Shown one piece after another: positions 1 to 64,000 of a DNA stretch of 64,000 nt. The DNA is from Verrucomicrobia bacterium LW23 (GTDB lineage: Bacteria; Verrucomicrobiota; Verrucomicrobiia; Methylacidiphilales; UBA1321), in assembly GCA_003054695.1 (NCBI GenBank), contig QAZA01000011.1:310001-374000 (forward strand), in the 5' to 3' direction. Position numbers and translations under genes: made by a program. The notes beneath the pieces are model-generated. The model made no database searches. It was not told where the DNA came from and saw nothing but the letters and a program-made list of their open reading frames with translations. How positions within the stretch are numbered: the stretch's first letter is position 1; the number at the start of each line of letters is the position of its first letter.

Positions 1-234
1 AATGCGCTTGAGCGAGAGCCCAAGGGAGCGCGTAAGTGCCTGGGCCAGAGTGGTTTTGCCCACCCCGGGCATGTCCTCAATCAGCAAATGCCCGCGGGCC
101 AGCAGGCATGCCAGGGCCACGCGCACGGCGTACTCCTTGCCCAGGATGACCGTGTTAAGCTGCTGCAGGACGCGGTCGATAATCGCCCCGGTTGCCGGGG
201 AGGGAGCGTGGCTGGATGAGGGTAGGGACGTCAT
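1..234 (-). CDS. MoxR-type AAA ATPase, N-terminal part (runs off the window)
   Basis: The reverse strand encodes 78 residues from an ATG at 234 to the window edge. They include a MoxR-type helical lead-in and a Walker A motif (EDMPGVGKTTLA, Lys60). MoxR ATPases are cytoplasmic chaperone-like AAA+ proteins that act with von Willebrand factor A proteins to activate metalloenzymes or envelope complexes. The frame stays open upstream to ATGs at 375 and 381. I prefer 234 because the homologous region begins shortly after it and the pyrimidine-rich stretch before it matches the leaders of other genes here. The Walker B and sensor regions lie outside the window, so partners cannot be judged. Confidence 0.85.
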   Translation of the reverse strand, partial: MTSLPSSSHAPSPATGAIIDRVLQQLNTVILGKEYAVRVALACLLARGHLLIEDMPGVGKTTLAQALTRSLGLSLKRI

Positions 235-692
235 GGGTGGGGGAAAGTCGGCCCTCATATCATCGGTCAAACCGGGCGCAAAGGCAAATACGTTACGAGG
301 GGCACACTGTCTTTCTGTGACTTTTTGTGTGCGAACCTTGTTGGGACGGCTATAGAGGATGTGGTTACCGCGCATGTTCATTTGCTATAAGCAAAAAGAT
401 GTTGTATATTCATTAACGTGATTGCTTTCGTATAGGGAGGTATCTGTTTGTATGGATAGACTGCTTTAAATCAGGTTAGCTTATGGATTGAACGAAAAGG
501 AATAAAAGTGGCCTTTCCAAACTGTACTGGCACGGGAGCTGCATAATTCAGAAAGGACCAGACTTATCACCAGCAGAAACGGAGATCTGTATTGTAAACG
601 GCCCCCTGCGTTTTGCATTTTGCAACGGTTAAGCTAATTTTCGTTTGGACCTCGGCGAAATCTGTGTATAAGTAAAGCGTACTTGATGAAAC
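235..692. other. AT-rich intergenic region
   Basis: This stretch lies between divergent genes and is clearly more AT-rich than the rest of the window between about 360 and 660. It contains a short palindrome TTTGC-TATAA-GCAAA near 381-395 and several TATA-like hexamers, so promoters for both flanking genes are probably here. I see no convincing small gene or RNA. Confidence 0.4.
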
Positions 693-1142
693 ATGCCTGC
701 GGCGGTGAGCGCCGACGCGGCAGCAAGTATCCTGACTGACACCGGCCCCAACACCATTTTCACGAGCGACACGCTTATGGATTTCCGCGACGTACCCTCC
801 CTCTACAAGTTCCAGCAGTACGCGCGAAAGCATACCGATAGCGAGATCACGATGGACGCCTATCGGCGCGTTCGCGACATCATTGCTGCGGCACCCAAGG
901 CCAACCCGATGTTCGACCCCACCAACGTCGGCGGCGTCGACACGCTCAAGGCCAGCTGCGCCGCCATCGAGAAGTCCACCCGCATCATCTGGGCCTGCGC
1001 CGTCGCCACGGACAACGTCACCCCGCCAATGTGGGACTACACGCCGGACTACGAGGACTCCATCAATTACTTCATCGACATGGATGACCTGGAACTGATG
1101 GCCGTGACCAAGCCCCACAAGATTGTGTGGGAGCACCCGTAA
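693..1142 (+). CDS. hypothetical protein, 149 aa
   Basis: The 149-residue product has strong GC bias at third codon positions on this strand, which argues for it over the long antisense frame. I recognise no family. It has no signal peptide or membrane segment. The middle is helical and basic (around SLYKFQQYARKHTDSE), followed by an acidic, aromatic C-terminal third with DYTPDYEDS and YFIDMDDLE. This resembles a small cytosolic protein. The ATG is preceded by an AT-rich leader with no Shine-Dalgarno sequence. It stands alone, divergent from the MoxR gene. Confidence 0.6.
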   Translation: MPAAVSADAAASILTDTGPNTIFTSDTLMDFRDVPSLYKFQQYARKHTDSEITMDAYRRVRDIIAAAPKANPMFDPTNVGGVDTLKASCAAIEKSTRIIWACAVATDNVTPPMWDYTPDYEDSINYFIDMDDLELMAVTKPHKIVWEHP

Positions 1143-1333
1143 GATTCTGGCGCAGAGAGCCGTATTGCGTTGGCTGGCCGGATCCCGATTCAGGCCCGCG
1201 GAGGTAGCTTTGGGTTCTGCTCAGCACGTTTTTGCCGACGGAAATCCTTCATCCTCGTTGCTCGCACGTAGTCGATGAGCGTTTGCGGCGTAAGGTAGCC
1301 GCACATGGACGCTGCGACCGCCGTCAAGTGCTC

Positions 1334-1420
1334 CTACGCTGCAGCCTTCTTGTTCGGAGGTGCTTGCTCCAAGTCGTAAATCGCCTGCTTAAGCTTCTCC
1401 AGATCCTGGAAGTCAGGCAT
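1334..1420 (-). CDS. 28-aa protein coupled to the upstream gene
   Basis: The ATG lies inside the last codons of the preceding gene, in the arrangement ATGCCTGA, so start and stop overlap by 8 bp as in translational coupling. The product has an amphipathic helix (DLEKLKQAIYDLEQA) and a lysine/alanine tail. Its size and overlap suggest a small partner protein, but there is no family match. It may be non-functional. Confidence 0.35.
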   Translation of the reverse strand: MPDFQDLEKLKQAIYDLEQAPPNKKAAA

Positions 1421-1706
1421 CGAACAGCTCCTTAAGATGCTTCTCGGCAATCGCCTTATCGACAAAGTACCAGCTGTTGTACCGCGAGCGAAGATCGATC
1501 TGCGCTGCCAGAACATTGGCCTGGCCTGGCAAATCTCGCACCAGCGTTTCCCCAACCGCCAGGGTCGACGTTGGGGTTGCACGAATTTCGGGATCTTCGA
1601 CGTCGATTTCGCCGTCGTCAATGCCTTCCTGGAGGAGGTTGATCGATTGAAGGACAACAGTCCAGGCGTGCAGACGATCTTCCAGGTCAGAGTTGGGATC
1701 GGTCAT
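1413..1706 (-). CDS. hypothetical protein, about 97 aa
   Basis: A charged, soluble protein with an acidic segment (EGIDDGEIDVEDPE) and a C-terminal helix ending KAIAEKHLKELFDA. The start is uncertain. The frame is open up to a TTG at 1820, with an ATG at 1754, but the region above 1706 lacks a ribosome binding site and reaches the terminator hairpin of the next gene. I chose ATG 1706 (MTDPNSD). Its stop overlaps the start of the 28-aa frame. No family recognised. Confidence 0.45.
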   Translation of the reverse strand: MTDPNSDLEDRLHAWTVVLQSINLLQEGIDDGEIDVEDPEIRATPTSTLAVGETLVRDLPGQANVLAAQIDLRSRYNSWYFVDKAIAEKHLKELFDA

Positions 1707-1817
1707 CGTGCGGTGCACTGCACGACCTGCACTTAGCTCAAGGATGATGACCATAGAATAAGCTAAACCCAGTAGTTCTCCAGTGTCCAGACGGAACTCC
1801 CCGAGACCCGTGCTCCA

Positions 1818-1858
1818 CAAAAAAGATAGGATCTTCCCGCGGTGGGAAGATCCTATCT
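1818..1858 (-). terminator. rho-independent terminator
   Basis: A perfect 15-bp stem (arms 1824-1838 and 1844-1858, 5-nt loop) is followed on the reverse strand by a run of six T. It lies 35 bp after the stop of the oxidoreductase gene at 1893. Confidence 0.85.
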
Positions 1859-1892
1859 GAATCCTGCGTAAAACCCAACTTTCCGCCGTGCC

Positions 1893-2957
1893 TTACAGCG
1901 ACAGCGTCACTTCACGGCCTTCCACGCTGCTCTGCATCAGGCCTTCGAGGATGCCGATGACGCTGAGCGTCTGCGAGACGGGCACGGGGGAGGAGAGGCC
2001 TTCGGTAATCGCGCGGGCGAAGGCGAAGATTTCCTCGGTGTGCGCGGGGCGCAGGCCTTGCACGGGCTGGATGACGCCGTCCAGGTTGACGCGGTTGATG
2101 GCGGTGCTGAACTCGCCGCTGGGCCAGGTGACGGAGCCTTTGGTGCCGTACATGCGGCTGCTCATGTCTTCCACTTCCTTCTGGTGTTGCAGCCAGCTGG
2201 CTTCCAGCACCATGGTGGCGCCGTTTTCAAAGTGCACAAAGCCGGCCGCAAAGTCTTCCACGCTGAATTTTTCGCGGTCCCACTCGCCCCAGGCGCCGGG
2301 GATCACGTCGCCCTTGGCGAAATTGACTTTGCTGGTGCCGGTAACGCGGGTGGGGCGGGGGTGGCCCATCATGTGCATGGCCAGATCCAGCGCGTGCACG
2401 CCGATGTCCATACACGGGCCGCCGCCGCTCAGCTCCTTTACAATAAAGCCAACCGAGATGGGCAGCAGATTGCGGCGCACAGCGTGCACGCGGGTGTGAT
2501 AGACGTCGCCCAGGTTGCCGGCGTCCACCCAACGTTTAATGGCGGTGGAGATGGCGCTGAAACGCTGGTGCTGCGCGGTCATCAGGATCTTGCCGCTCTT
2601 TTCCGCCGCGGCGGCCATCTGCTTCACCTCTTCGGTGGTGACGGCCAGGGGCTTCTCGCACATGACGTGCTTGCCGGCGGCCAGGGCGGCCAGGACGGCG
2701 GGGGTGTGCACGCGGTTGGGGGTGCAGATGTCGACCGCGTCGATTTCGTCGTGCTCCAGCAGCTTGTTGAAGTCTTCGTACGCGTTCGGAATCTTGAAAT
2801 CCTTGGCCAGCGCCTCGGCCGTTTTAAGGCTGATGTCGGCTACCGCAACGATTTCCGCGTTGGGGACAGCCGTCCAGCCAGGGTTGAGATGTGCGCCGCG
2901 GACAATGCCGCCGGCGCCGATGAGGCCGATTTTGAGGGGTGCGTTAGTTTTGCTCAT
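1893..2957 (-). CDS. GFO/IDH/MocA family oxidoreductase
   Basis: This 354-residue cytoplasmic enzyme has an N-terminal Rossmann fold (GAGGIV at 14-19) for NAD(P), the family EKP motif at 101-103, and DIGVHALD at 184-191 in the alpha/beta substrate domain. Such enzymes oxidise or reduce sugars, inositols and related polyols. The substrate cannot be read from sequence. The ATG at 2957 is chosen because the Rossmann motif follows directly; 26 further codons upstream are low-complexity. There is no Shine-Dalgarno. It is a single gene with its own terminator, and a second family member lies at 23097-24131. Confidence 0.9.
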   Translation of the reverse strand: MSKTNAPLKIGLIGAGGIVRGAHLNPGWTAVPNAEIVAVADISLKTAEALAKDFKIPNAYEDFNKLLEHDEIDAVDICTPNRVHTPAVLAALAAGKHVMCEKPLAVTTEEVKQMAAAAEKSGKILMTAQHQRFSAISTAIKRWVDAGNLGDVYHTRVHAVRRNLLPISVGFIVKELSGGGPCMDIGVHALDLAMHMMGHPRPTRVTGTSKVNFAKGDVIPGAWGEWDREKFSVEDFAAGFVHFENGATMVLEASWLQHQKEVEDMSSRMYGTKGSVTWPSGEFSTAINRVNLDGVIQPVQGLRPAHTEEIFAFARAITEGLSSPVPVSQTLSVIGILEGLMQSSVEGREVTLSL

Positions 2958-3310
2958 TGGGTAACCAGCGCGTGGGCTGGATTCCGGTTGGGATAGGGGG
3001 AGCGCGTCAACCGTCGGAGATTCGGAGGGAAGCACGTGATTCTCCCGCTAAAAGCCAAAAATTGTAATAAACATGCTTACCCGTGCAAGCAAATCCCCGC
3101 CTTGCGCGGGAAAGGCGAACGCCGCCATGCTGGCCATTTTGGCGTAAGTGCTTGTGGGGGAGATGAATGGATGGTGCGAGGCCGCCGTGCAAAATCTTTG
3201 CTCAAACGATGGGGCGCCGGCGCAGTATGCACGCCGTATAACGGCGGGTGAGGGCGGAGGGCGGAGAGAGGCAAGGGCGATTCATACTCCCTCGCACCGC
3301 GGCCATTCCT
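2958..3310. other. intergenic region without a recognisable gene
   Basis: It holds only weak dyads, such as CCCGC-CTTGC-GCGGG at 3096-3110 and GCCGT-ATA-ACGGC at about 3231-3243. No coding or RNA signal is convincing. Confidence 0.4.
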
Positions 3311-3691
3311 CTACCCTGCGCAGCCTTCGTCCTCGGTCATCACGGTGTCGCTGTGCTCATAGCAGGGGGCGCAGCAGCAGAGGAAGACGAGCGGTTCGTC
3401 GCTGATGTTGAAGATCTTGTGGCGCTCGCCCGGGGGGATGGCAATCGCATCGCCCGGGCCGACTTCGCGCTCCACACTGCCCAGGCGCATGCGGCCGCGG
3501 CCGCGGAGGATATAGTAGATCTCCTCTGCCCGGGGATGATAATGCTCCGTCGTCGCGCGGCCCGGCGGCAGCGTGGCCTCCGCAAGGCTTTGGTTGCGGA
3601 TGCTGGAGTTACGATAGGCGAGCAGCTCGCGAATGGTAGAGCCGTCCGCCGTGGTAAAAGGCGTTGTGTCGTCGCGTTGAATAACGTCCAT
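3311..3691 (-). CDS. cupin-fold protein
   Basis: The 126-residue protein is a single cupin_2-type beta-barrel. The first cupin motif gives His50, His52 and Glu56/57, and the second (PPGERHKIF) gives His91, a complete metal-binding set. Small cupins act as dioxygenases, isomerases or sugar-binding modules, and nothing here narrows that. Translation from ATG 3691 is preferred to an upstream TTG. A cysteine-rich LCCCAPC near residue 104 is unusual. It is a single gene. Confidence 0.85.
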   Translation of the reverse strand: MDVIQRDDTTPFTTADGSTIRELLAYRNSSIRNQSLAEATLPPGRATTEHYHPRAEEIYYILRGRGRMRLGSVEREVGPGDAIAIPPGERHKIFNISDEPLVFLCCCAPCYEHSDTVMTEDEGCAG

Positions 3692-3820
3692 GCGCACCAA
3701 GTTGGGACGCCAATGCGCCGGTGACGAGGAAATAATGCATCTTTTGCGCGCGATGCCACGAAAGCCGCCGCCCGGGCAAGGCTATCCTGCTTACGTTGCA
3801 ATTCCCACAGCTCCCCGGTT

Positions 3821-3922
3821 CCCCTTCCCGCCTTTGTGTCTTCGTGTCTTGGGGGTTAAAAATCCCCTTTGCAGGCAGATTTTTTTAACCACCAAGACAC
3901 GAAGACACAAAGGGAGAAGGGG
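3821..3922. repeat. long imperfect palindrome, type I, 'AAGACACGAAGACACAAAGG' word
   Basis: Arms of about 44 nt (3821-3864 and 3878-3922) are nearly complementary around a short centre. The same wording recurs at 47575-47697. It lies in the 578-bp gap 3692-4269, followed 95 bp later by a 164-nt type II element. No gene is seen in the gap. Confidence 0.85.
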
Positions 3923-4017
3923 AACTGCAGATTCGGCGCTTGATCTCCCCTGCATTTTTTGGGATAGAGCGCAGTCGCTCGGTGCTTTAATTGCGGATTT
4001 TCGTGCCGCATCGACTT

Positions 4018-4181
4018 CGACCAATTACCGGAATAAACCGGTACATTGGCGGGACGCTTTTGAGCGAGGGCGGCGTTGAGTCTTCGGTCATGCATTTTTC
4101 AAATGCACTCCCTCAGCCTCGCCTTGCCCTCATCTCAAAATCGCCTCCACCAATGTACCGGTTTATTCCGATAATTGGTCT
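4018..4181. repeat. 164-nt palindromic element, type II (copy 1)
   Basis: The element begins CGACCAATT and ends AATTGGTCT. It folds as one long imperfect palindrome with an apical hairpin GCATTT-TTC-AAATGC. It is nearly identical to 17441-17604 and equal in length to 50413-50576. TCGACT occurs on both outer sides (4011-4016 and 4182-4187), possibly a target duplication. Confidence 0.85.
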
Positions 4182-4269
4182 TCGACTGGTTTTGCCGATC
4201 CTGCTCCTTCCCTGCACTTTAACGCACGCACCCATGCTTTCCTCCTCCTCGCCCGTAAGCTTTGCCGCC

Positions 4270-4818
4270 ATGACTTCCCGCATTACCCGCCGGGCGGCGG
4301 CGGTCGTCGCGACCGCCCTTGCCGTCTCGCTCCTCGGCGCCGCAAATGCGCAGGCGCAGACAAAGCCTGTCGTGAAGGAGGGCGCGGACCCGGCGAGTGC
4401 ACCATCCCCCACAACCCCCACCGGCCCCAACGGCGAGGCGCTGGGCAGCCACAACTCCGCCATGGTCACCACGCCTGCGGAGCTGGTTACCACCTCCGCC
4501 CAGTTTATCCGCCGCAATGGCAAACGTATTGCGATAGAAGGAGTTTTAACGCGCGAGAAGCTGGGCGACACCATCGCGTTTGACGGCACCCGCGTCATCC
4601 CCCTCGACCCCGCCGGCGGCCCGCATAAAGTGCCCAGCGGCTGGGTTGGCAAACGCGTCCGGGTTACCGGCTTTGCCGAGGTATGGGAAAACGCGCAGAC
4701 GGAAGAGCAATACAACGCCGCCCTGGCCCGGGACCGCAAAGCCGGCTCCGTGCGGGCGCATGCCGGCTACATGAAGTTTCGCCTGATGCTCAAATCCGCC
4801 CGCATGCAGCAGCTGTAG
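4270..4818 (+). CDS. exported hypothetical protein
   Basis: A 182-residue protein with a Sec signal peptide: basic MTSRITRR, a hydrophobic core, and likely cleavage after ANAQA near residue 29. The mature part starts with a proline/threonine-rich linker and ends in a compact beta-rich region (about 70-150) containing KRIAIEGVLTREKLGD and WVGKRVRVTGFAEV, which resembles an OB-like or nucleic-acid-binding fold only loosely. ATG 4270 is taken because it begins the signal peptide; ATG 4234 is an alternative. The last 29 bp overlap the convergent radical SAM gene. Confidence 0.7.
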   Translation: MTSRITRRAAAVVATALAVSLLGAANAQAQTKPVVKEGADPASAPSPTTPTGPNGEALGSHNSAMVTTPAELVTTSAQFIRRNGKRIAIEGVLTREKLGDTIAFDGTRVIPLDPAGGPHKVPSGWVGKRVRVTGFAEVWENAQTEEQYNAALARDRKAGSVRAHAGYMKFRLMLKSARMQQL

Positions 4819-6028
4819 GGGTGGGCGCCGCCACGGGGGCCGCCCCGGGCATCTCGGAGGGCTGCGCCGCGGCGGTTATTTGCTCCTCGGCCAGCTTCTT
4901 CTCCACATAGCTTAGGGTGAGCTCCAGGGGCAGTTGCTGGGTGTAGCGGCAGTACATGGTTTCGCTGCTGTCAAAGGTGCCGTTCTCGTACAGCTTGTTG
5001 GCAGGGGCGCCGCCGCCGCAGAAGGCGTAGTAGGGGCAGGTATCGGCGCACTTTTTTACTCCGGCGTTGATTTCCGTCAGCACGGCGCGGAACTTCTCGT
5101 TCTCCATGGCGCCGGCCAGGCCCTCGCGCAAAATGTTGCCGAACGAGAAGACGCCCCAGCGCTCGTGCTTGAGGCCCAGCAGCTCCGGCGAGAAGGTGGA
5201 GATGTTGCCGTCCGTATCCACAGCCAGGATGCCGAAGGGGCGCACCTGGTCGTTGTACCACGGGTAGCCGGCTTCGTCCCGCGGGGGCGGGCCCATCTGG
5301 ATGAGATCGCGCGCGTTGCGGAACTCGCGCACTTCCAGAACCGGCGCATGCTGCACTTCCAGCTCAAAAATGCGGCGCAGGAACGTCTCCACGCGGCCGG
5401 GCGCCTCGCCGGTAAGGGTGGAGATGGTGTGGTTGCCCTCCACCTCCTCGATGTTAAAGCCGACGTGGTGCACGCCGTTTTCCAGAAAGAAGTTGAAGAT
5501 CTCGTCCGGGTGATCCAGCCCATCCTTGGTAATCACCGCAATGCAGTGGAACTGAAAGCCGTTGCGCCGCAGCAGATCCATCGCGCGCATGGCGCCGGCG
5601 TGGGTGCCTTTGCCGCCGCGCGTTTTGCGGTGGGCGTCGTGGATGTGCGCCGGGCCGTCGATGCTCAGGCCGATCTGCACATTGTGCTCGCGCATAAAGT
5701 CGCACCACTCCTGGCTGACGAGGGTGCCGTTGCTCTGGAACGAGTGGTTGACCTGGGCGCCCTCGGGGGCGATTGCCCTGATGCGTGCAAACGCCTCGCG
5801 GTACCACTCGCGCGGCACGGCAAGCGGCTCCCCCGCATGCCACACAATATTCAGCGCGTCGGGGATTAGATCCGCCTCGTACACCTGCCGCACGGCGGCT
5901 TCCAGCACCTCCCAGCTCATGCGCCGCTTTTCCATGCGCGCCGGCAGGTAGCAGTAGTCGCAGTCAATATTGCAAAACGGCGACGGCTGCAACACCAGCA
6001 ATCCAAGCCATGGGGCAACCTGATCCAT
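4790..6028 (-). CDS. radical SAM/SPASM peptide maturase, GrrM/OscB-like
   Basis: The 412-residue enzyme has the radical SAM cluster motif CNIDCDYC (Cys19, 23, 26) and a C-terminal SPASM region with Cys327, 331, 337 and 360 for auxiliary Fe-S clusters. The opening LLVLQPSPFCNIDCDYCYLP and the WHAGEPL segment are typical of SPASM maturases that crosslink ribosomal peptides, in particular the GrrM/OscB (glycine-rich repeat, cyclophane-forming) branch. Anaerobic sulfatase maturases are the main alternative. A proline/alanine-rich tail follows the SPASM domain. I found no glycine-rich precursor or transporter next to it, so the substrate is unknown. Confidence 0.75.
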   Translation of the reverse strand: MDQVAPWLGLLVLQPSPFCNIDCDYCYLPARMEKRRMSWEVLEAAVRQVYEADLIPDALNIVWHAGEPLAVPREWYREAFARIRAIAPEGAQVNHSFQSNGTLVSQEWCDFMREHNVQIGLSIDGPAHIHDAHRKTRGGKGTHAGAMRAMDLLRRNGFQFHCIAVITKDGLDHPDEIFNFFLENGVHHVGFNIEEVEGNHTISTLTGEAPGRVETFLRRIFELEVQHAPVLEVREFRNARDLIQMGPPPRDEAGYPWYNDQVRPFGILAVDTDGNISTFSPELLGLKHERWGVFSFGNILREGLAGAMENEKFRAVLTEINAGVKKCADTCPYYAFCGGGAPANKLYENGTFDSSETMYCRYTQQLPLELTLSYVEKKLAEEQITAAAQPSEMPGAAPVAAPTPTAAACGRI

Positions 6029-6084
6029 CTTGGGGGAGAGAAATATTGGGTTAACGAGGTTGCTAGGAGGAAAGATATTAAGTG

Positions 6085-6609
6085 TTACTTCTTAAATGCG
6101 TTGTAGACGATAAACACACTTAATGCGGTAACTAGGATTGCGGCGCCTGTTAAAAATGCGTGTCCATCTTTTCCGAGAGCATACAAGATAGTTGCGCAAA
6201 CTATGCACAGTATTGATACAGTAAATGCAAGAAAAATACCTAAGCAGTTGACAACAACCTTGCTCCCTTCTTGTTGGTTGAGATAGGTTAATTGCTTTTC
6301 CTTTAGTTCAAGCTCTTTCTCTGCATTCGTTGCAGCTTTATATTCCATCAGGCGCTCATGATCTTGAGCTTCTTCGGCCATCCGAAATATAATCTCAGGA
6401 GCATCGGCCTTGATAGCTGCATATTCCGCCAAGATTGAAGGGTGAGGGAGGGGGCCTGCAAAGTCTTCTTCGCGAATTGCGAGTAGTTCGATTGAGGTCC
6501 GTTCAGTTTTTTGAACTTCACCGATCTCAGCGCTTTGACGCTCCTTCACCTCACCTTGTTCGTTCGTTGGAGTCTCTTCTTTATTGCTTAATGAGTTGGG
6601 CTCGCTCAC
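6085..6609 (-). CDS. DUF2335-like membrane protein
   Basis: The 174-residue protein has a polar, acidic N-terminus, then the segment PHPSILAEYAAIKADAPE and a helical MAEEAQDHERLMEYKA stretch as in DUF2335 proteins. It ends with two transmembrane helices (about 120-145 and 150-170). It starts with GTG 6609 preceded by a strong Shine-Dalgarno GGAGG, and the first 29 bp overlap the upstream gene. Base composition is much more AT-rich than the surroundings, which suggests transfer. The function of the family is unknown; it is common in mobile and defence-rich regions. Confidence 0.75.
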   Translation of the reverse strand: MSEPNSLSNKEETPTNEQGEVKERQSAEIGEVQKTERTSIELLAIREEDFAGPLPHPSILAEYAAIKADAPEIIFRMAEEAQDHERLMEYKAATNAEKELELKEKQLTYLNQQEGSKVVVNCLGIFLAFTVSILCIVCATILYALGKDGHAFLTGAAILVTALSVFIVYNAFKK

Positions 6610-6871
6610 GGGCCTCCTTGGCTACTTCAGGATACTCTTTCTCAAATTGAGCAATACCTTCATGAAGGTATTTGCCTACTCGCTGCCAAGCACGGCCGCT
6701 AATGCGCCTACGAGTGACATAAGTTCGCTTAATATTGCGTGATTCACGGCGATACTGCTCCTTTGCGGCCTCTTCGGAAGCGCTGCTGCTTGATTGCGCT
6801 GAGCTGATTGACGACATGGCTTCGGTAGCGATGCGAGCAATACCACAAACGAATTTCTGTGCGTTCCACAT
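6581..6871 (-). CDS. hypothetical protein, 96 aa
   Basis: The first gene of a two-gene AT-rich unit, overlapping the DUF2335-like gene by 29 bp. The ATG at 6871 has an AGAAAGG ribosome binding site. The product has a serine-rich stretch (residues 19-32), then a basic region rich in arginine (YRRESRNIKRTYVTRRRISG) and a C-terminal helix. No family recognised. Its close overlap with a membrane protein suggests a joint function. Confidence 0.6.
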   Translation of the reverse strand: MWNAQKFVCGIARIATEAMSSISSAQSSSSASEEAAKEQYRRESRNIKRTYVTRRRISGRAWQRVGKYLHEGIAQFEKEYPEVAKEARERAQLIKQ

Positions 6872-7097
6872 GTGTGTACCTTTCTTCTAGCCAACTTGGT
6901 GGATTTTACCAGAGGTTTGCGACAAGCCGTCACGATGAACAACTTGGTTTTGACTTTACTATGCCTTTATAACGGAACTGCGCAATCGAATTGTAGGACG
7001 AATTATGCCAAAAAAAGCCAAATTTCGAGTAATTTGCCAAGAACAATGTCGACCTTGGCTCTAACAGCGTCAAGCTATCGCACGTCAAATATACCCC

Positions 7098-7769
7098 TCA
7101 ATCCCCCGCAAGCTCCGCCTTCTCCCGCCAGCTGAGCGTGCGAAAGCGGCGCAGCTCCGTGGGCCGCTCCGGCAGGGGGATCGCGTGCAGCCTGTCCACA
7201 AAGCGCTCGGCCACCATGGTGGCGGCGGCGTAGCGCAGGCGTAACTGGGGGTGTGCAAAGGCTTCGGCCTCAGCGGGATCGAACACCTGGGCGCGCAGCC
7301 AGGTGCGGGAATCCTCTGAAACCGGCGCGGTTCCACACAGCAACCGGGCCAGCTTCATCAGCACCAGGTAGGTATCGACTTTGCCCTGGGCCTCCATGGC
7401 GCACGCAAACTCCTCACACGCCAGGTTGCGGCGGCCTTCGCGAAAGCATAGCGCGGCATGGACGCCGTGCACAATCTCTTCGATGAAGGTGATCAGCGGC
7501 GCAATGTTGCGCTCGTTAATACCGTGCCGCGGGTCGTTTCGCTCCAGCTCATCGATCAACGGTGGCGCATAAAAGATCGCCATGCGCAACAGGTCGCCCG
7601 TAGGCTGCAGGAAGATGCGGCCGTCCCCGTCCAGCGCCCGGCCGGGGCCACCGGATAACCTGGTGAGGTCGCGGCAGCGATCCGGCCCAATGAGACACAG
7701 CTCCAGATTCAGCTCGATCGCGGAGTAAGTTAGCTCCAGCCAGTGTTGAATTTGGCGAAAGAGAGTCAT
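7098..7769 (-). CDS. hypothetical protein, 223 aa
   Basis: A soluble, mostly helical protein without signal peptide. It begins MTLFRQIQHWLELTYSAIELN and has a region FIEEIVHGVHAALCFREGRRN that could form an alpha-helical bundle. Codon use matches the neighbours. It follows the next upstream gene by 113 bp on the same strand and may share its transcript. I do not recognise the family. Confidence 0.65.
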   Translation of the reverse strand: MTLFRQIQHWLELTYSAIELNLELCLIGPDRCRDLTRLSGGPGRALDGDGRIFLQPTGDLLRMAIFYAPPLIDELERNDPRHGINERNIAPLITFIEEIVHGVHAALCFREGRRNLACEEFACAMEAQGKVDTYLVLMKLARLLCGTAPVSEDSRTWLRAQVFDPAEAEAFAHPQLRLRYAAATMVAERFVDRLHAIPLPERPTELRRFRTLSWREKAELAGD

Positions 7770-7882
7770 GGTCGTAGGTCATGGGATTCGCGGGGTTTGG
7801 GGATGGGGTTGGAGACGATGCACGGCCGAAGACGCGTTGCGTTGCAAAATGCGGCGACCGCGCGCGGGGCAGGTGCCTGGGC

Positions 7883-8605
7883 TTATGCCATGTTGGTTTT
7901 TGTTAGGATGGTAGGGGTGTCGTGCAGATGGAAGAGGTTCTCCGCCAGCTGGTTAAGCGCCACGCGCACTGCGCGGAAGCGCTCGGACAGCTGCTCGTAA
8001 ATAGGCGTGAGCGACGCGTTGCGCGCCTGCCGGTGCCGCGCGGCCATGGCAAAGCTGCTGCCACCCACCGCCTCGTAAAAGCCGATGCCCGGCGCGCCTG
8101 TGCGCTGAACGCGGGCGTGGATGCGCTCCGCCATAATGCCGCTGAAAAACAGCGAGTAGTTGCCGATGTGCGAGCGGATGAGAAATACCTGCTCCGGCGG
8201 CGCCTTGCTGGCGGTATCCAGCATGTCGGAGATGTACGTAAAGCTGCGCGCGTTGGCCACCATACCCGGCGTTACCGGCCCTGGCGGCGCCAGCTGGCGC
8301 GTGTGGGAAAAGGCAACCAGCATGGCCGCCACGTAATCCGACAGCGCGCGTTCCTCCATACCCGCTTTACGCATAACGCGACGCGTTAATACATAAAAGT
8401 AGAAGGATGGCGATACAAGCAAACAGCCCGCTCCGTCAATAACGGCTTCATATATTCGATCATGATCGAGAATATGGTCGCGCTCCTCAGGGTCGCTGAG
8501 AAGGCGGGTTAGGGAGACAGCATCACCCGGCGATTTTGCCAATACCTGAACTACAAAGCTGAAATCGTCGGCCGTCAGTTGGGTTCGACAGTTGGCTTGG
8601 ATCAC
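7883..8605 (-). CDS. hypothetical protein, 240 aa
   Basis: It starts at GTG 8605. The protein is soluble and helical, with segments such as SPSFYFYVLTRRVMRKAG, FLIRSHIGNYSLFFSGIMAE and GIGFYEAVGGSSFAMAARHR. The last two suggest a helical ligand-binding or scaffold protein with conserved aromatic residues. No family recognised. It is the upstream member of a two-gene unit with 7098-7769. Confidence 0.65.
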   Translation of the reverse strand: MIQANCRTQLTADDFSFVVQVLAKSPGDAVSLTRLLSDPEERDHILDHDRIYEAVIDGAGCLLVSPSFYFYVLTRRVMRKAGMEERALSDYVAAMLVAFSHTRQLAPPGPVTPGMVANARSFTYISDMLDTASKAPPEQVFLIRSHIGNYSLFFSGIMAERIHARVQRTGAPGIGFYEAVGGSSFAMAARHRQARNASLTPIYEQLSERFRAVRVALNQLAENLFHLHDTPTILTKTNMA

Positions 8606-8763
8606 AACATCAAAGTAAGCTTAGGCCATGCCACATTTGATGAAGGATTTGCGCACGGATTGATTTTACTGGAAAAGTGTATTATGAGGACGGGTCCGGC
8701 CTGTAAATTCCCCCTGGAACTCAGACCAGTTCCCTCCTCAGTCTCACCCCTCCCGCTCCCCGC

Positions 8764-8810
8764 GAAGGCGCCCGCAGCGCCTTCAGCTACGTGGTCCAGC
8801 GGAACGCTGG
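8764..8810. repeat. REP-like double hairpin (copy 1)
   Basis: GAAGGCGC-CCGCA-GCGCCTTC (8764-8784) is followed by CAGCTAC and then CCAGCG-GAA-CGCTGG (8796-8810). The same plan occurs at 33380-33428. It lies between two genes read on the reverse strand and could act in termination. Confidence 0.65.
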
Positions 8811-8833
8811 TCAGAGACGACACGGCGAGGTGG

Positions 8834-9271
8834 CTAATTTTGTACAGGGGGCCTGGGGTTGTTCAGCAAGCCCATTCGCGGAATCTTTGCACGTTGCACG
8901 GTATCAAAGACATCCACCAACTGCTGGTAGCGCAGGTTCGCGTCGGCGCGGATCAGGATGCCCGCGTTCGGGTCCTCCGCGCGAAAGCGCTCGAGCGCGG
9001 GCTGCAGCTCGGCCAGCGTCATGCGTTGCTTGTTAAACACGATGTTGCCGGCCGCATCCACCTCCAGCGTGCGCACGCTCGGCGCCGCCCCGCCCGGCTG
9101 CACGGCGGCAGGCATGGGCGAGGCGGTGGGCAGCTTCACATCCAGGCTTTGCTCCAGCAGCGGCGTGGTGATGATGAAGATGATGAGCAGCACAAACGCC
9201 AGGTCCAGCAACGGCGTAATATTCAGCTCCGACATGGTGGAGTAGCCGGATTTGTCGGAGAAGCGTTTCAT
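8834..9271 (-). CDS. exbD: ExbD/TolR-type biopolymer transport protein
   Basis: The 145-residue inner-membrane protein has one N-terminal transmembrane helix (about 19-40) with the motif NITPLLDLAFVLLIIF, in which Asp23 corresponds to the essential proton-pathway aspartate, and a periplasmic domain. ExbD-type proteins work with ExbB-type proteins to couple proton motive force to outer-membrane transport or envelope tasks. No exbB/tolQ or tonB is adjacent. The start ATG lies about 10 nt after a TATAAT box. Confidence 0.93.
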   Translation of the reverse strand: MKRFSDKSGYSTMSELNITPLLDLAFVLLIIFIITTPLLEQSLDVKLPTASPMPAAVQPGGAAPSVRTLEVDAAGNIVFNKQRMTLAELQPALERFRAEDPNAGILIRADANLRYQQLVDVFDTVQRAKIPRMGLLNNPRPPVQN

Positions 9272-9281
9272 CGCGCCCCCT

Positions 9282-9287
9282 ATTATA
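9282..9287 (-). promoter_or_regulatory. -10 box of exbD
   Basis: TATAAT on the reverse strand ends 10 nt before the exbD ATG, so transcription would start only about 4 nt before the start codon. No good -35 hexamer is visible at normal spacing. Confidence 0.5.
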
Positions 9288-9339
9288 TAGTGTGCGCGCC
9301 GGAAGTCATCCCAAACGCGGTGGAGGGGCGGGGATTATG

Positions 9340-9470
9340 TAACCACGGAGCACACGAAGCACACGGAATTTGCTGAGGGAACGAAGGACGGAGGGTTGGT
9401 TGTCAACAGAGCGGTTTCTGCCCTCACCCCCCTTTCGTTCCCTCGGTAGATTCCGTGTGCTCTGTGGTTA
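9340..9470. repeat. long imperfect palindrome, type I, 'CCACGGAGCACACG' word
   Basis: Arms of about 50 nt (from 9340 and to 9470) pair imperfectly. The left arm carries an extra CACACGAAG unit. The wording matches 52241-52440 and partly 15029-15107. It fills most of the 326-bp gap between exbD and the xylosidase gene. Confidence 0.85.
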
Positions 9471-9509
9471 AACAATCCGCTTCCCCCAGACGGGTTCGCG
9501 ATTTTCGCG

Positions 9510-9538
9510 CTGGCAATTGCGCTGTTTTGCACTATAAC
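9510..9538 (+). promoter_or_regulatory. probable sigma70-type promoter of the GH52 gene
   Basis: CTGGCA (9510-9515) and TATAAC (9533-9538) are separated by 17 bp. The leader to ATG 9598 is about 50 nt and pyrimidine-rich. IspG has a similar arrangement. Confidence 0.45.
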
Positions 9539-9597
9539 AGCTACCCTCATTCCGCCCTCCTCCTCCGTCGCGCTTTCCGACGACGTAACATCTCCCT

Positions 9598-12156
9598 ATG
9601 TCCGACGCTAACTCATTCCCCGGCAATATCTTCTATAACACGCAGCACTCGCCGATTGGCGCTTTTGCCAGCTTTACGCTGGGCTTCAAGGGGCCCAAGG
9701 GCGGGCTGGGGCTTGAGATGGGAAAACCGGCGGACCAGAATGTCTTTGTCGGCGTGGAGGGCTCGACGCCTGGCACGTTTGCATGCCTGCCGTTTTTTGA
9801 GCAGGTGGAGGATGAGGCGGTGCGCTTCGACATCGAGCACGCCGGCGGCTCCGCCAATGCGCGCCTTACCACGGTGCCCGATGCCGCCATCCGCCGCGAG
9901 CTGACGCCCGGACGCGACACATGGCGCGCAACCCCCGCCGACGCCGCCCCATTCTCCTTCACCATCCACACGCCTGTCTGCCCGGCGCCCGATCCCACCG
10001 ATCCGGCCACCCCCGCCGAGGCGATGATGCTGGCGTATGCGCCCGCGCTGGCGGTGGAGATGGAGGTCGACAACCGCGGCGCATCCCAGCCAAAGCGGGT
10101 CATCTTCGGCTTTCAGAACAACGACGCCTACCGGCAGATGCGCATGCTTGTGGAGGGCGCGGCCATGCGGGCCGGCGGCGGCATCACCGGCATCGCGTGC
10201 GGCGACTCCGTCGCCATTGCCGCCAGGCTGTTTCAGGAGGATGCGGAGGCTTCGGACGACAGGCTGAGCCGCGTGGCCGCCGCGATGGAGATCTCCACGC
10301 GGGACCTCCCCGAAGGCGTCTCTGACACAGAGCATGCCAGCCCCACGGGCCTGCCGGGCGGGACCGCAGAGGCCGCCGGTGCCGCTCTCCCCGCTGCCAG
10401 GCCGTTCTGGGTTGCCTCGCGAACGTCGCCACTCTCCGCAGCGGGAGGCCCGGTGCCGGTCCTGGAAGCTCTCCCCGACGCCGCGGAGGCGGAAGCGGAG
10501 GATGAGGCGCACCCCTCCATCCCCGTATTTGCGGCGCAGGGCTTTAGCGCGGAGGCGGTGCTCTCCGAGACGCTTCCCTTCAACCGCGCGTTTGGCATAG
10601 GAAGCGTCGGGTTGCTGGTCGCCACCATCCCCGCCGGCGTGCGGGCCACCGTGCGGTACGCGGTCTGTTTTCATCGCAACGGATGCGCCACCACGGGCAT
10701 GGCCTCGCGCTACCTGTACACGGGCTACTTCCCCACGCTGGAGAGCGTTGCGGCTTACGCGCTGACCCACTTTGATGCGCTGCGCAATCGCGGCGCCGCG
10801 TTCGACGCGCGCGTAGCCGCCGCCGGGCTGAGCCCCCAGCGCGCGTGGATGCTGGCCCAGGCCGTGCACAGCTACTATGGAAGCTCCGAGCTGCTTTGGG
10901 TGCATGACGAAGCGCCGGTCGCAGGCTGGGGAGGCGGCGATCCCCTCGGCGCAGCGCCATACAACGGCCCCGGCGCTCCCGGCGCGGCCACGCCCGCCCA
11001 TCCCATCCCGTTCTGGATCATCAACGAGGGCGAGTACCGCATGATGAACACGTTCGACCTCACCGCCGACCAGCTTTTCTTTGAGCTGGAGCTGAATCCC
11101 TGGACGGTGCGCAACGAGCTGTTCTGGTTCGGCCGCCGCTATGCCTATGTCGACTGTCTCCACTTTCCCGGCGACACCACCAAGCACCGGGGCGGCATTA
11201 CCTTTACGCACGATATGGGCGTGGCCAACCACTGCGCGCCCCCTGGCCGCAGCGTGTACGAGAAGGCCGGCCTGCACGGCTGCTTCAGCCACATGAGTCA
11301 CGAGGAGCTCGTCAACTGGGCCATGTGCGCGCTGGGCTACGAGCACCGCGTGCGGGGCGCGAGCGCCGCGGCCGCCACGGCATGGCTTGCCGCCGAGATG
11401 CCGATGTTTGAGATTGTGCTGGAAAGCCTGGTAAATCGCGATCACCCCGACCCGGCGCAGCGCGACGGCGTAATGTCGCTGGACAGCGACCGATGCGCCG
11501 GCGGCAGTGAAATCACCACCTACGACAGCCTGGACGTCTCCCTGGGCCAAGCGCGCAACAACCTGTACCTGGCCGTCAAATGCTGGGGCGTGTACGTGGG
11601 CATGCAGGCGCTGTTTGAGCGCGAGGGCCGTGCCGACCATGCCCGCACCTGCGCGGACCAGGCGCGCCGCTGCACCGCCACCATCGCTGCCGCCGCCGAC
11701 GAGGCGCAGGAGGGGATGCTCCCCGCCATCCTGCACGAGAATGTGCCCAGTCGCATCATCCCGGCCATCGAGGGGCTCATCACCCCGTGGATGCTGGGCA
11801 TGCACGATGCGCTTAGCGCCACCGGCCCGTACGCGGCGCTTATCGCCGCCCTGCGCCGCCACCTGCGCGCGGTGCTCAAGCCCGGTGTCTGCCTGTTTCC
11901 CGGCGGCGCGTGGAAGATCAGCAGCACCAGCACCAACTCGTGGCTCAGCAAAATCTACCTCTGCCAGTTTATCGCGGAGCGCATTTTGGCGGAAGTACCT
12001 GCGCCCCAGCAACAAGCCGCCGACGCCGCCCATGCCGCCTGGCTTCTGGACGACCGCAATGCCTACTGGGCGTGGAGCGACCAGATGCTGGACGGATACG
12101 CGCGCGGCAGCAAATACTACCCGCGCGGCGTTACCAGCATTTTGTGGATGAGCTGA
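9598..12156 (+). CDS. GH52 beta-xylosidase
   Basis: The protein opens with FYNTQHSPIGAFASFTLGFK, the signature start of glycoside hydrolase family 52, and keeps the segments FTHDMGVAN, TTYDSLDVSLGQARNN and WKISSTSTNSWLSKIYLC. The conserved NEGEYRMMNTFDLT segment (Glu477/Glu479) carries the nucleophile in characterised members. GH52 enzymes are retaining exo-beta-xylosidases that release xylose from xylo-oligosaccharides. No signal peptide is visible, so it is probably cytoplasmic. At 852 residues it exceeds the roughly 700 of known members. The surplus is a low-complexity insert at about 220-320. It stands alone, without xylan transport genes nearby. Confidence 0.95.
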   Translation: MSDANSFPGNIFYNTQHSPIGAFASFTLGFKGPKGGLGLEMGKPADQNVFVGVEGSTPGTFACLPFFEQVEDEAVRFDIEHAGGSANARLTTVPDAAIRRELTPGRDTWRATPADAAPFSFTIHTPVCPAPDPTDPATPAEAMMLAYAPALAVEMEVDNRGASQPKRVIFGFQNNDAYRQMRMLVEGAAMRAGGGITGIACGDSVAIAARLFQEDAEASDDRLSRVAAAMEISTRDLPEGVSDTEHASPTGLPGGTAEAAGAALPAARPFWVASRTSPLSAAGGPVPVLEALPDAAEAEAEDEAHPSIPVFAAQGFSAEAVLSETLPFNRAFGIGSVGLLVATIPAGVRATVRYAVCFHRNGCATTGMASRYLYTGYFPTLESVAAYALTHFDALRNRGAAFDARVAAAGLSPQRAWMLAQAVHSYYGSSELLWVHDEAPVAGWGGGDPLGAAPYNGPGAPGAATPAHPIPFWIINEGEYRMMNTFDLTADQLFFELELNPWTVRNELFWFGRRYAYVDCLHFPGDTTKHRGGITFTHDMGVANHCAPPGRSVYEKAGLHGCFSHMSHEELVNWAMCALGYEHRVRGASAAAATAWLAAEMPMFEIVLESLVNRDHPDPAQRDGVMSLDSDRCAGGSEITTYDSLDVSLGQARNNLYLAVKCWGVYVGMQALFEREGRADHARTCADQARRCTATIAAAADEAQEGMLPAILHENVPSRIIPAIEGLITPWMLGMHDALSATGPYAALIAALRRHLRAVLKPGVCLFPGGAWKISSTSTNSWLSKIYLCQFIAERILAEVPAPQQQAADAAHAAWLLDDRNAYWAWSDQMLDGYARGSKYYPRGVTSILWMS

Positions 12157-12186
12157 GGCTTTGCCTCAGAAGGCGGGGAGGGGGCA

Positions 12187-12212
12187 GGGGCAGCGAGATA
12201 TCCCGTTGCCCC
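12187..12212. terminator. hairpin between convergent genes
   Basis: GGGGCA...TGCCCC, with inner complementarity around GATATC, lies in the 68-bp gap between the stops of GH52 and the thioredoxin gene. No T-tract follows, so a terminator role is inferred from position. Confidence 0.4.
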
Positions 12213-12224
12213 CGCTTCGTCCGC

Positions 12225-12668
12225 TTACTTGATTTTCGCCAGCTCCGCGTTAAAGGCCGAGGGGCCGCCTTCCACGTAGCCCAGCTCGCCCTTTTTGTTG
12301 CCTTCGGCGTCCAGGATGAGGACGGTGGGGAAGCCTTCGATATCGTACTTCTTGCCCAACGCCTTATTCTGCTTCTTCAGCTCGTCGCTCTGGGGGGACT
12401 TGCGGGGGAAGTCGAGCTTAACCAGTACGTACTTGTCCTTTACGTAATCGGTAAATTCCTTCTTGGAGAAGACTTCCTTGTCCAGCTTGATGCACCAGCC
12501 GCACCAGTCGGAGCCGGTAAAATCAGCCAGGATTAGCTTCTTTTGCTCGGCGGCGGTTTTCTTGGCCAGCTCAAAATCTTCAATCCAGCCATCCCCGGCA
12601 TGGGCCATGGAGGCGAAAGCGGCGACAAACAGGCAGACGGCGGTGAGTAACGAGGCGAGTGATTTCAT
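12225..12668 (-). CDS. periplasmic thioredoxin-like protein
   Basis: The 147-residue protein has a signal peptide (MKSLASLL..., cleavage after AHA near residue 24) and a thioredoxin fold with the redox motif CGWC at 56-59 within GSDWCGWCIKLDKEVF. The cis-proline segment is GFPTVLILD. It resembles DUF255/thioredoxin_7-type proteins that reduce or isomerise disulfides in the periplasm. The start at 12668 is chosen because it begins the signal peptide. It is a single gene convergent with GH52. Confidence 0.9.
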   Translation of the reverse strand: MKSLASLLTAVCLFVAAFASMAHAGDGWIEDFELAKKTAAEQKKLILADFTGSDWCGWCIKLDKEVFSKKEFTDYVKDKYVLVKLDFPRKSPQSDELKKQNKALGKKYDIEGFPTVLILDAEGNKKGELGYVEGGPSAFNAELAKIK

Positions 12669-13084
12669 AGAAGTTGCCCCACAGGGCGTTGCGTTGCGGA
12701 CGTTGTTTGGGATACGGAAATCGCTGACACTGCGCGTATGTTTTTGTTGGGGGGGAGACCATCTGCGATACGACTGCGGACGAGACTGCGCCAAAAGGCG
12801 AAGCTCCATCACACTCTACCAGATGTGTCCCGTTGCGCAAACAGCGGTGTGCTATACGGGAGACGCGGGAGCGCAAAAATATTCCCTGCCCGCCTCACGT
12901 TTTTTTGCCGGGGAGCGGCTGCGTGCCGGGGCCCCCTAGCGCAACTTCCTCCGCGGCGGGGGTTTGTACGAAGGGAGCACGGACGCACGGCGGCGAAAAA
13001 CTTGCATCAGGCCGCGCAGGTTTTTCTCTCGTCCCGCGCAACTATCGCGTATAAGCTGTGTTTATTACGGTGAGGAAACACACC
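12669..13084. other. intergenic region between divergent genes
   Basis: About 400 bp with no credible reading frame. A TATAAG box near 13053 and GGTGAGG just before ATG 13085 are likely expression signals for the downstream gene. Confidence 0.4.
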
Positions 13085-13771
13085 ATGCCACACGATCGCT
13101 TTGAGAACCCCAACGAGGCCGCCGGCCACCCGCGCAAGACGCACCCGATGCGCGCAGGCGGAGGCGATGGCTTCGACGACTCCGACCCGCTATGGGAGCT
13201 GATGGGCAAAGCACCCATGGCCCGGCCCGATCCGTGGCTCTCCGCCCGTACCCTGGCGCGCCGCCGCCGGGAGGAGACCCCGTGGATCCAGCGAGTGCTG
13301 CGCGCCCCCGCCTTTGCGTTGGGCGCCCTGGCTATCGGCGTGGCCGGGCTGGCGTTTGGTGTCGCCGCCGGCGTGCTTGCCCCCGGTGCCTCCTCGGCGC
13401 CGCAGGTGGCTGTGGTTACCGAGCCGTCCCGCACGGAGAGCCCCGCCCTGCAGCCGCAGTTGCCCGACGATGACGAAACCGCGCGCGCCCTCGCCGCTCT
13501 GTCGCGGACGGGAGAGGCTGCCCGCCCTGTCGGCGCCGGCAGTTCCGCGGCTTCGGTGCCGCCTGTCACACCGGCGGAGCCGGCCGCTACGGCTGGGGAG
13601 GGCGAAAGCATTGCCGCTACGGCTACATCGCCCGCCGGCTCCGGGGACCTTACCGCGGCCGCTATGGACGAAGCGCTGACTTTCCTCGTGGCCTCGGACA
13701 TGTTCGCCTCGGGCTCCACCACAACCTCCGGCTCGGACCTGGATATCTGGGGCGAAGCCACGGGGCTGTAA
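13085..13771 (+). CDS. single-span membrane protein, anti-sigma-like layout
   Basis: The 228-residue protein has a cytoplasmic acidic and arginine-rich N-terminus (about 75 residues, with PWLSARTLARRRREE), one transmembrane helix (about 76-98) and an alanine/proline-rich outer part. This layout is like membrane-bound anti-sigma factors, but no zinc-binding anti-sigma motif and no adjacent sigma factor are present, so the role is inference only. ATG 13085 is preceded by GTGAGG. The next gene, 150 bp downstream, is also membrane-anchored and probably co-transcribed. Confidence 0.6.
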   Translation: MPHDRFENPNEAAGHPRKTHPMRAGGGDGFDDSDPLWELMGKAPMARPDPWLSARTLARRRREETPWIQRVLRAPAFALGALAIGVAGLAFGVAAGVLAPGASSAPQVAVVTEPSRTESPALQPQLPDDDETARALAALSRTGEAARPVGAGSSAASVPPVTPAEPAATAGEGESIAATATSPAGSGDLTAAAMDEALTFLVASDMFASGSTTTSGSDLDIWGEATGL

Positions 13772-13921
13772 CGGTGGCTGTGGCGTGCCGCGGCCGCTCT
13801 GCCCCAGGGCAGGTGCGGCGAAAGTCGACGCTGGTTTGATGTAACCGCTATCCAAACCCAATCCAACGCTAGCCAGGTAAAGCAACCCGTTTTCCCCGCG
13901 CCCGCCCCCTGAAATCGCGCA

Positions 13922-14962
13922 ATGAGTGCCACGCCCGGTGTATCTCCTGAACTAACTCCCCAGCCCGCCTCCCCACCCCCACCGGCACAGGCCGGGATGT
14001 GGCGGCGCTACGGTATCCGCGCCATGGGCGCGGCGGCGCTGATTGCCCTGGCCCCTGGCTCGCTGCTGGTGGCCACGGAGGGCGACCGCGAGAAGGACAA
14101 GGATCGCGACAAGCCGCGAGACTCCGCCCCCGCTACGCCGGCCTCCGGAGATCGGGAGAAGGACCGCGCCCGTGAGAAGGAACTCGACGCCAATCGCGTC
14201 AAGGAAAAGGATCGAAACCGCGAGCGGGATAAGGAGCGCGAAGGCGGGGGCCCTGGCAGCGATAAAGATCGCCCCCACGGCGGCGGCGGAATGCGTCCCG
14301 ACCGCCCCATGGGCGGCGGCGGCATGGGCGGCGGCCGGCGCGATGGCGACGACGACAAACGCGGCGGCCCCGGCGGCGGCATGCAGAACGCCGAGGAATC
14401 CCGCCGCTGGCGCCGCGAAAGCACGGAAAGCATGGACATTCTGCTGGGCTTCCGCGTACCGCGCCGGCGCGAGCTGGACATGCGCGACCATTTTCTGCGG
14501 CTCTCCCGCCTCTCCAACGACGAGATTCGCGAGCAGCTGAACCGCTGGCCGCCGTACAAAAAGATGTCGCTGGGCGATCAGGGACGCCTGATGGTGCGTA
14601 TTCAGGAGATCAAGGACCGTAAACGCGATATCGCACTCTTCCGCGCCCGCGACTTTAACCTGACGCTGCGTCCCGACCAGGAGCAAGCCTTCGAAAACGC
14701 CTACTGGGATAAACGCCTGGCGATGGACCGCAAGCTGTTTCAGGAACTGGAGCCCCGCCGTCGGGAGCTGGAAGACCAGATGCGCGCGGACCTCATCGCC
14801 CAGTTCTCCAACCCCGCTGCCCGCGAAAGCGAGCCCCCCGCCCGCCCAGGCCCTGGCGCTCCGCCTCCGCCGCCTGCGTCTCCGCCACAGGCTCAGGGCC
14901 AGGGCCATAAGCCAGGGCCGGTGCCCGCGCCCGCGACGGCGGGAGCCACTAACTCGCCATAA
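13922..14962 (+). CDS. membrane-anchored protein with charged repeats and a helical DUF3106-like domain
   Basis: The 346-residue protein has a short N-terminal hydrophobic segment (about 33-52). An extreme charged stretch of alternating Arg/Lys/Asp/Glu follows (about 55-110), then a glycine-rich part. A helical domain (about 170-300) contains LSRLSNDEIREQLNRWPPYK and MSLGDQGRLMVRIQEIKDRK, similar in rhythm to DUF3106 or Spy-like envelope proteins. The tail is proline-rich. It probably acts in the periplasm together with the preceding gene. The function is unknown and the DUF3106 likeness is tentative. Confidence 0.6.
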   Translation: MSATPGVSPELTPQPASPPPPAQAGMWRRYGIRAMGAAALIALAPGSLLVATEGDREKDKDRDKPRDSAPATPASGDREKDRAREKELDANRVKEKDRNRERDKEREGGGPGSDKDRPHGGGGMRPDRPMGGGGMGGGRRDGDDDKRGGPGGGMQNAEESRRWRRESTESMDILLGFRVPRRRELDMRDHFLRLSRLSNDEIREQLNRWPPYKKMSLGDQGRLMVRIQEIKDRKRDIALFRARDFNLTLRPDQEQAFENAYWDKRLAMDRKLFQELEPRRRELEDQMRADLIAQFSNPAARESEPPARPGPGAPPPPPASPPQAQGQGHKPGPVPAPATAGATNSP

Positions 14963-15028
14963 AGGCGTGAGGATAAGAGGATGGGATGTCGAGTTTAACA
15001 CTCGAATCGCACTCCAGGATCATCTCAT

Positions 15029-15107
15029 CCCCTCCGTGCAATCCGTGTTATCCGTGGTTAACTTTCAGTTCAAAGGGGAGATATTGACCACGGATTGCAC
15101 GGAGGGG
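15029..15107. repeat. long palindrome, type I, 'CCTCCGTGCAATCCGTG' word
   Basis: CCCCTCCGTGCAATCCGTG and its complement pair around a short centre. The left arm has an extra TTATCCGTG unit. It lies between convergent genes. Confidence 0.85.
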
Positions 15108-15128
15108 AAAAGTCAAAGCTTTCAGCCT

Positions 15129-17075
<1,947 letters not shown>

Positions 17076-17171
17076 AGCGATGGAGGAAGGAGGTGCACGC
17101 GCAGCCGAAAAGCCGGGCACACCGGGGCGACGGCGCAACAAGGCCTCGCGGCCCGGCTCCGTGCACCTGCT

Positions 17172-17199
17172 GTTATATAGTGCAGCGGAAATTTGGCAA
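17172..17199 (-). promoter_or_regulatory. probable sigma70-type promoter of ispG
   Basis: On the reverse strand TTGCCA (17194-17199) and TATAAC (17172-17177) are spaced by 16 bp. Transcription would begin near 17165, giving a leader of about 90 nt. Confidence 0.5.
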
Positions 17200-17311
17200 T
17201 GGCAAGCAGGTTGAATTTACGTGACGGGGAAGGGGAGGGGCGCCAGAGGCGGAAAGTTCGCCAGGGAAGAAGCTTGAAGGTTGATAGTTGCCCTTCAAGT
17301 AACGCATCCGT

Positions 17312-17418
17312 CTCCCCCTTAGCGGCTTTGTCCCCCTTAGCGTGAAATATTCTGAATCAAGGGAACTGCAGAGGCAGATTTATTCACGCTAAAGGGGGAC
17401 GAAGCCGCTAAGGGGGAG
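17312..17418. repeat. long palindrome, type I, 'CTTAGCGGCTTTGTCCCCC' word
   Basis: Arms of about 40 nt begin CTCCCCCTTAGCGGCTTTG and end with its complement at 17418. The centre contains AACTGCAG and AGGCAGATTT, words also seen near the palindromes at 3821 and 52241. It is preceded by a small hairpin around 17272-17299 and followed after 22 bp by a type II element. The rest of the 705-bp gap 17076-17780 shows no gene. Confidence 0.85.
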
Positions 17419-17440
17419 AGGGTTGCCCCTCTCTCGACTC

Positions 17441-17604
17441 AGACCAATTATCGGAATAAAGCGGTACATTGGCGGGACGCTTTTGAGCGAGGGCGGCGTT
17501 GAGTCTTCGGTCATGCATTTTTCAAATGCACTCCCTCAGTCTCGCCTTGCCCTCATCTCAAAATCGCCTCCACCAATGTACCGCTTTATTCCGATAATTG
17601 GTCT
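17441..17604. repeat. 164-nt palindromic element, type II (copy 2)
   Basis: AGACCAATT...AATTGGTCT, 164 nt, differs from 4018-4181 at only a few positions. One is a compensatory pair: AAACCGG to AAAGCGG on the left and CCGGTTT to CCGCTTT on the right, so pairing is kept. Confidence 0.9.
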
Positions 17605-17780
17605 CATTTCGCTCAAAGGACGATCTAAGTCGCTCTGGCTTAGGGGCGGTAAGAGAGCGGGGCGATATTGCGATGGATATTTTTGTATATTTGCACTAAT
17701 GATGCATCCGCAGTGCGCCGCCCTGCCCCGTGCAGCGCGCGCCTGTAAGTCTGGTTCCCCCCCCGCTTTCCGATTTGATT

Positions 17781-18494
17781 ATGCTCGCATTTGCCTCCAT
17801 TCTGTTCCGCTTCCGACATTCCCCGCTGTGGTCCGTGGCGCCCGGCCTCGCCATCGCCGGCACCGTCGCTTTGCTTGCCGCGCCTGTTCGCGGTGCGGAC
17901 TCCAACTCGCCCTCGGCCACGCCAGCCACGAACGGCGCCTCCCCGGCCGCTGCGGCGGAGGCCTCCCCGCTGGTTCCGACACCGTCGTCCGTGCCGGTCC
18001 GTGGGTCCAAACCGCAAAGCGTCATCGAGATTGCCGGGCCGGATCACGGCGGTGACTCGCAGCTTTACAAACTGGCCGACGGCGGCTGGCTGACGGTGAC
18101 GACGATCCGCCTCTCCAGTAAAGTGGTGCACGCCAAGTGCTTCCACGCCGCCGACGGCTCCGGCTGGATTGCGCTGCAGGAAAAAGCGTACCACTACGAC
18201 GCCCAAAAGCAGACGCTGAACATGGAGAAATTCGGCGACAAGAACACGGCGGTGCTGAGCTTTGACAGCGAAAAGCGGGTCACCACCCGCGCCGTGGCCG
18301 GCGACACGTTTATCAAATCCATGGCCGCCATTAAGGACGCCACGCCGGAGAAGGCGGCCGCTGAAATCGAGGGGCTAAAAACTGTTGAGCAGCAACTAAC
18401 CGACGCCGCAACTGAAGCCTGGCAGTTTAGCGGCGGTACTCTGGTGCCTTACATGAGGCAGCACAAATCCGGCACGCTGACCCTGGAGGAGTGA
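17781..18494 (+). CDS. exported hypothetical protein, 237 aa
   Basis: A signal peptide (about residues 1-38, ending AAPVRGA) precedes an alanine/serine/proline-rich linker and a domain of about 160 residues. The domain begins SVIEIAGPDHGGDSQLYKLA and ends LVPYMRQHKSGTLTLEE. Segments such as GGWLTVTTIRLSSKVVHAKC suggest a beta-rich fold followed by helices. I do not recognise the family. ATG 17781 starts the signal peptide; the leader is C/T-rich without a ribosome binding site. Confidence 0.65.
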   Translation: MLAFASILFRFRHSPLWSVAPGLAIAGTVALLAAPVRGADSNSPSATPATNGASPAAAAEASPLVPTPSSVPVRGSKPQSVIEIAGPDHGGDSQLYKLADGGWLTVTTIRLSSKVVHAKCFHAADGSGWIALQEKAYHYDAQKQTLNMEKFGDKNTAVLSFDSEKRVTTRAVAGDTFIKSMAAIKDATPEKAAAEIEGLKTVEQQLTDAATEAWQFSGGTLVPYMRQHKSGTLTLEE

Positions 18495-18612
18495 TACCTT
18501 TTCGCACCGTTATACGGCCAAAAAGCGGCTCGGCACTGACGGGATAACGGCGCGAATAGGTCTGAGTAATGGCCCAGCGCGGGGGCCGGCGCCGGCGCCC
18601 CCGGGGCTTGCA

Positions 18613-18640
18613 TCCACGGAAAAGGGGAGTTTTCCGTGGA
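18613..18640. terminator. bidirectional hairpin between convergent genes
   Basis: A perfect 11-bp stem (TCCACGGAAAA / TTTTCCGTGGA) with a 6-nt loop lies between the stops of 17781-18494 and the small basic gene. A GC-rich dyad (18578-18602) precedes it. The A and T tracts are inside the stem. Confidence 0.5.
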
Positions 18641-18790
18641 GCATTTCCTGGAGAACAACGGCGCCCGCCCCAGGCCTCGGCGGACGTTGCAGCACTGCAC
18701 TCAGAAAAGGGAGGCTGGGCGGACCGAACTGGGAAGATGTGAAGATGGGAACGAGCGTGGGGCGTGGAGCGTGGACACTCGAGCTTCCCT

Positions 18791-18931
18791 TCAGGCGCGG
18801 GCGGCAACCGCCTTGCGGGCGCCCTTGAGCGGGGAGGATGCCTTGCGATGGGGCTTGGCGGTACGCGGCTTGATCTCGCGGGAGGGCTCCACGGCTTTGC
18901 GCAGGCGGATGTCGCAGTTATTGTAGTTCAT
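18791..18931 (-). CDS. small basic protein, 46 aa
   Basis: A short frame from ATG 18931, preceded closely by GGAGAGG, encodes 46 residues beginning MNYNNCDIRLRKAV. It contains ten or more Lys/Arg and ends KGARKAVAARA. The composition suggests binding to nucleic acid or the ribosome. Third-position GC is high, as in real genes here. A TATAGT box lies just upstream (18941-18946). It is not homologous by eye to the other small basic protein at 54753-54908. Confidence 0.6.
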   Translation of the reverse strand: MNYNNCDIRLRKAVEPSREIKPRTAKPHRKASSPLKGARKAVAARA

Positions 18932-19255
18932 TTCCTCTCCACTATAAGCAAAAGCAATATTCTTGCTTGCGTACGGTTGCGTTTTTGTAGTGGCGGTGTG
19001 CTATGCCGCACATTCATTAGCACCTCTTATGTGGAGGCTTGACGGTAAGCTATCCCCCGTCTCCACGGCGCCCTTGTAAGCCATTGCGCTTTGTCCCAAA
19101 CCGGTTATGATAGCGCCAATCCACTACCGCCACGGGCTTTGCTCTGTAGGGTGCGCCATGCGGGGACCAGGCGCCGACCGCGCCCCCGCCGGCACCGTGG
19201 CCGGATCTCATTCCCCTTTCCGCACGTACTCACTCACTCGCTCCTTCGCACCGCC
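18932..19255. other. intergenic region between divergent genes
   Basis: Contains TATA-like boxes for the flanking genes and a C/T-rich run with CTCACTCACTCG just before ATG 19256. No gene is seen. Confidence 0.4.
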
Positions 19256-20083
19256 ATGCCCCGCTACCGCGTTGATTTCCACGGCCACTGCCAGGGGGAC
19301 CCGATGGATCAGCTGCCGCACACCGCCTTCCAGTACGTGGATCGCGCGGTGGAGCAGCGCCTCAACGCCATCGCCATAACCTGGCACCGCAAACAGTTCG
19401 ACATGGCGGACGCCGTTGACTACGCGCGCGAACGCGGCATCCTGCTCATCCCGGGCATTGAGACGGAGCTGAACGGCACCTGCCATACCCTCGTCCTTAA
19501 CGCCCCGCCCGGCGCCGTCGGCCCCTTCTCCACGGTGGAGGACCTGCGGCGGCTGAGGCAGAATCCCTCCATCCTCGTCATCGCGCCCCACCCGTACTAC
19601 CCGCTGCGCAACTGCCTGGGGCGCCATATCGACGAACACCCGGAGCTCTTCGACGCCGTGGAGTGGTGCCACCTGCACGCTCCATTCCTTCCCAAAGCCA
19701 TCAGCCCCAACGAGATGGCGCGCGCCTGGGCCAATCGCCACGGCAAAGCGCTCATCGCCTGCTCCGACGCCCATACCCTGGACATGGTCGGCTGCAACGC
19801 ATCCGAGGTGGAGGCCGATGAACTGACGACCGAGGCGATTTTCAAAGGCATTCGCGACGGCCACGTTACCTTTGAGGAGAAAGCCTTCTCATTCAACCAC
19901 TTAGCCCTTGCCGTGTGGGGCGTCATCTGCGATCCCCCCTGGGCGCGCCGCTGGACCCACCCCAGCGATGCCAGTCCCACCGCCACCTCACCAGCCCCCG
20001 CTGATGCAGGCGTGCCGGCTTCCCCGGGCCATTCGCCGAATCGAGCCGACCCCCGCGTTGCCGCACCGCCTACAGGGCTGTAA
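19256..20083 (+). CDS. PHP-domain metal-dependent phosphoesterase
   Basis: The 275-residue cytoplasmic protein carries the metal ligands of the PHP fold: DFHGH (His9, His11), ITWH (His44), PGIETE (Glu69/Glu71), APHP (His112) and a later CSDAH. Such proteins hydrolyse phosphate esters, for example histidinol phosphate or nucleoside bisphosphates. Here the substrate is unknown. A proline/alanine-rich tail of about 45 residues follows the domain. ATG 19256 directly precedes the first motif; the longer frame upstream is low-complexity. Confidence 0.85.
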   Translation: MPRYRVDFHGHCQGDPMDQLPHTAFQYVDRAVEQRLNAIAITWHRKQFDMADAVDYARERGILLIPGIETELNGTCHTLVLNAPPGAVGPFSTVEDLRRLRQNPSILVIAPHPYYPLRNCLGRHIDEHPELFDAVEWCHLHAPFLPKAISPNEMARAWANRHGKALIACSDAHTLDMVGCNASEVEADELTTEAIFKGIRDGHVTFEEKAFSFNHLALAVWGVICDPPWARRWTHPSDASPTATSPAPADAGVPASPGHSPNRADPRVAAPPTGL

Positions 20084-20346
20084 GCGCAACAACGCAAACG
20101 TAACAGCGCAAGCCACTTGTGGATGAGGCGCAGGATGTTCGGCCCGTGGCGACAAGCCCCGCCTCATTCCCCGGCATTTCAGCTACGCGATATCCTGTTG
20201 ACTTACAGGTACTTGCCTCCAAATCCCCCGCGCCGCGCAAGAACGGCATTGTTTCGCTGCCAATGCCGCCCTATACCTCTAAGCTGGCGGTCTGACCCAA
20301 CGCCCACGTTTTCCTGCCGGCGCCCCCGCCTCTCCCCTCCCTTCCC

Positions 20347-21999
20347 ATGAAGCTCGGCCTCCTTCAGCTCAATCCCACCATCGGCGACTACGCCGGCAAC
20401 CTGCAGAAGCTCCGCGCCGCCTACCTGGAGGCTTGCCGCCGCGGCGCCAACCTCGTGCTCTCGCCGGAGCTGTTTCTCTGCGGCTACCCGCCGCGCGATC
20501 TCCTTCTGCGCGAGGACTTTGTGGATGCAGGCCTGCGCGCGGTGGAGGACGCCGCACTCTTTTCCGGCCCCGTCCCGCTGCTCGTCGGCTACGTCGACCG
20601 CCACGAGCCCCGCCCCGGCCGCCGCCTGCGCAACGCCGCCGCCATCCTGCAAAATGGCAAAGTGGTGCACCGCATCTACAAGTCCCTCCTCCCCACTTAC
20701 GACGTGTTTGACGAGGACCGCTACTTTGAGCCCGCCCAGGACGTCGCCCCCGTCACCATCGCCGGCCGCAAAGTCGGCATCACCATCTGCGAGGACATCT
20801 GGAACGACGCCGACTTCTGGCCCGATCGCCTCTACCGCTTCGACCCCGTGCAGGAGCTCGTCGTAGCCGGCGCGGATCTCATCGTCAACCTCAGCGCCAG
20901 CCCCTGGCATCAGGGCAAAGCCGCCATGCGCCTGGCCATGCTGCAACACGTTGCGCGCGATGAAAATGTGGCGCTCGCCCAGGTCAACGCCGTAGGCGGC
21001 AACGACGAACTCATCTTCGACGGCCACAGCGTCCTGCTCGCCCCCGGCGGCCACGTTATCGCCCTGGCCAGCGGCTTTGCCGAGGAAATCATCGTGGCCG
21101 ACGTCGGCGCCGCCGCCCACCCCGCCACCGCCGTGCACGCCGGCCTCAGCAGCGTGCCCAAGGAGGAACACCTGCACGATGCCCTCTGCCTCGGCATTCG
21201 CGACTACGTGCAGAAAACAGGCTTCTCCTCCGCCATCATCGGCCTCTCCGGCGGCATCGACAGCGCCGTAGTGGCCGCCCTGGCCACGCATGCCCTTGGG
21301 CCAGAAAAGGTTATAGGCGTCAGTATGCCCAGCCGCTACAGCAGCCAGGGCAGCCGCGACGACGCCGAACGCCTCGCCTACAACCTCGGCATCCGCTACG
21401 AGGTGGTGCCTATCGGCCAGCCCGTCGCCGCCCTGGAGGCCGAACTCGCCCCCCTCTTCACCGGCCGCGCCGCTGACTTAACGGAGGAAAACATCCAGTC
21501 CCGCATGCGCGGCGTCATCCTCATGGCGCTCAGCAACAAGCTCGGCGCACTGGTGCTGACGACCGGCAACAAGTCCGAAATGGCCGTCGGCTACTGCACC
21601 CTGTACGGCGACATGTGCGGCGCCCTGGCCGTCATTGCCGATCTCTTCAAGATGGAGGTCTACGGCCTGGCCAAATGGATCAACCGCGATAAAGTCATCA
21701 TTCCAGTCGACTCCATCACCAAGCCGCCCAGCGCCGAGCTTCGCCCCGACCAAAAGGACCAGGACTCGCTCCCCCCGTACGAGGTGCTGGATGCCATTTT
21801 GCAGCACTATGTTGTTGAGGATAAGAGCCTTGACGAGATTGTTGCGAAGGGATTCGAGCGCTCTATCGTCCGCGACGTGATGAACAAAGTCATCTTTAGC
21901 GAGTATAAACGCCGTCAAGCCGCCCCCGGCCTCAAGGTCAGCACGCGGGCCTTCGGCATGGGCCGCCGCGTTCCCATTGCCCAGCGCTACAAGGGCTGA
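20347..21999 (+). CDS. nadE: glutamine-dependent NAD+ synthetase
   Basis: The 550-residue enzyme converts deamido-NAD+ to NAD+ with ATP and glutamine, the last step of NAD synthesis. The N-terminal nitrilase-type amidase has the triad Glu41, Lys112 and Cys148 (ITICEDIW). The C-terminal synthetase has the ATP-binding P-loop SGGIDS at 301-306. Length and domain order fit the two-domain bacterial form. The ATG follows a purely pyrimidine-rich leader (CTCCCCTCCCTTCCC) with no Shine-Dalgarno. The uracil-DNA glycosylase gene starts 47 bp downstream and may be co-transcribed. Confidence 0.97.
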   Translation: MKLGLLQLNPTIGDYAGNLQKLRAAYLEACRRGANLVLSPELFLCGYPPRDLLLREDFVDAGLRAVEDAALFSGPVPLLVGYVDRHEPRPGRRLRNAAAILQNGKVVHRIYKSLLPTYDVFDEDRYFEPAQDVAPVTIAGRKVGITICEDIWNDADFWPDRLYRFDPVQELVVAGADLIVNLSASPWHQGKAAMRLAMLQHVARDENVALAQVNAVGGNDELIFDGHSVLLAPGGHVIALASGFAEEIIVADVGAAAHPATAVHAGLSSVPKEEHLHDALCLGIRDYVQKTGFSSAIIGLSGGIDSAVVAALATHALGPEKVIGVSMPSRYSSQGSRDDAERLAYNLGIRYEVVPIGQPVAALEAELAPLFTGRAADLTEENIQSRMRGVILMALSNKLGALVLTTGNKSEMAVGYCTLYGDMCGALAVIADLFKMEVYGLAKWINRDKVIIPVDSITKPPSAELRPDQKDQDSLPPYEVLDAILQHYVVEDKSLDEIVAKGFERSIVRDVMNKVIFSEYKRRQAAPGLKVSTRAFGMGRRVPIAQRYKG

Positions 22000-22046
22000 T
22001 CACCGCGTTCGGCTTTCCCTCATTCACTTCAAGTATCTGCACTCCA

Positions 22047-23051
22047 ATGCCTTCCGAAACCGAAGCATCCGCCTCCAGCGCAACGGAAGTCCGCGCCCTG
22101 CTTGGCGACTACGCCAAGATGCTGCGCCTTCGCGGAGATCGCACGGTATTGCTTGGCAGAGAAGCACTTGCGACTCTGGAGAAGCTGGCGTCCGCAAAGG
22201 ATATCGCCCGTCCTGCAGCACAAGCTTCCCTTTCCAGCACCACTGTGCGGCCGCAAACGCAACCCCAGGGACATGCCATGTCCCTGGCTCCCGTCGCTCC
22301 CGTGCAACGCGTTGCACCTCAGCAGGATGCATCGCCTGATCGCAAGGCTTCGCCAGCGCCGGCAGAGCCCGCTGCCAGTCCTTCTTCTTCTCCTCGTGCA
22401 CCAGTCGCGCAAGGCTCCGAAAGTAAAGCCGAGCGCCTGGAAGCCCTGCGTAAGATAGTGACGCCGTGCAGGTTATGCGAGCACCTTGCCGCCAGTCGCA
22501 CGCAAACCGTCTTTGGCGTGGGCAATCCGGATTGCGACATCATGTTTGTGGGCGAAGCCCCTGGCGCCGACGAGGACAAACAAGGCGAGCCGTTCGTTGG
22601 CGCGGCCGGCCAGCTCCTCACCAAAATGATCGCCGCCATGGGCATTACCCGCGCCGATGTGTACATCGCCAACGTCCTCAAGTGCCGCCCCGACATGCCC
22701 GCCGGCGCCAGCGGCAACCGCAAACCGCAACCGGCCGAGATGCGCACCTGCCTGCCTTACCTGCAGGAGCAGATCGCCATCATTCAACCCAAAGTGCTTG
22801 TAGCCCTGGGGCTTACGGCGATCGAAGGCTTGCGCGGCGTGCAGCCGGGTACCATCACCCTCAGTAAAATGCGCGGCCAGTTTACCGAGTTTGAGGGAAT
22901 CCCCCTCATGCCCACATTCCATCCCGCCTATCTCCTTCGTAATCAGGCAATTACCGAAAAGCGAAAGGCCTGGGAGGACTTGATGAAGGTGATGAAAGTG
23001 GCCGGCCTCCCCATCAGCGAGCGCCAGCGCAACTACTTCCTGGCGAAGTAA
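22047..23051 (+). CDS. uracil-DNA glycosylase, family 4
   Basis: The C-terminal 200 residues form a family 4 UDG: cluster cysteines Cys141, Cys144, Cys213 and Cys235, GEAPGADEDKQGEPFVG in the active site, and the TFHPAYLLRN loop. It removes uracil from DNA during base excision repair. The first 130 residues are a variable alanine/serine/proline-rich extension, which carries an in-frame palindromic insert at 22265-22287. The start ATG at 22047 fits the SD-less leader pattern. A second small palindrome follows just after the stop. Confidence 0.93.
   Translation: MPSETEASASSATEVRALLGDYAKMLRLRGDRTVLLGREALATLEKLASAKDIARPAAQASLSSTTVRPQTQPQGHAMSLAPVAPVQRVAPQQDASPDRKASPAPAEPAASPSSSPRAPVAQGSESKAERLEALRKIVTPCRLCEHLAASRTQTVFGVGNPDCDIMFVGEAPGADEDKQGEPFVGAAGQLLTKMIAAMGITRADVYIANVLKCRPDMPAGASGNRKPQPAEMRTCLPYLQEQIAIIQPKVLVALGLTAIEGLRGVQPGTITLSKMRGQFTEFEGIPLMPTFHPAYLLRNQAITEKRKAWEDLMKVMKVAGLPISERQRNYFLAK
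22265..22287. repeat. small palindrome of the GGGACAT family inside the UDG gene
   Basis: CCAGGGACATG and CATGTCCCTGG form a perfect 11-bp inverted repeat with a 1-nt centre. It is translated in frame within the low-complexity N-terminal extension. Confidence 0.8.
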
Positions 23052-23058
23052 TCCCGCG

Positions 23059-23083
23059 GCCAGGGACATAGGGTGTCCCTGGC
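23059..23083. repeat. small palindrome of the GGGACA family after the UDG stop
   Basis: GCCAGGGACA-TAGGG-TGTCCCTGGC, a perfect 10-bp stem, lies in the 45-bp gap between the stops of two convergent genes. It may terminate both transcripts. Confidence 0.8.
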
Positions 23084-23096
23084 ATGTTGCAAACGG

Positions 23097-24131
23097 TTAA
23101 GCCAGAGCAGGTTCCTCTAGCTGCACAGGCGCAGTCTCCTGCCAGCCATCGGCGCTCTCCGCAGCTTTCAGGATAATCCGCAACACCTCCCGCCCTTCCT
23201 GCGGCCCGTGCGGAGGCTGCGTACCGTTGCGGACACAATCCGCAAAGCAGGCAATCTGCGCGGTAAACGTATCCACCACAGGCAGAACAGTTTCCGCCGG
23301 CTCCTTCTCGCCGCGCATCAGCTGCCAGATGCGGTTGCCCGTCCCGAAAATCTCGCCAAGATCGCCCACCACATGCAAGTCGTGCGTGCCATAGGGCCGG
23401 GTCATCGCCCACGACGTAAATATCTCTCCCATAACACCATTCGTAAAACGTACCTGCACGCTCGCCGTGTCTTCGCCCTGAATGGCATGCTCAAATCGCC
23501 CCATATTGCCGCGCACCGCCGCCACCTCCGCGCCGGCCAGATACATGAGCCGGTAGCTGGGGTGATACCCGGTGTCAATCAGCTCGCCGCCCCCTTGCGA
23601 CTTCAGATTCGAGCGCCACTTGCCCTCAAACGCGCCTTTGCCCGCAATAAAACAGTCCTGCGAGCGAATCCACCGCACCTTGCCAATCGCGCCCGCGTCA
23701 ATCCGCCGCTTCATTTCCTGCAACGCCGGCGTAAAGAGTTGATTATGCGCGGACATATAGAGGACGCCCGCCCTCTCTACCGCGGCCACAATCCGGTCCG
23801 CCTCGTCCAGATTAATGCACATCGGCTTCTCGCAAAGCACCGCTTTGCCCGCCGCCACGGCGTCGAAGATAGCCGGCGCGTGCAGGTGGTGCGGCAGGCA
23901 GATGTCGACAGCGTCGATGTCCGAGCCCATTTCGCTCAGCATCTTCCTCCAGTCGTGATACTTAGCGATGGGGCCGCCGCCGAGTTGCGCCGAGCGCTTC
24001 TCCAGGTTTTCCTCCGAAACATCGCACAGGGCAACGCACTTTACCTTGTCGCTGTGCGCCAAAATACCGGCCGCGTGGGCCGATGAAATACCGCCGGAAC
24101 CAATAAGAGCCAATCGTATGGGATTAGACAT
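23097..24131 (-). CDS. GFO/IDH/MocA family oxidoreductase (second)
   Basis: The 344-residue protein has the nucleotide-binding GSGGIS at 11-16 and EKP at 101-103, at the same positions as the paralogue at 1893-2957. A substrate-domain motif is GGGELIDTGYHPSYRLMYL. It is probably an NAD(P)-dependent sugar or polyol dehydrogenase. The next gene upstream on the same strand is a polysaccharide lyase-like gene 73 bp away, so the pair may process a sugar released from an acidic polysaccharide. Confidence 0.92.
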   Translation of the reverse strand: MSNPIRLALIGSGGISSAHAAGILAHSDKVKCVALCDVSEENLEKRSAQLGGGPIAKYHDWRKMLSEMGSDIDAVDICLPHHLHAPAIFDAVAAGKAVLCEKPMCINLDEADRIVAAVERAGVLYMSAHNQLFTPALQEMKRRIDAGAIGKVRWIRSQDCFIAGKGAFEGKWRSNLKSQGGGELIDTGYHPSYRLMYLAGAEVAAVRGNMGRFEHAIQGEDTASVQVRFTNGVMGEIFTSWAMTRPYGTHDLHVVGDLGEIFGTGNRIWQLMRGEKEPAETVLPVVDTFTAQIACFADCVRNGTQPPHGPQEGREVLRIILKAAESADGWQETAPVQLEEPALA

Positions 24132-24204
24132 GCTTAGATGGCAAGTGTAGCGTGTTTTCCGTCGACTTCAATGCGCGGTTCATCCTTTCTTACTGTGCTC
24201 TGAT

Positions 24205-26250
24205 CTACTTGTCGCTCAACGGTTTCGACCAAGCCAGAACCGCCCCCATATCTGGTGCCGACGCGTGATCCAGACCCACTGAACTGCCCGGAACCATAAG
24301 AACGCGCAGGCCTCCCGCCGCGTCCGGAGGAGTTGTCAGCCGCAGGATAAGTTGCTTGGCCCCAGGGTTTTCCGCATCAAAATCGCGTTTGCCTTTGGAA
24401 ACATCATCGACGCGGATTTCGGGCCTCTCCGGCGATAAGATGTACAAAGTCAACAACTTATCCGCCTTTCGAAGCATCACCTTCTTCCCGTCCGCCGATG
24501 GCTCCACCTTGTCCGCCGTCGTCAGTAACTGCCAATCCACCGCAACCGCTCCGCTGTCAGGAAGTGTATGCCATTCATCCTGAAGGAGATACGCCTTGCG
24601 ATCGATCATCGCCAGGCCTCGCCGCGCATACTTGATCTGCCCCTTGTAGCTTGGCGTCAGCTCCACCACAGTGTGCGGCGTGCGCCCCTCCGCACTGTGG
24701 CGCACAATCTCCGATTTCTCCTTTACGTTCTGCAGCTTCCCGTTGAAGCGCAAGATGTTATGGCTATCCGGGCCGAGTCGGAACACCTCCCAGCGCTGGC
24801 CGTTCTGCTTGCCGTCCCACAGGCCGATCTTCATCGTTTCCAGCCGGTTGTACTCCTCCATCCCCAGGTCCGTAACCCATTGCACACCATCGGCTTCCAA
24901 TACAAAGGATCCCTCGTCCATATGCGCGTGGCTATACGATGGCGAGCCACCTTTAATCCCCGCACACAGCGCCAGCTTGTCGTTAAAGGCCGAGCGATGC
25001 ATCGCCACCGGTGTGGGCCCGCGCCCCAGCCAGTCGAGAGTTGCCGGAGGCTTGAGGCTGGTGCGGACAGGATCCTCCGGATTGTACCAAAAGAGGATGA
25101 GAGGCAGCAGGCGCAGCCCGTCGTTCTGCTTGCGACCGTTGTAACCACTGAGCTTTGCGTCAAGATTCCGGAGCTCATACGCGACGAGATCGGGCCGCCC
25201 GTACTTTCCTGCAAACCAGAAAAGCGGCACCTCAAAGCCGCGATTCGGCCGGGCATCGCTATAGCAAAAAAATGTATCGGAGGGCATGCTCATCTGCAGG
25301 ATATAGTCTCCGCTTTCAGCAAAGCCGGGGTACATGTCCATGCCAAACATATTGCCCGTAAGATGTTGCACTGCAGAGAGAAGGGTAACATGAAACATGG
25401 TTCCGTAGCCCCAGTACATGGGCCCTTCCGCATAAGCGCCGTCGGGTGCATAAGAGTGCATGCACTTGCCGATGTTACTCACGGCACGCTCCAGGGTTTT
25501 CTCTGCAAGCTCCGGGTGATCCTCAGCTATCGCCAGCGCAGCGAGGGTAATGCCGGTATGGCACACTTGATTCCAGTTATTGGTGGAAGTTACCCAGTTC
25601 GCCTGCTTTCCTTCCCACGTGGGTCCTACACCCTTCTCCAGCAAGGCTTTAGCAATAGTGGACCGGTCTTCAGGCGACATCCGGTCGTGCAGCCAGTCGT
25701 AGCCAATGGCCAGGGCCAGCGACATCTCTCCGACGTCCAGAAAGTGGCTCGGATTCCAGTCCGAAAAGGCTGCGGCTGCCTTCATCTCCTCCACTGCCCG
25801 CCGGGCAAAGCGATCGTCGCCGGTAAGCCTGGATGTGCAGGAAAGTGCAGTGACGCGTTCCAGGCAAAGGCGTGAGACAGCGAGGAGCCGGCGCCCTTGC
25901 ATCTCTCGCTTTACGGGTGGCTCGGCCAGCAGCTTTTCCGAGCGAGCCAGCAGGATCCGAAAGATGCGCGACGAAAAATCATCCGTCGAGATGCGCTTTT
26001 TCAGCAAGTCCCAGTCGGCCGCAGATGCAAAGAGGCGTGGATGGGCGGGCAGTGGCTTGGGGATCATGGGGCGAGGGGAGGGTGATGTGCGCGCGCTGGA
26101 ACTGTTTGAAGGAGAGAGTGTTGCGTTTGCGTTGGTTGCAGGTGTCGGCGGCGTGTCTTTGGCGAAAGTAGTTGCAGCGACAGCCAGCGAGAGTGCGAAA
26201 GCGGTGGCGGCTATGCGCCTGAGCGGGTGGGATGGAATGGCGCGCGTCAT
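24205..26250 (-). CDS. secreted heparinase II/III-like lyase
   Basis: The 681-residue protein has a signal peptide (MTRAIPSHPLRRIAATAFAL..., cleavage near residue 30) and a serine/proline linker. An alpha/alpha-toroid domain contains IGYDWLHDRMSPEDR and NNWNQVCHTG. The C-terminal beta-sheet domain has SYSHAHMDEGSFVLEADG, the typical heparinase II/III-like histidine segment. Such enzymes cleave uronic-acid polysaccharides by elimination in the periplasm or outside. The exact polysaccharide is not evident. ATG 26250 begins the signal peptide. It is divergent from the SNF2 gene and may form a unit with the GFO/IDH/MocA gene downstream. Confidence 0.88.
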   Translation of the reverse strand: MTRAIPSHPLRRIAATAFALSLAVAATTFAKDTPPTPATNANATLSPSNSSSARTSPSPRPMIPKPLPAHPRLFASAADWDLLKKRISTDDFSSRIFRILLARSEKLLAEPPVKREMQGRRLLAVSRLCLERVTALSCTSRLTGDDRFARRAVEEMKAAAAFSDWNPSHFLDVGEMSLALAIGYDWLHDRMSPEDRSTIAKALLEKGVGPTWEGKQANWVTSTNNWNQVCHTGITLAALAIAEDHPELAEKTLERAVSNIGKCMHSYAPDGAYAEGPMYWGYGTMFHVTLLSAVQHLTGNMFGMDMYPGFAESGDYILQMSMPSDTFFCYSDARPNRGFEVPLFWFAGKYGRPDLVAYELRNLDAKLSGYNGRKQNDGLRLLPLILFWYNPEDPVRTSLKPPATLDWLGRGPTPVAMHRSAFNDKLALCAGIKGGSPSYSHAHMDEGSFVLEADGVQWVTDLGMEEYNRLETMKIGLWDGKQNGQRWEVFRLGPDSHNILRFNGKLQNVKEKSEIVRHSAEGRTPHTVVELTPSYKGQIKYARRGLAMIDRKAYLLQDEWHTLPDSGAVAVDWQLLTTADKVEPSADGKKVMLRKADKLLTLYILSPERPEIRVDDVSKGKRDFDAENPGAKQLILRLTTPPDAAGGLRVLMVPGSSVGLDHASAPDMGAVLAWSKPLSDK

Positions 26251-26400
26251 GTGCTTGGTGATACAGCAGCGTGCTTCCAGAGCAATAAAAAACAGCAAGC
26301 GCTGCGTTTTGGTGGTCGGCAATGCCAGTCCGCGGCCTTGACAGCACGCTGTAGTTCGGGCAAGCTCTCCCTTCCCCTCATCCCGCCGCTCCCTAAACCT

Positions 26401-29400
26401 ATGGGCCCCGTCCTTCCCATCACCCGCGACATGCTCGTCGACCTTGGCGGCTGGCAAGTTTTTCAGCAGGCCCAGGGCATGGTGCAGGCGGGGCAGGTGC
26501 AAGGCGTACAGTATGCGCCGCCGATTCTTTCCGCGCGCATTGAGAACGGCGGTCCCTGCCTCGTTACGCGCCTTAAGCTGGGCCGCACGCTGGCTGCCAC
26601 GGAGACGCTCTGCACGTGCCGCGACGCCAAGCTTTACGGCACCATGTGCGCCCACGTGGTGGCCGCCGGGTTGGAGTACCTGCGCAAGCGCGCGGTGGAG
26701 GAAGCAACGCCCTCGCCGGCGGGTAGCATGAAATCCGTAAATGCAGCCATTGCAGGCACTTCCGGCGGAATCGCCGGCTCGGTGCCCGGCAAGGGGCCCG
26801 CGGTGACGCGCGGCTTGATGGGAGTGCCGTCGGGCGGAAAGGTTCCTGCTTCGGTTGGCGGCGCAACCGCTTCGGCATCAAGGATATCCAGCGTGGCTTC
26901 GGGTCCGCCGTATCGCCGCGTGTTGCTGGGCAATGCGCCGGCGGAGGCGCGGCGCCTTGAGCCAATGTTTTTGCTGCCGCTGACATTCCCCGAGGGTGCA
27001 GACAGGCTGGGGCGCGATGGCGGAATACGGCTGATTATTGAGGCGCGCGTGATGTCGCAGGCTACTGCGATGTCCACGGTGCCGGAGGGGAGGAAAGAAG
27101 CCTTTCAGCCCTGGGACTCGGTGATACGCGCCAACGTTTTGTCCGGCCGCGAGACGCTTTTTGCGGTGACGGAAGACGACGAGGCTGTGCTGTCGGTTGT
27201 CGAAAAGGCTTGCGGCGGAACGATTTCCGGCATGTGCCATATATCTCGTGATCATCTCCATGCCCTCTTTTCCGCGATGGCCGTGCACCCTTCGGTATGG
27301 CTGGGCAAGAAGTCGCCGGTACGCATCCGACGTAGCACGGTCAAGCCGTCGCTGCGGATGGAAACCCTTCCAGGCGGGGAACTTAGGCTTACGCTGGAAA
27401 AGCCTGCGACGCCACCCGGGAAGGTTGTGGCTATTCCTGGCGGGCGATGGGTCTGGCGAGAGGGACATCTGGACGAGCTGTGGCAATTGCCCCAGCCATA
27501 TGCATCGCTGGAGAAGGCGCCGGTAACGCTGAAGCGGACGGAAATCGTCAACTTCCTGACGCGGGAAATGCCTGCGCTGTCGCGACTTGTATCGATGGAA
27601 GGCACGGGGGCGCTGGCGGGCGGCAACGTAAATCTGGAGACGCGCTCGCCCGAGATTTATGCGACGCTTGATGGCAGCCTGGCGGGGCTGAGTTTGCAGC
27701 TGGAGGCCGCCTACTGCGGGGGCAGGTTCCGTTATCCGCTTAAGCCTGGCGACGCCGACGGCGTGATTCCTTCGCCAGTGTATGAGCCTGATGATGAAGG
27801 TGTTGGGGCAACTAAGGCAGGGACATCCAATGTCCCTGCACTGACTTTCTGGTGCCGCGACCACGCCGCGGAGCGGGTTGCCATTGGCGAGGCGCGCAGC
27901 GGCGGTTTCGCGCGGGGTGACCGGCGACCGGACGCGTGGTTTATCAGTGGCGAGCGACAGGTTGGCACGTTTCTGGCGAATCAGCTGCCGCGCTGGCGCA
28001 AGAAGTGGCGCGTTATTGAAGGTGCTCGCATGCAGGAGCTTACGTCGAAGCTGGACTACATTGAGCCCGATGTGACGCTGGTGCCCACGGGCAGGGACAT
28101 CGGACGTCCCCGCGGCGACGCATCTTCCTTTGATGCAGCGCGTTATGATGGTGAGGACTGGCTGAGCCTCGATATCAGGCTGCGCTCCCGCCAGGGGCGC
28201 ACGGAGCTTTCACCCTCCGACGTGCAGCGGTGGTTGCAAACGGGGCAGAGCCATCGGCGCGAGGCTGCGGGGCGGATCTTACTCTTTCCCAATCAGGCAT
28301 GGGATCAGATGCAACTTGTTCTGGCAGACTGTGATGTGCGGCAGGATCCCGGTCGTCAGCGGGTGCGTGCGCATTTTGCGCCCTACCTGGCCAACGCGCT
28401 GGATGCTCAGGGCTGGGGGCTGAGCCAGCGCTCCACGTGGCGGCCGCCGGAGGAGAAGCCGGACCTGGCGCTGGGGACGCTTCCCAAGGAGCTGGCGGAG
28501 ACGGTGCGTCCCTATCAGGCGCAGGGTATCGCGTGGCTTAGTGGCTTGGCGCAGAATGGGTTGTGCGGATTGCTGGCGGATGAGATGGGCCTGGGCAAGA
28601 CATTGCAAATGCTTGCCTTTTTGCAGCAGCTTTTGGCAAAGGCGGGTGGCAACGTGCTGATTGTCTGCCCTACCAGCCTGGTGCATAACTGGCGGCAGGA
28701 GGCCGAGCGGTTTACGCCGGGGCTGCGCGTGCTGGTGGTGGAGGGGGCCGGCCGCGCGTCGCTGTGGAGCGCGGTGGAGAAGGCGGATCTTGTCGTTACG
28801 TCGTATGCGCTGCTGCGCAGGGATATTGAGAGGTATACGGGCCTGGAGTTTACGGCGGTTGTGTTGGACGAAGCGCAACACATCAAGAATCGCTCCAGCC
28901 TTAACGCGCAGAGCGCCAAGGCTTTGCGTGCTAAGCTGCGTTATGTGCTGACGGGTACGCCGTTGGAGAACAGCTTGCAGGATTTGTGGTCGATTTACGA
29001 CTTTCTGCTGCCCAACTACCTCGGCACATCCAAGGATTTCAAGGAGCGCTACGAGACACCGATTGCGCGCGACAAGGACGAGGCGGCAGCGCAGCGGTTG
29101 CGGCAAAGGCTGCGCCCTTTCTTTCTTCGGCGCACTAAAAAGGAGGTTGCCCTGCAGTTGCCCGACAAGCTGGAACAGGTTGCATGGTGCGAACTTACGG
29201 ATGAACAGCGCGAAGTGTACCAGGCCATTCTGGAGAAGGGCCGGCGCGAGGTTTTTGATGGGTCCGGCAAGGCCGGCCAGGGCAAGAACAAGCTGGCGAT
29301 TCTGACGACGCTGCTGCGCCTGCGCCAGGCGTGCTGCCACCTGGGCCTGCTGCCTGGGGAAGGTGGGACATCGGATGTCTCTGCTGATGCCGATGGCGCT

Positions 29401-29922
29401 GCGTGGAAGGAGCCCTCCGGCAAGCTGGATCACTTTCTGGAGTTGCTGGACGAAGCGGTGGATGGCGGGCATCGCATCCTGGTATTCAGCCAGTTTGTGC
29501 GGCTGCTGCATCTTGTTCGGGCTGAGCTGGATACGCGTGGCGTGGCCTATTGCTATCTGGATGGCGCGACGCAGAATCGAATGGACGAAGTGAAGCGTTT
29601 CCAGACGAGCTCCGACATTCCTGTGTTTCTTATCAGCCTCAAGGCGGGCGGGGTTGGTCTGAATCTGACGGCCGCGGATACCGTGGTGCTGTTTGACCCA
29701 TGGTGGAACCCCGCGGTGGAGGATCAGGCGACGGCACGCGCGCATCGTATTGGGCAGCAACGAGTTGTGAATGCGTATAAGATGATTGCGCGGGGCACTG
29801 TGGAGGAGAAGATCCTGAAGCTGCAGGCTAAAAAGCAGGCGTTGTTTGCCAGCAGCATGGCGTCCGAGGAGCTTTTTGTGGATTCGCTGACGTGGGACGA
29901 AGTGAAAGAACTCTTTGCTTAA
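26401..29922 (+). CDS. SWIM zinc finger SNF2-family helicase
   Basis: The 1173-residue protein has an N-terminal SWIM zinc finger (CTC at 71-73, CAH at 83-85), a long middle region, and a C-terminal SNF2 ATPase. The ATPase has motif I DEMGLGKT (727-734), motif II DEAQ (823-826), and the RecA2 motifs SLKAGGVGLNL and ARAHRIGQ. Bacterial SNF2 proteins move on double-stranded DNA and affect transcription or repair. Three GGGACAT-type palindromes occur in frame within non-conserved stretches at 27817, 28094 and 29365. The ATG follows a pyrimidine-rich leader without a ribosome binding site. Confidence 0.95.
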   Translation: MGPVLPITRDMLVDLGGWQVFQQAQGMVQAGQVQGVQYAPPILSARIENGGPCLVTRLKLGRTLAATETLCTCRDAKLYGTMCAHVVAAGLEYLRKRAVEEATPSPAGSMKSVNAAIAGTSGGIAGSVPGKGPAVTRGLMGVPSGGKVPASVGGATASASRISSVASGPPYRRVLLGNAPAEARRLEPMFLLPLTFPEGADRLGRDGGIRLIIEARVMSQATAMSTVPEGRKEAFQPWDSVIRANVLSGRETLFAVTEDDEAVLSVVEKACGGTISGMCHISRDHLHALFSAMAVHPSVWLGKKSPVRIRRSTVKPSLRMETLPGGELRLTLEKPATPPGKVVAIPGGRWVWREGHLDELWQLPQPYASLEKAPVTLKRTEIVNFLTREMPALSRLVSMEGTGALAGGNVNLETRSPEIYATLDGSLAGLSLQLEAAYCGGRFRYPLKPGDADGVIPSPVYEPDDEGVGATKAGTSNVPALTFWCRDHAAERVAIGEARSGGFARGDRRPDAWFISGERQVGTFLANQLPRWRKKWRVIEGARMQELTSKLDYIEPDVTLVPTGRDIGRPRGDASSFDAARYDGEDWLSLDIRLRSRQGRTELSPSDVQRWLQTGQSHRREAAGRILLFPNQAWDQMQLVLADCDVRQDPGRQRVRAHFAPYLANALDAQGWGLSQRSTWRPPEEKPDLALGTLPKELAETVRPYQAQGIAWLSGLAQNGLCGLLADEMGLGKTLQMLAFLQQLLAKAGGNVLIVCPTSLVHNWRQEAERFTPGLRVLVVEGAGRASLWSAVEKADLVVTSYALLRRDIERYTGLEFTAVVLDEAQHIKNRSSLNAQSAKALRAKLRYVLTGTPLENSLQDLWSIYDFLLPNYLGTSKDFKERYETPIARDKDEAAAQRLRQRLRPFFLRRTKKEVALQLPDKLEQVAWCELTDEQREVYQAILEKGRREVFDGSGKAGQGKNKLAILTTLLRLRQACCHLGLLPGEGGTSDVSADADGAAWKEPSGKLDHFLELLDEAVDGGHRILVFSQFVRLLHLVRAELDTRGVAYCYLDGATQNRMDEVKRFQTSSDIPVFLISLKAGGVGLNLTAADTVVLFDPWWNPAVEDQATARAHRIGQQRVVNAYKMIARGTVEEKILKLQAKKQALFASSMASEELFVDSLTWDEVKELFA
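27817..27839. repeat. small GGGACAT palindrome inside the SNF2 gene
   Basis: GCAGGGACAT-CCA-ATGTCCCTGC is a perfect 10-bp inverted repeat with a 3-nt loop, translated as part of KAGTSNVPAL in a linker. Confidence 0.85.
28094..28110. repeat. degenerate GGGACAT palindrome inside the SNF2 gene
   Basis: GGGACAT-CGG-ACGTCCC, 7-bp arms with one mismatch, translated as part of GRDIGRPRG. Confidence 0.6.
29365..29381. repeat. degenerate GGGACAT palindrome inside the SNF2 gene
   Basis: GGGACAT-CGG-ATGTCTC, 7-bp arms with one mismatch. It lies in a loop (GEGGTSDVSADADG) between conserved helicase motifs. Confidence 0.6.
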
Positions 29923-29957
29923 GTGCGATTTAGGGCGGACACCCTCGTCCATCCGCC

Positions 29958-30419
29958 ATGCGCCATCCTATTCGATTAACCGATACTACCGGCCAACCTA
30001 TGCGTCCTTTTCTCCACCATTACCATTCGCCCGATGGCAGCCACAGCGTTACGGTGGCCGATAACGGCAGGGTTGCGTATGCGTATCTTTATGCGGGTGA
30101 TGAAGTTATCAACTCAGTATGGCTGTACAACCGGCTTCCCGCGCCGGATGTGGGGGAGTGGCAGGGCGATGCGTCGGTGCCCGGCTACAAGGCCCCTTTT
30201 CTGAACGCAGCGGCCTATGTGGACGCGGAGCGCATGGCGGAGCCGCTGAAGGAGGAGGGCGATATGGAGACGGTGTGGGAACATCGCTCCAGCGGGGCGG
30301 TGCACATGGTGCATCTTATTGTGCGGGGCACCCATTACGGGGTGCTTTCGCCCGCGATGGAGCCGGGCTGGACGGTGGCGGCAGCCAAAGACGGGCCGTT
30401 GGCGAGGCGCCTGGCGTAG
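29958..30419 (+). CDS. hypothetical protein, 153 aa
   Basis: A small soluble protein starting 36 bp after the SNF2 stop, so probably in the same transcript. It contains SVTVADNGRVAYAYLYAGDE and ends in a beta-rich stretch HMVHLIVRGTHYGVLSP. It is probably a compact beta-sandwich. No family recognised. An alternative start is ATG 30000. Confidence 0.6.
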   Translation: MRHPIRLTDTTGQPMRPFLHHYHSPDGSHSVTVADNGRVAYAYLYAGDEVINSVWLYNRLPAPDVGEWQGDASVPGYKAPFLNAAAYVDAERMAEPLKEEGDMETVWEHRSSGAVHMVHLIVRGTHYGVLSPAMEPGWTVAAAKDGPLARRLA

Positions 30420-30535
30420 AGGGAGTGGCGCTTTTTGTGAGGAATTGCCGGTGGCCTCATTTATCCGTATTTTAACGTGAATTACGCAGGGAAACGCTTC
30501 CCACTGCTAAATTTTTCCGATAAAACTTGATCTAC

Positions 30536-31357
30536 ATGAAACTCTACCGCGTTCGCGACGTCCACCACCAGGTGCGCATCGCCACTTCCGACAACGGGAA
30601 AGACTTTTTCTCGTTGAAGGGCAATGTGTTCTATGGCGAGCAAATTATCACGAACGAGCGCATTGAGATGCTGTCGATTCTGTCGCCGCTGGATCCGCTG
30701 GGGGTACCGGCCGTTTATTGCGTGGGTTTGAACTACCGCAAGCATGCGGAGGAGACGGGGGCGAAGATACCGAAGTATCCGGTGATTTTCATGAAGGCGA
30801 GCACGACGATTCAGGATCCCGGCCAGTCGATTGTGCTGCCGCGCTTTTTGCGTAGCGAGCGCGTGGATATTGAGGCGGAACTGGCGATTGTGATCGGGTC
30901 GATATGCAAGAATGTAAGGCGCGAAGAGGCCATGAGTTACGTGCTTGGCTTTACATGCGCCAACGACGTCTCGGCGCGCGACTGGCAGAAGGATTTTGGC
31001 GGCAGCCAGTGGTGCCGCGGCAAGACGTTTGACACGTTTTGTCCGCTGGGCCCGGCGCTGGTAACGCCCGACGAGTTTAACCCGGACAAGCTGGATATCG
31101 CCTCGCGGCTGAACGGCGAGAGCTGGCAGAGCGGCAATACGTCCGACATGATTTTTTCCGTGAGCGAGCTGATTGAGTTCCTCAGCGGCAGCAATACCCT
31201 CATGCCCGGCACGGTTATCCTGACCGGCACGCCGCACGGTGTGGGCATGGCGCGCACCCCGCCGGTGCACCTTAAGGCAGGCGATGTGTCGGAGGTGGAG
31301 ATTGAGGGCATCGGCGTGCTGCGCAATCCGGTGACGGAAGAGGTGCTGGACGCCTGA
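30536..31357 (+). CDS. fumarylacetoacetate hydrolase family protein
   Basis: The 273-residue enzyme has the FAH fold: CVGLNYRKHAEE, the metal-binding RVDIEAELAIVIG segment and FTCANDVSARDWQ, followed by GKTFDTFCPLGP and TGTPHGVGM. Members hydrolyse, decarboxylate or isomerise beta-keto acids in aromatic and sugar-acid breakdown with Mg2+. The exact substrate is not clear. ATG 30536 is preferred to the TTG at 30527. A terminator-like hairpin follows at 31453. Confidence 0.93.
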   Translation: MKLYRVRDVHHQVRIATSDNGKDFFSLKGNVFYGEQIITNERIEMLSILSPLDPLGVPAVYCVGLNYRKHAEETGAKIPKYPVIFMKASTTIQDPGQSIVLPRFLRSERVDIEAELAIVIGSICKNVRREEAMSYVLGFTCANDVSARDWQKDFGGSQWCRGKTFDTFCPLGPALVTPDEFNPDKLDIASRLNGESWQSGNTSDMIFSVSELIEFLSGSNTLMPGTVILTGTPHGVGMARTPPVHLKAGDVSEVEIEGIGVLRNPVTEEVLDA

Positions 31358-31452
31358 GCCGGACTGGTTCAGCTGGGCAGCTCCCATCGCAATCATTCCG
31401 GCTGAGTGACGGCGGGTTCCGCCAGAGGAGCTGCGGCCATTGGGCGCGACTG

Positions 31453-31479
31453 AAAATCGGCGGCGCCGGGGCCGATTTT
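31453..31479. terminator. hairpin between the FAH and antiporter genes
   Basis: AAAATCGGC and GCCGATTTT, 9-bp arms around a 9-nt centre containing GGCGCC. A wider GCAGCTCC/GGAGCTGC dyad (31377-31433) precedes it. It could end the FAH transcript or act in the antiporter leader. Confidence 0.45.
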
Positions 31480-31520
31480 GCTCCCCAGCGGTAGGAGTGG
31501 CGGCTAACCTGTCGCGCGTC

Positions 31521-33083
31521 ATGATCTGGACTCAGCACCTTACTGGATATCGCATCGCAGCCGTGAGCGCCGGCCTGACCGCGTGGTTGCTCGTTGTCTT
31601 GCTTTTTTGTTACATTACGCCTGACCTCCATGCGGCGACGGCACCTGCCACGGCCGAGAAGGCGTATCCGCGACCGCTGGAGAGTTATCAGGACGACGGC
31701 ACACCCGGTATCTGGTCCAAGCTGGTAAGCCGTGCGTATGCGGAGCCGTTTAATGTGGTTGCGACTGTGCTGTTTGTGTGCGCCATTCTGCACACGTTCA
31801 TGGCGTCCAAACTGATGCAGATTGCGCATCACTACGAGCACAAGTTCGAGCACGCGGACGATCATGACCCAGCCAGCGGGCATACCAGGGATACACTGTC
31901 AACCAAGGACAAATACCGCTTTAAAGCGACATTATTTCACTTTTTGGGCGAGGTGGAAGCCGTGTTCGGCATCTGGCTGGTGCCTCTGTTTATCGCCATT
32001 ATTGCGATGAAAGGCTGGGGCTCCTTTACGCATTACGTCACGTCGGTCCATTACGAGGAACCCGTGTTTGTCATCGTTATCATGGCGATGGCCAGCTCGC
32101 GCCCCGTGCTGCAGTTTGCCGAGGGAATGCTGGCGCGCTTTGCCGGCCTGGGCCGCTCCACGCCGGGCGCCTGGTGGCTGTCGATTCTGACGGTAGGGCC
32201 CATTCTCGGCTCCTTTATCACCGAGCCGGCTGCCATGACGATCTGCGCGCTGCTGCTTGCCAACCGCTTTTACTCACTCAACCCCAGTGACAAGCTCAAG
32301 TACGCCACGCTGGGCCTGCTTTTCGTCAACATCTCCGTTGGGGGAACGCTTACCCACTTTGCGGCGCCGCCGGTGGTGATGGTGGCGAGCAAATGGGGGT
32401 GGGATACGCCGATGATGATAATGCACTTTGGCTGGAAGGCCGTGGTAGGCATTCTTATTGCTAACGCGTTGTATTTCTTCGTGTTCCGTACGGAAATGAA
32501 GCAGCTGGCGCAGGGCACGACCGGGGAGCCGCAGGGCATCCGCCGGCCCATCCCCGCGTGGATTATCGGGGTGCACCTGGGCTTTATGGCGTGGACGGTT
32601 TTCGTCGCGCACTACATGCCGCTGGTGATTATGGGCTTTCTGCTCTTTCTGGCGTTTTTGGAGGCAACCACCGCGATGCAGAGCACGATGAACCTGCGCT
32701 CGCCGCTGCTGGTAGGCTTTTTCCTGGGATCGCTGGTGCTGCATGGCGGCGGCCAGCAGTGGTGGATTGCGCCCGTGCTGGGTGGCCTTGGCGAGTGGCC
32801 GCTGATGATCGGCGCCACGGTGCTGACAGCGTTTAACGATAACGCGGCCATTACCTACCTGGCCTCGCTGGTGCCCAACTTCAGTGACTCGCTGAAGATT
32901 GCGGTAATGACCGGTGCGGTGGTGGGCGGCGGCCTCACGGTCATCGCCAACGCGCCCAATCCCGCGGGGCAAAACATCCTGCAAGGGCACTTTAACGGCG
33001 GCGTCTCGCCCCTCAAGCTTCTGCTGGGCGCGCTCATCCCCACGCTGATTATGGGCGCGGCGATGATGCTGCTGCCGGGGTAG
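31521..33083 (+). CDS. putative Na+/H+ antiporter
   Basis: The 520-residue polytopic inner-membrane protein has roughly 11-12 predicted helices. Conserved polar segments are SFITEPAAMTICALLLANRF, GGTLTHFAAPPVVMVA, TAFNDNAAITYLASLVP and TVIANAPNPAGQNIL, as in the putative Na+/H+ antiporter family formerly DUF1504 and related NhaD-like carriers. It would exchange Na+ for H+ to control pH and salt. A histidine-rich loop (HHYEHKFEHADDHD, about 100-113) could be a pH or metal sensor. It is a single gene. Confidence 0.88.
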   Translation: MIWTQHLTGYRIAAVSAGLTAWLLVVLLFCYITPDLHAATAPATAEKAYPRPLESYQDDGTPGIWSKLVSRAYAEPFNVVATVLFVCAILHTFMASKLMQIAHHYEHKFEHADDHDPASGHTRDTLSTKDKYRFKATLFHFLGEVEAVFGIWLVPLFIAIIAMKGWGSFTHYVTSVHYEEPVFVIVIMAMASSRPVLQFAEGMLARFAGLGRSTPGAWWLSILTVGPILGSFITEPAAMTICALLLANRFYSLNPSDKLKYATLGLLFVNISVGGTLTHFAAPPVVMVASKWGWDTPMMIMHFGWKAVVGILIANALYFFVFRTEMKQLAQGTTGEPQGIRRPIPAWIIGVHLGFMAWTVFVAHYMPLVIMGFLLFLAFLEATTAMQSTMNLRSPLLVGFFLGSLVLHGGGQQWWIAPVLGGLGEWPLMIGATVLTAFNDNAAITYLASLVPNFSDSLKIAVMTGAVVGGGLTVIANAPNPAGQNILQGHFNGGVSPLKLLLGALIPTLIMGAAMMLLPG

Positions 33084-33101
33084 GGGATTTGCGCTGAAAA
33101 C

Positions 33102-33138
33102 GGGACGCATGGCTTGCAGCCAATGGCTGTTGCGTCCC
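33102..33138. repeat. nested inverted repeat after the antiporter stop
   Basis: GGGACGCA (33102-33109) and TGCGTCCC (33131-33138) enclose a TGGCT-TGC-AGCCA hairpin. The outer word resembles the GGGACAT family. Confidence 0.6.
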
Positions 33139-33165
33139 TACAGGACGCGGCTCATTCGCCGGCAA

Positions 33166-33185
33166 CCCAGGGCTTACGCCCTGGG
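33166..33185. repeat. hairpin CCCAGGGC-TTAC-GCCCTGGG
   Basis: A perfect 8-bp stem with a 4-nt loop, followed by TATAAT. It lies in the 345-bp gap 33084-33428, which contains three hairpin repeats and no credible gene. Confidence 0.7.
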
Positions 33186-33379
33186 CTATAATCTGTCGCG
33201 CTGTTGGCGCTTCGGAGGCTCGTTCAACGCCACCCACGGTCGCAACTGCACTCGCGACGGTGTTCGATCTACACAAGAACGCTTCGCGATGTCTGCCTTC
33301 CGGTTGAATCCGTGCTGAAGCGGGGAAGCGCTGCCGTCTCTGTTGGAAGAACAAGGACGGCCCCGCAACCCTCCCCGGC

Positions 33380-33428
33380 GACGGCCCCCCGAAGGGGCCG
33401 TCAGCTACAGGATGCAACCTCAGGTTGC
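33380..33428. repeat. REP-like double hairpin (copy 2)
   Basis: GACGGCCCC-CCGAA-GGGGCCGTC (33380-33402) is followed by CAGCTAC and then GCAACCT-C-AGGTTGC (33414-33428). The layout matches 8764-8810. It ends directly at the stop codon of the nucleotidyltransferase gene. Confidence 0.7.
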
Positions 33429-34181
33429 CTATTTGGTGAGTTCGCCGAAGACGCGGTTGGCTTCTTCGAGGGTTTCCTTGCTGCCGATGTCCAGCCATAC
33501 GCCGGGCACCTTCCAGGTGAAGACGGGGGTGCGGGGGTAGAGCCACTGGATGAAGCGGCCGGGCTGGTCGGGGTTGTTGCCTTCCTTGATGTAGGTGTCG
33601 ATGAGGGGCACCACGTGTTTGGGGAAGAAGTACAGGGCGATGCCGGTGAGGGTGCTGGTGGGGTTCTGCGGCTTTTCCTCAAAGAAGGTGATGTGGCCGT
33701 CGTCCGCCAGGGTAATGGAGTTGTACTTCTTGATCGCCTCCAGGTTGCCGACGTCAAACACGGCCAGCACGGGCGCGTTCTTTTCGCGGCAGTAGGTGCC
33801 AAAGGCCTCAAGCGTTTGCGAGAACAGGTTATCGCCGGCCACCACAATCAGGTCGTCCTTGATGCCTTCCTTCGTCACCACGAGGTGGATGTCGCCGATG
33901 GCGCCGAGCTTGTCGGCGTCGCTCATCGTGCCGTCGTTGATGGTGCGGAACGGGAGGGCCTGGCGGGTTTTGGAGTACTCGGCGGACCAGTTTTCGAAGT
34001 GGGTGGTGAACTTATTGTTGGTGACAATAAAGATATCCGTAATGCCTTCGATCGGCGCGAGATTGTCGATCACGTGCTCCAGCATCGGCTTGCCCGCGAC
34101 AGGCAGCAAGGGCTTGGGCTGGTTGAGCGTGAGGGGGTAGAGGCGGGTCGCGTAACCCGCGGCGAGGATAAGGACTTGCAT
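33429..34181 (-). CDS. sugar-phosphate nucleotidyltransferase
   Basis: The 250-residue cytoplasmic enzyme starts MQVLILAAGYATRLYPLT and continues with QPKPLLPVAGKPMLEHV, the nucleotide-binding signature of the glucose-1-phosphate thymidylyl/uridylyl/mannose-1-phosphate guanylyl transferase superfamily. It also has VVAGDNLF and VPGVWLDIGSKETLEEAN. It makes an activated NDP-sugar, but base and sugar are not determined. There is no acyltransferase domain. The leader carries an 8-bp hairpin at 34231-34259. It is a single gene. Confidence 0.9.
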   Translation of the reverse strand: MQVLILAAGYATRLYPLTLNQPKPLLPVAGKPMLEHVIDNLAPIEGITDIFIVTNNKFTTHFENWSAEYSKTRQALPFRTINDGTMSDADKLGAIGDIHLVVTKEGIKDDLIVVAGDNLFSQTLEAFGTYCREKNAPVLAVFDVGNLEAIKKYNSITLADDGHITFFEEKPQNPTSTLTGIALYFFPKHVVPLIDTYIKEGNNPDQPGRFIQWLYPRTPVFTWKVPGVWLDIGSKETLEEANRVFGELTK

Positions 34182-34459
34182 AGTAAGGGGATAGATAGCT
34201 GAAGCTGTCAGTCAGACGGTCCGCAAGGCAAAGGTGCCGGGAGAAAATCGTGGCACCTTCCACCGTCATAAAGGAGAGCGCGGTGCGAGGCGAGCGGAAA
34301 ATGGCGGCGCCTTTCCCCCTTGGCTGCGCGCCGTAATTGCGCTAATGTGGCGGGATGAGGGGAGGGGCGTTCCCTGTGCGCCCCCTGCTTGTGGCCTGCC
34401 GTTGCGTAAGGCGGTGCCCGGTTCCGCCCCGTTTGCCTATTTTCATTTACACCTTTGAT

Positions 34460-35809
34460 ATGTTTAGCCTCCCCCACCGCCTGGCGGCCGCCGCCGCGCT
34501 GGCCCTGACGTTGGCGCTAACCCTGGCGCCCTTTGGCTCTGCCACCCTGCGCGCGCAAAGCACCGCCGAGGGCGGCGCTGAAAAGCCCAAAGCCAAAAGC
34601 AAACCGGTCTCCTCCGCTTCCGACAAGCCGAAGTCCACCGCGGCCTCCAAAGATAAAAATAAGGAGAAGGCGCAGGACAAAACGAAGGCCGCAGCCCCGG
34701 CCGGAGCCGAAATCGACGCCGCAGCGGCCGTTCCGCCGCCTGTGGAGTCGACCATCCCCACCCCTATGCCCGGGCGTGTGGGCAAGACGCCAGGCCAGCC
34801 ACCCGCGCCTGCGCCAGGCCAGTCCGGAGCTCCCGCTCAGGCCACCGCCCCGGGCTCCCCGGCCCCGGCCGGCGGACAAGCCCAGGCCAAAGGCAAACGC
34901 CCTGCGCCGCTGCCCACGGAGGCCGATGCTACCGACTACCTGATTTCTCCTGAACGCGTCGGCAAGGCCGTTTTTTACGAGGGTGGCCTGGTGATGACAG
35001 ACGAAACGGCCCATTTGCGCAGGACAATCGGCAAGGACAAGGTTGTGTGGGCGCGCACCTTCCGCGCGCTGGAGGACCAGGCGTTTGGCACCACGTCAAT
35101 CAAGCTGGGCGTGCGCGGCAGCCTTATCGATGCCAAGCTCATCAAGCTGCTGGACGACTCGATTGCGGAGATGAACCGGCGCAACCCCGGCATCTATGGG
35201 CCGGTGCAGAAGTTTCAGCTGGCCGATGGCGCAATTGGCTACGCCTTTAAGACGACCGACAAGGAGAACCTGGCGGGTGTAAGCGGGTTTGTAATCAGCC
35301 GCGACGGAAACTTTGAGATTGCGTGCTCCGTGCTGTTTGACAAGCGTTACCCCATCAAGCGCAAGCAGTTCAATGTCAGGTACATCAGCATTCTGGAGCC
35401 GACGGCATCGCCCGATAGCAAGAAGACATCGCTGGAGCTGAACAACGTGGGGCTGATCAAGCTGGTGCAGCTGACTCTGGGCGGCACCTATGTAACATGC
35501 GGCAAGGATTACCGCATCTTTGCCGCCAAGCAGGGGGGTGGCAAGCCCGCCACTCAGCTGGCCTCGCCCACGCCCACGCCAGGCGCGCCCGCACCCTCGC
35601 CTGCGCCTGTCGCGCCGCACACCACGGCGGGCACTGCCTCTACGACCCTGGCTCCCGCTCCGGCTCCTGCGCCTGCCCCGGCGGCTACGGCAACGCCGCC
35701 CGCTGGTGCGGCGCCTGCCACGGCGCGATCCACCTCCGCGCCGGCCCCGCAGCCGCAGCAGCCCGCTGCGCCACGCACCACCCCGGCGCGCGGGCATGAG
35801 GACCTGTGA
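34460..35809 (+). CDS. exported protein with low-complexity flanks
   Basis: The 449-residue protein has a signal peptide (MFSLPHRLAAAAALALTLAL..., cleavage near ATLRA). A Lys/Ala/Pro-rich region follows to about residue 155, then a folded core (about 160-350) with YLISPERVGKAVFYEGGLVM and KFQLADGAIGYAFKTTDKEN, and a very proline/alanine-rich tail. Repeats of alternating Pro and Ala suggest cell-envelope spacers. The family is not recognised. It lies 37 bp before a membrane-protein gene and probably begins an operon of three genes. Confidence 0.65.
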   Translation: MFSLPHRLAAAAALALTLALTLAPFGSATLRAQSTAEGGAEKPKAKSKPVSSASDKPKSTAASKDKNKEKAQDKTKAAAPAGAEIDAAAAVPPPVESTIPTPMPGRVGKTPGQPPAPAPGQSGAPAQATAPGSPAPAGGQAQAKGKRPAPLPTEADATDYLISPERVGKAVFYEGGLVMTDETAHLRRTIGKDKVVWARTFRALEDQAFGTTSIKLGVRGSLIDAKLIKLLDDSIAEMNRRNPGIYGPVQKFQLADGAIGYAFKTTDKENLAGVSGFVISRDGNFEIACSVLFDKRYPIKRKQFNVRYISILEPTASPDSKKTSLELNNVGLIKLVQLTLGGTYVTCGKDYRIFAAKQGGGKPATQLASPTPTPGAPAPSPAPVAPHTTAGTASTTLAPAPAPAPAPAATATPPAGAAPATARSTSAPAPQPQQPAAPRTTPARGHEDL

Positions 35810-35846
35810 TCTGTGACGAGGACGGCGGAACCACGCCTTCACCCTG

Positions 35847-37727
35847 ATGTCCCTGCTCCCCGCCAACATCGAGACGCTCTCCGGCGCCGCGCGCTTTCTC
35901 TTCGCGTCGATAGCGTACAGCCTGATGTTGCTGGTGGTGACGTTGCTGATCCCGAACACCGTCTCCCTGGTGGCCCGGCTTGCGCCGTTTGTGCTGTTGC
36001 TGCCGCTGGTGCTGCTGTTCACGGCTCTGCTTCTCTGGCTTAAGGATTACCTGCTGCCCTCACTGGCCTCGCCCAGCGTTACCCGGCGCCGCATGCAGGA
36101 CGCGTTGAACCATCCCGAGGCTGATTCCCATCTGCCGCGGCGCTCCCCCGTTCGCGCGGCCATCGGGGTGACGGCGCGCGGCGCGGCATCGCGCCTGCCG
36201 GGTGGCATGGACGGCCCTCCACAGATGACGCGGCTGCAGCAGGCGGCGCTGCTGTTTACCAGCTTTCTGGTGGCGTGTGTGGTGTGGCTTTCTGTCGCCA
36301 TTAACCTGCTCAGCCCGCGCATGAGCGACTACTTCTCCGAGCGCGGGCAACTGGCCCCGGTGCCGCGCGCCATGGCCCGCGCGCAAATGGCCCGCTGGCT
36401 GGATCTGCGCGAGCGCAACCTGCAGATCAGCCGCCTGCGCGCCCGCAATGCGGAGTGGGACCTGATGGCTCGCATGTACCTTACCCTGGCCCTGGCCAAC
36501 GTGGCGCTGCGCGATACCACCATGCAGACGGAGTGCCTGGAGGTGATCGACACAATTATACGCGAGACGCTGGAGCAGGAGCGCCAGAGCGGGCAGGAGA
36601 TCTTCTTCATCAGCAGCCAGCGCGTGCGGCACAGCGAGTTTCTTAACCCCGGCAAGCGCAGCATTTTTGTGGATGGCGAAGTGGCCATGATGCTGGCCGC
36701 CCGCCGCCTGGTGGCCGAGCACGAGCCGTGGCGCGACGAGATGCGCCTGCGCGTGCGCAGCATGGCCCAGCAGATGCGCGAAGCCCCCCTCTTTTGCGCC
36801 GAAACTTATGCCAACGTCTGTCGCACGCGCAGCAACGCCGTCGCCCTGGCGGTGCTGCGCATCAGCGACTCGCTGGACGGCACGGATCACGGGCCGTTTA
36901 TCCGCGCCTGGGTAGGCCGCGCGCGGGTGCGGCTTATCGATCCGCGCAACCAGCTGCTTGTCTCCCGCTTTGACTACACGGACCGCCCCAACGTGTTGGT
37001 GGGCGCGGAGGGCTCCAGCCTGTGGGCGACGACGCATTTTCTGTGGCTGGCGGACAGCACGCTGGCGCAGGATCAGTATAAATCCGCCTACCGGCAACTG
37101 AGCGGCAATCTGCTGGGCTTTGGCTACGCGCGGGAGTGGCCGGATGCCACATCGTGGCCCCCCAAACCGCAAAGCACGGAGTCCGGCGCGCTGGTGCCCC
37201 TGCTGGGAGCCAGCCCGGGCAGCAGCGGCCAGGCGCTGCTGGCGGCCGCCACATTTGGGGATACGCGATGGCCGCGGCAGTTGCTGACCTCGCTGGAGTT
37301 TGTGGGATTTCCCGAGCGGCGCGACGGCAAGCAGCGCTACCTGGCCGGCAACGCCACGGGCGATGCGATCATCCTGCACGCCCTGGTGCAGGGCCCGCTG
37401 TGGCTGAAAGTGCGCACCACCATGGCGCCCGCCCCGCGCAGCCGCGCAACGCCGGCCCCCACTAACGCGCCGATGGCAACGCCGCCCGTGCCTGGCCGTG
37501 AGCCGGGCCCTGCAAATGCGACCAACGCACCGGCATTGGATGTGGAGACGATGCTTTTCCCCGCAGTGCGGGAGCTCCCTGCTTCCTCGCAGGAGCCGCT
37601 GCTTCCCCAGGCCCAGGAAACAAACGGAGCGCCTTCCATCCCCGCCCCTGCGCCGCCTGGCCGTGGCGGAGGGCCCCAGGGCGCCACCAACTCGGCGCCG
37701 GAATGGCAGGATCTGCCGTGGCGGTAA
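35847..37727 (+). CDS. membrane protein with a large helical domain
   Basis: The 626-residue protein has two N-terminal transmembrane helices (about 20-40 and 44-66) and a third at about 131-153. A long soluble region (about 160-530) is rich in helices, with MARWLDLRERNLQISRLRAR and a segment DYTDRPNVLVGAEGSSLWAT that could form an alpha/alpha barrel. The C-terminus is proline/alanine-rich. No family could be named. It is the second gene of a probable operon with the exported protein before it and the small membrane protein after it. Confidence 0.65.
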   Translation: MSLLPANIETLSGAARFLFASIAYSLMLLVVTLLIPNTVSLVARLAPFVLLLPLVLLFTALLLWLKDYLLPSLASPSVTRRRMQDALNHPEADSHLPRRSPVRAAIGVTARGAASRLPGGMDGPPQMTRLQQAALLFTSFLVACVVWLSVAINLLSPRMSDYFSERGQLAPVPRAMARAQMARWLDLRERNLQISRLRARNAEWDLMARMYLTLALANVALRDTTMQTECLEVIDTIIRETLEQERQSGQEIFFISSQRVRHSEFLNPGKRSIFVDGEVAMMLAARRLVAEHEPWRDEMRLRVRSMAQQMREAPLFCAETYANVCRTRSNAVALAVLRISDSLDGTDHGPFIRAWVGRARVRLIDPRNQLLVSRFDYTDRPNVLVGAEGSSLWATTHFLWLADSTLAQDQYKSAYRQLSGNLLGFGYAREWPDATSWPPKPQSTESGALVPLLGASPGSSGQALLAAATFGDTRWPRQLLTSLEFVGFPERRDGKQRYLAGNATGDAIILHALVQGPLWLKVRTTMAPAPRSRATPAPTNAPMATPPVPGREPGPANATNAPALDVETMLFPAVRELPASSQEPLLPQAQETNGAPSIPAPAPPGRGGGPQGATNSAPEWQDLPWR

Positions 37728-37827
37728 GCTGTTGCGGCCGGGCGCTTTGCGACTTTTATCTGTCGGGGTCGAGGTTTCCGCCGCGGCCTTTCCTCTCCCT
37801 CAATTTCACTCATTCATTTCCGCACTC

Positions 37828-38163
37828 ATGAACCCGCGCCTGCCCCAGGAGTACATCACCACGCTACGCATCCTCACCGCGTTTTTCGGCGCGGCGTTGG
37901 TCATCTGGGCCACGTACCTGATTGCCGAGCTGTGCGGCGCCCGCGAAAGCATGGCCGTGCTGCTGGATACCGCCAACCCGCCCACCCCGCTTGGCCACAC
38001 GCCCGGCATGCCGGCAGATAACACGTCGCTGGCGTATATCCTGTTCGCTGTCAGTTACTTCGCACTCTACGTCGCGGCCGTCATGGTCGCGCCTGTGCTC
38101 GTTCTCACAGGCATTATCTTCGCCTTTGCCGTCAACATTGCCCGGCGGCGAATGATGCAGTAG
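37828..38163 (+). CDS. small two-helix membrane protein
   Basis: The 111-residue protein has hydrophobic helices at about 10-33 and 70-103 and a basic end (NIARRRMMQ). The ATG is preceded by a pyrimidine-rich leader containing CACTCATTCATTTCC and no ribosome binding site. A longer frame from 37498 is only read-through of non-coding sequence. It lies 100 bp after the large membrane protein. The function is unknown. Confidence 0.65.
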   Translation: MNPRLPQEYITTLRILTAFFGAALVIWATYLIAELCGARESMAVLLDTANPPTPLGHTPGMPADNTSLAYILFAVSYFALYVAAVMVAPVLVLTGIIFAFAVNIARRRMMQ

Positions 38164-38184
38164 ACGCCATCACCGAGGCTCTCG

Positions 38185-38853
38185 CTACGCCTTCAGCGTG
38201 GAGCGCAGGATATCTTCGATATCCGTGGCGATGATGCGGCGTATGAGCGGATGCGGGACGCGGTAGGTGACGTAGTCGGCCAGGCGTCGCATCTCGCGTT
38301 CGTTTTTGATGGGGAGGACGAGGACTTCGTCTTCCACGCCGTTTTCGACAATATCCTTGCCTACGTTGCCGAGAAATCGGCCGGCCAGGCGGCGCACTTT
38401 GCCGACGAACGTGGTGTCATTCTCCGCCTGGGCGCGCAGCGTTTGCTCGGCCAGCACCGCAATCTGGGTGATGGTGTTGTTCTGCACGTCCTCCGCGGCG
38501 CTGCGCATGGCGCGCTCCAGCACCAGGACGCTGAGGTTGATGGGCTGGCGAAAGTCGGCGGACTCGTAGTCTTTATCCATAAAGACGACGAGGTAGTGGT
38601 TGGTGGCAAACAGGCGGGTGTAGATCGCAAAGCGGTCGTACACCAGGCGAAACTCCTGGGTCAGCACGCCGCTGTTCCAGCTCAGCGTGGCAATCTGGTA
38701 CAGCTGGTTGGCGATGCGCTTGAGGACATCGTTGCCGTAGTTGGGAGGCACATCGCGCGTGACGATGCCGAGAAACTGGTCGAATACAAACGCGGCCTGC
38801 ACGCCGTGCAGGGACGTTACTTTGCGGATCGCGTCGTCAAGTTTGGTTGCCAT
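38185..38853 (-). CDS. roadblock/LC7-like protein
   Basis: The 222-residue protein begins with about 110 residues that look like a roadblock/LC7 fold (VTSLHGVQAAFVFDQFLGIV onward), followed by a helical region with an amphipathic segment RRLAGRFLGNVGKDIVENG. Roadblock proteins are small regulators of Ras-like GTPases such as MglA. No GTPase gene is present in the window. It follows the DUF4388-type gene by 83 bp on the same strand, and the two may act together. The fold assignment is by eye. Confidence 0.55.
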   Translation of the reverse strand: MATKLDDAIRKVTSLHGVQAAFVFDQFLGIVTRDVPPNYGNDVLKRIANQLYQIATLSWNSGVLTQEFRLVYDRFAIYTRLFATNHYLVVFMDKDYESADFRQPINLSVLVLERAMRSAAEDVQNNTITQIAVLAEQTLRAQAENDTTFVGKVRRLAGRFLGNVGKDIVENGVEDEVLVLPIKNEREMRRLADYVTYRVPHPLIRRIIATDIEDILRSTLKA

Positions 38854-38936
38854 GTCCTTAAATGCTCAAGCTCCACTTTTCCCTGCTGTTGCCATTGCTG
38901 ATTGCGTTTGCCTCTCGGCTTTGGTTGCGCTCGCGG

Positions 38937-39590
38937 CTAGTCCCGCCCGCTGGCGTACTGGCAGGACGCCTCGAAGTCGTCCATGCCTACCTCGTGCCGG
39001 CGCAGTACGCCGATGAACACGCTCTCCTGCTTGAAGGTGACCAGGTGAAACCGGTCCGTGCTGATGGTGAATTTGTCCAGCTTGCCCAGGCCGAGAGTCT
39101 CGCCGATGACCTTGGACTTTTGCAGAAAGTCCTCCAGCCAGTCGGTCGCCTCGGCGGGCACTTCCTCGTCCTCCCAAATGGACTTGTGGCGGCCATTCTC
39201 CAGCGTGATGATTTTGGTGACGCCCGGGACCGTCTTGAAGTGATCGTACGCGGTGTTCTCCGGCGCGGAGCGCTTGGAGATGGTGCGGGTGTTAATGACC
39301 GGCAGGCGCCCGCTGGAGGTGGGCTGCACGCCGGGGTTGAGGAGCACTTCCATGCTGTCCCACAAGCTGCGCTTGATGCCCAGGGGCAGGGGGGCCACGG
39401 TGTGTTCGGAGAGGTCCCAGATAAGAATCTGCGCCATGGCGTCCTTCCCCCATAGCGCGGCGTAGTTCGCCTCGATGAGTTCTCCGTCCTTAAAGTACAG
39501 GAAGCCCGCCTCGCCGTTCACGTCCTGAACAGTGAGCATGCAGTCCCCCTGAGGCACACATTCGTCGCGGATGATCTCCTCAAGATTCAT
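38937..39590 (-). CDS. DUF4388-like regulatory protein
   Basis: The 217-residue protein starts with MLTVQDVNGEAGFLYFKDGE and then LIEANYAALWGKDAMAQILI, a pattern typical of DUF4388 (PatA-like N-terminal) domains in bacterial signalling proteins. The second half (about 120-217) has another alpha/beta module, with GVTKIITLENGRHKSIWEDE and DRFHLVTFKQESVFIGVLRR, that could be roadblock-like. It is the upstream gene of a pair with 38185-38853 and divergent from 39675. The role is probably regulatory. Confidence 0.6.
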   Translation of the reverse strand: MNLEEIIRDECVPQGDCMLTVQDVNGEAGFLYFKDGELIEANYAALWGKDAMAQILIWDLSEHTVAPLPLGIKRSLWDSMEVLLNPGVQPTSSGRLPVINTRTISKRSAPENTAYDHFKTVPGVTKIITLENGRHKSIWEDEEVPAEATDWLEDFLQKSKVIGETLGLGKLDKFTISTDRFHLVTFKQESVFIGVLRRHEVGMDDFEASCQYASGRD

Positions 39591-39674
39591 AAGTGACCAA
39601 TAGCAGAAATTTATGTGGAAAACAAAGGGAAAGTTGGCGCTTGCACCAGCGAGCGCGAACGGGATAATGGCAAC

Positions 39675-40229
39675 ATGACGCGATTTCAAGCAGGCATAGC
39701 CGCATTCTGGGTGATCGTGCTGGGGTTGTTTTTCTGGCAGATTTATACGGCGCCATCGCCCCCGCCGCCCTCTGCGGTGCCCAAAGTGCGGCAGTCGCAG
39801 CCCTTTCAGTCGTCCCTGCCGGTGCCGCAAAAGCCGCCGAATATCTACTTTTCTGATATGGCCGTACTGGCGGATACTCCCGACCAGTACCACCACACTC
39901 TACAGTTTCGCCTGGTAAACGCCAGCGAGGATACGGCGATAAAGAATATCGTGATTAAGGTGCAACCCTACCGCAGGGGCTTTATGGGCAGTCAGGACGA
40001 CGGTCTCCCGATTACCCCCGAAGACCCGCTGTATACCCAGACGGAGATTGTGACAGGCGGCATGCTGAAGCCGGGCGAGAACCGGCTGTTTCGCCTGGAG
40101 GTGCGCAAGGAGCAGGATCGTTTCCCCGGCGTAGCCTTTGACCCCAGTCAGTACAGCTGGGAGATGGTGCCGTGGCCGAAACAGCCCGCAGCCTCCACGA
40201 ATAGTGCGCCGGCACCCGCGCAGCCGTAG
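39675..40229 (+). CDS. membrane-anchored hypothetical protein
   Basis: The 184-residue protein has one N-terminal transmembrane helix (about 7-25), a proline-rich spacer, then a beta-rich outer domain with NIYFSDMAVLADTPDQYHHT and LRLVNASEDT-like text. KNIVIKVQPYRRGF and the GGMLKPGENRLFRLEVRKE part suggest an immunoglobulin-like or DUF-type fold. It is divergent from the DUF4388 gene with 84 bp between the starts. No family recognised. Confidence 0.6.
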   Translation: MTRFQAGIAAFWVIVLGLFFWQIYTAPSPPPPSAVPKVRQSQPFQSSLPVPQKPPNIYFSDMAVLADTPDQYHHTLQFRLVNASEDTAIKNIVIKVQPYRRGFMGSQDDGLPITPEDPLYTQTEIVTGGMLKPGENRLFRLEVRKEQDRFPGVAFDPSQYSWEMVPWPKQPAASTNSAPAPAQP

Positions 40230-40499
40230 AGGCAAACTCGGAAGACTTTCTGCGGTTGAACCGCCTGATAGATCGACTCGGCATCGCGCTTCCTTCAGTT
40301 GCGGCATATGCGTAGCGGTAATGTCTTGTGCCGCGCGGCATGCACGTGGCAAAATCGGTGGTCTTAGCAGTGAAACCGGCGCAATCGGGGCCGGTTCGTC
40401 CGTGCATTCTGCAGTGGCGCAGGTTGTTTTGCTGCGCCGGCAACCCGTCGTTTCACGCACCCTGCACCTCGCACCCTGCACTTCAAGGGGGATATCTCC

Positions 40500-41024
40500 A
40501 TGACGCTCTATCGCACAGGTCAGGCCGCGCTTATCGCGCTGGCGGCGGCGGCCGCCTTTCATATCGCCACGTACTACCCCTCGCTGCCGGCCGTGGTGCC
40601 CACCAAATTTGCGTTTGATGGCAGCGTTACCAGCACCATGTCGCGCGAGTGGTTTGCCGGCGTGTACGGGGGCTCCGTGTTGCTGCTGCTGGTGGTGTTT
40701 CTGGGCACGGGCCTGCTGATTCGCAACATCCCTGCCTCGGCCATCAATATGCCCAACCGCGGCTACTGGCTGGCGCCGGAGCGCAGCGACGCCACGCGCG
40801 ACTGGCTGGCCGCCTGGCAAACCTGGTTTGGCGTCGCCACGATGCTCTTCGTCATTGCCATGATGCATGTGGTGATGATGTACCAACTGCGCCAGATAGC
40901 CCACGTCAACACGTGGTTCTACCCCATCATAGGCCTCTACGTGCTGGCCGGCCTGGCATACGCGGCCCTCTTCGCCCGCTTCTTCCGCCCCGTCCCCACC
41001 GATGGTAGCGCGCCGGCCGCATAA
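40500..41024 (+). CDS. DUF1648-domain membrane protein
   Basis: The 174-residue protein has four hydrophobic helices. Near the N-terminus, YYPSLPAVVPTKFAFDGSVT is the DUF1648 signature (short alpha/beta region between helices 1 and 2), as in SdpI-like proteins. The function of DUF1648 proteins is poorly defined; some relate to immunity against a secreted toxin. An AAGGGGG stretch lies about 10 nt before the ATG. It is a single gene. The 270-bp gap upstream (40230-40499) shows no gene. Confidence 0.8.
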   Translation: MTLYRTGQAALIALAAAAAFHIATYYPSLPAVVPTKFAFDGSVTSTMSREWFAGVYGGSVLLLLVVFLGTGLLIRNIPASAINMPNRGYWLAPERSDATRDWLAAWQTWFGVATMLFVIAMMHVVMMYQLRQIAHVNTWFYPIIGLYVLAGLAYAALFARFFRPVPTDGSAPAA

Positions 41025-41214
41025 GCCACACGTTGTTAAAGGGTTAAGCGCGGATCATCCAAGTACAGAGGGCGAAGGGATAAGCAGTAAGGGCCGGGTA
41101 GAAAGGACCGGATCTGGAAAACGATCCCTCAAACCCATCCTCCACCCTTTCGTCCCCTCCACAAAAATCGATTGCCCGGGCGGCCAACTGGCGACAGTAT
41201 AGGCGGCAACCTCC

Positions 41215-41832
41215 ATGAACACCGCCTTCTACATCCTGGCATGCGGCGCCGTGGCGTCGGCGGCGTGTGCGGTGCGGTCGCCTAACGTGGTATACGCCAT
41301 CCTTAGCCTGATGGCTTTCTTTGTCTCCGTTGCAGGGTTGTATGTGCTTCTGATGGCGGAGTTTATCGCGGCGGCGCAGGTGCTGGTATATGTCGGGCCG
41401 GTGGTGGTGCTGCTCCTGTTCGCCCTTATGCTTACCCCCCATGTGCGCGGCCCCGGCGGCGCACCCGGCTGGGAGCGCATTGAATCGCGCGGCTGGATGT
41501 GGGGGGCCGCCGCCGCCGCCGGCATCCTCTTCGGCATCCTCATCCCCGCCGCCATGACCGCCGTACTACCCCAGCAACCCGCAGTGGATAAGCTGATGCC
41601 CAGCACCCGGCAAATCGGCAACAGCCTCATGCGCCCCTACACCCCCGCGCTGGAGCTCATGGCCGTCCTCCTCACCGCCGCCCTCATCGGCGCCGTCGTC
41701 ATCTCCACCCCCCGCACCCCGGACGAAGTGGAAGCCGAAGAAAAAGCCCGCCAGGGCCTCCCGCCGGATTCCGTCCCCCCGCCGCCCGGGAGAAGGCGGC
41801 GGGAATCGCGGAGCGCGGGTGGGAGCGGTTAG
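41215..41832 (+). CDS. nuoJ: NADH-quinone oxidoreductase subunit J-like protein
   Basis: The 205-residue protein has five transmembrane helices and the NuoJ signature regions: ILSLMAFFVSVAGLYVLLMA, AAAQVLVYVGPVVVLLLFAL and GNSLMRPYTPALELMAVLLT. NuoJ is part of the membrane arm of respiratory complex I. No other nuo gene is adjacent, which is unusual, since the 14 subunits normally form one operon. A basic, proline-rich tail follows the last helix. Confidence 0.9.
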   Translation: MNTAFYILACGAVASAACAVRSPNVVYAILSLMAFFVSVAGLYVLLMAEFIAAAQVLVYVGPVVVLLLFALMLTPHVRGPGGAPGWERIESRGWMWGAAAAAGILFGILIPAAMTAVLPQQPAVDKLMPSTRQIGNSLMRPYTPALELMAVLLTAALIGAVVISTPRTPDEVEAEEKARQGLPPDSVPPPPGRRRRESRSAGGSG

Positions 41833-41854
41833 CTGCCGGCAATGTCTCGGTGTC

Positions 41855-42137
41855 TCAAGGCGCTTGCTGCTGCCTGGGAATTCTTGCAATCACCTTGATC
41901 TCGAAAAGAAAGCCCGATAACCACGTCACTCCCACGGCAGTTACGTTGGGCAGCGGCTCGCGATACACGGTCTTCATTTTCTCTACAATAAACTCAAGAG
42001 ATTCCTCCGGCTTTACCAAAAACATGGTGCATGCCGGAAACGAAAAGCAGATCGCCCGACTGGATTGCCGGCGAGTACCCGTGCTGTTTGTAGAGAGCAT
42101 GAGGATTCCGGGGAAATACAGCGTTACGTGTCGTCAT
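41855..42137 (-). pseudogene. RidA/YjgF-family pseudogene
   Basis: Two frames on the reverse strand together resemble one RidA protein. From ATG 42137 a 47-residue frame reads NPHALYKQHGYSPAIQSGDL and LLFVSG, the RidA N-terminus, and then stops at 41994. The overlapping frame down to 41855 gives the C-terminus EESLEFIVEKM and TAVGVTWLSGFLFEIKVIAR. The middle 40-50 residues expected between them are missing. RidA proteins hydrolyse reactive enamines. The gene has an internal deletion plus a frameshift and borders a palindrome cluster. Confidence 0.8.
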
Positions 42138-42211
42138 ACGTTAGTCCAATTGGTCTAGATGCTGTCGACATTTGGCCTCCTCCTCCTTTATCCTCTGCTT
42201 AGAGGCTTATA

Positions 42212-42285
42212 TCCCCCACCTTAGAGCGAGACATCTGTGAAGCCGTACCGCAGTACCGAGGAGAATGTCTCGCTCTAAGGGGGAC
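42212..42285. repeat. long palindrome, type I, 'CTTAGAGCGAGACA' word
   Basis: Arms CCTTAGAGCGAGACA and TGTCTCGCTCTAAGG plus flanking C/G runs. It is next to the palindrome at 42311. Both are enclosed by a 13-bp inverted repeat, GCTGTCGACATTT (42161-42173) and AAATGTCGACAGC (42421-42433). They fill the 374-bp gap 42138-42511. Confidence 0.8.
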
Positions 42286-42310
42286 GTAAGGAAGGTTGAA
42301 CATCGTGGAA

Positions 42311-42415
42311 GCATCCCCTTGGCGAAACTTTCCGCCCTTGGCGATGTTATCTGAAGGTCCGTAGATCCAAGGCAGATAGTATCGCCAAGGACGGAAAATT
42401 TCGCCAAGGGGATGC
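42311..42415. repeat. long palindrome, type I, 'TTGGCGAAACTTTCCGCC' word (copy 1)
   Basis: Arms of 43 nt begin GCATCCCCTTGGCGAAAC and end with the complement GGGGATGC. The surrounding 154 bp (42285-42438) are almost identical to 59354-59507. Confidence 0.9.
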
Positions 42416-42511
42416 AGCGGAAATGTCGACAGCCTCTAACTCTCAACTTAGCACAACGCTTCGAAATTGCAGCCATGCTCCCATGAGCTGGGAATCCGCG
42501 CGTACTCCCCC

Positions 42512-43432
42512 TTACTGCGTCAGCCGCTGGTCATTCGCGCTTGGCTGCGGGGCGTTTAGCGTGGGCGACAAGGGTTGCGCCACATCCGTAACGCCGCCGG
42601 TGGCCTGGGCGGCGGCGGCGTGGTAGCGCAGGAAGTCGGCCTCCATGCTGCGGATGGTTTCCGTGGAGTCGCCGAAAGAGGCGCTGTCGATGGCGGTATG
42701 TGAGGCGAGGGGTACCTCCGCGGGGATGAGTCGCGCGTTGGCGCCGAGGACGTTGGCGTTCTCCTGGGCCAGCTCCAGCTCGGCGTCGATGCGCGCCAGG
42801 TCGCCGGCGATTTCGTCCTGCGTTTGTTTGCGCTCCAGCAGATTGGCCAGGCGTTGTTCGGCTATCTGCAGGGTGGCGACTTTGCTGGTTTGCAGCGCGG
42901 CGGAGAGGGTGCCGCTGCCCAGCTCGGCCTTAAGGGTGGCGATTTGCTGCTCCAGCTCCGCCTGGCCGGTAGTTGCGGACTGGGCGAGGTGGTGGCTGGC
43001 GACGACGAGTTTGAGGTACGTCCAGAGGAGCTTGTCCAGCGCCAGGCGGTTGGCCTCCAGCAGGTAGTTGTCGACCTTGTTCTCGCGCTGCGTCTCGATA
43101 ACGCGCTTGCACCGTTGCTCCACGCGAAAGTACTTGTCGCTAAGGCTGGCGGAGAGGCGGTTGATGAGCCGGCGCCGGGCCTCCTCCGGGCTGGGCGGGA
43201 GCGGGCGCGTTTTCTCGTTGGCAATGGCGTCGGTAATGGCCTGAAAGCGCGGGTTGGTGGCCAGCGCGTACAGATACATCACCTCCAGCCCGCCGCCAAT
43301 GGCGTAGAAGGAGGGATGCACAAAATACCCCAGTGCGCCCGCTGTAGCCAGGCCCAGCAGATTAAGCGGCACGCGTCCCAGGCCGGGAAGCTGCGGGCGG
43401 GCGAAGAACGCGGCGGTAATGTAGCGCAGCAT
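42512..43432 (-). CDS. membrane protein with coiled-coil domain
   Basis: The 306-residue protein starts MLRYITAAFFARPQLPGLGR, followed by two hydrophobic segments (about 24-60). A long coiled coil (about 95-270) includes LEANRLALDKLLWTYLKLVV and ERKQTQDEIAGDLARIDAEL. It lies 137 bp downstream of the PspA-like gene on the same strand, so it is likely a partner in membrane-stress response. ATG 43432 is chosen because hydrophobic sequence begins there. The family is not recognised. Confidence 0.65.
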   Translation of the reverse strand: MLRYITAAFFARPQLPGLGRVPLNLLGLATAGALGYFVHPSFYAIGGGLEVMYLYALATNPRFQAITDAIANEKTRPLPPSPEEARRRLINRLSASLSDKYFRVEQRCKRVIETQRENKVDNYLLEANRLALDKLLWTYLKLVVASHHLAQSATTGQAELEQQIATLKAELGSGTLSAALQTSKVATLQIAEQRLANLLERKQTQDEIAGDLARIDAELELAQENANVLGANARLIPAEVPLASHTAIDSASFGDSTETIRSMEADFLRYHAAAAQATGGVTDVAQPLSPTLNAPQPSANDQRLTQ

Positions 43433-43569
43433 CGTGATCGTGGGTCGACGTATCGGCGTGTCGGCGTTGCTGAGGCGGAGGCGGAAGGGGCCAGCCACCG
43501 CGCCCGCCTTCAATGGAGGCCTGCGGGCGCGGCGGCGGCGATGACATTGCAGGGTGGCTTACCGCAAGC

Positions 43570-44325
43570 TTACTGTGCCTGCGGGCCCATGGTCTTCTGC
43601 GCGCTCTCCGTGGTGGCGGGGGGCGTGGAGCTCAGGGGCTGGCCGTCGAGGGCGAGGCCTTCGGAGGCGGCAAAGTCGGCGAGGGCGGCGTCGGCCATGG
43701 CGCGCTGCTCTTCTTCCTTCATCGCAAAGTCGGTCATGTTCAGGCTGTCGCGGGCCACGCGGGCGCGGCCGGCGGCTTTCTGGCGGTCTTCCTCCACCAT
43801 CTCGTGCAAGCGGTTAAGGGTGTCGCCGGTGCCGCCGATCTGGGTGATCATGCCGCTGGCCATCTCGTTCAGCTCGGCGGTCGCCTTCTTGATTTTGAGG
43901 TCGGTCAGGCTGTTCTTGAGCGCATCAATTTTGCTTTGCGCCGCCTTGATGGAGACGTCGCGGGCGCGCACCAGCTCCTTATACGTGTTTTCGGCGCCGG
44001 CCAGCTGCTCGCGGTTCTCGGCCAGCTCGCGCTTCACCGTCTGCAGGCGCAGGGCAAACTGGCTGGCGGCGTCGCGGTTGTTGACACGCAGGCTGGCGGT
44101 GGTTTTGGCGGTAAGGTCGCGCTCATCCACCTCCAGCTTGCGCACCTGGGCCATCAGGCGCTCGCACAGGCCCGCGTGCTGGGCCAGGCCCTGATTGTAC
44201 TGGGCAATCTGTTTGCGCAGATTCTCTTTTTCCACTTCCAGCAAAGCTTCGGGATTCTGCCGCTCAAGCCCGGAAATAAACAGGCTGAAAAAACCGCTAA
44301 TGAGATTGCCCAGTCGTCGAAACAT
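43570..44325 (-). CDS. PspA/IM30-like protein
   Basis: The 251-residue protein begins MFRRLGNLISGFFSLFISGL, an amphipathic N-terminal helix as in PspA/IM30 (ESCRT-III superfamily). A long helical hairpin follows, including LEVEKENLRKQIAQYNQGLA and KRELAENREQLAGAENTYKE. These proteins coat and repair the inner membrane under stress. No pspF/pspBC genes are present, but a coiled-coil membrane protein follows in the same transcript. ATG 44325 directly precedes the amphipathic helix. Confidence 0.85.
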   Translation of the reverse strand: MFRRLGNLISGFFSLFISGLERQNPEALLEVEKENLRKQIAQYNQGLAQHAGLCERLMAQVRKLEVDERDLTAKTTASLRVNNRDAASQFALRLQTVKRELAENREQLAGAENTYKELVRARDVSIKAAQSKIDALKNSLTDLKIKKATAELNEMASGMITQIGGTGDTLNRLHEMVEEDRQKAAGRARVARDSLNMTDFAMKEEEQRAMADAALADFAASEGLALDGQPLSSTPPATTESAQKTMGPQAQ

Positions 44326-44541
44326 AGGTATGCGGAAGTGAAGTTTATTGAATGAGTAGATGTAAGTTGGGAAGGGGACGCCAGTACGTCCGCCCCCAGT
44401 GTGGGGAAAGACGCAGCACCCGCCCTTCTTTGCGCAGAAACCCAAAAACTACCGACCTGCGCGCCTGCCTAAGCTTATACGCGTATGTGGCGCTGTCCAC
44501 TACGGAATGCAATTTAGCGTGGGGCGGGACAGGGGGACGCG

Positions 44542-44847
44542 TTACGCCGCCCGGCGCAGGATGGAGTTCCTGATCTCCTCCCCTTTCTCTGCGGTAGCGA
44601 CGTCCAACTCGTAGCTCTTCTGCAGATTGAGCCAAAACTTCGCCGATACGCCTAGCCATTGTTCCAGGCGTAACGCTGTGTCCGCAGTCATCGCACGTTT
44701 GCCCTGCAGCAATTGGTAGATCCTGTTTGGCGGCACATGCAATTCTCTTGCCAGCTGGACGGGTGTCATTTTGAGTTCCACGAGTTCGTCAGCCAACACT
44801 GAACCAGGATGAATGGGATAGACAGGTCGTCGCTCTGCAGTGTTCAT
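44542..44847 (-). CDS. higA: HigA-type antitoxin
   Basis: The 101-residue protein has the HigA signature near the start (YPIHPGSVLADELVELKMT), then an XRE-type helix-turn-helix (TPVQLARELHVPPNRIYQLL) and the ending LEQWLGVSAKFWLNLQKSYE. It binds and neutralises the HigB toxin and represses its own operon. It starts at ATG 44847 with a clear ribosome binding site (AAAGGAGT), 13 bp after higB. The longer frame upstream overlaps higB and is not used. Confidence 0.95.
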   Translation of the reverse strand: MNTAERRPVYPIHPGSVLADELVELKMTPVQLARELHVPPNRIYQLLQGKRAMTADTALRLEQWLGVSAKFWLNLQKSYELDVATAEKGEEIRNSILRRAA

Positions 44848-44860
44848 TACTGGTACTCCT

Positions 44861-45169
44861 TTAGTGATAGTCGACAATCTCGATGTTATAGGGTTCGGCT
44901 GCGCCATCCGGCCATTCAAAGCAAATTCGCCACTGCTGGTTGATCCGTATACTGAATTGGCCCCTTCGCGTGCCGCCTAAAGCCTCAAACCTGTTGCTTT
45001 GCAGTAGGGCAAGGTCATTCCGGCTGTCAGCATCTGTCAAGATTCTTAAACGCTTCTTTGCCTGTTGTTCAAATGCTTGGAATTCCTTGACGCGTTCTCC
45101 CAAAGCAAACCGCGCGGTTCGCTTGTCGCGATAGACCGGATGGATTAAACCGTCACCTGCATCAGGCAC
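44861..45169 (-). CDS. higB: HigB-type toxin (RelE superfamily)
   Basis: The 102-residue protein contains YRDKRTARFALGERVKEF, NRFEALGGTRRGQFSIRINQ and QWRICFEWPDG...IEIVDYH, the typical HigB/RelE ribosome-dependent mRNA interferase. It cleaves mRNA on the ribosome when freed from HigA. Gene order toxin-antitoxin is normal for higBA. GTG 45169 is the likely start, giving a few residues more than usual before the family sequence. Confidence 0.93.
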   Translation of the reverse strand: MPDAGDGLIHPVYRDKRTARFALGERVKEFQAFEQQAKKRLRILTDADSRNDLALLQSNRFEALGGTRRGQFSIRINQQWRICFEWPDGAAEPYNIEIVDYH

Positions 45170-45674
45170 AAACCTAAGCTATCGGCATTTACTCGTGACG
45201 TCAAGCGTCCAGAGCTGGCGGAGTGATCGCTGCTGCCCCCCATTCATATGGTTGCGAGTAAAATCTCCGCTCCCGCCCCCGTTCCTGCTTGCCTCCCGCG
45301 CAAAAGCGGTGCTGAATAAAGGCCGAAGTTGAGATTTACACCATAGCCGCCGAGGCCGAGCAAAACGCCGCACGCCATCGCGCGCCGCCTTCTCCGTGAT
45401 GACCCCGCCGCGCCGCATGAGCGCCGCTGGGACAGGGGAGGAGGCCAGCCGCCACCCGCGAACGCGCGCCCACGCTCCCTGCCACTGCCGCAAATCCCAA
45501 CGCCACCCCTTCCCCCTTTTCATCTCGCCGCGCGACATGCCGGCGGCCTCCGCTCTCCCGACTCCCCGCCACGCGCGGGGGCGCACCGGGCCAGCCGACC
45601 GCCCGCGCCCCGCACGCGGCACCCTAACTCCCGCCTCCACCCCCAACCCTAAAGAGGGCGGAGCACCCCCCCCT
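45170..45674. other. intergenic region upstream of glpX
   Basis: About 500 bp between the divergent higB and glpX genes. The higB operator is expected at the left end. The right half is C-rich with proline/arginine-rich translations in all frames and could be leader or a non-conserved N-terminus of GlpX. No separate gene is seen. Confidence 0.4.
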
Positions 45675-46748
45675 GTGAAACAACGCAGACTCGATCAGGA
45701 AAGCTATTACGACATCGAACGCATCATCGAATTCGATTTTGTTCGCGCAACGGAAGCCGGCGCCCTCAACTCCTTCCACTGGCTGGGCCGTGGCGAGAAA
45801 GAGCTGGGCGACGCCGCCGCGTGCGATGCCATCCGCGGCACGTTCGACATCATGTACATTTGCGGCGAAGTGGTTATCGGCGAAGGCATTAAGGATAACG
45901 CGCCCGGCATCTTTAAAGGCGAGCACCTGGGCCAGTGGCTGCCCAACGCCCCGCGGTTCGACATTGCGCTGGACCCCGTGGACGGCACCACCAACCTGGC
46001 CAAGGGCCTGCCCAATTCCATCAGCGTCATCGCCGCCGCCTCGCCGGAGCCCGGAATCGACGTGGCCCTGCAGGACATCCCCGCGTTTTACATGACGAAG
46101 CTGGCCTACGGCCCCAAGGTCAAACAGCACGCGCAAAAGACGGGGATCGACTGCCTGAAGCTGAACGACCCGATTGACGAGTCGCTCCCCTACATCGCCC
46201 GCGTGCTGCGCAAACGGCTGCAGGATCTGATTGTATGCGTGCTGGATCGCCCGCGCCATAAAGCACTTGTGGAGAAAGTGCGCGATCTCGGCTGCTCCCT
46301 GCGCATGATCAGCGACGGCGACATCTCCGCTGCCATCGCGCCCAGCCTGCCGGACAGCGGCATCGACGTGTATATCGGCATCGGCGGCTCACCCGAGGCC
46401 GTGCTGGCCGCGGCGGCGATCAAGTGCCTGGGCGGCGAGATTCAGGCCCAGATGTGGCCGCGCGACGACGCGGAGAAGGAAGAGCTGATTGCCAACGGCT
46501 ACGGCGAGGAACTGAACCGCGTGTACTACAGCGACGACCTGGCCAAGGGCAAAAACATCATCTTCTGCGCCACAGGCATCAGCGACAGCCCGCTCATACC
46601 TGGCATCAAACACCAGGGCAACACCGCCATTACGCAGAGCATTTTGATGCGCGCCCGCCACAAAACCATCCGCTACATCCGCACCCATCACAACCTCTCG
46701 GAGAAGACCATCCGCCTGCGGTCCTCGAAGAAGGAGCACTACCTGTAA
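45675..46748 (+). CDS. glpX: fructose-1,6-bisphosphatase, class II
   Basis: The 357-residue enzyme dephosphorylates fructose-1,6-bisphosphate in gluconeogenesis. It has DPVDGTT at 100-106 (metal and substrate binding), MISDGDISAAI, GIGGSPEAVLAAAAIKCLGG and GEVVIGEGIKDNAPG of the GlpX family. The start is uncertain. GTG 45675 places the protein in line with homologues (KQRRLDQES...). The frame is also open to an ATG at 45537 and further up through low-complexity sequence. It is a single gene. Confidence 0.93.
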   Translation: MKQRRLDQESYYDIERIIEFDFVRATEAGALNSFHWLGRGEKELGDAAACDAIRGTFDIMYICGEVVIGEGIKDNAPGIFKGEHLGQWLPNAPRFDIALDPVDGTTNLAKGLPNSISVIAAASPEPGIDVALQDIPAFYMTKLAYGPKVKQHAQKTGIDCLKLNDPIDESLPYIARVLRKRLQDLIVCVLDRPRHKALVEKVRDLGCSLRMISDGDISAAIAPSLPDSGIDVYIGIGGSPEAVLAAAAIKCLGGEIQAQMWPRDDAEKEELIANGYGEELNRVYYSDDLAKGKNIIFCATGISDSPLIPGIKHQGNTAITQSILMRARHKTIRYIRTHHNLSEKTIRLRSSKKEHYL

Positions 46749-46898
46749 GGTACTGGCATGCGCAGGGCCGGCGGGCTAACGCCGCCGGCCATGTTCGGCT
46801 GGCCTTGTCCCGGTGGCGGCATTTTGCCGGCCAACATGGCAGGCTCACCGTCGCCACGCTGCAGGGCCGAGGCCAGGGCCAGGGTTCACGCTGGGCGG

Positions 46899-47324
46899 TT
46901 ACCAGGCCAGCGAGCCCGGCGCTTCCACGTCGCCGATAACGCGCCAGCCGCCTGCTTCGGGGGCGAAGTAGACGATGCGCTTGAATCCGGATTCGCTCGG
47001 AGCGTAGCCGCACACGCGGATGCTGGTGCCAGGGCCTTTGTACAGGTCCAGGCGCTCGGGGGGAATCTTGACGTAAAGGCGCGCGGCAGAGGTGGTGCGC
47101 GACCAGACCGGGCGGCCCCACTTGCGGCTGACCTGCCCGGGCGTCAGACCCAGCATGTTATCGCGCTCAATCAGGTCCCACTTATTCTGGCGCTGAGCGT
47201 AGTGGGCGTAAGTGTCCAGCGTGTCCTTGGCCGGCAACGGAGTGGGGGTGAGCAGGGCAATGGCGGAGATTGCCGCGGCGGCGGCCATCGCGGCGCGGGG
47301 GAGGGGGCTGGAGGCGCTCTTCAT
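46899..47324 (-). CDS. exported hypothetical protein, 141 aa
   Basis: A signal peptide (MKSASSPLPRAAMAAAAAIS..., cleavage near PLPA at about 32) is followed by a domain of about 110 residues. This contains MLGLTPGQVSRKWGRPVWSR, a short 'SmpA/OmlA-like' pattern in which GLTPGQV precedes a strand, and RLYVKIPPERLDLYKGPGTS. It is a likely envelope protein, and the SmpA-like resemblance is weak. It is a single gene, convergent with glpX. Confidence 0.65.
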   Translation of the reverse strand: MKSASSPLPRAAMAAAAAISAIALLTPTPLPAKDTLDTYAHYAQRQNKWDLIERDNMLGLTPGQVSRKWGRPVWSRTTSAARLYVKIPPERLDLYKGPGTSIRVCGYAPSESGFKRIVYFAPEAGGWRVIGDVEAPGSLAW

Positions 47325-47574
47325 GCAGATATACTAAATAAAGTACGACCAAAAGAAAAGAGGAAGTTGATATTTAGATAAATCATATAGTTGTATAACA
47401 TCCCTCCGCGTAGCCAATAGCAAAGGTTGTTGGATAGATATAGATCAAATGAAATTCGGTCTCGCCTTGTCTCAGCCCAAAATCGTCCACTTCGGCGCTC
47501 GCGCGGACTTGTGGATTGACCTGGTGTCCCGTGTCGAGGGTCAGTAGACAGCTCATCATGCGTATTTTCCACGT

Positions 47575-47697
47575 CCCCTCCACCCCTTTGTGTCTTCGTG
47601 TCTTTATGGTTAAAATTCCCCCCCTCCGATTCTCTGCGGGTATGGGGATAGCGGATGGTTAACCACAAAGGCACGAAGACACAAAGGGGCGGAGGGG
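47575..47697. repeat. long palindrome, type I, 'AAGACACAAAGG' word (copy 2)
   Basis: Arms CCCCTCCACCCCTTTGTGTC... and ...GACACAAAGGGGCGGAGGGG pair imperfectly around GGTTAA boundaries. The wording matches 3821-3922. It lies in the 512-bp gap 47325-47836; the left half of the gap is AT-rich and shows no gene. Confidence 0.85.
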
Positions 47698-47836
47698 AAT
47701 GTATCTGATAATGCTTACTTCTGCGCAGGACAGTATTCGTGAGGCACTGGCACCTGCCAGGCTTTCCCGTTTTTCATCCACTCCCGCACAAATACGCTCG
47801 CACGCGTGCGGTCTGCGCGCTATGTTGGGGGCACGT

Positions 47837-48505
47837 ATGGCACTCTTCTCCGAGAGATCCGGCTCGGCCGGCAACAAGAATGACTTTGGGCTGCCACGGC
47901 TGGACATCGAGCCGAGCCGCCGCGGCCCGCTGGGCCCCGAGCACGCGTTTGAGACGACGGGTGGCTTTGTCGCCCTGCTCTACATCATATGGGCCGCCAA
48001 CTGGACGCTGAGCTGGCTGCATCTGGACTTTCGCCACTACGGCATTATCCCGCGCACCTTCTGGGGCCTGCTGGGCGTCCTGTTTGCGCCGCTGCTTCAC
48101 GCCAACCTGGCGCACCTGATGGCCAACACGATCCCCCTCTTTGTGCTGATGTCCATTGTGCTGGCCCGGCCGGTTTACAAGGGCTACGCGGCCATCCTTG
48201 GCATCTGGATTCTCGGCGGGCTGGCCACCTGGGCACTGGCTCGGGGCGGCGCGGTGCACATTGGTGCCAGCGGGCTCATCTACGGCATGGCGGCCTACCT
48301 CATCGCCGCCGGCTTTACCATGATGGATGTGATGTCCCTGGTCGTCGGCCTTGCCATCGCTTTCCTCTACAGCGGCCTCATCTTCGGCCTCGTCCCCAGC
48401 ATCTTTGGCACCACCTCGTGGGAGGGCCACCTCTTCGGCGCAATCGCCGGCGTGCTGATGGCCTTTGTACTGCACGGCAAAGCCGTGGCGGGCACCGGCG
48501 GGTAG
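47837..48505 (+). CDS. rhomboid family intramembrane serine protease
   Basis: The 222-residue protein has six hydrophobic helices after a cytoplasmic N-terminus of about 45 residues. The catalytic serine lies in GASG (Ser145) and the histidine in WEGHLFG (His198). The oxyanion-hole region HANLAHLMANTIPLFVLMS is also present. Rhomboids cleave other membrane proteins within the bilayer. ATG 47837 is chosen; ATG 47822 is an alternative. It is a single gene. The family match is clear although the substrate is unknown. Confidence 0.9.
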   Translation: MALFSERSGSAGNKNDFGLPRLDIEPSRRGPLGPEHAFETTGGFVALLYIIWAANWTLSWLHLDFRHYGIIPRTFWGLLGVLFAPLLHANLAHLMANTIPLFVLMSIVLARPVYKGYAAILGIWILGGLATWALARGGAVHIGASGLIYGMAAYLIAAGFTMMDVMSLVVGLAIAFLYSGLIFGLVPSIFGTTSWEGHLFGAIAGVLMAFVLHGKAVAGTGG

Positions 48506-48794
48506 AAAGGCGGCAAAGAATCTAGAGGGGAGTTTTACTACGGTAAGCAGTCGAAAAGGGAGGAGCTGGGTGGCGCGGTCGGATTAAACGTATAATCCAC
48601 GGTCCTATCGCTCTTTTCTCCACCTAAACGTGTCCGAATTTGACATGAGATGTAAGAGATCGACATTTTCCATGCTTCACATCTGCGAAATTTGTGTCAT
48701 AATTCATATCCTGTCGATGTCCGGCCGCGCCACGATGAGCGCCGCGGCACGCCAGCGCGGCGCCCTCCGGAAAAGGCACTTCTCCCTCTTCCAC

Positions 48795-50240
48795 ATGTCC
48801 CTTCTGTACCCCAGTTCCTCCCCCGTTCCGTCCCCAGACGAACCGACGCCCGGCTCCGCCGCCGCCGCGCTCTCCCCGGTCGCCGCGCCGGCGGAAGAAA
48901 CCGGCCCGTCCCTCGAGGAGATGCGCGCTGCCGCCGCCGGTATTGTGGAGCGGCTGCAACGCGCCGGCCACACGGCCTACTTTGCCGGTGGCTGCGTGCG
49001 CGATCACCTGCTGGGCGTGCCCGCCAAGGATTTTGATATCGCCACCAGCGCGCGGCCGGAGCAGGTGCAAAAGCTCTTTCCCCGCGTCACGGACGTGCAG
49101 GGCGCCTCTTTTGGCGTGGTGCGTGTCATCGAGAACCGCATGCACTTCGAGGTGGCCACCTTCCGCCGCGACGGCGAGTATCGCGACGGTCGCCGGCCCG
49201 AAACCGTCACCTACTCCAGCGCCGAGGAGGACGCGCAACGGCGCGACTTCACCATCAACGGCCTGTTTTTCGACCCGGTTCGCGACGAAGTTATCGACTT
49301 TGTTGGCGGCCGCGAGGACCTGGCGGCCGGCGTCATCCGCGCCATCGGCAACCCGGCGGACCGCTTTGCGGAGGACCGCCTGCGCCTGATGCGCGCCGTG
49401 CGCTTTGCATGCACGCTGCTGCGCCGAAACAGAACGTTTGTGATTGAGCCGGAGACACTTGCGGCCATCCGCGAAGCCGCGCCGCACATCGCCGGCATCA
49501 GCGCCGAGCGCAAGCGCGACGAGCTGAGCAAGATCCTCACCGGCCCGCGCCCGGAAATCGGCCTGGACCTGATGGACGCCACCGGCCTGCTCAAGGCCGT
49601 GCTGCCGGAGATTGACGCGCTGCACGGCGTGGAGCAGCCCCCGCAGTTTCACCCGGAAGGCGACGTGTACACGCACGTGCGCCTGATGCTGAAGCACTTA
49701 CGCAACGCGCCGCTGGTGCTGGCACTCTCCGTTCTGCTGCACGACGTAGGCAAACCGGCCACTTTTGCCATCGATGAAACCGGCCGCATCCGCTTCTCCA
49801 ATCACGAGACGGTGGGGGCGGAGATGGCCGAGGTCATTCTGCGTAACCTGCGCTACAGCAACGACATCATCGAGCAGGTGGTGGTATGCGTGCGCTGGCA
49901 CATGGCCTTTAAGGACGTGAAGAAAATGAAGGAATCGACGCTGAAGAAATTCATGCGCCGCCCCACCTTCCCCATCGAGCTGGAGCTCCACCGCGTTGAC
50001 TGCCTCGGCTGCCACGCGGACCTTCAGTTCTACGATTTTTTGAAGAGCCGCAACTACTCGGCCGAGGAGATCAGCCCCCCCCGCCTCATCACCGGCCACG
50101 ACCTCATCGGTATGGGCATCCCCCCCGGCAAACAGCTCCGCTCCATCCTGGAGGCAGTAGAAGAAGCGCAACTGAGCGGCACCGTGCAAACGCACGTCGA
50201 AGCCATGGCGCTGGCGAGAAAGCTGGCTTCGGGGGAGTAG
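48795..50240 (+). CDS. cca: CCA tRNA nucleotidyltransferase
   Basis: The 481-residue enzyme has the class II nucleotidyltransferase head with GGCVRD (65-70), DFDIAT (79-84) and RRDFTIN, the tRNA-binding neck with AEDRLRLMRAVRFA, and a C-terminal HD domain (VLLHDVGKP). It adds or repairs the 3' CCA end of tRNA. A poly(A) polymerase role is an alternative for this fold. The first 40 residues are a serine/proline-rich extension. The ATG follows a CT-rich leader with no ribosome binding site. Downstream lies the palindrome cluster at 50306. Confidence 0.93.
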   Translation: MSLLYPSSSPVPSPDEPTPGSAAAALSPVAAPAEETGPSLEEMRAAAAGIVERLQRAGHTAYFAGGCVRDHLLGVPAKDFDIATSARPEQVQKLFPRVTDVQGASFGVVRVIENRMHFEVATFRRDGEYRDGRRPETVTYSSAEEDAQRRDFTINGLFFDPVRDEVIDFVGGREDLAAGVIRAIGNPADRFAEDRLRLMRAVRFACTLLRRNRTFVIEPETLAAIREAAPHIAGISAERKRDELSKILTGPRPEIGLDLMDATGLLKAVLPEIDALHGVEQPPQFHPEGDVYTHVRLMLKHLRNAPLVLALSVLLHDVGKPATFAIDETGRIRFSNHETVGAEMAEVILRNLRYSNDIIEQVVVCVRWHMAFKDVKKMKESTLKKFMRRPTFPIELELHRVDCLGCHADLQFYDFLKSRNYSAEEISPPRLITGHDLIGMGIPPGKQLRSILEAVEEAQLSGTVQTHVEAMALARKLASGE

Positions 50241-50305
50241 TGGGGCTAAGGGATAAACCAAACCCAGCTTTTCCTCCCAACAGATGGAATGATCCGTCCG
50301 GATTT

Positions 50306-50408
50306 CCTCCATGGCGAAGACTTTCTGCCCCTTGGCGGGAAAATCTGCTTCAGCCTCGCGGGTTTACAGATAACATCGCCAAGGGCGGAAAGTTTTCGCC
50401 AAGGGGGG
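50306..50408. repeat. long palindrome, type I, TTGGCG word (copy J)
   Basis: Its reverse complement aligns over its length with 51011-51120: CTTGGCGAAAACTTTCCGCC, a loop with GTAAACCCGC, then GCTGAAGCAGAT. It is thus an inverted copy. One arm is more degenerate. It is followed after 4 bp by a type II element. Together they fill the gap 50241-50596. Confidence 0.85.
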
Positions 50409-50412
50409 AATT

Positions 50413-50576
50413 AGACCAATTCGCACAGTTATTTGCTCTTTTTGCGGGCCGCTTTTGGTCTATGGCCGCACTGAAACTCCGGTCGAGTATTATCCTCATG
50501 CACTCCCTCCGTTTCAGCGCACCCATAGCCCAAAATCAGCTCCGCATAAAGCGCAAATAACTGTGCGAATTGGTCT
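50413..50576. repeat. 164-nt palindromic element, type II (copy 3, diverged)
   Basis: AGACCAATT...AATTGGTCT, again 164 nt. The arms next to the ends differ from copies 1 and 2 but pair with each other (TCGCACAGTTATTTG and CAAATAACTGTGCGA). Shared internal words are CGCTTTTG, ATGCACTCCCTC and CAAAATC. It ends 20 bp before the GxxExxY start. Confidence 0.9.
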
Positions 50577-50596
50577 TACAGATAAAGGGAGGACTT

Positions 50597-51001
50597 GTGA
50601 CAGAGGACGAGATTGGTGCGATTATTGTTCAGGCCGCCTATGACATCCACTGCGACCTGGGGCCGGGGATGCTTGAATCAGTCTACGAGGTTGTCCTGGC
50701 TGGAATGTTGCGAGAGAAAGGGTTACGGGTCGATCGGCAGTACGCGATCCCCATTGTCTATAAGGGAACGAAGTTTGATGAAGGCTTTCGCGCCGATCTG
50801 TTTGTTGAGAGTAAGGTTATCATCAAGGTGGAGGCGGTGCAGGTGCTTGCAAATGCGCATCGCAAGCAGCTGCTTACCTACCTCAAGCTAGCTGGAATCA
50901 GGCTGGGTTATCTCAGCAATTTTTGGGGAGATCGTATCAAGGGCAATATAGAGAGAACGGCCAACGGATTGAATGAATCCGGCCGGAACTCTCCCCTTTG
51001 A
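50597..51001 (+). CDS. GxxExxY protein (PDDEXK-like)
   Basis: The 134-residue protein has the name-giving motif GMLESVY (Gly24, Glu27, Tyr30), then FRADLFVESKVIIKVEAVQV and HRKQLLTYLKLAGIRLGYLS. Family members look like small PDDEXK nucleases of unknown function with D...E-x-K; Asp67 is present. At the expected E-L-K position this copy reads K77-V-E79, so the acidic and basic residues are exchanged and activity is doubtful. GTG 50597 is preceded by GGGAGGA, a strong ribosome binding site. It is flanked by inverted palindromes on both sides. Confidence 0.85.
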   Translation: MTEDEIGAIIVQAAYDIHCDLGPGMLESVYEVVLAGMLREKGLRVDRQYAIPIVYKGTKFDEGFRADLFVESKVIIKVEAVQVLANAHRKQLLTYLKLAGIRLGYLSNFWGDRIKGNIERTANGLNESGRNSPL

Positions 51002-51010
51002 TTCTATCCG

Positions 51011-51120
51011 CCCTCCCCCTTGGCGAAAACTTTCCGCCCTTGGCGATGCTATCCGTAAACCCGCAAGGCTGAAGCAGATAACATCGCCAAGGGCGGAAAG
51101 CTTTCGCCAAGGTGAAGGGG
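51011..51120. repeat. long palindrome, type I, TTGGCG word (copy L)
   Basis: CCTTGGCGAAAACTTTCCGC is matched by the complementary right arm. The loop GTAAACCCGCAAGGCTGAAG is shared, inverted, with 50306-50408. The rest of the gap 51002-51392 up to pyrH is leader-like and without a gene. Confidence 0.9.
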
Positions 51121-51191
51121 AAAGTATGTTGCGGTGACTCCCCATCACAGAAATTCAACGCAAGGCTGGACGTCTTTGCGGAAGCCGTTAA

Positions 51192-52217
<1,026 letters not shown>

Positions 52218-52240
52218 ACCACAAAAGGATGGGGAGGCAG

Positions 52241-52440
52241 ATTTTTTAACCACGGAGCACACGGATCACACGGAATTTAAGAGGGGACGAAAGTGAAGAG
52301 GAATTTTTGGGCTATTGTTGTGCCGATTTCTCGTTCTGTGGCGCAAAACTTTAAGCCACAAAAGGATAGTCCTTTCTAAATTCCCTCTCTTCGCCCCTCC
52401 GTAAATTCCGTGTGCTTCGTGTGCTCCGTGGTTAAATTTT
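52241..52440. repeat. long palindrome, type I, 'CCACGGAGCACACG' word with a long centre
   Basis: Arms of about 60 nt (TTTAACCACGGAGCACACGG... and ...TGCTCCGTGGTTAAA) enclose about 80 bp. CCACAAAAGGAT occurs directly before the left arm and again in the centre. It separates pyrH and frr. Confidence 0.85.
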
Positions 52441-52587
52441 CCCCTGCGTTTTGTTGTGATTATTTACCCTGCGGTTTACGCTGGATCTTTGCGGCGGCGT
52501 GCGCTATGTTTGACGCTTTCCCTAATTGCAATTTTGATTGGTTTCCTCCGGAAAGTGATCAGCCCCAACAGCTAACCTCAGTACATT

Positions 52588-53148
52588 ATGGCCCTCGACG
52601 ACGTCCTTTTCGAAGCAGAAGAAAAGATGGAGAAAAGCACCGAAGTGGTGAAGCAGGAGTTCAGCACCGTGCGCACTGGCAAGGCTTCGCCCGACCTGGT
52701 GGCCCACCTGCGCGTGGAAACGTACGGCAGCAATATGGCCCTGCGCGAAGTCGCCGCCATCACCACGCCGGACGCCCGCCTCATCGTCATCCAGCCGTGG
52801 GACGCGAGCAACGTGGATCCCATCCGCAAAGCCATTGAGGAGAGCAAGCTGGGCATTAACCCGCGTATTGACGGCAAAATCATCCGCCTGCCCATCCCGC
52901 CCCTCTCCGAGGAGCGCCGCCAGGAGCTGGTTAAGGCCGTGCGCAAGCTGGCCGAGGAAGGCCGCATCGCCATCCGTGGCAACCGCCGACACGCGATGGA
53001 CGAGATCAAGAAGCTGCAGAAGGAAGGCGATATTACCGAAGACGAACAGGAAAGCGCCGATAAGGAAGTGCAGAAGCTTACCGATAAGTTCATCGAGGAA
53101 ATCGACAAAAGCGCCACCGCCAAGGAAGCCGAGCTGATGAAGGTGTAA
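52588..53148 (+). CDS. frr: ribosome recycling factor
   Basis: The 186-residue protein has the RRF signature: FSTVRTGKASPDLVAHLRVE, the beta-rich middle RLIVIQPWDASNVDPIRKAI and LGINPRIDGKIIRLPIPPLS, then the long helix SEERRQELVKAVRKLAEEGR. It splits post-termination ribosomes with EF-G. Length is normal (about 185). The ATG has no Shine-Dalgarno. It is the second gene of a pyrH-frr pair separated by a palindrome. Confidence 0.97.
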   Translation: MALDDVLFEAEEKMEKSTEVVKQEFSTVRTGKASPDLVAHLRVETYGSNMALREVAAITTPDARLIVIQPWDASNVDPIRKAIEESKLGINPRIDGKIIRLPIPPLSEERRQELVKAVRKLAEEGRIAIRGNRRHAMDEIKKLQKEGDITEDEQESADKEVQKLTDKFIEEIDKSATAKEAELMKV

Positions 53149-53336
53149 GTTGCCGCCGCGCAACGCTTTATTACTCCAAAGGCAAGGCAGATCCTCGCCC
53201 CCTTCTCCCCCACCAGGCGGCTCTTGCAGCAGCGTCGCCTGGCGCGGTCCCGTTGCCCCAGTTGCGGCGGCCCGCACGCAAGTTTCCCGTTTCCCTCCGT
53301 TCTTTTAGCACCTACACAATTAACGCACTCAAGCAT

Positions 53337-54239
53337 ATGGCTCTCTCAGTCTACCAAATCGAAGAAGGCAGCAAACTCGCACCGCGCTTTGATTTGCATC
53401 CGTACATCCCCTGCATCACCGTGGATGCCACTTCGGGGGAGGTCCTTATGCTCGGCTTTATGACGCCCGAGGCGCTGGAGAAGACCATCACCACAGGCAA
53501 GGCCACCTACTACAGCCGCTCGCGCAAGAAAATCTGGGTCAAAGGCGAGGAATCCGGCCTGGTGCAGACGGTGAAGGAAGTGATGATAGACGACGACCAG
53601 GACTGCGTCCTCATCAAGGTCGATGTCGCCGGCGGCGCGAGCTGCCACGTCGGTTACCGCTCCTGCTTCTACCGCAAGGTTAAGGAAGGCAAGACGTGGG
53701 ACAAAGCCAACGGCCACGCCGGCGCGGCGCTGGAGGACCTGGACTTTACGATTGCCGAGAAAACGTTCGACCCGCTCGTGACCTACGGCGCCCACGCCGC
53801 TCCCTCGCCGGAGCTGTTTAAGCTGGAAGAGGGCGCCCGCCTGATGCCGCGCTTCGACATCAACGAGTACCTGCCCTGCATTACGCTGGACGCCACCAGC
53901 GGCGAAGTCCTCATGCTCGGCTACATGACGCCCGAAGCGCTGGAAAAAACCATCGCCACCAAAAAGGCCACTTATTACAGCCGCAGCCGCAAAAAGCTGT
54001 GGGTCAAAGGCGAGGAAAGCGGCCTGACCCAGCACGTGCAGGAAGTGATGATCGACGACGACCAGGACTGCATCCTCATCCGCGTCAACGTCACCGGCGG
54101 CGCCAGCTGCCACGTCGGCTACCGCTCATGCTTCTACCGCAAAGTAAAGCCCGGCACCGCCGACGAGCTGGAGTTTACCATTGCCGAGAAAGTGTTTGAC
54201 CCGGTGAAGGTGTACGGCCCCCACGCCGCCACGCATTAA
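53337..54239 (+). CDS. hisI: tandem phosphoribosyl-AMP cyclohydrolase (two HisI domains)
   Basis: HisI opens the adenine ring of PR-AMP in histidine synthesis. Here one 300-residue protein holds two complete copies (about 18-115 and 171-270), each with SRSRKK-W-KGEESG, DDDQDC (85-90 and 240-245) for metal binding, and GGASCHVGYRSCFYR (cysteines at 103/110 and 258/265). The two are about 87 percent identical over 92 residues. Normal HisI has one copy, alone or fused to HisE. The start is ATG 53337, which follows a leader without a ribosome binding site. HisE is not fused. Confidence 0.93.
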   Translation: MALSVYQIEEGSKLAPRFDLHPYIPCITVDATSGEVLMLGFMTPEALEKTITTGKATYYSRSRKKIWVKGEESGLVQTVKEVMIDDDQDCVLIKVDVAGGASCHVGYRSCFYRKVKEGKTWDKANGHAGAALEDLDFTIAEKTFDPLVTYGAHAAPSPELFKLEEGARLMPRFDINEYLPCITLDATSGEVLMLGYMTPEALEKTIATKKATYYSRSRKKLWVKGEESGLTQHVQEVMIDDDQDCILIRVNVTGGASCHVGYRSCFYRKVKPGTADELEFTIAEKVFDPVKVYGPHAATH

Positions 54240-54507
54240 GTGGCCGGCCTTGGCGCGGCCCACAAAACGTGTAGCAGCCACAGCTCCCGCAAAGCCACCA
54301 GGCGCTTGCCGCACGCCTGCTCCGCAAGGCGCGACAGCCGCTCATACACCTCCACCACATCCGCCCCGCAGTGCGAGGCCCCCCCTTCTTCACCGTTTCC
54401 CGTCCTCCCCAACCCACTTTCCCAATCATCAGCTTGATCGCGTGCTTGCGGCTAGACCCAAACGGCTCACACAACTCCTCAAGCAATCGACTCTTTTCTT
54501 CTTTCCC
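54240..54507 (-). pseudogene. remnant of an IS481/integrase-type transposase
   Basis: The reverse strand reads KEEKSRLLEELCEPFGSSRK followed by HAIKLM, like the N-terminal helix-turn-helix of IS481-type integrases, and after a frameshift DVVEVYERLSRLAEQACGKR then LVALRELWL, the next conserved stretch. The catalytic DDE domain is absent. The 3' end of the remnant touches the hisI stop codon, so the insertion lies directly after hisI. Confidence 0.6.
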
Positions 54508-54697
54508 ACGGCCCCTTTAGCGCTGACGCATCCGCGGTAAGAGCTCTTCTCCCCCTCCTTGACTCGTCGACGGCGCCTCCTTTGACGGCGTCATCCTTTC
54601 TGAGTCAACGTCCTTCTTCTTTACCCCTCCTCACCGCTTCCTTCGGTGTCAAAACTTTTGCGGCAACAGGCTTTCCGCATTTTCCCGAAGAAAGAGC

Positions 54698-54726
54698 TTG
54701 CTGTGCCGGGCAGAAAGCACTATATT
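54698..54726 (+). promoter_or_regulatory. sigma70-type promoter of the small basic protein gene
   Basis: TTGCTG (54698-54703) and TATATT (54721-54726) are separated by 17 bp. The predicted leader is about 20 nt. Confidence 0.6.
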
Positions 54727-54752
54727 TCGCGGCTTTTCCACCGATAACGTTT

Positions 54753-54908
54753 ATGTCCCAACATCGTAGCCTTCGCAGCGCCAGCACCATCACCGCCAAG
54801 CGTAACGTACTGAAGCGTTTTGAGCGAGTCGACCTCCTCAAAAAGCGCGGTCAATGGAAGGAAGGACGCAGCGTCCTTGCCCTGCCCAAGACCCAGCCCG
54901 ACGCCTAA
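54753..54908 (+). CDS. small basic protein of the Chlamydiae/Verrucomicrobia type
   Basis: The 51-residue protein MSQHRSLRSASTITAKRNVL continues with RFERVDLLKKRGQWKEGRSV and LALPKT, the signature of the small basic protein found across Verrucomicrobia and Chlamydiae and thought to be ribosome-associated. ATG 54753 is chosen because the family begins there; the frame is open upstream but that part does not match. It has its own promoter at 54698. It is a good lineage marker. Confidence 0.92.
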   Translation: MSQHRSLRSASTITAKRNVLKRFERVDLLKKRGQWKEGRSVLALPKTQPDA

Positions 54909-55505
54909 TCCGACTGGTATTGCTGGTGCGCCGCGCGTCTTTTCCGGGCATCGCGGCCTCCATTTTCAGTGCGCTTTCGCCTGTTCGCTTACCCCTTTGC
55001 ATGCAAGTTTGCACAGGGGTTGCGCGGCGCCGCGCACTTCGCACACTAACACTTAGCCTGTAGCTTTTGGGCAACAGCATCGCGTCCGCGCTTTGCGATT
55101 TCGCCCATTGCACTCAAGCTCAATGCCGGGGGCATGGAGCATCCCTCCTGAGGGTTGAGAGGGTTCGGATTGAGATTCCAACCCCGCCACTTGATCGCGG
55201 CGGATCCTCGCCGAACATATTACAGATAGACCACATACGCCGCGGCGAATACCCCGAACGCGCTTTTTCAGCTGCCTGCCCGCGAGGGTCAGGCCACGCA
55301 AAGCGTCCGCCAGTCGGCTCCATCCCTTCGATATCCACGGCCAGGCCACCACCCGGTTGCCGGCCATTACCTCCACCCGCCAGGATACCGCACGACTTTC
55401 TCCTGCCGCTGCGCCAACCCGTTCGGCATCACTACTTTGCATGTGGCAAAGCAGCGATTGAACCGGGGCGGCGCTGTCGTTTTTTATACGTGCGATTCAT
55501 TTGCC
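54909..55505. other. long intergenic region without a recognised gene
   Basis: Nearly 600 bp between two plus-strand genes. A reverse frame at 55053-55442 lacks a recognisable protein family and its codon use is not convincing. A hairpin GCATGCAAGTTTGC is near 55000. A structured RNA is possible but none of the common families (RNase P, tmRNA, SRP, 6S) is recognisable. Confidence 0.35.
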
Positions 55506-58145
55506 ATGCCCAGGCTTAATCAATACCTTGCCAGCGCCGGGTTAGGGTCCCGCCGCACCTGCGACGCCATCATTGCCGACGGCCGCGTCATCCTTAACGG
55601 CGTCCGCGTTACCCAGCTCGCCACCCGCGTCGGTCAGCACGACTCCGTCATGGTCGACGGCAAGCTCGTAAAGCCCGAGACGACCCTTACCGCCGTGCTC
55701 AACAAGCCGCCCGGCTTTTTGTGCAGCACCGTGGCCGAGGAAGGCGCCCGCACCATTTACGATTTGTTGCCAAAGGATTGGCCCCGTGTGTTTTACGTCG
55801 GCCGCCTGGACCTGGAGAGCGAAGGGCTGCTGCTGCTGACCAACGACGGCAAACTCAGCCAGCGCATCGCCCACCCCAGCTTCAAAATCCGCAAAACCTA
55901 CGAGGTGCTGCTGGACCGCGAGTTTGACTTTAAGCACGCAGCCACCGCGCAGCAGGGCATTATCCTGGACGGCCAGAAGGCGCGTTTCGACGAGATCCAT
56001 CGCATTGGCCCCAAGGCGCTGAAGATTGTGCTGACGCAGGGCATCAAACGACAGATCCGCCGCATGCTGTTTGTTTTTGGCTGCGAGGTGAAGCGCCTGC
56101 GCCGCGTGCAGTTGGGCGACTTCCGTATGCCCAACGCTCTCAAGCACGGGCAGTGGCGCATTTTCACGCCCGAAGAAGTGCAAAAGTACATTTTGGGCGC
56201 CGCCGTCAACGCCAAACTCAAGCCTGCGAAGGCCGCCACGTCCGCACCCGCCGCCAAGTCGCCCGCAGGCAAGCGCGCTGCGACCGGCCCGAAAGCCCAC
56301 GCCGTCTACAAGAGCGCCGATGAGCCCCAGGCCATGCACGACGACGCGCCGGATATTGAAGCTGCAGCGCTTTACAACGACAGCGATAGCGACGAGGTCC
56401 TCATGACCGCGCCCATCGACGAAGTGCCTGTGAGCGCGCAGGAGCAGGAGCAAGAGATGGCGATCGCGGAGTCCGAAATCGCGATTGCCGCGCCTCCTGT
56501 TGATGCTGAGGAGTCCGAAACGGCCGAAGCGACCGATACGAAGCCCGCGACGAAGATGTCCCCGGGCAAATCCAAAAAGTCCCAGGTGGATGGCGAGAGC
56601 GCAGCGGAAGAGGACCCGGATACGCGCAAGAAATCCGGCAAGAGCAGGAAAAAGGCCGCTGCGGAGCAATCCGCCGCGCCGGTTGCCGCTGCCGAGGCCT
56701 CCGACGTTGCTGAGGAAAGCCAAGCCATTTTCGAGGACGACAAGCGCGAGAACGAGGATGCTGGCTCCGAGGCTGAAGTGGCTGAAGTGGCTGAAGTGGC
56801 TGAAGTGGCTGAAGTGGCTGAAGTGGCTGAAGTGGCTGAAGTGGCTGAAGTGGCTGAAGTGGCTGAAGCGGAAGACTTTACCGCGCACGACGAGGCCGCT
56901 TCCGAGGATGCCATGGCGGAAGCCGATGAAGCTGCGCTTTCCGACGACGAGTACCCCGCGGAAGAAGACGAAGCCGACTTTGGCGACGACGACGCGCAGG
57001 ACAACGAACGCTCCGGCCCGGCCCGCACCGAGCGCCCCTCGAACCCGCTTGTAATCGAGCGCCCCGCAAAGTATCGCGAGGCGGCGGCTGCCCAGGCCCG
57101 CGCGGCTTCGCAGTTTGTTGAGCGCGAGCCGCGCCGCCGATTCTCTGGCGGCGATGATCGCGGCGGCGGCTACTCCCGCGGCGGCTATTCCGGTGGCTCC
57201 GATCGCGGTGGTTACTCCCGCGGCGGCTACGGCTCCGGCGGCAGCGGCGGTGCCTCCCGCTTTGGCGGCGGCCAGGGGCGCTACGAGGGCAAGGGCGGCG
57301 CCGGCGCCGGCGCTGGCGTCGGGGGCAAAGTGTGGCGCAAGCCGTACGGCTCCTCGGGCGGCACGTCGGGTTCCGGGTACCGCTCGGGCTCCGGCTATGG
57401 CTCCGGCTCGGATCGCCGTGACGACTCGCGTGGCTACGGCGGCGGTGGAGGTGGCTATGGCGGTGGCGGCAACTGGCAAAAGCGTGGTTATGCTGGCGGC
57501 GGCTCCTCCTCGTCGTCCTACGGCGGCGGCGATGACTCCCGCGGCGGCGGTTCGTCCTACGGCGACGGCAAGCGCCGTTTCGAGCAGCGTCGCCCCCACG
57601 GCAATCGCGACGACCAGGGAAACGCGCACGGCGGCGACCAGGGCCAGGGCGGCTCCTGGCGCGACAAGCGCAAATTCTCCGACCAGGATGGCGCCGGCAA
57701 GTTCTCCGGCGGCTACCAGGCGCGATCCAAATTCAGCGGTGGCGGCCAGGGCGGCGCGCGCAAGTTCGGTGGTGGCGAGTCGGGCGGTGCATCATACGGA
57801 AAAGGTTCGTACGGAAAAGGTTCCTACAGCGGCGGCGCTTCGTCTTCGGGCGGCGGCTCGTACGGCCCGCGCAAGTTTGGAGGCAGCGGTGGCGGCGGAT
57901 CGTCGTCCTACGGCGGCGGCAAGTCCTGGGGCGCCAAAGGTGGCGGTGGCGGCTCGTCCTCGTACGGCAGCGGCGGCGGATCTCAGGGTGGCTCCGGCGG
58001 CGCCTCGCGCGGCGAGTTCCGTGGCATGGGCAAACCGCGTCGCTTTGGCAGCCAGGGTGGCGGCTCCGCGGGTGGCGGCGGTTTCAAAGGCGGCGGCTCT
58101 TTCGGCGGCAAAGGCCGCAGCGGCGGCGGCAAGCGGAAGTTCTAG
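55506..58145 (+). CDS. RluB/RsuA-type pseudouridine synthase with very long disordered tail
   Basis: The first 240 residues are a complete enzyme: S4 RNA-binding domain (MPRLNQYLASAGLGSRRTC), catalytic GRLDLESEGL (Asp102), and RIGPKALKIVLTQGIKRQIR. It makes pseudouridine in ribosomal RNA. Then follow an acidic region of about 300 residues, with ten identical AEV units encoded by a 9-bp repeat (56772-56870), and about 330 residues that are almost only Gly, Ser, Arg, Tyr and Lys (RGG-like). Usual family members have about 230-330 residues. ATG 55506 fits the S4 domain. Such tails bind RNA or form condensates elsewhere; that role here is inference. Confidence 0.9.
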   Translation: MPRLNQYLASAGLGSRRTCDAIIADGRVILNGVRVTQLATRVGQHDSVMVDGKLVKPETTLTAVLNKPPGFLCSTVAEEGARTIYDLLPKDWPRVFYVGRLDLESEGLLLLTNDGKLSQRIAHPSFKIRKTYEVLLDREFDFKHAATAQQGIILDGQKARFDEIHRIGPKALKIVLTQGIKRQIRRMLFVFGCEVKRLRRVQLGDFRMPNALKHGQWRIFTPEEVQKYILGAAVNAKLKPAKAATSAPAAKSPAGKRAATGPKAHAVYKSADEPQAMHDDAPDIEAAALYNDSDSDEVLMTAPIDEVPVSAQEQEQEMAIAESEIAIAAPPVDAEESETAEATDTKPATKMSPGKSKKSQVDGESAAEEDPDTRKKSGKSRKKAAAEQSAAPVAAAEASDVAEESQAIFEDDKRENEDAGSEAEVAEVAEVAEVAEVAEVAEVAEVAEVAEVAEAEDFTAHDEAASEDAMAEADEAALSDDEYPAEEDEADFGDDDAQDNERSGPARTERPSNPLVIERPAKYREAAAAQARAASQFVEREPRRRFSGGDDRGGGYSRGGYSGGSDRGGYSRGGYGSGGSGGASRFGGGQGRYEGKGGAGAGAGVGGKVWRKPYGSSGGTSGSGYRSGSGYGSGSDRRDDSRGYGGGGGGYGGGGNWQKRGYAGGGSSSSSYGGGDDSRGGGSSYGDGKRRFEQRRPHGNRDDQGNAHGGDQGQGGSWRDKRKFSDQDGAGKFSGGYQARSKFSGGGQGGARKFGGGESGGASYGKGSYGKGSYSGGASSSGGGSYGPRKFGGSGGGGSSSYGGGKSWGAKGGGGGSSSYGSGGGSQGGSGGASRGEFRGMGKPRRFGSQGGGSAGGGGFKGGGSFGGKGRSGGGKRKF
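56772..56870 (+). repeat. in-frame 9-bp tandem repeat
   Basis: Ten exact copies of GCTGAAGTG plus one variant (GCTGAAGCG) encode repeated Ala-Glu-Val. Copy number can change by slippage without a frameshift. Confidence 0.97.
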
Positions 58146-58181
58146 AGACTGGCTACATTCGAGTCTTTCTCTCGCTGGCAT

Positions 58182-58238
58182 GGCGATCTTTCCGTCCGTA
58201 GCATTCAGATTTTGAACGCCACGGACAGAAAGATCGCC
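58182..58238. repeat. long palindrome, type I, 'GGCGATCTTTCCGTCCGT' word
   Basis: GGCGATCTTTCCGTCCGT and ACGGACAGAAAGATCGCC pair with one mismatch around a 21-nt centre. A solo type II end follows 40 bp later. Confidence 0.8.
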
Positions 58239-58277
58239 GAGGGGAACCGCAGAATGCGAAGATCTCGACAGCCTGTA

Positions 58278-58307
58278 AGACCAATTCGCACAGTTATTTG
58301 CGCTTTA
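58278..58307. repeat. solo end of a type II element
   Basis: AGACCAATTCGCACAGTTAT and the following 10 nt equal the reverse complement of the right arm of 50413-50576, including CTGTA before it, then diverge. No matching second arm is present. Confidence 0.8.
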
Positions 58308-58439
58308 GGTCTAAGCTTGCCGCGGGGCAGAAGCGCTGCTTCCCACCGCAGCGGCCCGGCTAATAACGTGGCAACTGTACCGGCCTGGCGCATGCTTGCG
58401 CTGGCGTGCGGGCCGGTAATGCGCTAGGCTCGGTGCATC

Positions 58440-59345
58440 ATGAGTGCGACCAGTGCGACAGCTCCCGCCCCTACCTCCGCCCCCGCGCCTGCCCACGCCG
58501 GGGCCGGCGCCAGCGCCGAAAGCAGCAGCAAGGCCATCAAGCCCCTCGTGCCCGAGGAGGGCTGGGGCGTGCTTCACCTCTTTTATCGTATTGACCGCCT
58601 GGCCTGGGAGACGCTGACCGCCGACCAGCAGGCCCGCGGCCGCGCCCGCCTCCAGGGCGTTGTCGACGAGGTTGCCGCCACGGAGAAATTCCGCATCATC
58701 CCGCTCAGCATGCTGGGCCGGGCAGACCTGGGCTTCATGATTGTCGGGCCGGATTTCCACATGATCAACACGGTGGAAAAGCGCCTGGGAGCCGCGCTCG
58801 GGCCTGGCGTATTGGAGCCCGTTTACACGTTCCTCTCGCTGACGGAAAAGAGTGAGTACACGCAGTCGGAGGAGTTTTTCGTCGAGCAAATGAAGCGCGA
58901 CGAAGGCATCGAGCCCGGCCACCCGGACTATCACGAGCGCCTCGCCGGCATCCGCGCCCGCCTGCGCTCCTACACCTACGACCGCATGTACCCCACCCTG
59001 CCGGACTGGGAGTACTTCTGCTTCTACCCCATGCGCAAGCGCCGCGGCCCCGAGCAGAACTGGTACGCGGAGCCGTTTGAAAAGCGCCGCGACCTGATGC
59101 AGGGCCACGCCCGCGTCGGCCGCAAGTTCGCCGGCCGCGTCCGCCAGCTCGTCACCGGCTGCGCCGGCCTGGACGACTGGGAGTGGGGCGTCACCCTCTT
59201 CTCGCGCGATCCCGTGGAAATCAAGCGCATTGTGTACGACATGCGTTTTGACGAAGTCACCCACAAGTACGCCGATTTCGGCCCCTTCTACAACGGCCTG
59301 CCCCTTCCGCTTCCCGAGATTCTGAGCCGGCTGCTGCTGGTGTAA
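58440..59345 (+). CDS. hemQ: coproheme decarboxylase (HemQ/ChdC, chlorite dismutase family)
   Basis: The 301-residue enzyme completes heme b synthesis by decarboxylating coproheme in the coproporphyrin-dependent pathway. The conserved set is present: Tyr196 in FYPMRKRR (catalytic) and the heme-ligand His223 in MQGHARVGRKFAGRV, 27 residues apart as in characterised HemQ. WEWGVTLF and DEVTHKYADFGPFYNG are also present. About 35 Ala/Pro/Ser residues precede the fold. Chlorite dismutase activity is less likely because the sequence follows the HemQ type. No other heme genes are close. Confidence 0.95.
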   Translation: MSATSATAPAPTSAPAPAHAGAGASAESSSKAIKPLVPEEGWGVLHLFYRIDRLAWETLTADQQARGRARLQGVVDEVAATEKFRIIPLSMLGRADLGFMIVGPDFHMINTVEKRLGAALGPGVLEPVYTFLSLTEKSEYTQSEEFFVEQMKRDEGIEPGHPDYHERLAGIRARLRSYTYDRMYPTLPDWEYFCFYPMRKRRGPEQNWYAEPFEKRRDLMQGHARVGRKFAGRVRQLVTGCAGLDDWEWGVTLFSRDPVEIKRIVYDMRFDEVTHKYADFGPFYNGLPLPLPEILSRLLLV

Positions 59346-59379
59346 GCGGCGTCCGTAAGGAAGGTTGAACATCGTGGAA

Positions 59380-59485
59380 GCATCCCCCTTGGCGAAACTT
59401 TCCGCCCTTGGCGATGTTATCTGAAGGTCCGTAGATCCAAGGCAGATAGTATCGCCAAGGACGGAAAGTTTCGCCAAGGGGATGC
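59380..59485. repeat. long palindrome, type I, TTGGCG word (copy 2 of the 154-bp block)
   Basis: Same palindrome as 42311-42415. The block 59354-59507 differs from 42285-42438 by about three single-base changes or indels. Its right end overlaps the stop codon of the gene at 59505. Confidence 0.9.
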
Positions 59486-59504
59486 ACGGAAATGTCGACA
59501 GCCT

Positions 59505-62500
59505 CTAGGGCGCGAACGGCCGGTTGACTCGCACGCGCCAGCGGTAGAAGCTGCCGAGCGTGGGCGTGGCGTCGGGGTTGGCGGCGTAGTCGGGGATGCC
59601 GGGGGTGTTGAGGTCGACGTAGCGCTCCAGGGTGGTGCTGCCGCGGTAGTCGCCGGTGATGACGTCCTGGCCCTCGTACCACTTGTTTTCGTCGGCGGCG
59701 GCGAGGCGAGGGCGGGGCTTGAGCGCCTGGGCGCGGAAGTAGACCGTGTAGACGTTGCTGCGCGTGGTAACGCGCGGGTACACCGTGGTGTAGATGCGCT
59801 CGCGCGTGCCGTCGCCGGTAAGGGAGTTGGCTTGCCAGTGCGCCGCCATCGTCGTGTCCATGGTGGCTTTGGTGGTGGTGTTTACCGTCGTGGCGGTGTC
59901 GGGGACAAAATGCATGTCGCAGATCTCCGACGGCGTGCGGAACGCGTAGAGGCCCGTCGCATCCGTGTTGTCAAAGCGAAAGCCCAGCTGTGCCAGGGTG
60001 GCCGGGATGTTGATGGGGCGGCGGAACGAGTAGTTGGTGCCCGCGCCCGCCTTGTAGGTAGCCAGCGCGGCCGCCGGGATGCTCGTCACCTTCTCGTTTT
60101 TCAGCAGCGCATACATGCCCGTCTCGCGCTTTATGTAGGTGAAGGGGATGATCTGCTGGTTGAGATTGATTTTGCCCGCCGTGGAGAGCGGTTCGCTGAT
60201 CGCGTAGGGCTCCACCACGGGCATCCAGAAGTAGTCCATCAGCAGGTAGTCCGGGTTGTTGATGAACCCGCCCGCGCCCGCCGGGTACGAGGGATGGCCC
60301 GGCTGGCGGCGAAACAGCAGCGTCTGCCAGCCCAGCCCGCGCTTTACCCCGGTGGGCAGTGAGCCCAGCATGCCCGGCGAGGGCATCACGCGGTTGGGCG
60401 AGGAGAAATCGGCCGTAAAGGTGCGCTGATTGGTGTTGCTGTTAAAGTAGGGCGTCAGGTTGGTGCCCTGCGTGTAGGCGTTGCCTTCGTCCGGCTTGTT
60501 GATGGTGGGCGCGTCCATGTCGCCGGCCAGGCCGTTCTCCCAGTCGCCGGTGGCCTGCGCGGCGGGGGCGGGGTAGGGGATGGGCGGGGCGTCGGCGCTG
60601 CTGTAGTTGCCCGTCATGTTGGCGTACTTGCCTTTGTTGTAGTTGTAGACGGGGTGCGTGTTGAGGCTGGCGTTGGGCTCCACAAAGCTGCAGGCCAGGC
60701 GGTGGCGTGTGTTGGTGGCCAGTTCGTCGTAGTCAAAGTGTTTGGTCCACATGTCGCCGGGCACGTCTTCCAGGGCGGCCAAAAGGCGCAGGTCCAGCGT
60801 CTCGCCGTTTTTGGCGGGGGTGAGGGCGCGCACGGTGTCGTGGTCCATCTTCATAAAGCGGTAGCAGTAGATCCCGTAGTTGGTCTCGCCCGAGTTGAGG
60901 CGCCCGGCATTTTTGGTGGTGGTATCCGTAAAGGGGATGCCGCAGCCGGCCGCCTGAAAGGTCCACCATGCCGGGTCGATCGGCGCCACCGCCCCGCCCG
61001 AGCCGGAGGTAAACAGCACTGGCGCGGGGAAAGTTCCGCCGGGGAAGTTCCACGTTATCTTCTGGATCAGATCGCCCGTCTGCCGGTTCGTCATGCGGAA
61101 CGTGAGGGTGGCCGGGCTGCAGGTAATGCGCGGGTTCGTCTTGCTGACGCGCACCGTAATGGGCTCGCCCACAAAGGGATTCTGCCGGCCGGGCCTTTGG
61201 TAGCCGGTGCCGCCGTCGCTGCTGTCGTTAAAGTTGGGGTCCTGCGGAAGGCGGCCGCCGTTGCGGGCTCGAACCACGTGATAATCCAGCATCCAGCGCA
61301 GGCCCATCCAGGGGCTCCAGTTCAGGCTTTTGTTCACAAAGCTGGGCTGGCGACCGTGCACGAACAGGCCGGCGTCGGTGGCCGTCTGGCGGCTCAGGGC
61401 GGGGAAACCCAGGTTGATGGCGTCCGGCACGCCGCCGTTGCCCTGCACCGTCCAGCTTTCCAGGCCCTCGATGGTGATGACCACATCCGGCCGAAAGCTC
61501 GCCCAGCCGGCGCTGGCGCAAAACGGCTCGAAGAGAAAGGCCGTCTCGATGCGGATCTCCTTCGTCGTGGCGTCCTGCTGCAGCGGGGTGGCCAGCGCCA
61601 GCGTGCGGTTGGTCGCGGGATCATTAGAGACCGCCACGCCCGGATCCCCCGTGGCGATGAACCAGAGGCCGGCCTGCGAGATGGTCATGGTGCGTCCAAA
61701 CCCGCGCGTGTTGCCGATTTTGATGGGCATGACGTGGCCGTAATTCAGCCGCGTGCGGTTATCCGCCGGCAACGAGGGGATGCCGACGCCGAATTGCCCG
61801 GTGGTGCCGGTCAGGTTCATGTCCTCCAGCACGGAGCAGCGGATGTAGTCGAAGATTTGCGTGAGGATCTGGTCCGCATCCTGCACAAAGCGCGTGCTCA
61901 GCCGCCCGCCAAAGCCGGGTACGGGGCGGTTGATGAGCGTTTGCAAGTAGCTGTACAGCTGCTGGTTGCGCGGAATGAGCAGGTAGTCGTCCGTAGGGCT
62001 GTTGGCGTTTTGCCGCTGAAAATACCACGGCTGACCCTGCACGTTGCCGCAAAAGGCGATGAGCTGATCGAACGCGCTGCGGTGCGTGCCGGCGGCCGGG
62101 TTGGTGTGGATGGGCCAGCATGCGATCTTGGGGTGATCGAACGGGTTCGTCTCCGGCGCGCGACTGGTGGCGGTGAGGAAGAATTTGGTCTGCTCCAGCA
62201 GATCGTGCGTCAGCCCTGTGTTCACGCTGCGCTCGCCGCTGGTGATGGCGGGGCCGAAAAGCAGTTCCGGCTCGCTGGCGTAGAGGCGGTCTTGATCCAG
62301 CGAGAGGCTGGTTTTGTCGATGAGATGGATGGGCACCGTGGCGCCTTTGGTGCCGATGTTGCGCAGGCGCGGCAGCATGGCAAACAGGCGCTCGCGCACG
62401 GCGCCGGTTGTCTCCGGCGGCGTAGGCGTGGTGGGGAAAAGCGCGGGAAAGACGGCGCTGATGCTGGTGGTGGCCGGGTGGCCGGGGTAGATCTGGAATT

Positions 62501-63359
62501 CGTTTTTGGTGGGCTGATACCGGCCGAGATCGCGCTCCTGCGTGGTATCGGCGCGCGGGATGTCCCAGTAGGTGCCCTCTCCCGCCGTGTTTACGTTGAC
62601 CTTGCACGACTCGTCGTCCGTCCAGAACGCGATGCGGCCGACGATGGGATTGGAGGCGGCAGCGCCGTTTACCGTGGCCACATTGCCACTGCCGTCCGCC
62701 GCCACAAGTTGGCCATCCTTAAGCACATACAACCAGCGCACCGGCATCGGCGCGGGGTTGATGTAGCCCTGCGAGGTGCCGCGCGGCGCGGTGGTGAGGA
62801 TATCGAAGCCCTGCGGCGCGGCGGGGGTGCCGAGCGACGAGCTGTCCAGGATGGGCCAGGTGTCCGGCGTGCCGTCAAAGTTGGAGTCCACCGGCACGTT
62901 AAGGTCCGTAAACACGGCCGGGCTGGAGAACCACGAGGCGAGCGTCAGCGCCTCGTCCTCCGGCACCAGGGCGGAGTTCAGCCGCATTTGCGTGGAGGAG
63001 TAGAGCTTGAACGAGGCGGAGGGCGAGCCCGACTCATCGAAGGTGCGGATCAACCCCGGCTGCGAGGTCCAGAGCGAACGCGTCCCCGCCGGCGGCATCG
63101 TGGCCTGGGAAATCTGCGCCTGCACCACCTGCACCGCCGTGTCGCCGAGCAGCCGCGCCTGCACCGAGTTCGCATACCCATCCGCCGCCGAGCGCTCCGT
63201 GCTGACACGGCCAAGCATGCCCACCACCAGGCCCATCACCAGCACCATGATGGCCAGCACCAGCACCAGCGCCACGCCGGAGGTGCGCCGCCGCCGGGCG
63301 CGGAGCTTAGGAAGATGTGGATGCAAGGAGGACCGGAAACCAAAGGGCGCGGACTTCAT
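59505..63359 (-). CDS. Verru_Chthon cassette protein A-like giant protein
   Basis: The 1284-residue protein begins MKSAPFGFRSSLHPHLPKLR, then RTSGVALVLVLAIMVLVMGL, a type IV pilin-like segment (about 27-48). A large, mostly beta-rich region rich in Thr, Pro and Asn follows, with TWPILDSSS, GRIAFWTDDESCKVNVNTAG and WENGLAGDMDAPTINKPDEG. It resembles GspK-like minor pseudopilins and the 'Verru_Chthon cassette protein A' of Verrucomicrobium and Chthoniobacter. In those genomes it is accompanied by proteins B, C and D, which are not visible within this window. The stop codon lies in a repeated palindromic block. Function: probable surface or secretion role. Confidence 0.85.
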   Translation of the reverse strand: MKSAPFGFRSSLHPHLPKLRARRRRTSGVALVLVLAIMVLVMGLVVGMLGRVSTERSAADGYANSVQARLLGDTAVQVVQAQISQATMPPAGTRSLWTSQPGLIRTFDESGSPSASFKLYSSTQMRLNSALVPEDEALTLASWFSSPAVFTDLNVPVDSNFDGTPDTWPILDSSSLGTPAAPQGFDILTTAPRGTSQGYINPAPMPVRWLYVLKDGQLVAADGSGNVATVNGAAASNPIVGRIAFWTDDESCKVNVNTAGEGTYWDIPRADTTQERDLGRYQPTKNEFQIYPGHPATTSISAVFPALFPTTPTPPETTGAVRERLFAMLPRLRNIGTKGATVPIHLIDKTSLSLDQDRLYASEPELLFGPAITSGERSVNTGLTHDLLEQTKFFLTATSRAPETNPFDHPKIACWPIHTNPAAGTHRSAFDQLIAFCGNVQGQPWYFQRQNANSPTDDYLLIPRNQQLYSYLQTLINRPVPGFGGRLSTRFVQDADQILTQIFDYIRCSVLEDMNLTGTTGQFGVGIPSLPADNRTRLNYGHVMPIKIGNTRGFGRTMTISQAGLWFIATGDPGVAVSNDPATNRTLALATPLQQDATTKEIRIETAFLFEPFCASAGWASFRPDVVITIEGLESWTVQGNGGVPDAINLGFPALSRQTATDAGLFVHGRQPSFVNKSLNWSPWMGLRWMLDYHVVRARNGGRLPQDPNFNDSSDGGTGYQRPGRQNPFVGEPITVRVSKTNPRITCSPATLTFRMTNRQTGDLIQKITWNFPGGTFPAPVLFTSGSGGAVAPIDPAWWTFQAAGCGIPFTDTTTKNAGRLNSGETNYGIYCYRFMKMDHDTVRALTPAKNGETLDLRLLAALEDVPGDMWTKHFDYDELATNTRHRLACSFVEPNASLNTHPVYNYNKGKYANMTGNYSSADAPPIPYPAPAAQATGDWENGLAGDMDAPTINKPDEGNAYTQGTNLTPYFNSNTNQRTFTADFSSPNRVMPSPGMLGSLPTGVKRGLGWQTLLFRRQPGHPSYPAGAGGFINNPDYLLMDYFWMPVVEPYAISEPLSTAGKINLNQQIIPFTYIKRETGMYALLKNEKVTSIPAAALATYKAGAGTNYSFRRPINIPATLAQLGFRFDNTDATGLYAFRTPSEICDMHFVPDTATTVNTTTKATMDTTMAAHWQANSLTGDGTRERIYTTVYPRVTTRSNVYTVYFRAQALKPRPRLAAADENKWYEGQDVITGDYRGSTTLERYVDLNTPGIPDYAANPDATPTLGSFYRWRVRVNRPFAP

Positions 63360-63626
63360 AGGATAAACGCCGTAAGTTGAGGAAAGAGGAGGAGAAGGAG
63401 GAAGCCAACAACCAGTCAGGCACAAACAAGCCGAACCATCCAACGCCCCCAACTTAGTCCCTCCCCCCTGATGCTTAAAGCGTATTTAGTTGCATCCTCA
63501 TTCTACAAATTGAATGAATCGGCACGCTGGGGCGATGCCATGCTGGTTATACGCAAGACTTTCCTCTATCCGAAACTTGGTGCCTTGGTGGTTAAATCCC
63601 CTTCTCTTAAGCTCCTGCGCCATCGG

Positions 63627-63960
63627 CTAAGGCGTGGACGCTGCGGGGGGCGGAGGCGGGGGTGCGAGCGGAGTGGCTGGGGCTTTTGCCGGCACTGGCA
63701 CGGGCCAGAGCACGTGCAACAGCGAAACGCACGCTTGCCTGTTAGCGTCCAGTCCTCTCCCTACCTTCTCTGGCATAAAATCAAGGGCATATGCGAGTGG
63801 CGTGTAGATGGCGACTGCGGCCGGATGGAGCACGTTATGGGTAAGCTGCGGGCACACATACATCGGGGTAAGAGCATCGCAACAAAATCGCGCTAAGCGG
63901 CCCGCTCGCAAGCACATACAGCACCAAAGCCAGCGCCACAAGCACGGGTGTCCACGCCAT
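63627..63960 (-). pseudogene. small membrane protein, apparently frameshifted
   Basis: A reverse-strand frame from ATG 63960 gives a hydrophobic helix MAWTPVLVALALVLYVLASG then stops at 63835. A second frame ending at 63627 continues with YTPLAYALDFMPEKVGRGLD and a proline/alanine-rich tail. Together they look like one small membrane protein split by a frameshift, either real or a sequencing error. No family could be named. Confidence 0.4.
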
Positions 63961-64000
63961 CTCCCGCCCGCGCCCCGGCCGGGTGCCGCGGGCGTGGCCC

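Follow-up and report, generated by a model that had tools for sequence, protein, structure and literature searches.

What is a small gene of the GxxExxY family doing between two inverted copies of one palindrome? The question is raised by a block in the window analysed here, a stretch of 64,000 nucleotides of Verrucomicrobia bacterium LW23 (contig C11 of the 6.6 Mb draft genome G000). An earlier note on this DNA had read the layout as that of a mobile unit, and had supposed that the nuclease-like GxxExxY family moves or maintains the palindromes. In the open full-text literature, a search that leaves subscription journals outside, we found no description of GxxExxY genes with palindromes and no function assigned to the family, only two passing mentions; the class of elements described below is thus apparently undescribed so far.

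Results

The block in the window

Comparison of the window with itself aligned 50329-50407 with 51015-51093 over 79 nt that are 90% complementary. The loop is included in this match, so the two copies are oppositely oriented and the gene does lie enclosed by inverted copies of one palindrome (Table 1), although the left, outer arm of the upstream copy (~50306-50340) is degenerate. This type I palindrome occurs at ~40 places in the 6.61 Mb genome, and the two flanking copies, 87% alike, are mutual nearest relatives among them; the next best match is 84% and most lie at 78-82%. By our own estimate from ~40 copies in 6.6 Mb, any one gene would have type I copies within 300 bp on both flanks with a chance of ~1e-5, and the block is in excess of chance expectation.

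The type II element that had been placed between palindrome and gene is indeed there, with 17 near-full-length copies in the genome at 91-100% identity; the copies inspected are all 164 bp long with identical ends, at which no clear target duplication was found. It is a separate repeat and a bystander, and probably entered the block late: if it is taken away, the palindrome ends ~20 nt ahead of the start codon. Two further type II elements lie in the window at 4011-4181 and 17434-17604; elements of this type measure 164-171 bp, have AGACCAATT ends and fall into at least two subfamilies. The window block is a worn, composite form, in which two whole palindromes and a probable later type II insertion surround a motif-altered gene. 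Whole palindromes on both sides are a minority form, found also at the GxxExxY loci L115 and L096; most loci have arm, gene and arm in one inverted repeat.

Table 1. Features of the block and of related gene-less palindromes in the window (positions of the window).
Feature	Position	Strand	Basis or remark
Type I palindrome, upstream copy	50306..50408	-	79-nt inverted match to 51015-51093; outer arm degenerate
Type II MITE-like repeat, 164 bp, 35-nt inverted ends AGACCAATT...AATTGGTCT	50413..50576	.	genome copies
Shine-Dalgarno AGGGAGGA	50585..50592	+	sequence
GxxExxY gene, 134 aa, GTG start, PD-(D/E)XK-like	50597..51001	+	TIGR04256, PF13366
Type I palindrome, downstream copy, 43-nt arms, 23-nt loop	51011..51120	+	starts 9 nt past stop codon
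Gene-less type I palindrome	42311..42416	+	self-comparison, genome copies
Gene-less type I palindrome	59384..59486	+	self-comparison, genome copies
Gene-less palindrome, AACCACGGAGCACACG-type arms (arm family of the GxxExxY gene of contig C39, L098)	9330..9471	.	
Gene-less palindrome, arms TTTAACCACGGAGCACACGGATCACACGGA in 9-nt units (C39 GxxExxY arm family)	52245..52444	.	
Gene-less palindrome, CACGAAGACACAAAGG-type arms	3819..3922	.	
Gene-less palindrome, CACGAAGACACAAAGG-type arms	47574..47698	.	

The same genome holds four GxxExxY genes, each beside a different palindrome family: type I at the window gene, a GTTGCGTGTCTGCC-type on both sides of L002, a CCCCACTTAGCGG-type on one side of L003 and a TTTAACCACGGAGCACACGGA-type around L004. 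Sites matching the TTTAACCACGGAGCACACGGA-type arm with at most 3 mismatches number 178 in the genome, and the reversed pattern gives none; paired sites make gene-less palindromes, several of them within the window and some nested, one in the loop of another. Arm copies distant from the gene occur at 31 per Mb in their own genome vs 4.5 per Mb in other genomes.

Two side observations were made in this genome. Nested gene-less palindromes include the loci L335-L346, of which L335 encloses what is, by eye only, an antitoxin-like ORF. Positions 53361-54239 of the window hold one ORF with two tandem domain copies (a 300-nt repeat, 77% identical) that are HisI-like (phosphoribosyl-AMP cyclohydrolase) by eye.

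The GxxExxY protein

The gene itself proved genuine, with a Shine-Dalgarno sequence as proposed: the product matches TIGR04256 (120 bits, cut-off 35; E=5e-35) and PF13366 (118 bits, cut-off 22; E=3e-34). These are its only profile matches; the searches found no HUH tyrosine transposase (TnpA-REP) and no known transposase domain in the window ORF. In two family alignments (A1, A2) the GxxExxY motif, D67 and E77-x-K79 are conserved, E77 and K79 in at least 90% of relatives. The window copy keeps D67 and has K77-V-E79 in place of the ExK motif (residues 77-79), and from this it is probably inactive as a nuclease or dependent on other copies.

A structure model (pLDDT 90) gave as best Foldseek matches Cas4 SSO0001 (E=4e-3, probability 1.0) and ACE1, with lambda exonuclease and MGME1 further down, all at modest E-values (fold identifiers 4ic1, 9iac and 1avq); a sequence search for solved relatives returned no meaningful match. 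The modelled fold and the motif together point to a nuclease role. Two other assignments were tried and set aside. Searched as a defence system, the protein fell into no specific PADLOC family, giving weak Cas4-type matches and one DRT-associated PDDEXK match, and for a phage link there was no match in phage records and one weak match in PHROGs.

Enclosure by inverted arms across bacteria

GxxExxY genes were surveyed in three sets (order, phylum and named), the named set coming from a single-protein scan and thus representing one protein clade. A gene was scored as enclosed when its upstream 250 nt, aligned locally to the reverse-complemented downstream 250 nt, gave a best score of at least 15; ORFs of the same DNA served as the control, the first control set being allowed 12 nt more inward. 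By this measure 135 of 195 GxxExxY genes are enclosed vs 13 of 831 control ORFs (1.6%; Fisher p=6e-104), and for 147 of the 195 the real score was never reached in 60 shuffles of the flanks. PIN toxin genes of the same order, taken as a small-gene control, gave 0 of 29. About 30% of GxxExxY genes have no detectable enclosure. The statistical link between the family and palindromes for which the earlier note had suggested a survey is thus present, and most GxxExxY genes other than that of the window do have palindromic arms.

The family is present in 71 of 145 genomes sampled across the phylum, about half, and the named set spans Planctomycetota, Verrucomicrobiota, Desulfobacterota, Methylococcales, Nitrosomonas, Mariprofundus, Cloacimonadota, Omnitrophota and others. 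Four records are labelled as plasmids, with enclosing arms in Bacteroides finegoldii, Bernardetia and Gemmatirosa and the upstream arm only in Sphingomonas. A plain hairpin scan near GxxExxY genes had yielded only 14 matches, with long palindromes confined to the 150 bp next to the gene and absent at 150-750 bp; only reading of the flanks revealed the arms on opposite sides of the gene.

At a typical locus ACCACGAAGgacACGAAGagcACGAAG stands upstream of the gene and its reverse complement downstream. The arms consist of about three units of 8-10 nt, mostly 9 nt (lag-9 autocorrelation z=23; z 7.4 and 9.2 in the order-only and phylum-only sets, the former with a broader period of 8-10 nt). The upstream arm is purine-rich and adjoins the start codon, and the downstream arm follows the stop codon at a median gap of 9 nt. 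Arms match within a locus and differ between loci, and their similarity tracks protein identity (Mantel r=0.57, 0 of 500 permutations, over 8107 pairs with dissimilar upstream flanks), a correlation that fits co-inheritance as a unit, recognition, or both, and that would not by itself prove recognition. Mismatches between arms are G.U and A.C in equal measure (134:136 in total; 70:84 and 64:52 in two sets), which, on sequence, is expected of symmetry at the DNA level and not of a selected RNA stem. The elements occupy short intergenic gaps, mostly in the sense direction: by simple ORF calling, 103 genes between co-directional neighbours are sense vs 16 antisense. In one nuo operon (L126, G035) three junctions carry three distinct GxxExxY elements with three arm sequences.

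Turnover at orthologous sites

The earlier note had asked for comparison of the same locus in related strains. For the window block itself this gave no clean result: it is absent in the ten relatives checked, but these have not kept the cca|pyrH adjacency, so that the window site offers no clean empty-site comparison. Presence and absence are clean at two other junctions, nuoE|nuoF and gatA|gatB. Across twelve genomes of the family, nuoE|nuoF holds a GxxExxY element in six, including G038 and G039, and a bare gap of 3 bp in G033, 18 bp in G040 and 27 bp in G034, with a longer element-free gap in G000; the empty G040 is congeneric with the filled G038 and G039. In G036 the junction holds a gene-less palindrome with other arms. 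At gatA|gatB there is a GxxExxY gene in G011 and, in G013, an unrelated four-helix-bundle (23S IVP) gene set in arms of its own, between flanks 95-98% identical. A further site filled in G013 has no insert in G010 and a gene-less palindrome in G011, and another G011 site is empty in G010. The sites of such elements in relatives are therefore not fixed but empty or differently filled. The class combines terminal inverted repeats with an occupancy that varies between genomes at orthologous sites, which supports the mobile-unit layout for the element class. No target-site duplication was identified in the filled/empty pairs, which were too diverged or had an original gap of only a few bases.

Contents are also exchanged between arms that stay in place. 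At the purH site of G011 and G013 the flanks are 98% and the arms 96-98% identical, whereas the GxxExxY gene is only 70% identical, so the arms persist while their contents change. A second shared site of the two genomes has a gene 68% identical between flanks of 94-97%, and at a third the gene is 99% identical. At the xseA site of both genomes the arms of a gene-less palindrome nearly equal those of their GxxExxY element (L123/L124). Most of the genomes compared are metagenome bins, so strains may be mixed inside a bin; such mixing would leave the allele differences standing.

Three further loci or groups of loci were seen in passing. Between L131 and both L132 and L127 the GxxExxY genes are 94-95% identical and the flanks only 79-91%, the opposite of the purH site. 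The gatA|gatB junction (L147, L307), with homologous flanks at L159, L186, L209, L215 and L220, is one operon junction that is filled repeatedly in genomes far apart; most of them carry GxxExxY there and one carries IVP. At nuoE|nuoF in G031 (L356) a different small membrane-protein-like ORF sits in similar unit-array arms, and more gene types may share this architecture.

IVP genes in the same architecture

IVP genes (PF05635) of the same groups are enclosed by inverted arms in 33 of 57 cases (for example L307, L312, L317, L436 and L444), and the enclosed genes lie between protein-coding genes; PF05635 has no match in the window genome. The arms around IVP genes repeat with a period of 7 nt (z=18 at lag 7), with G.U:A.C mismatches of 7:10 and 17:24. 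Two unrelated proteins, GxxExxY and IVP, thus share one layout, each with its own unit length, and the intergenic IVP elements seem to be the nearest sister design. The 7-nt arrays may be related to the heptamer repeats of cyanobacteria and, as a guess, of Beggiatoaceae; in the literature on the latter the TAACTGA heptamers are direct repeats with no link to IVP.

Discussion

With fair though far from complete confidence, we favour the view that a GxxExxY gene and its inverted arms make up a mobile element, in which a Cas4-like PD-(D/E)XK protein acts on the arms and of which gene-less palindromes are non-autonomous forms; the same reading minus the nuclease step we hold more firmly. The gene and the arms that hug it would form one compact element of ~450-600 bp. 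Its product, similar to Cas4 and lambda exonuclease, would recognise the units arrayed in the arms around its gene and would cut or process the ends of the element or of the target, an action on the arms that we infer. In this way new copies of the element and of its gene-less relatives would reach gene junctions, or recombination through the arms would exchange them; exchange between near-identical arms can be ordinary homologous recombination. IVP genes in arms of 7-nt units may be a second lineage of the same design.

It may be instead that the palindrome comes first, as the feature that moves or marks a hot spot and that a host factor spreads, and that its loop has captured GxxExxY, IVP and other small ORFs as cargo. 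Indeed, IVP genes have the same architecture (33/57) and use the same junction as GxxExxY, gene-less palindromes are nested in the window genome, arms and flanks remain at purH while the gene changes, and a different ORF lies within arms at nuoE|nuoF in G031. To our knowledge the IVP protein is not known as a nuclease, and since it shares the architecture nonetheless, a host factor could be the enzyme that acts on the arms. Captured cargo would hardly explain, however, why the arms lie tight against start and stop codons (median stop-arm gap 9 nt), why arm sequence tracks protein kinship with a unit length specific to each family (9 vs 7 nt), or why the PIN toxin genes that abound in these genomes were not captured (0/29). 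We regard this explanation as unlikely, but as one to be taken seriously.

For the window alone, and even if other such blocks are units, two palindromes might have landed independently beside an old and dying GxxExxY gene. The broken ExK motif, the degenerate arm and the type II element inside the block would all suit such a history, as would the fact that whole palindromes rather than single arms flank the gene, at a cca|pyrH adjacency not conserved in relatives. Yet the flanking copies are mutually closest (87% vs at most 84% for any other), whole palindromes flank the gene at L115 and L096 as well, and, with the type II element left out of account, both copies are near the gene; independent landing is accordingly a rather poor account of the block.

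The arms could also pair in the RNA, like those of 23S rRNA intervening sequences, into a stem that isolates or processes the GxxExxY message in operon transcripts, for example through RNase III. The intervening sequence of Coxiella is an ORF in terminal inverted repeats, and RNase III cuts its stem (PMC4990558); the sense orientation within operons and the purine-rich upstream arm beside the start codon agree with such a role. Selection on RNA would however favour G.U over A.C mismatches, which is not what the counts show (70:84 and 64:52, and for IVP 7:10 and 17:24), and gene-less copies are scattered genome-wide, so that we consider an RNA stem improbable. Lastly, that any small gene in palindrome-rich intergenic DNA would look enclosed is scarcely credible: gene-less palindromes are common in several of the genomes surveyed, but enclosure was found for 1.6% of control ORFs and 0/29 PIN genes, the score of 147/195 genes was reached in 0/60 shuffles, and long palindromes lie within 150 bp of the gene with none at 150-750 bp.

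One of the known systems near to the proposed GxxExxY element is RAYT/REP, in which palindromes are dispersed through intergenic DNA, a single-copy gene lies between oppositely oriented members of its own palindrome family, and gene-less copies are non-autonomous. The window gene is likewise flanked by copies of a genome-dispersed palindrome family, a strategy comparable to RAYT/REPIN. The partners differ, GxxExxY having a PD-(D/E)XK fold and RAYT being an HUH tyrosine enzyme, and GxxExxY arms form a single long inverted repeat around the gene, which is built of 9-nt units and specific to the locus. REP and BIME palindromes with RAYT (TnpA-REP) transposases, and REPINs, are the subject of PMC2817692, PMC3116915 and PMC8266576. 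A short ORF in terminal inverted repeats is also the layout of 23S rRNA intervening sequences, where the IVP/S23 ORF (PF05635) lies in repeats of ~28 bp and spread is sporadic and horizontal (PMC4990558). The GxxExxY loci that we read lie between protein genes and not in a 23S rRNA helix, however, the ORF is PD-(D/E)XK and not the IVP four-helix bundle, and the arm mismatches give no sign of pairing at the RNA level. With insertion sequences and MITEs the elements share terminal inverted repeats, one ORF and gene-less miniature derivatives; they differ in an ORF with no known transposase domain, in that no target-site duplication was found, and in their many locus-specific arm sequences. Cas4 and lambda-exonuclease-like nucleases are nearest in fold, with weak Cas4 profile matches besides, but GxxExxY is a small single-domain protein of ~120-135 aa, and our unsystematic reading noticed no CRISPR or phage recombination genes beside the loci.

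A broader proposal, in which our confidence falls somewhat short of even, is that these are members of a widespread and undescribed class of minimal elements, in which a small ORF lies within locus-specific inverted arrays of short units, the protein family would set the unit length (~9 nt for GxxExxY, 7 nt for IVP), and the protein would read the unit and drive exchange at gene junctions; gene-less derivatives would account for many palindromic repeats of environmental bacteria. Through its association with inverted unit arrays the GxxExxY family, which occurs in many other phyla too and on a record of the gut bacterium Bacteroides finegoldii that is labelled as a plasmid, gains a concrete candidate substrate. 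The same association offers an origin for many interspersed palindromes and suggests a larger group of elements, with the intervening sequences of 23S rRNA as one of its branches. We know of no nuclease class of PD-(D/E)XK type that drives a single-gene palindromic element; if our reading is true, GxxExxY would add one.
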